Source: an uncultured Clostridia bacterium
GTDB taxonomy: Bacteria > Bacillota > Clostridia > Christensenellales > CAG-314
Direction of reading: 5' to 3'
NCBI GenBank assembly: GCA_937875645.1
Contig: CALLXO010000118.1
Coordinates: forward strand, 1 to 13,298
Length of the DNA: 13,298 bases
This document shows, in pieces, positions 1-13,298 of the stretch (position 1 is its first letter; every line of letters starts with the position of its first letter). The notes beneath the pieces were generated by a model. The model worked only from the letters and a program-made list of their open reading frames with translations. It searched no databases and was not told where the DNA came from. The position numbers and the translations under genes are program-made.

Positions 1-179
1 TAAAAAAAGAAAAGGGAAAGTATTTCACCAATGGAGGAAGAGTGTTGGGCGTCACTGCGGTGGAGTCTACGCTAAAAGCAGCAATAAACAATGCCTATCA
101 GTTGATGCAGGACGTTAAGTTTGATAATAAATATTATCGAACAGACATAGGCAAAAAAGCACTTGAGTTAAAAGATTAA
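1..179 (+). CDS. purD: Phosphoribosylamine-glycine ligase (GAR synthetase), C-terminal end only
   Basis: The reading frame is open from the window edge (codons from position 3) to TAA at 177-179 and gives about 58 residues. The segment NGGRVLGVTAVESTLKAA, followed by AYQLMQDVKF and YRTDIGKKAL, matches the conserved C-terminal domain of PurD, which normally ends with a GGRVLGVTA...A.Y.......F....YR.DIG..AL pattern. PurD joins glycine to phosphoribosylamine using ATP in the second step of purine synthesis, in the cytoplasm. The N-terminal and ATP-grasp domains lie outside the window. purL starts 55 bp downstream on the same strand with no terminator between them, so the two are probably co-transcribed at the end of a pur operon. 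The identification rests on this short but characteristic tail. Confidence 0.88.
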   Translation, partial: KKEKGKYFTNGGRVLGVTAVESTLKAAINNAYQLMQDVKFDNKYYRTDIGKKALELKD

Positions 180-234
180 GTTAATAGACAGTAAAAACAA
201 ACAAAGCAAACGAAAAAAAAGTAAAGAGGATAAA

Positions 235-3200
235 ATGGTTTTTGAAATTTATGTTCAAAAAAAGCCCCAATACGCTAATGAAGCGAATTTTTTAAAGGAA
301 GAAATTAATAATCTGCTTAATATTAAAGCGGAGTCTTTACGCATCGTAAACAAATATAGCGTAGAGAATATTGACAAAAAGACCTTTGACAAATGCCGAG
401 CAACGGTTTTTAGCGAGCCGCAAACAGACGATGTTTTTGACGAGCTAATTTTAAACGAAAAGGAAAAAGCTTTTGCGGTACAAGCTTTAAGCGGGCAGTT
501 TGATCAGCGTGCCGATGGTGCAGAGCAATGTATTCAGTTTATTAGTCAGGGCGAGCGGCCTATCGTAAAGACAGCTAAGGTTTATATTTTTACTGGCATT
601 ACCGAAAAGCAAAAACAAAAGATTGCGCAATATGTGGTTAATCCTATCGAATGCAAGTTAACTGACTTAACGCACAGCGACACTTTGAAGGAAAAATTTG
701 TTATTCCTGTCAGCGTAAAGTCGCTAAAAGAGTTTAATTCTCTTGATGAAAACGCTTTAAAAGAATTTTCAAAAAAATACAATTTAGCGTTAGATTTAGC
801 TGACCTTTTATTTTGTCAACAGTACTTTAAAAGCATAAACAGACCGCCGACAATTACCGAAATTAAAGTTATTGATACTTATTGGAGCGACCATTGCCGC
901 CATACTACCTTTAATACAGTATTAGATAATATTGTTTTTGAAGACGATGACATAGAGGAAGAATATAAGCATTATCTGTCGGCACGTAGCGAGTTGGAGC
1001 GAGTTAAGCCAGTTAGCTTAATGGATTTAGGCACTATCGCCGCAAAATTGTTAAAAAAACGCGGACTGCTTACTCAACTTGACGAGAGCGACGAGATAAA
1101 TGCCTGCACTGTCAAAATAAAAGTCAATATAGATGGAAGCTACGAGCCGTGGCTATTGCTTTTTAAAAACGAGACGCATAACCATCCTACAGAGATAGAG
1201 CCTTTTGGGGGTGCTGCTACTTGCATAGGCGGCGCTATAAGAGACCCGCTGTCCGGCAGGGCATATGTTTATGCTGCTATGAGGATTTCTGGAGCGGGAA
1301 ACCCGCTGACTAAATTAGAGGACACTTTAAAGGGCAAACTTCCTCAGCGAAAAATTGTGACTACCGCCGCCAACGGTTACAGCAGTTACGGCAATCAAAT
1401 CGGGTTGGCGACAGGGTTAGCGGAGGAAATTTACCATGAGGGCTATGTCGCTAAGCATATGGAAGTAGGGGCAGTTATAGGCGCAGTTCCTCAAGCCAAT
1501 GTACGCCGCGAGACGCCCCATAAAGGGGACAGGGTTATTTTAATAGGCGGAAAAACGGGCAGAGACGGTTGCGGCGGTGCAACAGGCAGCAGCAAAAGCC
1601 ATGACAGCCAAAGTTTAACTCAGTGCGGAGCGGAAGTTCAAAAAGGCAACGCCGCCGAAGAACGAAAATTGCAAAGGCTTTTTCGCAACAAGCAAGCGAG
1701 TTTGCTGATTAAACGCTGCAACGATTTTGGCGCTGGCGGCGTATCTGTTGCAATTGGGGAATTAGCTGACGGATTAGATATTGACTTAAATGCCCTTCCT
1801 AAAAAGTACGAAGGGTTAGACGGGACGGAATTAGCTATAAGCGAATCACAGGAGCGCATGGCTGTTGTGGTGGAAGAAAAAAATGTAAAAACTTTTTTAG
1901 AATTAGCGCATAAGGAAAATTTAGAGGCTACCGTTGTTGCTACCGTGACAGACACAAAACGCTTAAAAATGAAATGGAACGGCAAATATATCGTAGATAT
2001 TGAACGAGAGTTTTTAGACACCAACGGAGTGGAAAAGCACGCTATCGCTAAAGTGGCGGCAGGAAATTGCTACCAAAAAACAATCGGTGACAGTTTTAAA
2101 GATAATTATCTTAAGCTGGTAGAGGATATAAACGTGTGTGGCAAACGTGGATTAGTAGAGCGTTTTGACAGCACGATAGGCAGCGGAACGGTAATAATGC
2201 CTTTTGGAGGGAAAACTCAACGTACGCCCTCCCAAGCTATGGTCAATAAAATCAGCGTAGAAAAAAAGCACACTAATACCGCAAGTGTGATGTCGTGGGG
2301 GTTTAACCCTTACATTTCGCAAAACAATCCTTTTGACGGAGGGTATTTAGCAGTTGTTGAAAGCGTAAGTAAATTAATTGCCACCGGCGCACAGTTTAAG
2401 GAAGTTTATTTGACTTTTCAAGAGTATTTTGAAAAACTTTCCAATGACCCCTTGCGTTGGGGAAAACCTGTTGCGTCGCTTTTAGGCGCATTTAAAGCAC
2501 AGAGGGAATTATCAATTGCGGCAATTGGCGGCAAAGACAGCATGAGCGGAAGTTTCAACAATTTGGATGTCCCCCCTACTCTTATTAGTTTTGCTGTTAC
2601 TACATTGTTAGCTAATGATGCCGTTGCCAACCATTTTAAAAAACCTTTGCATAAAGTTGTGGCATTACTGCCAAAAAAGGACAAGCGAGGGTTACCTAAA
2701 AGCGAAAGTCTTTTAAGCATATTTGATTGCGTAAATAGCTTATTAAGTACTCGCAGAGCGATTTCGGCATACACAGTTGTTTATGGCGGTATTGCAGAAG
2801 CGATCTTTAAAATGTGTTTAGGAAATGATTTGGGTTTTGAGTACGATGCAAAAGTCAACTTGCAGATGCTTTTTGAATATAACTACGGCGCTTTTGTTTT
2901 GGAACTTGATGATGATGTTTCCTTAGAGGAAAGGCAGAATAACTTTGACCTTTTGCCATTAGGAAATACAAATGCTGAAAAAACTTTAACTTACGGAAAT
3001 TGTCAAATTTCCACAGACGAGCTAATAAAAAATTACGAAGACAAATTAAAAGATATTTATGCTATTAGTCCCTCTTTAGCGCAAGCTAAACCTACAACAT
3101 ATAGTTTCTACGCTTCGGAAAGGACAAAACCTAAAAACAGACAGGAAAGGGTAAAGGTATTGATACCTGTTTTTCCCGGGACAAATTGCGAATACGATAC

Positions 3201-3948
3201 AGCAAAAGCATTTGCCGATGCAGGAGCAAACCCGCAAGTTTTTGTCATCAACAATTTGACGGCAAAGCATTTAAGCGAGAGTGTACGCAGTTTTGCTCAG
3301 CAGCTAAAAAATAGCCAAATTTTGTTTATTCCCGGCGGATTTAGCGGCGGCGACGAGCCGGACGGCAGCGGCAAATTTATAACGGCATTTTTACGCAACA
3401 ACGAAATAAGCGATGCGCTAAGTGACCTATTAGCAAACCGTGACGGACTGGTGGGCGGCATATGCAACGGTTTTCAGGCGCTTATTAAATTAGGGTTAGT
3501 GCCCTACGGTAAGATAAGGGATGCAAAAGCAGATTCACCCACCCTTACTTATAATTCCTTAGGGCGTCATCAGTCTAAAATTGTTAAAATAAGGATTTCC
3601 TCAAACAAGTCTCCGTGGCTTAGCGCAGTAAATGTCGGCGATATTTTTAACGTGCCAATTAGTCACGGCGAAGGGCGTTTTGTGGCAACGGAAAAAGAGA
3701 TAAAGGAAATGGCGAATAATGGGCAAATAGCAACGCAATACGTTGACAACAACGGAATGGTTAGCGGAAATATTCAATTTAACCCCAACGGAAGCGTTGA
3801 CGCTATTGAAGGCATAACTTCTTTTGACGGCAGAGTGTTTGGCAAAATGGGACATGCGGAACGTAAAGGCGAAAACCTTTATAGAAACGTAGAAGGCAAT
3901 TACGATATAAAAATGTTTGAAAGCGCAGTAAAATACTTTAAGATTTAA
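235..3948 (+). CDS. purL: Phosphoribosylformylglycinamidine synthase, single-chain form with fused glutaminase
   Basis: The 1237-residue protein converts FGAR, glutamine and ATP to FGAM (purine pathway step 4, cytoplasm). It has the length of the one-chain PurL found in Clostridia and streptococci, in which the PurS-like, PurL and PurQ parts are fused. Visible motifs, in order, are DTYWSDHCRHTTF at about residue 213, which belongs to the PurL core; ETHNHP at 313-318, followed by EPFGGAATCIGG; and the class I glutamine amidotransferase domain from about residue 1010. In that domain the nucleophile is Cys1077 in GGICNGFQ and the other catalytic residues are His1144 and Glu1146 in SHGEGRF. The protein ends with the typical FGKMGHAER segment. 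The start is supported by AAAGAGG at 223-229, five bases upstream of ATG. No catalytic motif is missing and the frame is intact. It probably lies in one operon with purD, and a terminator follows 20 bp after the stop. Confidence 0.97.
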   Translation: MVFEIYVQKKPQYANEANFLKEEINNLLNIKAESLRIVNKYSVENIDKKTFDKCRATVFSEPQTDDVFDELILNEKEKAFAVQALSGQFDQRADGAEQCIQFISQGERPIVKTAKVYIFTGITEKQKQKIAQYVVNPIECKLTDLTHSDTLKEKFVIPVSVKSLKEFNSLDENALKEFSKKYNLALDLADLLFCQQYFKSINRPPTITEIKVIDTYWSDHCRHTTFNTVLDNIVFEDDDIEEEYKHYLSARSELERVKPVSLMDLGTIAAKLLKKRGLLTQLDESDEINACTVKIKVNIDGSYEPWLLLFKNETHNHPTEIEPFGGAATCIGGAIRDPLSGRAYVYAAMRISGAGNPLTKLEDTLKGKLPQRKIVTTAANGYSSYGNQIGLATGLAEEIYHEGYVAKHMEVGAVIGAVPQANVRRETPHKGDRVILIGGKTGRDGCGGATGSSKSHDSQSLTQCGAEVQKGNAAEERKLQRLFRNKQASLLIKRCNDFGAGGVSVAIGELADGLDIDLNALPKKYEGLDGTELAISESQERMAVVVEEKNVKTFLELAHKENLEATVVATVTDTKRLKMKWNGKYIVDIEREFLDTNGVEKHAIAKVAAGNCYQKTIGDSFKDNYLKLVEDINVCGKRGLVERFDSTIGSGTVIMPFGGKTQRTPSQAMVNKISVEKKHTNTASVMSWGFNPYISQNNPFDGGYLAVVESVSKLIATGAQFKEVYLTFQEYFEKLSNDPLRWGKPVASLLGAFKAQRELSIAAIGGKDSMSGSFNNLDVPPTLISFAVTTLLANDAVANHFKKPLHKVVALLPKKDKRGLPKSESLLSIFDCVNSLLSTRRAISAYTVVYGGIAEAIFKMCLGNDLGFEYDAKVNLQMLFEYNYGAFVLELDDDVSLEERQNNFDLLPLGNTNAEKTLTYGNCQISTDELIKNYEDKLKDIYAISPSLAQAKPTTYSFYASERTKPKNRQERVKVLIPVFPGTNCEYDTAKAFADAGANPQVFVINNLTAKHLSESVRSFAQQLKNSQILFIPGGFSGGDEPDGSGKFITAFLRNNEISDALSDLLANRDGLVGGICNGFQALIKLGLVPYGKIRDAKADSPTLTYNSLGRHQSKIVKIRISSNKSPWLSAVNVGDIFNVPISHGEGRFVATEKEIKEMANNGQIATQYVDNNGMVSGNIQFNPNGSVDAIEGITSFDGRVFGKMGHAERKGENLYRNVEGNYDIKMFESAVKYFKI

Positions 3949-3967
3949 TCAGTATTTATTTAAAACA

Positions 3968-3993
3968 AAGACCGCTTAAACTCAAGCGGTCTT
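3968..3993 (+). terminator. Rho-independent terminator after purL
   Basis: A perfect 10-bp inverted repeat (AAGACCGCTT, six-base loop, AAGCGGTCTT) is followed by ATTATTTT. It lies 20 bp past the purL stop. Because the flanks are A-rich on the left and T-rich on the right, it could also work on the opposite strand, although no minus-strand gene converges on it. It ends the purine operon. Confidence 0.88.
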
Positions 3994-4108
3994 ATTATTT
4001 TGGTTTAAAAAAACAAGAATCAAGATTAAAATTGAAGGATTATTTATTTTTTTATTTATTATTATTTAAATAAATACACTATTGTGAAAACATTAAAAAA
4101 GTCGAAAA

Positions 4109-4155
4109 ATACAACATATTGTATTAAAAGAAAAAAATTTCACAAAATGTAGATA
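4109..4155 (+). promoter_or_regulatory. Candidate NrdR box pair upstream of nrdD
   Basis: ATACAACATATTGTAT at 4109-4124 is a near-perfect palindrome and agrees at 13 of 16 positions with the NrdR box ACACAATATATTGTGT as I remember it. A weaker box can be read at 4140-4155; its left half, CACAAAATGT, fits, but its right half is poor. The two start 31 bp apart with a 15-bp linker, the usual spacing of paired NrdR boxes, about three helical turns. Both lie just upstream of the -35 element of the nrdD promoter. NrdR is an ATP-cone repressor that senses dATP/ATP and represses ribonucleotide reductase genes in most bacteria. The first box is well supported by sequence; the second is inferred largely from spacing. 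Confidence 0.6.
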
Positions 4156-4164
4156 GTTTTTCAG

Positions 4165-4194
4165 TTGACTAATAAAATAAAGTGGAGTTATAAT
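4165..4194 (+). promoter_or_regulatory. Sigma-A promoter of nrdD
   Basis: TTGACT at 4165-4170 and a perfect TATAAT at 4189-4194 are separated by 18 bp, a strong housekeeping promoter. Transcription should start near 4201, leaving an untranslated leader of about 88 nt before the nrdD ATG. The candidate NrdR boxes lie immediately upstream. The rest of the 340-bp gap between purL and nrdD is AT-rich tract (about 4030-4075) in which I see nothing else. Confidence 0.8.
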
Positions 4195-4288
4195 AGACTT
4201 ACCTTAAAAGAGAAATTTAATATTAAAACTTAAAGGAAGTCTCAGAAAACAAAATGAATTTACATATGGATTACATAAGGAGGAAGAT

Positions 4289-6667
4289 ATGTTTAAGGTA
4301 AAAAAGAGAGACGGAAAGATTGTTGATTTCAATCTTAAAAAAATAAGAGACGCTGTTGAGCGTGCTTTTGTCGCCGTCGACCGTAATTATACCGAAGATA
4401 TTTTAGACACGGTAGCTTTAAAAGTTACGGCACAATTTAACGAAAAAATTAATAACGGCGTTGTTACTGTAGAGGATATTCAGGACTCTGTCGAAGTGGT
4501 GCTGATTCAATCGGGTTTTGTAGATGTAGCAAAAGCTTACATCTTGTATCGCAAACAGCACGAAAAAATCCGCAATATGAAGTCGACAATAGTGGACTAT
4601 GCCGATACTGTCAACAATTACTTAAAAATAAACGATTGGCGTGTTAAGGAAAACAGCACTGTTACTTACAGCGTGGGCGGTCTTATTTTAAGCAACAGCG
4701 GCGCAATCACTGCTAATTATTGGTTGAGCGAAATTTACGATGACGAAATTGAAAAAGCGCACCGCAATGCCGACATTCATATTCATGATTTATCAATGCT
4801 AACTGGTTATTGTGCAGGCTGGTCACTTAAGCAACTAATAAAAGATGGTTTAGGCGGCATACCCGGCAAAATAACAAGTAGTCCGGCAAGTCACTTATCC
4901 ACCCTTTGCAATCAGATGGTAAACTTTTTAGGCATTATGCAAAATGAATGGGCAGGAGCGCAAGCTTTTTCCTCCTTTGATACATACCTTGCCCCCTTTG
5001 TAAAAGCAGATAAGTTAAATTATAAGGAAGTAAAACAATGCATTCAATCTTTTGTTTACGGCGTAAACACTCCCAGCCGTTGGGGTACGCAAGCGCCTTT
5101 TACAAATATAACGTTGGATTGGGTTGTATCGGACGATTTAGCTGAGTTAAACGCACTTGTGGGCGGCAAAGAGCAGGATTTTAAATATAAAGACTGCGTT
5201 CAGGAAATGGCTATGATAAATAAGGCGTTTATCGAAATTATGATTGAGGGAGATGCAAATGGCAGAGGATTTCAATATCCTATCCCGACATATAGCATAA
5301 CAAAAGATTTTGACTGGTCTGAGACGGAAAATAATAGGCTGTTGTTTGAAATGACAGCAAAATACGGCACTCCCTATTTTAGCAATTATGTAAACAGTGA
5401 TATGGAACCAAGCGATGTTAGAAGTATGTGTTGTAGGCTTCGCCTTGACTTAAGGGAGCTTCGCAAAAAAAGCGGCGGCTATTTTGGCAGCGGCGAAAGC
5501 ACCGGCAGTATTGGCGTTGTGACAATTAATATGCCGCGTATAGCTTATATGGCAAGTTCGCAAAAGGAATTTTTTGCACGGCTCGAAAAAATAATGAATA
5601 TATCGGCACGTAGCTTAAAGATAAAGCGAGATGTAATCACTAAGTTGTTAAATGAAGGTTTATATCCTTATACCAAACGTTACTTAGGTACTTTTGACAA
5701 CCATTTTTCCACAATAGGTCTATTGGGGATGAATGAAGCTTGCCTAAACGCCAAATGGATTGGTAAAGATCTAACAGATAAAGAAGCACAGCAATTTACT
5801 AAGGAAACACTCAATTTTATGCGGGAAAAACTTTCCGACTATCAGGAAAAATACGGCAATTTATACAATCTTGAAGCTACACCTGCGGAATCGACCTCGT
5901 ATAGATTAGCTAAACACGACAAGACACGTTATCCTGATATAATTACCGCAAGCGAAGGGGTAAGTGATGTGCCTTATTATACAAACAGCAGTCATTTGCC
6001 AGTAGGGTATACCGAAGACATTTTTTCCGCTTTAGATATTCAGGACGAATTGCAGACGCTATATACTTCGGGCACAGTTTTCCACGCGTTTTTAGGACAA
6101 AAAATAAGCGATTGGCGATCGGCTGCTAATTTAGTGCGAAAAATTGCCGAAAACTACCATTTGCCTTATTATACTTTAAGTCCTACTTACAGCGTTTGCC
6201 AAGACCACGGCTATTTAGCGGGGGAAGTTTATAAATGCCCCACATGCGAAAGAAAGACGGAGGTATACAGCCGAATAACAGGTTATTACCGTCCTGTGCA
6301 AAATTGGAATGACGGCAAGGTAGAGGAATTTAAAGAGCGCAAGGTTTATAATATAGAAAAATCTGTTTTAAAGGACAAAAAGAGTTGCGATGATACAGTG
6401 GCAACGCAAGTTAACGGAAAAAGCGAAAAAATTAGTCAACCTATGTTGTTTACCAGTGCGACTTGCCCTAATTGTAAAATGGCAAAAAGCATATTAGACA
6501 AGGCAAATATTAGTTATACTTCTTTAGACGCAATGGACAATAAGGAAATTTCTAACAAATATAACGTTACAAAAGCGCCCACATTGCTGGTGCCTTCTAG
6601 TGACGGACTAATAAGATACGAAAATGCAAGTGAAATAAAGAGATATGTTGAGGGACTTAATGGCTGA
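4289..6667 (+). CDS. nrdD: Anaerobic (class III) ribonucleoside-triphosphate reductase with fused C-terminal glutaredoxin-like domain
   Basis: The 792-residue protein makes deoxyribonucleotides from NTPs with a glycyl radical. Residues 1 to about 90 form the ATP-cone allosteric domain (VKKRDGKIVDFNLKKIRDAV). The ten-stranded barrel follows, with YCAGWSLKQLI and MCCRLRLDLREL as cysteine-containing active-site segments. The zinc site near the radical domain appears to be Cys637, His640, Cys650 and Cys653. The radical motif is RITGYYRP, with Gly665 as the expected radical residue. After a linker (about 680-714), residues 715-792 form a redoxin domain with the Cys726-Pro-Asn-Cys729 active site and the cis-proline Pro764 in KAPTLLV. 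This extension is absent from the E. coli enzyme, which uses formate. TAAGGAGG at 4276-4283 fixes the start. The gene overlaps the downstream reductase by 8 bp. The activase NrdG, needed to form the radical, is not in the window. Confidence 0.96.
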   Translation: MFKVKKRDGKIVDFNLKKIRDAVERAFVAVDRNYTEDILDTVALKVTAQFNEKINNGVVTVEDIQDSVEVVLIQSGFVDVAKAYILYRKQHEKIRNMKSTIVDYADTVNNYLKINDWRVKENSTVTYSVGGLILSNSGAITANYWLSEIYDDEIEKAHRNADIHIHDLSMLTGYCAGWSLKQLIKDGLGGIPGKITSSPASHLSTLCNQMVNFLGIMQNEWAGAQAFSSFDTYLAPFVKADKLNYKEVKQCIQSFVYGVNTPSRWGTQAPFTNITLDWVVSDDLAELNALVGGKEQDFKYKDCVQEMAMINKAFIEIMIEGDANGRGFQYPIPTYSITKDFDWSETENNRLLFEMTAKYGTPYFSNYVNSDMEPSDVRSMCCRLRLDLRELRKKSGGYFGSGESTGSIGVVTINMPRIAYMASSQKEFFARLEKIMNISARSLKIKRDVITKLLNEGLYPYTKRYLGTFDNHFSTIGLLGMNEACLNAKWIGKDLTDKEAQQFTKETLNFMREKLSDYQEKYGNLYNLEATPAESTSYRLAKHDKTRYPDIITASEGVSDVPYYTNSSHLPVGYTEDIFSALDIQDELQTLYTSGTVFHAFLGQKISDWRSAANLVRKIAENYHLPYYTLSPTYSVCQDHGYLAGEVYKCPTCERKTEVYSRITGYYRPVQNWNDGKVEEFKERKVYNIEKSVLKDKKSCDDTVATQVNGKSEKISQPMLFTSATCPNCKMAKSILDKANISYTSLDAMDNKEISNKYNVTKAPTLLVPSSDGLIRYENASEIKRYVEGLNG

Positions 6668-7589
6668 AAGTTTTGATATTATTATTGTAGGTGCTGGGAC
6701 GGCGGGAATGACCGCCGCCCTTTATGCCCTGCGTAACGGAAAAAGCGTTTTAATACTCGAAAAGGATACCTTTGGTGGGCAGATAGCGTTAAGCCCCAAG
6801 GTGGAAAATTTTCCCACACAAAAAACCATTAGCGGCGCAGAGTTTTCCGATATTATGTTTGAGCAGATTACTCAGCTTGGTGTAAAGGCAGAGTTAGAAA
6901 AGGTAGAGAGCATAACAAAAACGCCGACAGGTTTTTTTGTGACTACCGATTATAATACTTATACGGCTAAAAGCATTATTTTGGCTACCGGCGTAAAACA
7001 CCGCCAAATTGGGGTGCTAGGTGAAGAGGAACTTGTAGGAAAAGGCGTAAGCTATTGCGCTACTTGTGACGGGCCATTTTTTGCAGGAGAGGAAGTGGTG
7101 GTAATAGGCGACGCAAACACTGCGTTGCAATATAGCATTATGCTAACCGGTTATTGCAAAAAGGTTACCGTCTGCACGTTGTTTGACAATTTTTTTGGAG
7201 AGTCGCATTTGGTACGTACATTAAAAAGCAAACCAAATGTCGAAATTTTCCATAATTTAAATTTACAGCAGTTTTTTAGCAAAGACGGTTATCTAACCGG
7301 TTTGCGTTTTGAAAAAACCGACAGCGGCGAAAGCAAAATATTTGATACAAGAGCGGTATTTATCTGCGTGGGGCAGATGTCTGACAATGCTGTGTTTGAA
7401 AAACTAGTTAACTTAGATAAAAACGGTTTTATTGTGGCAAATGAGGAATGCAAAACATCACGAAAGGGGGTTTATGCCGCAGGAGACTGCCGTACAAAAA
7501 AAGTGAGACAGCTTACCACCGCTGCCGCAGACGGAGCGGCTGCCGCATTGGCGGCTTGCTCATACCTTGACAGTTTAGATGCTAGTTAA
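6660..7589 (+). CDS. trxB: Thioredoxin-reductase-like flavoprotein lacking NADPH-binding signatures
   Basis: The 309-residue protein has the low-molecular-weight thioredoxin reductase fold: an N-terminal FAD site (VGAGTAG, residues 10-16), a redox-active Cys133-Ala-Thr-Cys136 followed by Asp, and the second FAD motif AAGDC...RQLTTAAADGAAAA near the C-terminus. In the nucleotide domain, where TrxB has GGGDSA, this protein has GDANTA at 150-155, and the HRRxxxR motif that grips NADPH is absent (VTVCTLFDNFFGES instead). Loss of both is the hallmark of the ferredoxin-dependent flavin thioredoxin reductases known from clostridia. I therefore infer ferredoxin or another donor rather than NADPH. I chose ATG 6660, which overlaps the nrdD stop (ATGGCTGA) and follows GAGGGA; an in-frame ATG at 6645 would add five residues. 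Coupling to nrdD suggests that it reduces the fused redoxin domain. Confidence 0.9.
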   Translation: MAESFDIIIVGAGTAGMTAALYALRNGKSVLILEKDTFGGQIALSPKVENFPTQKTISGAEFSDIMFEQITQLGVKAELEKVESITKTPTGFFVTTDYNTYTAKSIILATGVKHRQIGVLGEEELVGKGVSYCATCDGPFFAGEEVVVIGDANTALQYSIMLTGYCKKVTVCTLFDNFFGESHLVRTLKSKPNVEIFHNLNLQQFFSKDGYLTGLRFEKTDSGESKIFDTRAVFICVGQMSDNAVFEKLVNLDKNGFIVANEECKTSRKGVYAAGDCRTKKVRQLTTAAADGAAAALAACSYLDSLDAS

Positions 7590-7659
7590 GTTAGTAAGAA
7601 TTATAATTTAGAGCAAATTGGCTAATTAATAAGATTTTGTAATTTAAATAAATCATTAT

Positions 7660-7692
7660 AAAAACGGTCGGCGTTATGTCGGACGTTTTTTT
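7660..7692 (+). terminator. Rho-independent terminator after the nrdD-trxB unit
   Basis: AAAAACG (7660-7666) pairs with CGTTTTT (7684-7690). The inner arms GTCGGC and GTCGGA add an imperfect extension around a GTTAT loop, and a run of seven T residues (7686-7692) follows. It lies about 70 bp after the reductase stop and separates this unit from the protease. Confidence 0.75.
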
Positions 7693-7785
7693 GTTTATGT
7701 GCCATAAGCAATTTATTTCTACAAAATTGGTGTAAAGTAGTGTTTTGACGACAAATATTTTTGATAAAGCAAAAATAAAATTATA

Positions 7786-7813
7786 TTAGGGGATGATCAT
7801 CCTAAAAATTAGG
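7786..7813 (+). promoter_or_regulatory. Nested palindrome upstream of the subtilase gene
   Basis: GGATGATCATCC at 7791-7802 is a perfect 12-bp palindrome. TTAGG (7786-7790) can also pair with CCTAA (7801-7805), and that same CCTAA can instead pair with TTAGG at 7809-7813. It lies just after a possible but weak promoter (TTGATA 7761-7766, 15 bp, TATATT 7782-7787), so it would cover the transcription start. It could be an operator or a leader hairpin. Apart from this and the preceding terminator, the 251-bp gap 7590-7840 holds nothing I recognise. The subtilase RBS, AAGGAGG, ends six bases before ATG 7841. Confidence 0.4.
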
Positions 7814-7840
7814 CGTTATACGCAAAAAAGGAGGATATGT

Positions 7841-9689
7841 ATGAACAAGGTAAAAAATTTTGGCAGCATGTTTTTATTGCTGTTGTTGGTTACTGTTTTA
7901 GTCCTGCAATTGACGGGAGTCGGTGCTGTTTTTGCAAATTCAACGGAAAATAGCGTTTCAAAAGCAATGATGCAGAAAGGTGAAATCGTTACCAAGACGT
8001 TGGGCGAAAAAACACTTTCTCAAGATATGCTTAATAGAATGGAAAAGCTGTCTAATGAAGAGACCTTGCCGGTAGCTGTTTGGAGAAAGGGCATAGAGCA
8101 GGACGATTTAGAAAGAAATGTTGCACAAACAGGATTTGGTATAAAGTCATGTAGCAGCATGTTTGCCAACGCAAAAGCATAACGCAAAATAACATTATAG
8201 ATGCTGTAAACTCTATCAGTCAAAATAGAGACCAATACAAAAATATCAGATTAAACAGCATAGAGAAATTGACGGCGGACAACAATCGTAACTTTATGGG
8301 AAAGTACTCCTTGACGGATAACAAAATTTATTACAAAAGCAAATATACTTCCACCTTAATAATGGATTTGACAAAAGAAGAGATTAGTACACTTATGGCG
8401 GATGAAGAGGTTTTGGATATTACTTATTTTGAAGACCTTATCTGTCAACCTGATACATGGGCGGCAGTGGACCAAATAAGAGCGGCAAAAGGTACGGCAT
8501 CAAAACCGGGGCTTAAACATTCTTCCTTTGGAGGACTGACAGGGGTAGGAATAAAAATAGGGATAATAGAAGCAAACGGCGGCAGATACGACCCAGAAAA
8601 CAGACAGCTTAAGCCCAAGCATACCGACGGGACATTATCCTTTGTGCCTGTTCCGGGGGTAAGCTGTTTCGCCCTTATGTAGAAGGTGTCGCCACAGGGG
8701 CTACAGTTTATCAGTCAGGTATAGTCACAGCCACCGATTGTTTAACAGCATTTACTCAGTTTGCGTCTTTAGGAGTGGATGTAATTAATTATAGCGCCGG
8801 CTCAGCAACTGATTCTTACAGTTGGTTTGATAAGGAAATTGATAATCTAATTTATCAAACAAAAATCGTTTTTGTAAAATCAGCGGGCAACAGGGGAGCA
8901 ACTGACGGCAATGTAACAAGTCCGGGTAAAGCGTACAATGCTATTACAGTAGGTTCGGTAGAGTCAAAAAGCGACTATTATTCCAAAATAAATCCGCCTT
9001 ACAACGTAAGTCCAACTTCCAGTTATAACGTGCCCTCCTTTTTGACCAACAAACCGGAGGTTGTAGCACCGGGGGCTAACATTATTTTAAATGTAACGTT
9101 ATTTGCAAGTATAGGAGGCTCAGGCACAAGCTTTGCCGCGCCGTTGGTTACCGGTGTAATTGCGCAGCTTATGCAAAAAACAAAACCCTATATTGACAGG
9201 GAAAATTATGTTACATATTATAAGGCAATTTTAATGGTAGGGGCGGAGGACGATTTAGTAAGGGATAGTTCTGTTCGACCTTCTGACCCAGCCTCCTTCC
9301 ACAACAAGGGCGGAGCAGGTCTTGTCAATGGCATAAACAGCGCTATTTGCGGCGAATTGCAGATTTATTGTAAACTTTACGAGATGTATAGCTATGGCTA
9401 TATGGCTTTCCCCTATCACACTTCTTACTCTCCTTTTAGAGCGGCATTAGTGTTTGAAAAGCCGGAAAATATGTATATCGAAGATGTATACGACAATAAT
9501 TTCGATTTGGCTTTAATAAGAGCAAGCACCAGATTGGAAATTGCATCCTCTCGGTCAATAGTTAACAATTTTGAGATATTAGAGTCTGCTTGGCCGGGAG
9601 ACGGAGAAGTTCTTTTAGGTTTTCAAACACGGTCCATAATACCCTCTAATCTGTATATGTCTGTTTCGGTAGTTTGGCGAGCCATTTAA
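7841..9689 (+). pseudogene. Secreted S8 family serine peptidase (subtilase), broken by two frameshifts
   Basis: Three consecutive reading frames make one protease of roughly 616 residues. Part one (7841-8182) begins after AAGGAGG with a signal peptide (MNKVKNFGSMFLLLLLVTVL...VFA|NS) and a propeptide. Part two (about 8183-8682) continues the propeptide, which ends in an inhibitor-I9-like segment (LIMDLTKEEISTLMADEEV), and enters the catalytic domain at GVGIKIGIIEANGG. Part three (from about 8660) holds YVEGVATGATVYQSG, the oxyanion Asn in SAGNRG and the nucleophile Ser in GTSFAAP (codon 9129-9131), then a C-terminal beta-rich region to 9689. Both breaks have the same sign, as if one base were lost. 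Adding one A to the A4 run at 8173-8176 and one G to the G5 run at 8655-8659 restores one open frame. The usual catalytic Asp appears as Glu in IIEANGG, and the HGT motif is not clearly recognisable, with H8620-TDGT the only candidate. Confidence 0.82.
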
Positions 9690-9718
9690 TTTTTACACTA
9701 ATTTTGTGGCATAAAAAT

Positions 9719-9748
9719 GCACCCCTTTAGTATTTTCTTTAGGGGTGC
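9719..9748. terminator. Bidirectional terminator between the subtilase and the ABC transporter operon
   Basis: GCACCCCT (9719-9726) and AGGGGTGC (9741-9748) form a perfect 8-bp stem with a 14-base loop. On the minus strand the stem is followed by ATTTTTAT, a good T tract, so it fits best as the terminator of the transporter operon, whose ATPase gene stops 24 bp away. On the plus strand the downstream tract is weaker (TTGCAATTT), but it also lies just past the subtilase stop. Confidence 0.75.
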
Positions 9749-9772
9749 TTGCAATTTAAACAATGTTAAACG

Positions 9773-10450
9773 CTAATTAGCCGATAACATTTTTTCCAAA
9801 ATTTGCTGTTTGATGGGAGAAGTTTGTCCGTAATTACGTACGGGATTGCCGTTAAGTTTTACATCATAAACAATACTGCCTTTATCCATTATAACCACTC
9901 TGTTTGCCAAAAGGAATGCTTCCTCAATGTCGTGAGTCACATATAATACCGTCCTTTTTTCCTTTTGCCAAATGTCGTAAAAAGCGTTAATCAAACGTAA
10001 TTTTAACGCTGTATCTAAGGAAGAAAAAGGCTCGTCCATCAATAATAATTGTGAGGGAAACAAAAACGCTCTTGCAATGGCTGCTCTTTGCGCTTGGCCG
10101 CCGCTTATTGCGCGTGGATATTTGTCTGCTTTGGCGGAGATTTCCAACATATCCAACATGCCGTCAATTTTGTGATAATCCGCTTCAGCTAAAACGTATT
10201 GTAAATTTTGCTTGACAGTAAGGTTAGGCAAAAGTAATTCGTGCTGAAAAATATAAGATACTTTGCCATTAAAACCTTCAATACTGCCTTCATACGGCGT
10301 TATACCTGCAATTATGTTTAACAAGGTGGTTTTTCCACAACCGCTTGCTCCTAAAATGCAAGTGATAGAATTTTTCTCTATTATTAGGTTTAAATTATCC
10401 AACACCTTTATGTCGCCGTAATTTTTTGATATATTTTTTAGTTTAATCAT
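9773..10450 (-). CDS. ABC transporter ATP-binding protein, NitT/TauT (SsuB/TauB) type
   Basis: The 225-residue nucleotide-binding subunit energises import at the inner face of the membrane. All motifs are present: Walker A GASGCGKT (34-41), Q-loop Gln69 in IFQHELLLP, signature SGGQAQR (116-122), Walker B LLLMDEP with Glu140, the D-loop SSLD, and switch His173 in VTHD. The FQHELLLP variant and short length fit the nitrate/sulfonate/taurine-type importer family, but the ATPase does not reveal the substrate. Its ATG overlaps the permease stop in ATGATTAA and is preceded by AAGGTGG, so translation is coupled to the permease. It is the last gene of the minus-strand operon, followed by a terminator. 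Confidence 0.92.
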   Translation of the reverse strand: MIKLKNISKNYGDIKVLDNLNLIIEKNSITCILGASGCGKTTLLNIIAGITPYEGSIEGFNGKVSYIFQHELLLPNLTVKQNLQYVLAEADYHKIDGMLDMLEISAKADKYPRAISGGQAQRAAIARAFLFPSQLLLMDEPFSSLDTALKLRLINAFYDIWQKEKRTVLYVTHDIEEAFLLANRVVIMDKGSIVYDVKLNGNPVRNYGQTSPIKQQILEKMLSAN

Positions 10451-11213
10451 TTTGCCACCTTATACTAATTTTCCCTATATACCTGATAGTGCTTTCAAAA
10501 AATACGCCCACTATTATTGCTGCTAAAGTAAGCGCAAACAGTTTTGTTGGCTCAATATTGATTTTTGCAAACTGCATAAGTTTACCGATACTGTGCATTG
10601 TTTGCGCCAAAGCTTCGGCGGCTATGACTAATTTTATGTTAAGGCTGAAACCGCTTGCGGTGTTTTCAAACATAGATTTAGCCATATTAGGCAAATAAAG
10701 CTTTTTAATTATGTCTTTGTTGCTGACGCCGTAAACTTTACTCATCATAAGCAAATTTTTATCAACGGAGTCAATTGCGCCGTAAAAAGCCGAATAAAGA
10801 GTAGGAAAAATTACTATTATTGCAACGGCAATGGGTGCGGCAGACGGTGACAACCAGATAATAAGTAGCAGTATTACCGACATAGTGGGTATCGAACGTA
10901 TAATTGCGGTAAAAGGACTAATTAGTTTTTTTGCCCTTGTGTTTACTGCGCTCAAAACGGCAAAAAGCAAAGCGATTATAAAGCTAAATGCAAAGGATAT
11001 AAGCGAACGCAGTAATGTGCCGCCTAACGAAATCCAAAAATCCTTTTCACCAAGATAATCCAAAAGCTGTTTAAATGCGTCAAGGGGAGAAGGCAAAATT
11101 AAGTCGACGTTAAGCAAAAGGGACGCTATTTGCCAAATGACTAACACCAAAAGTGTCACAAACAGCGGATAGGACAAATCTATTAATAGTTTTTTTATTC
11201 TTTTGTTATCCAT
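10443..11213 (-). CDS. ABC transporter permease, NitT/TauT (SsuC/TauC) type
   Basis: The 256-residue membrane subunit has about six hydrophobic segments, the clearest at about 15-35, 66-90, 104-121, 124-146 and 226-246. The EAA loop that contacts the ATPase is SKVYGVSNKDIIKKL (158-172), which differs from the classic EAA..G sequence but keeps the central glycine in the right place. The IILPSPLDAFKQL-like start (LILPSPLDAF, 38-47) is typical of SsuC/TauC permeases. It forms the translocation channel for the substrate delivered by the upstream lipoprotein. The start ATG at 11213 follows the binding protein stop by 29 bp, with only a weak upstream AAGG as ribosome binding site. The 3' end overlaps the ATPase gene by 8 bp. 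Confidence 0.9.
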   Translation of the reverse strand: MDNKRIKKLLIDLSYPLFVTLLVLVIWQIASLLLNVDLILPSPLDAFKQLLDYLGEKDFWISLGGTLLRSLISFAFSFIIALLFAVLSAVNTRAKKLISPFTAIIRSIPTMSVILLLIIWLSPSAAPIAVAIIVIFPTLYSAFYGAIDSVDKNLLMMSKVYGVSNKDIIKKLYLPNMAKSMFENTASGFSLNIKLVIAAEALAQTMHSIGKLMQFAKINIEPTKLFALTLAAIIVGVFFESTIRYIGKISIRWQND

Positions 11214-11242
11214 AAAGGGTAATTACCTTAATTTTTGTTTTG

Positions 11243-12214
11243 TTAAGCAGCATAGAAAAAGCCGTCGTCAATAGTGGTAGTTGTTTCCAGCCGTCCAATA
11301 TAATCCATTACAGAACTTTTTATATCTTGAGCGCTAACAAATCGAATGTTGCTGTTAGTTATGGTATCTGCCGTAAAGGTCATATTTTGAAGATTGCTGT
11401 CAAAACGGGCAAAAAGGGCAGGAAGGTCAGAATAATTCTGCTGCAAAAATTCGGTATTGTCTTTTAACGCTGCCAATAATTTGCCGATATATTTTGAATT
11501 GTTTTTGCAAAACTCTTCTGTTGCGATAAGCGACGCTTGCGGATAACCTTCAAATTCTGTGATTTTCTGCCATTCTGCTTGAAAATCCACAACGGTAACT
11601 ATATTTGTTATTAGTTGTTTGCTTCTGGTAACTTGCGGCTCACCTAACACCCCATAAGCCTCGGTGCTTTTGATGGATGCTTGTTTAAGTAACGGAATAA
11701 TAGTCCCTGCGTCAGAATAGGAGGATAAAGCTACTTTTCCCTCAACGCTCTGTGCACCTTCCACATATTCAATTTGATTTTCTGTCAAAAGATACTTAAA
11801 AAGAGATATTGTCGTGCCCACCGTCGTGTAGACGACTTTTCCCTTTAATCCCTCAAAATCTGTTGCACTATTGTTGACGCCCATAATAAAAAGGTTGCCG
11901 AAAATATTAGTGGATAACAGTTTTATTTTAGCGCCCTTACTGTATAATTTTGCAGCTACCACGGTAGGCATAACGGCAATATCTGCATCGTCATTAAAAG
12001 CCGCGCTTATGTTGTCAGCAGGTACAATATTAAAAGTTGTTATTTTGTTGCTAAAGTTAGCATTGTTGTCCATTATGTTGGCTAACGCTAAAGCGGGCGT
12101 GCCGTCAGGCAGATAAATCTTTATGCTGTTGTCGGAACACGCAGAGATGCCAAAGACCGTAGTAATCAATACTACTGCTAAAATTAGTACCGAAATAGTT
12201 TTTAATTGTTTCAT
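11243..12214 (-). CDS. ABC transporter substrate-binding lipoprotein, NitT/TauT type
   Basis: The 323-residue protein has a lipoprotein signal peptide: MKQLK, a hydrophobic stretch, then the lipobox GISAC with Cys26 as the lipidated residue. The mature protein would therefore be anchored outside the membrane, where it captures substrate for the permease. The mature start, IKIYLPDGTPALALANIM, and the segment ADIAVMPTVVAAKLYSKGAKIKLL resemble periplasmic-binding-protein-like II proteins of the nitrate/sulfonate/NMT1 group. I cannot deduce the ligand; this group binds sulfonates, pyrimidines, aromatic compounds and others. AAGGAG lies about eight bases upstream of ATG 12214. The gap to the TM1266-family gene is only 29 bp, with no terminator, so both belong to one transcript. 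Confidence 0.88.
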   Translation of the reverse strand: MKQLKTISVLILAVVLITTVFGISACSDNSIKIYLPDGTPALALANIMDNNANFSNKITTFNIVPADNISAAFNDDADIAVMPTVVAAKLYSKGAKIKLLSTNIFGNLFIMGVNNSATDFEGLKGKVVYTTVGTTISLFKYLLTENQIEYVEGAQSVEGKVALSSYSDAGTIIPLLKQASIKSTEAYGVLGEPQVTRSKQLITNIVTVVDFQAEWQKITEFEGYPQASLIATEEFCKNNSKYIGKLLAALKDNTEFLQQNYSDLPALFARFDSNLQNMTFTADTITNSNIRFVSAQDIKSSVMDYIGRLETTTTIDDGFFYAA

Positions 12215-12243
12215 ATATATTCTCCTTTTTTATTTTTCCCTAA

Positions 12244-12498
12244 TTAAATCTTAGAAAACAGCGTTTTAGCCGACACACCCTGTAGCATGCCTAATTTTCC
12301 CGTTAAGCTGTTGATAATTTCTGTGGGAGCGTCCAATACCACGCTCATAACGCTGACGTTTTTTGAGTGGTAGGGGATACCCATGCGTCCCACAATATAT
12401 TGTCCGCAAGCACTTAGTAAATTATTAATTTTTTCCGCAGCGGCCAAGTCCTCTACAATAATACTAATTAGCGCAACTCTGTTTTGTTCGCTTCGCAT
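12244..12498 (-). CDS. TM1266-family small protein, putative regulator of the iron-only hydrogenase system
   Basis: The 84-residue product matches the TM1266 family along its whole length: RVALISIIVEDLAAAEKIN, then YIVGRMGIPYHSKNVSVMSVVLDAP and a final LTGKLGMLQGVSAKT. These are small ACT-like/NikR-C-like proteins usually found with [FeFe]-hydrogenase and its maturases HydE, HydF and HydG; the regulatory role is assumed from that company rather than shown. I chose ATG 12498 because the family begins here and AAAGGAGG (12513-12506) lies seven bases upstream. An in-frame ATG at 12567 would add 23 residues unlike the family. No hydrogenase or maturase gene lies in the window. It is the first gene of an operon with the ABC transporter and is preceded by an unusual hairpin that contains its own RBS. 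Confidence 0.9.
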   Translation of the reverse strand: MRSEQNRVALISIIVEDLAAAEKINNLLSACGQYIVGRMGIPYHSKNVSVMSVVLDAPTEIINSLTGKLGMLQGVSAKTLFSKI

Positions 12499-12617
12499 TA
12501 AAAAACCTCCTTTGGTAGCCAAAGGAGGTAACAAAAATTTATATCGGCTTTTTGCCGAAAAATCCATATGTTTACGTCCTTTGCGGTCAGGCGTACCTTT
12601 CCGTTTAGCAACCTTAC
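12499..12617 (-). promoter_or_regulatory. Structured 5' leader of the TM1266/ABC transporter operon, possible riboswitch or attenuator
   Basis: The leader runs about 119 nt from the predicted start (near 12617) to the ATG. Upstream of the terminal hairpin it can fold into a small stem at 12603-12584 (CGG, AA, AGG, loop TACG, CCT, GA, CCG, with AA opposite GA as an internal loop) and a stem TCGGC-AAAAA-GCCGA at 12558-12544. GGTTGC near 12613 could pair imperfectly with GTTACC at 12532-12527, which overlaps the 5' arm of the terminal hairpin and would compete with it. No riboswitch class is recognised with confidence. An upstream in-frame ATG at 12567 with AAAGG before it could also let ribosomes enter this region. 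Confidence 0.5.
12505..12529 (-). terminator. Hairpin before the TM1266-family gene: terminator or RBS sequestrator
   Basis: Read on the minus strand, ACCTCCTTTGG (12529-12519), loop CTA and CCAAAGGAGGT (12515-12505) form a perfect 11-bp stem. A run of six T residues (12505-12500) follows, and the ATG is at 12498. This has the form of a Rho-independent terminator, yet its 3' arm contains the Shine-Dalgarno AAAGGAGG of the gene it precedes. When folded it would stop transcription or hide the RBS; the operon would be expressed only when the hairpin is prevented. Confidence 0.72.
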
Positions 12618-12623
12618 AATATT

Positions 12624-12651
12624 ATTATATCAATAAAACGCAAAAACGCAA
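12624..12651 (-). promoter_or_regulatory. Promoter of the TM1266/ABC transporter operon
   Basis: On the minus strand, TTGCGT (12651-12646) and a perfect TATAAT (12629-12624) are separated by 16 bp. The -35 region lies inside the palindrome AAACGC-TT-GCGTTT, and a further GCGTTT follows within the spacer, so a repressor site is possible. The promoter directly abuts the end of the preceding hydrolase gene. Confidence 0.65.
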
Positions 12652-12655
12652 GCGT

Positions 12656-13003
12656 TTATACATTAATTTCTGCCAAAAGATGCTGCCGTTTTTCGTTAAA
12701 CTCGGCTTTAGAGAGCCGGAGCTGTTTCAAATCACTGGCAAACATTTTCCGCACGGAGGAATCTTTTATGAGCTGAGCCATTACAGAATTAAAAACTTTT
12801 TTTTCGTTTTTATTTAGCTTTACATAAGAAGTCAACAGAGAAGTCCTTTTTGTTTCCAAATCGCTTAAAGTCAAGCTGTCTGAGGCATAAAGCATTTTAA
12901 ACAATGAGCTGACAAAAATATATTTTGCCTGCATATCCATTTTGTTGATAATGTCTTTAATAAGCGTTTCAATTTTTATTGACAGTTCGCTTCGTTTATC
13001 CAC
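12656..13003 (-). CDS. C-terminal part of an Mbeg1-like (DUF2974) protein, in a different frame from the N-terminal part
   Basis: The frame gives 115 residues from a GTG at 13003, starting DKRSELSIKIETLIKDIINKM. It is largely helical and charged (LTLSDLETKRTSLLTSYVKLNKNEKKVF). Mbeg1-like proteins carry just such a segment after the QHD..SWEV motif, beginning with an ERSE/xxSE...T...W stretch, so I take this as the displaced tail of the gene that begins upstream at 13298. The two frames overlap in GTGGATAA, which could pass for translational coupling, but no ribosome binding site of quality is seen before the GTG. As an isolated protein it has no recognisable function. The operon promoter downstream begins within its last codons. 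Confidence 0.6.
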   Translation of the reverse strand: MDKRSELSIKIETLIKDIINKMDMQAKYIFVSSLFKMLYASDSLTLSDLETKRTSLLTSYVKLNKNEKKVFNSVMAQLIKDSSVRKMFASDLKQLRLSKAEFNEKRQHLLAEINV

Positions 13004-13298
13004 CGTTACAATTTACTTCCCAACTCAAACAATCGTGCTGAAACATACCCGTATGACTGCTTTTTACTATCAGCTCATTTTCCTTATGACAAAAAAGCCT
13101 TCCGATAATGCTTGACTCGGGCAAAACAGACACCGCTTTTTTGCTATACGTCTTAAAAACTGGACAATCAAAGTCACTTTCTTTTAGACCCGGTCCGTCT
13201 ATGCAAATACATTTCGTTATTTTTGCGGCTGTTTTTAAATCGCTGTGCAAAAAAGAATAAAGAGCGAGGTTGCCCCCTTTGCTGTGACCGAGCAAATA
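12996..13298 (-). CDS. Mbeg1-like (DUF2974) alpha/beta hydrolase, partial, probably frameshifted
   Basis: The frame is open from the window edge, so the N-terminus lies beyond it. The visible part begins YLLGHSKGGNLALYS, with the nucleophile elbow G-H-S-K-G that marks the alpha/beta hydrolase domain of Mbeg1-like proteins. It continues with CIDGPGL, VLPESSIIGRLF, VKSSHTGMFQHDCLSWEV, all conserved in this lipase-like family of Firmicutes. The enzyme's substrate is unknown. The frame stops directly after SWEVNCNGG, where family members continue into a C-terminal helical region, and that region is found here in another frame (13003-12656). One extra base near 13000 would explain the split. It is either a broken gene or an assembly error, less likely a true two-gene arrangement. 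Confidence 0.75.
   Translation of the reverse strand, partial: YLLGHSKGGNLALYSFLHSDLKTAAKITKCICIDGPGLKESDFDCPVFKTYSKKAVSVLPESSIIGRLFCHKENELIVKSSHTGMFQHDCLSWEVNCNGG

Follow-up and report, generated by a model that had tools for sequence, protein, structure and literature searches.

Many gut Clostridia carry an oxygen-sensitive ribonucleotide reductase (RNR) with its own electron carrier, and the reductase encoded next to it looks remodelled away from NADPH. On balance, it seems somewhat probable that nrdD and its neighbour constitute a self-contained anaerobic module for dNTP synthesis, in which NADPH has been given up and electrons come from a ferredoxin-like donor. What is new here, as judged by sequence comparison, is a clade of nrdD-linked flavoproteins that lies inside the NADPH-type TrxBs and apart from the ferredoxin-dependent FFTR.

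The window (the whole stretch of 13,298 nucleotides that was analysed, from an uncultured Clostridia bacterium) carries nrdD at positions 4289–6667 of the forward strand, as it does every feature described below. The gene encodes a class III RNR of 792 residues with a C-terminal redoxin (PF13597, E 7.5e-191; NF006126, 1129.7 bits against a cut-off of 548). An ATP-cone domain (residues 3–92; 4295–4564; PF03477, E 1.2e-22) is followed by the NRDD domain, to which the profile search assigns residues 121–687. The strand-A active-site cysteine, Cys175 (4811–4813), does not vary across alignment A2 (43 sequences) and corresponds to Cys125 of T. maritima, according to the alignment and PMC4493059. 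The finger loop, Met380-Cys381-Cys382-Arg383 (5426–5437), bears the double-cysteine motif MCCR, found as SMCCR in 49 of 49 loci, which defines a class of NrdD (PMC9669993), and Glu529 (5873–5875), also invariant in A2, aligns with the proton donor Glu495 of T. maritima, a position named in the same work; its motif was found in all 50 NrdD sequences inspected. Gly665 (6281–6283), within RITGY and invariant in the alignment, is the predicted glycyl-radical site. With the NRDD domain, both sets of cysteines and the glycyl-radical motif in place, the protein is by all these signatures a class III RNR, and the third cysteine together with Glu529 makes it an NrdD2, a subtype defined by a third cysteine and an active-site Glu (PMC4493059). 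MCCR and Glu529 rule out both NrdD3 (third cysteine, no Glu, QCCR/A) and the formate-only NrdD1 (single-cysteine MGCR, no Glu). A scan of the window against Rfam at gathering scores gave no matches.

The NRDD domain is joined to the redoxin by a variable, disordered linker (about residues 688–716; 6350–6436) whose length differs among loci. The original prediction had proposed a redoxin domain with Cys726 (6464–6466), Cys729 (6473–6475) and Pro764 (6578–6580), and this architecture is directly observed: the domain spans residues 717–791 (6437–6661), holds CPNC at 726–729 and matches the glutaredoxin profile PF00462 at residues 719–757 (E 1.2e-7). The structure prediction that had been suggested as a check agrees, since AlphaFold2 places the last 75 residues in a thioredoxin-like beta-alpha order (E719–722, H727–738, E744–747, H752–757, E765–770, E773–778, H780–791) with pLDDT of about 73–91 (61 for the final two residues), after a stretch, 698–712, with pLDDT below 50. 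The CxxC is kept in 39 of 39 fused NrdDs inspected, window included, and its presence is, by this conservation, not a matter of chance. The domain is a glutaredoxin/NrdH-like redoxin, with Pro764 taken as cis from its position alone.

The second gene of the module (6660–7589) encodes a TrxB-like flavoprotein of 309 residues and overlaps nrdD by the 8 bp already described (6660–6667). Its start is the ATG at 6660, a few bases after GAGGGA (6650–6655), and a longer reading frame from 6645 is possible. The protein scores 293.9 bits with TIGR01292 (TRX_reduct), below the curated cut-off of 343.45. The FAD motifs are kept, GAGTAG is present, and the redox-active cysteines C133 and C136 of CATC (7056–7067) occur in all 120 sequences of a set made of the window protein and 119 relatives among the matches listed. 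Where the nucleotide-binding loop GGGxSA/GGGxTA is expected there is GDANTA (residues 150–155; 7107–7124), and the 2'-phosphate motif HRRxxxR, which reads HRRDGFR in E. coli TrxB, is absent and replaced by TLFDNFF (residues 173–179; 7176–7196). These motif readings, first made on the one protein, extend to the relatives in this set, where GDxN occurs in 120/120 (GDAN 85, GDGN 35) and HRRxxxR in 0/120, a constancy that speaks against chance. The columns of the former NADPH pocket are conserved at 0.71–1.0, against a protein mean of 0.71 (n = 120), which argues that the old motif was not lost by drift; the new one, strongly conserved in the subclade, is mostly hydrophobic. The Trx-docking motifs GxG and F[FY], so named in PMC9025218, are retained in the same set. 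The earlier statement that the flavoprotein seems not to use NADPH is a deduction rather than an observation, and a quite probable one.

The ancestry of the flavoprotein was read from a tree built without the motif columns. The nrdD-linked proteins form one clade (support 94/82) nested inside the NADPH-type TrxBs, with which the window protein shares ancestry, and the FFTR clade is separate (100/100) and does not contain it. The proposal that it belongs to the clostridial ferredoxin-dependent family had therefore to be abandoned; a different protein, L002, encoded elsewhere in this genome, is the FFTR-like one. Grouping with NADPH-dependent TrxB, which the original prediction had named as evidence against itself, is found in the ancestry but not in the motifs. 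Fold searches listed NADPH-dependent thioredoxin reductases (TrxRs); 6gnc and 6gna, solved chains of clostridial FFTR, were not among the best 50 matches listed in either search, a result that carries no weight on kinship with FFTR. A single linked clade within NADPH-TrxB, the loss of HRRxxxR and the new pocket motif together make the reductase look RNR-dedicated, unlikely to use NADPH and no member of FFTR.

A genome survey, also suggested earlier, sampled 245 genomes of the class and found a fused NrdD in 44; among 38 testable full-length ones, 25 have the flavoprotein gene just downstream. Its distance from nrdD lies between −14 and +165 nt at 24 of 38 fetched fused loci, and in the window as well. 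Of 27 nrdD-linked flavoproteins, 23 have lost HRRxxxR and 4 keep it, against a loss in 0 of 14 unlinked family members; in a second set it is missing at 34 of 43 nrdD-adjacent and 0 of 12 trxA-adjacent loci. The tree holds only one independent pair, so the Fisher p for the second set takes no account of relatedness. When the lost-motif type lies away from nrdD, 4 of 5 genomes searched hold this NrdD elsewhere, one of them in pieces, and none of the 3 searched genomes with the trxA-linked HRR type holds it. No TrxB exceeds the curated TRX_reduct cut-off in any of the 6 genomes from the window's order that carry the fused NrdD, versus 12 of 14 controls that have one. Fused NrdD also occurs without a flavoprotein neighbour, and HRR-keeping reductases are present in some genomes with fused NrdD. 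As had been noticed, the reductase occupies the slot where nrdG lies in relatives: nrdG2 is directly downstream of nrdD in 9 of 9 unfused relatives of ~50% inspected, and upstream in 26 of 38 fused loci. The genome does not lack nrdG, since NrdG2 is encoded at another locus, on contig C183 (TIGR02495, 203 bits, above the cut-off of 131).

A route for the electrons can be proposed. NrdD would reduce NTPs by glycyl-radical chemistry, each turnover ending in a disulfide between Cys175 and a finger-loop cysteine; the tethered redoxin may fold back over its ~30-residue flexible linker and reduce this disulfide with Cys726/Cys729, and would in turn be re-reduced by the flavoprotein through FAD and C133/C136. 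The flavoprotein is presumably a descendant of NADPH-thioredoxin reductase that was recruited to the NrdD redoxin and abandoned NADPH, and in the window's lineage the likeliest source of its electrons would be a low-potential carrier, for example ferredoxin, itself reduced by a pyruvate- or 2-oxoacid:ferredoxin oxidoreductase. Ferredoxin as the donor is plausible, if short of probable; the window's genome has POR-family genes, the POR domain was detected in 8 of 8 genomes searched, and PFL-like enzymes in 0 of 6 members of the window's order with the module. The fullest version is offered only tentatively: an RNR-dedicated TrxR would have evolved out of NADPH-TrxB on a path separate from that of FFTR, with loss of the NADPH site in two or more sublineages. 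Today it would pass electrons from ferredoxin, or another low-potential carrier, to the NrdD-tethered redoxin, so that these gut Clostridia make dNTPs without NADPH or formate.

NADH is a real rival as donor: the T. acidophilum TrxR, an enzyme without HRRxxxR, was at first described as independent of pyridine nucleotides but later turned out to use NADH (PMC6262447). Loss of the motif might then have removed 2'-phosphate recognition only, the flavin still taking a hydride from NADH and feeding the redoxin. Of the 34 nrdD-adjacent members without HRR, 28 retain GGGN[ST]A, and 35 of the 120 proteins of the window's subclade formally keep GxGxxA, as GDGNTA. However, the T. acidophilum enzyme has Glu at the column of the E. 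coli HRR His, where the window has Thr and the subclade no acidic residue (Thr 114, Ala 4, Met 2 of 120); the subclade also has an invariant Asp in the glycine loop, where Ala takes the place of the middle Gly in 85 of the 120, and the NADH reading appears rather unlikely. An ordinary nrdD-linked TrxR still using NADPH through an altered binding mode would suit the nesting of the clade and the 4 of 27 linked members with HRRxxxR, but the conserved, mostly hydrophobic motif at the HRR and R positions, the Asp and the sub-threshold TIGR01292 score make it quite improbable.

Other readings concern the redoxin and the pairing itself. Formate may be the reductant of NrdD, since the Met of MCCR is described as equipping the enzyme for either formate or thioredoxin (PMC9669993), and the redoxin and reductase would then merely protect or reactivate it, for instance by keeping the finger-loop cysteines reduced. 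Formate-THF ligase in 2 of 6 members of the window's order, and PFL-like enzymes in both fused-NrdD genomes checked outside it, fit this role. Against it, Glu529 is present where 8p23, the Prevotella copri enzyme that uses formate, has Leu in the alignment, and the CxxC is kept although none of the 6 members of the order that have the module possesses a PFL-like enzyme; formate is an unlikely answer. The two genes could also be chance neighbours, the flavoprotein being the general TrxR of the cell and the fused redoxin a substrate of any TrxR; in genome G213 the flavoprotein is the only strong TrxB-like match and a separate thioredoxin is present, so it may serve both there, and fused NrdDs without the neighbour point the same way. 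Yet the repeated linkage, the single clade, a lost motif tied to fused NrdD rather than to trxA, and the separate FFTR-like protein of the window's own genome render this very improbable.

For NrdDs with a finger-loop Met and a double cysteine, the module offers a system of just two producible proteins, an NrdD with its reductant built in and the reductase encoded beside it. Should ferredoxin be the donor, a large group of fermenters in the gut would have their synthesis of DNA precursors coupled directly to 2-oxoacid oxidation. An FAD potential of about −0.45 V is given for the FFTR of Gloeobacter (PMC12796991), whereas values near −0.25 to −0.3 V would suit NAD(P)H. The reductase clade, with HRRxxxR-bearing members (such as the nrdD-linked reductase of Ruminococcus turbiniformis, L205) and HRRxxxR-less ones (QNL and TLFD types) at the same operon position, is a natural series for a change of donor in a flavoenzyme.

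Among known systems, NrdD3 of M. barkeri reportedly works with NrdH and a ferredoxin:disulfide reductase (Wei, in 2015), and so resembles the module in having an NrdH-like redoxin feed ferredoxin electrons to a class III RNR; that reductase is said to be an Fe-S protein rather than a TrxB-type flavoprotein, and the redoxin not to be fused to NrdD3. NrdD3 has QCCR/A without Glu (PMC9669993), whereas the window has MCCR and Glu529. Fused redoxins can reduce their RNR component, as studied for class I with glutathione in a work whose available text describes neither a reductase partner nor a wide nrdD fusion clade; one nrdD redoxin fusion appears in a 2018 list (PMC6187632). Beyond that fusion, the open-licence texts consulted on ferredoxin-dependent TrxR with RNR and on nrdD redoxin fusions do not describe this module. 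FFTR (6gnc/6gna; C. difficile TrxB1, PMC10880999) shares the TrxB fold, the CxxC and the missing NADPH motif. It differs in forming its own clade (100/100), and in this genome it is L002 that is FFTR-like. The T. acidophilum TrxR (3cty; 38% identity in the structure match) is likewise a TrxB without HRRxxxR. It is not known to be RNR-linked, and it differs in being NADH-dependent (PMC6262447), with Glu in place of Thr. In the catalytic subunit there is a likeness to NrdD2 of Neisseria bacilliformis and T. maritima, which share the double-cysteine finger loop and the active-site Glu; in N. bacilliformis the disulfide is reduced by a thioredoxin-fold protein (PMC9669993), as proposed here, but the NrdD2 loop reads SCCR where the window has MCCR, and in the window NrdD and redoxin form a single polypeptide.

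In the window, nrdD (4289-6667) lies between purL (235-3948) and the gene of a TrxB-like flavoprotein (6660-7589), which it overlaps by 8 bp; a longer flavoprotein starting at 6645 is an alternative, and the start at 6660 agrees with relatives. NrdD comprises an ATP-cone (residues 3-92), an NRDD domain (residues 121-687) and a C-terminal redoxin (residues 719-757 by PF00462; 717-791 by structure). Upstream of nrdD, two AT-rich palindrome-like stretches (acactattgtga and acaacatattgt, 4076-4122, spaced by ~35 bp as judged by eye) are perhaps candidate NrdR boxes. Further along the forward strand (7793-9689), two shorter ORFs without family matches precede a subtilase-like region (PF00082, 8775-9689), a possible sign of a disrupted S8 peptidase gene or of misassembly. 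On the reverse strand (9773-12567), an SsuABC/NMT1-like ABC transporter (ATPase, permease and binding protein) adjoins a TM1266-family gene (12247-12567), a putative regulator of the iron-only hydrogenase system.

A protein search scored 7999 NrdD candidates, and among the 120 listed PF00462 is present in 118, the exceptions being P0002, with PF00085 instead, and P0101, for which the redoxin domain is not listed. In a survey of 245 genomes, drawn evenly across the class and including the window's own, the fused NrdD occurs in 44: 39 encode a full-length protein (at least 65% identity) reaching the redoxin end, four more hold it in pieces that include this end (G186, G200, G049 and G139), and in G128 contig ends interrupt the gene, whose redoxin end, running into the contig edge, is found with the flavoprotein on another contig. 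A redoxin-less relative (72-74% identity) was found in two surveyed genomes, G035 and G244. In a phylogeny built from the catalytic part (LG+G4, no mixture; flagged by the program for long branches joining at the base), the 39 fused rows and these two relatives form one clade (100/100); the unfused state needs two changes. In the two genomes with these redoxin-less NrdDs (L050 and L051), the best flavoprotein match is only 36-38% identical.

The flavoprotein gene follows the fused nrdD at -14 to +165 nt in 24 of 38 fetched loci and, with the window added, in 25 of 39; among loci that can be judged the figure is 25 of 38, because the contig of L026 ends ~257 nt past nrdD. On the NrdD tree, this adjacency needs at least five changes. 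The activase gene nrdG2 lies directly downstream of nrdD in all nine unfused ~50% relatives inspected (L052-L060, part of those in the survey listing) and upstream of it in 26/38 fused loci; in the window it is not adjacent. It was originally predicted that the reductase takes the usual place of nrdG: the downstream slot is therefore indeed held by the reductase, but nrdG2 has mostly been kept alongside, on the other side of nrdD.

Where NADPH-type TrxBs carry HRRxxxR, the motif for the 2'-phosphate, the window's flavoprotein has TLFDNFF. Across its subclade, taken as the window plus the 119 relatives listed (n=120), the replacement is [TAM][LWM][FMG]D[KRNH][FL]F, with column conservation of 0.95, 0.88, 0.90, 1.00, 0.71, 0.97 and 1.00 (protein mean, 0.71); the glycine loop reads GDAN in 85 and GDGN in 35, and both CxxC cysteines, GxG and F[FY] are retained. 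Other nrdD-linked flavoproteins combine GGGN[ST]A and Q[ND]LxxxT. HRRxxFR is retained in four linked members (L024, L031, L041 and L104) and in all 14 family members unlinked to nrdD, six of them from genomes that hold a fused NrdD (G200, G085, G058, G135, G158 and G232).

The membership of the flavoprotein in the clostridial ferredoxin-dependent family, on which the original prediction drew, is contradicted by the phylogeny. On the main tree (72 rows, motif columns removed, T. acidophilum excluded as a long branch), the ferredoxin-dependent flavin thioredoxin reductases (FFTRs) are separate (100/100). The 27 linked flavoproteins, namely 25 adjacent ones (window included), L104 (adjacent to a redoxin fragment where the contig ends) and L105 (~1.1 kb from nrdD), form one group (94/82; 92% of 200 bootstrap trees), which together with the 14 unlinked members is nested within NADPH-type TrxB. 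A quick first tree (73 rows, all columns) also recovered both the linked and the FFTR group (93 and 100). Within the family, the HRR state needs three changes on the main tree. The motif is kept in L024, the sister of the six-row group that contains the window (98/94), and in L031, which falls among the QNL type, so that at least two losses, or a loss and a regain, are required. Two further TrxB-like proteins (L114 and L115, from G103 and G173) form a clade with GSSAHA and without HRRxxxR, separate from FFTR.

The relation between motif and neighborhood was also followed in a named genome collection, in which at least 591 stretches matched and the best 80 were kept; it may overlap in species with the survey, and "kept" covers variants such as HRRxxFK and NRSxxFK. 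Among these best 80, HRR was lost in 34 loci and kept in nine with nrdD within 400 nt, lost in two with nrdD farther away, lost in none and kept in 12 with trxA within 300 nt, and lost in seven and kept in 16 of the remainder. Of those seven, the contig of L185 starts inside an nrdD of fused type and L236 reads HRRDKLT; whole-genome searches for the other five found a full-length fused NrdD in three, one in pieces with a redoxin match in a fourth, and no fused-type NrdD in G247. Nor was it found in the three genomes searched with the trxA-linked HRR type (three of the 12, taken from the head of the list).

The window's own genome (1.216 Mb, 82% complete, 274 contigs, the window being C118) yielded one NrdD copy, an NrdG2-type activase on contig C183 (TIGR02495, 203 bits) and a second TrxB-like protein, L002, on contig C72. 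L002 matches the solved chain 6gnc (E 3.6e-76), which we take to be a clostridial FFTR, the structure listing naming only a thioredoxin reductase; its best NADPH-TrxR match, 4gcm, reaches only 2e-31. The window's flavoprotein shows the opposite pattern, matching 4zn0 (1.3e-60), T. acidophilum TrxR 3cty (8e-60) and 7aaw (1e-57), and 6gnc at only 1e-34. The gene of this FFTR-like protein (L002, 1498-2427) is flanked by NAD-synthetase-like and TilS-like genes, named by eye.

The six module-bearing genomes of the window's order, its own and five others (98-100% complete), all have a POR domain and a thioredoxin, and two have formate-THF ligase; none has a TrxB above the curated cut-off (TIGR01292, 343.45), compared with 12/14 controls. 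In four order members of 0.8-0.9 Mb (G005, G171, G100 and G044), the second TrxB (L110-L113) also lacks HRRxxxR, being of the [SC]K[YN]PxLK type, and thus no canonical NADPH-TrxB is among the matches found there. A PFL-like enzyme was found in none of the six. Two module-bearing genomes outside the order have such enzymes, so this absence is not general, and it is weak evidence because formate can also come from peptide deformylation.

The active site of NrdD (Cys175; Met380-Cys381-Cys382-Arg383; Glu529) is ambiguous by published criteria: Met with a double Cys provides the components for either formate or thioredoxin, and Glu without Met marks enzymes likely using thioredoxin alone (Burnim et al., PMC9669993), while the window's NrdD has all three. 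SMCCR is present in 49/49 loci inspected (38 fused, 11 unfused) and the Glu529 motif in 50/50 (the same and the window), so neither tracks fusion. That the redoxin serves NrdD is suggested by the fusion itself and by the F. ignava precedent (PMC6187632).

No account of a fused nrdD with this flavoprotein was found in the parts consulted of the open-licence literature searched. The replacement of HRRxxxR under strong conservation suggests that NADPH is probably not the donor of the flavoprotein; ferredoxin and NADH are both candidates and either may fill this role. The flavin of the Gloeobacter FFTR lies near -448 mV (PMC12796991), a measurable yardstick for the donor question. The T. acidophilum TrxR, also without HRRxxxR, was found to be NADH-dependent (PMC6262447), but it has Glu at the site that is Thr, Ala or Met in the window's subclade.
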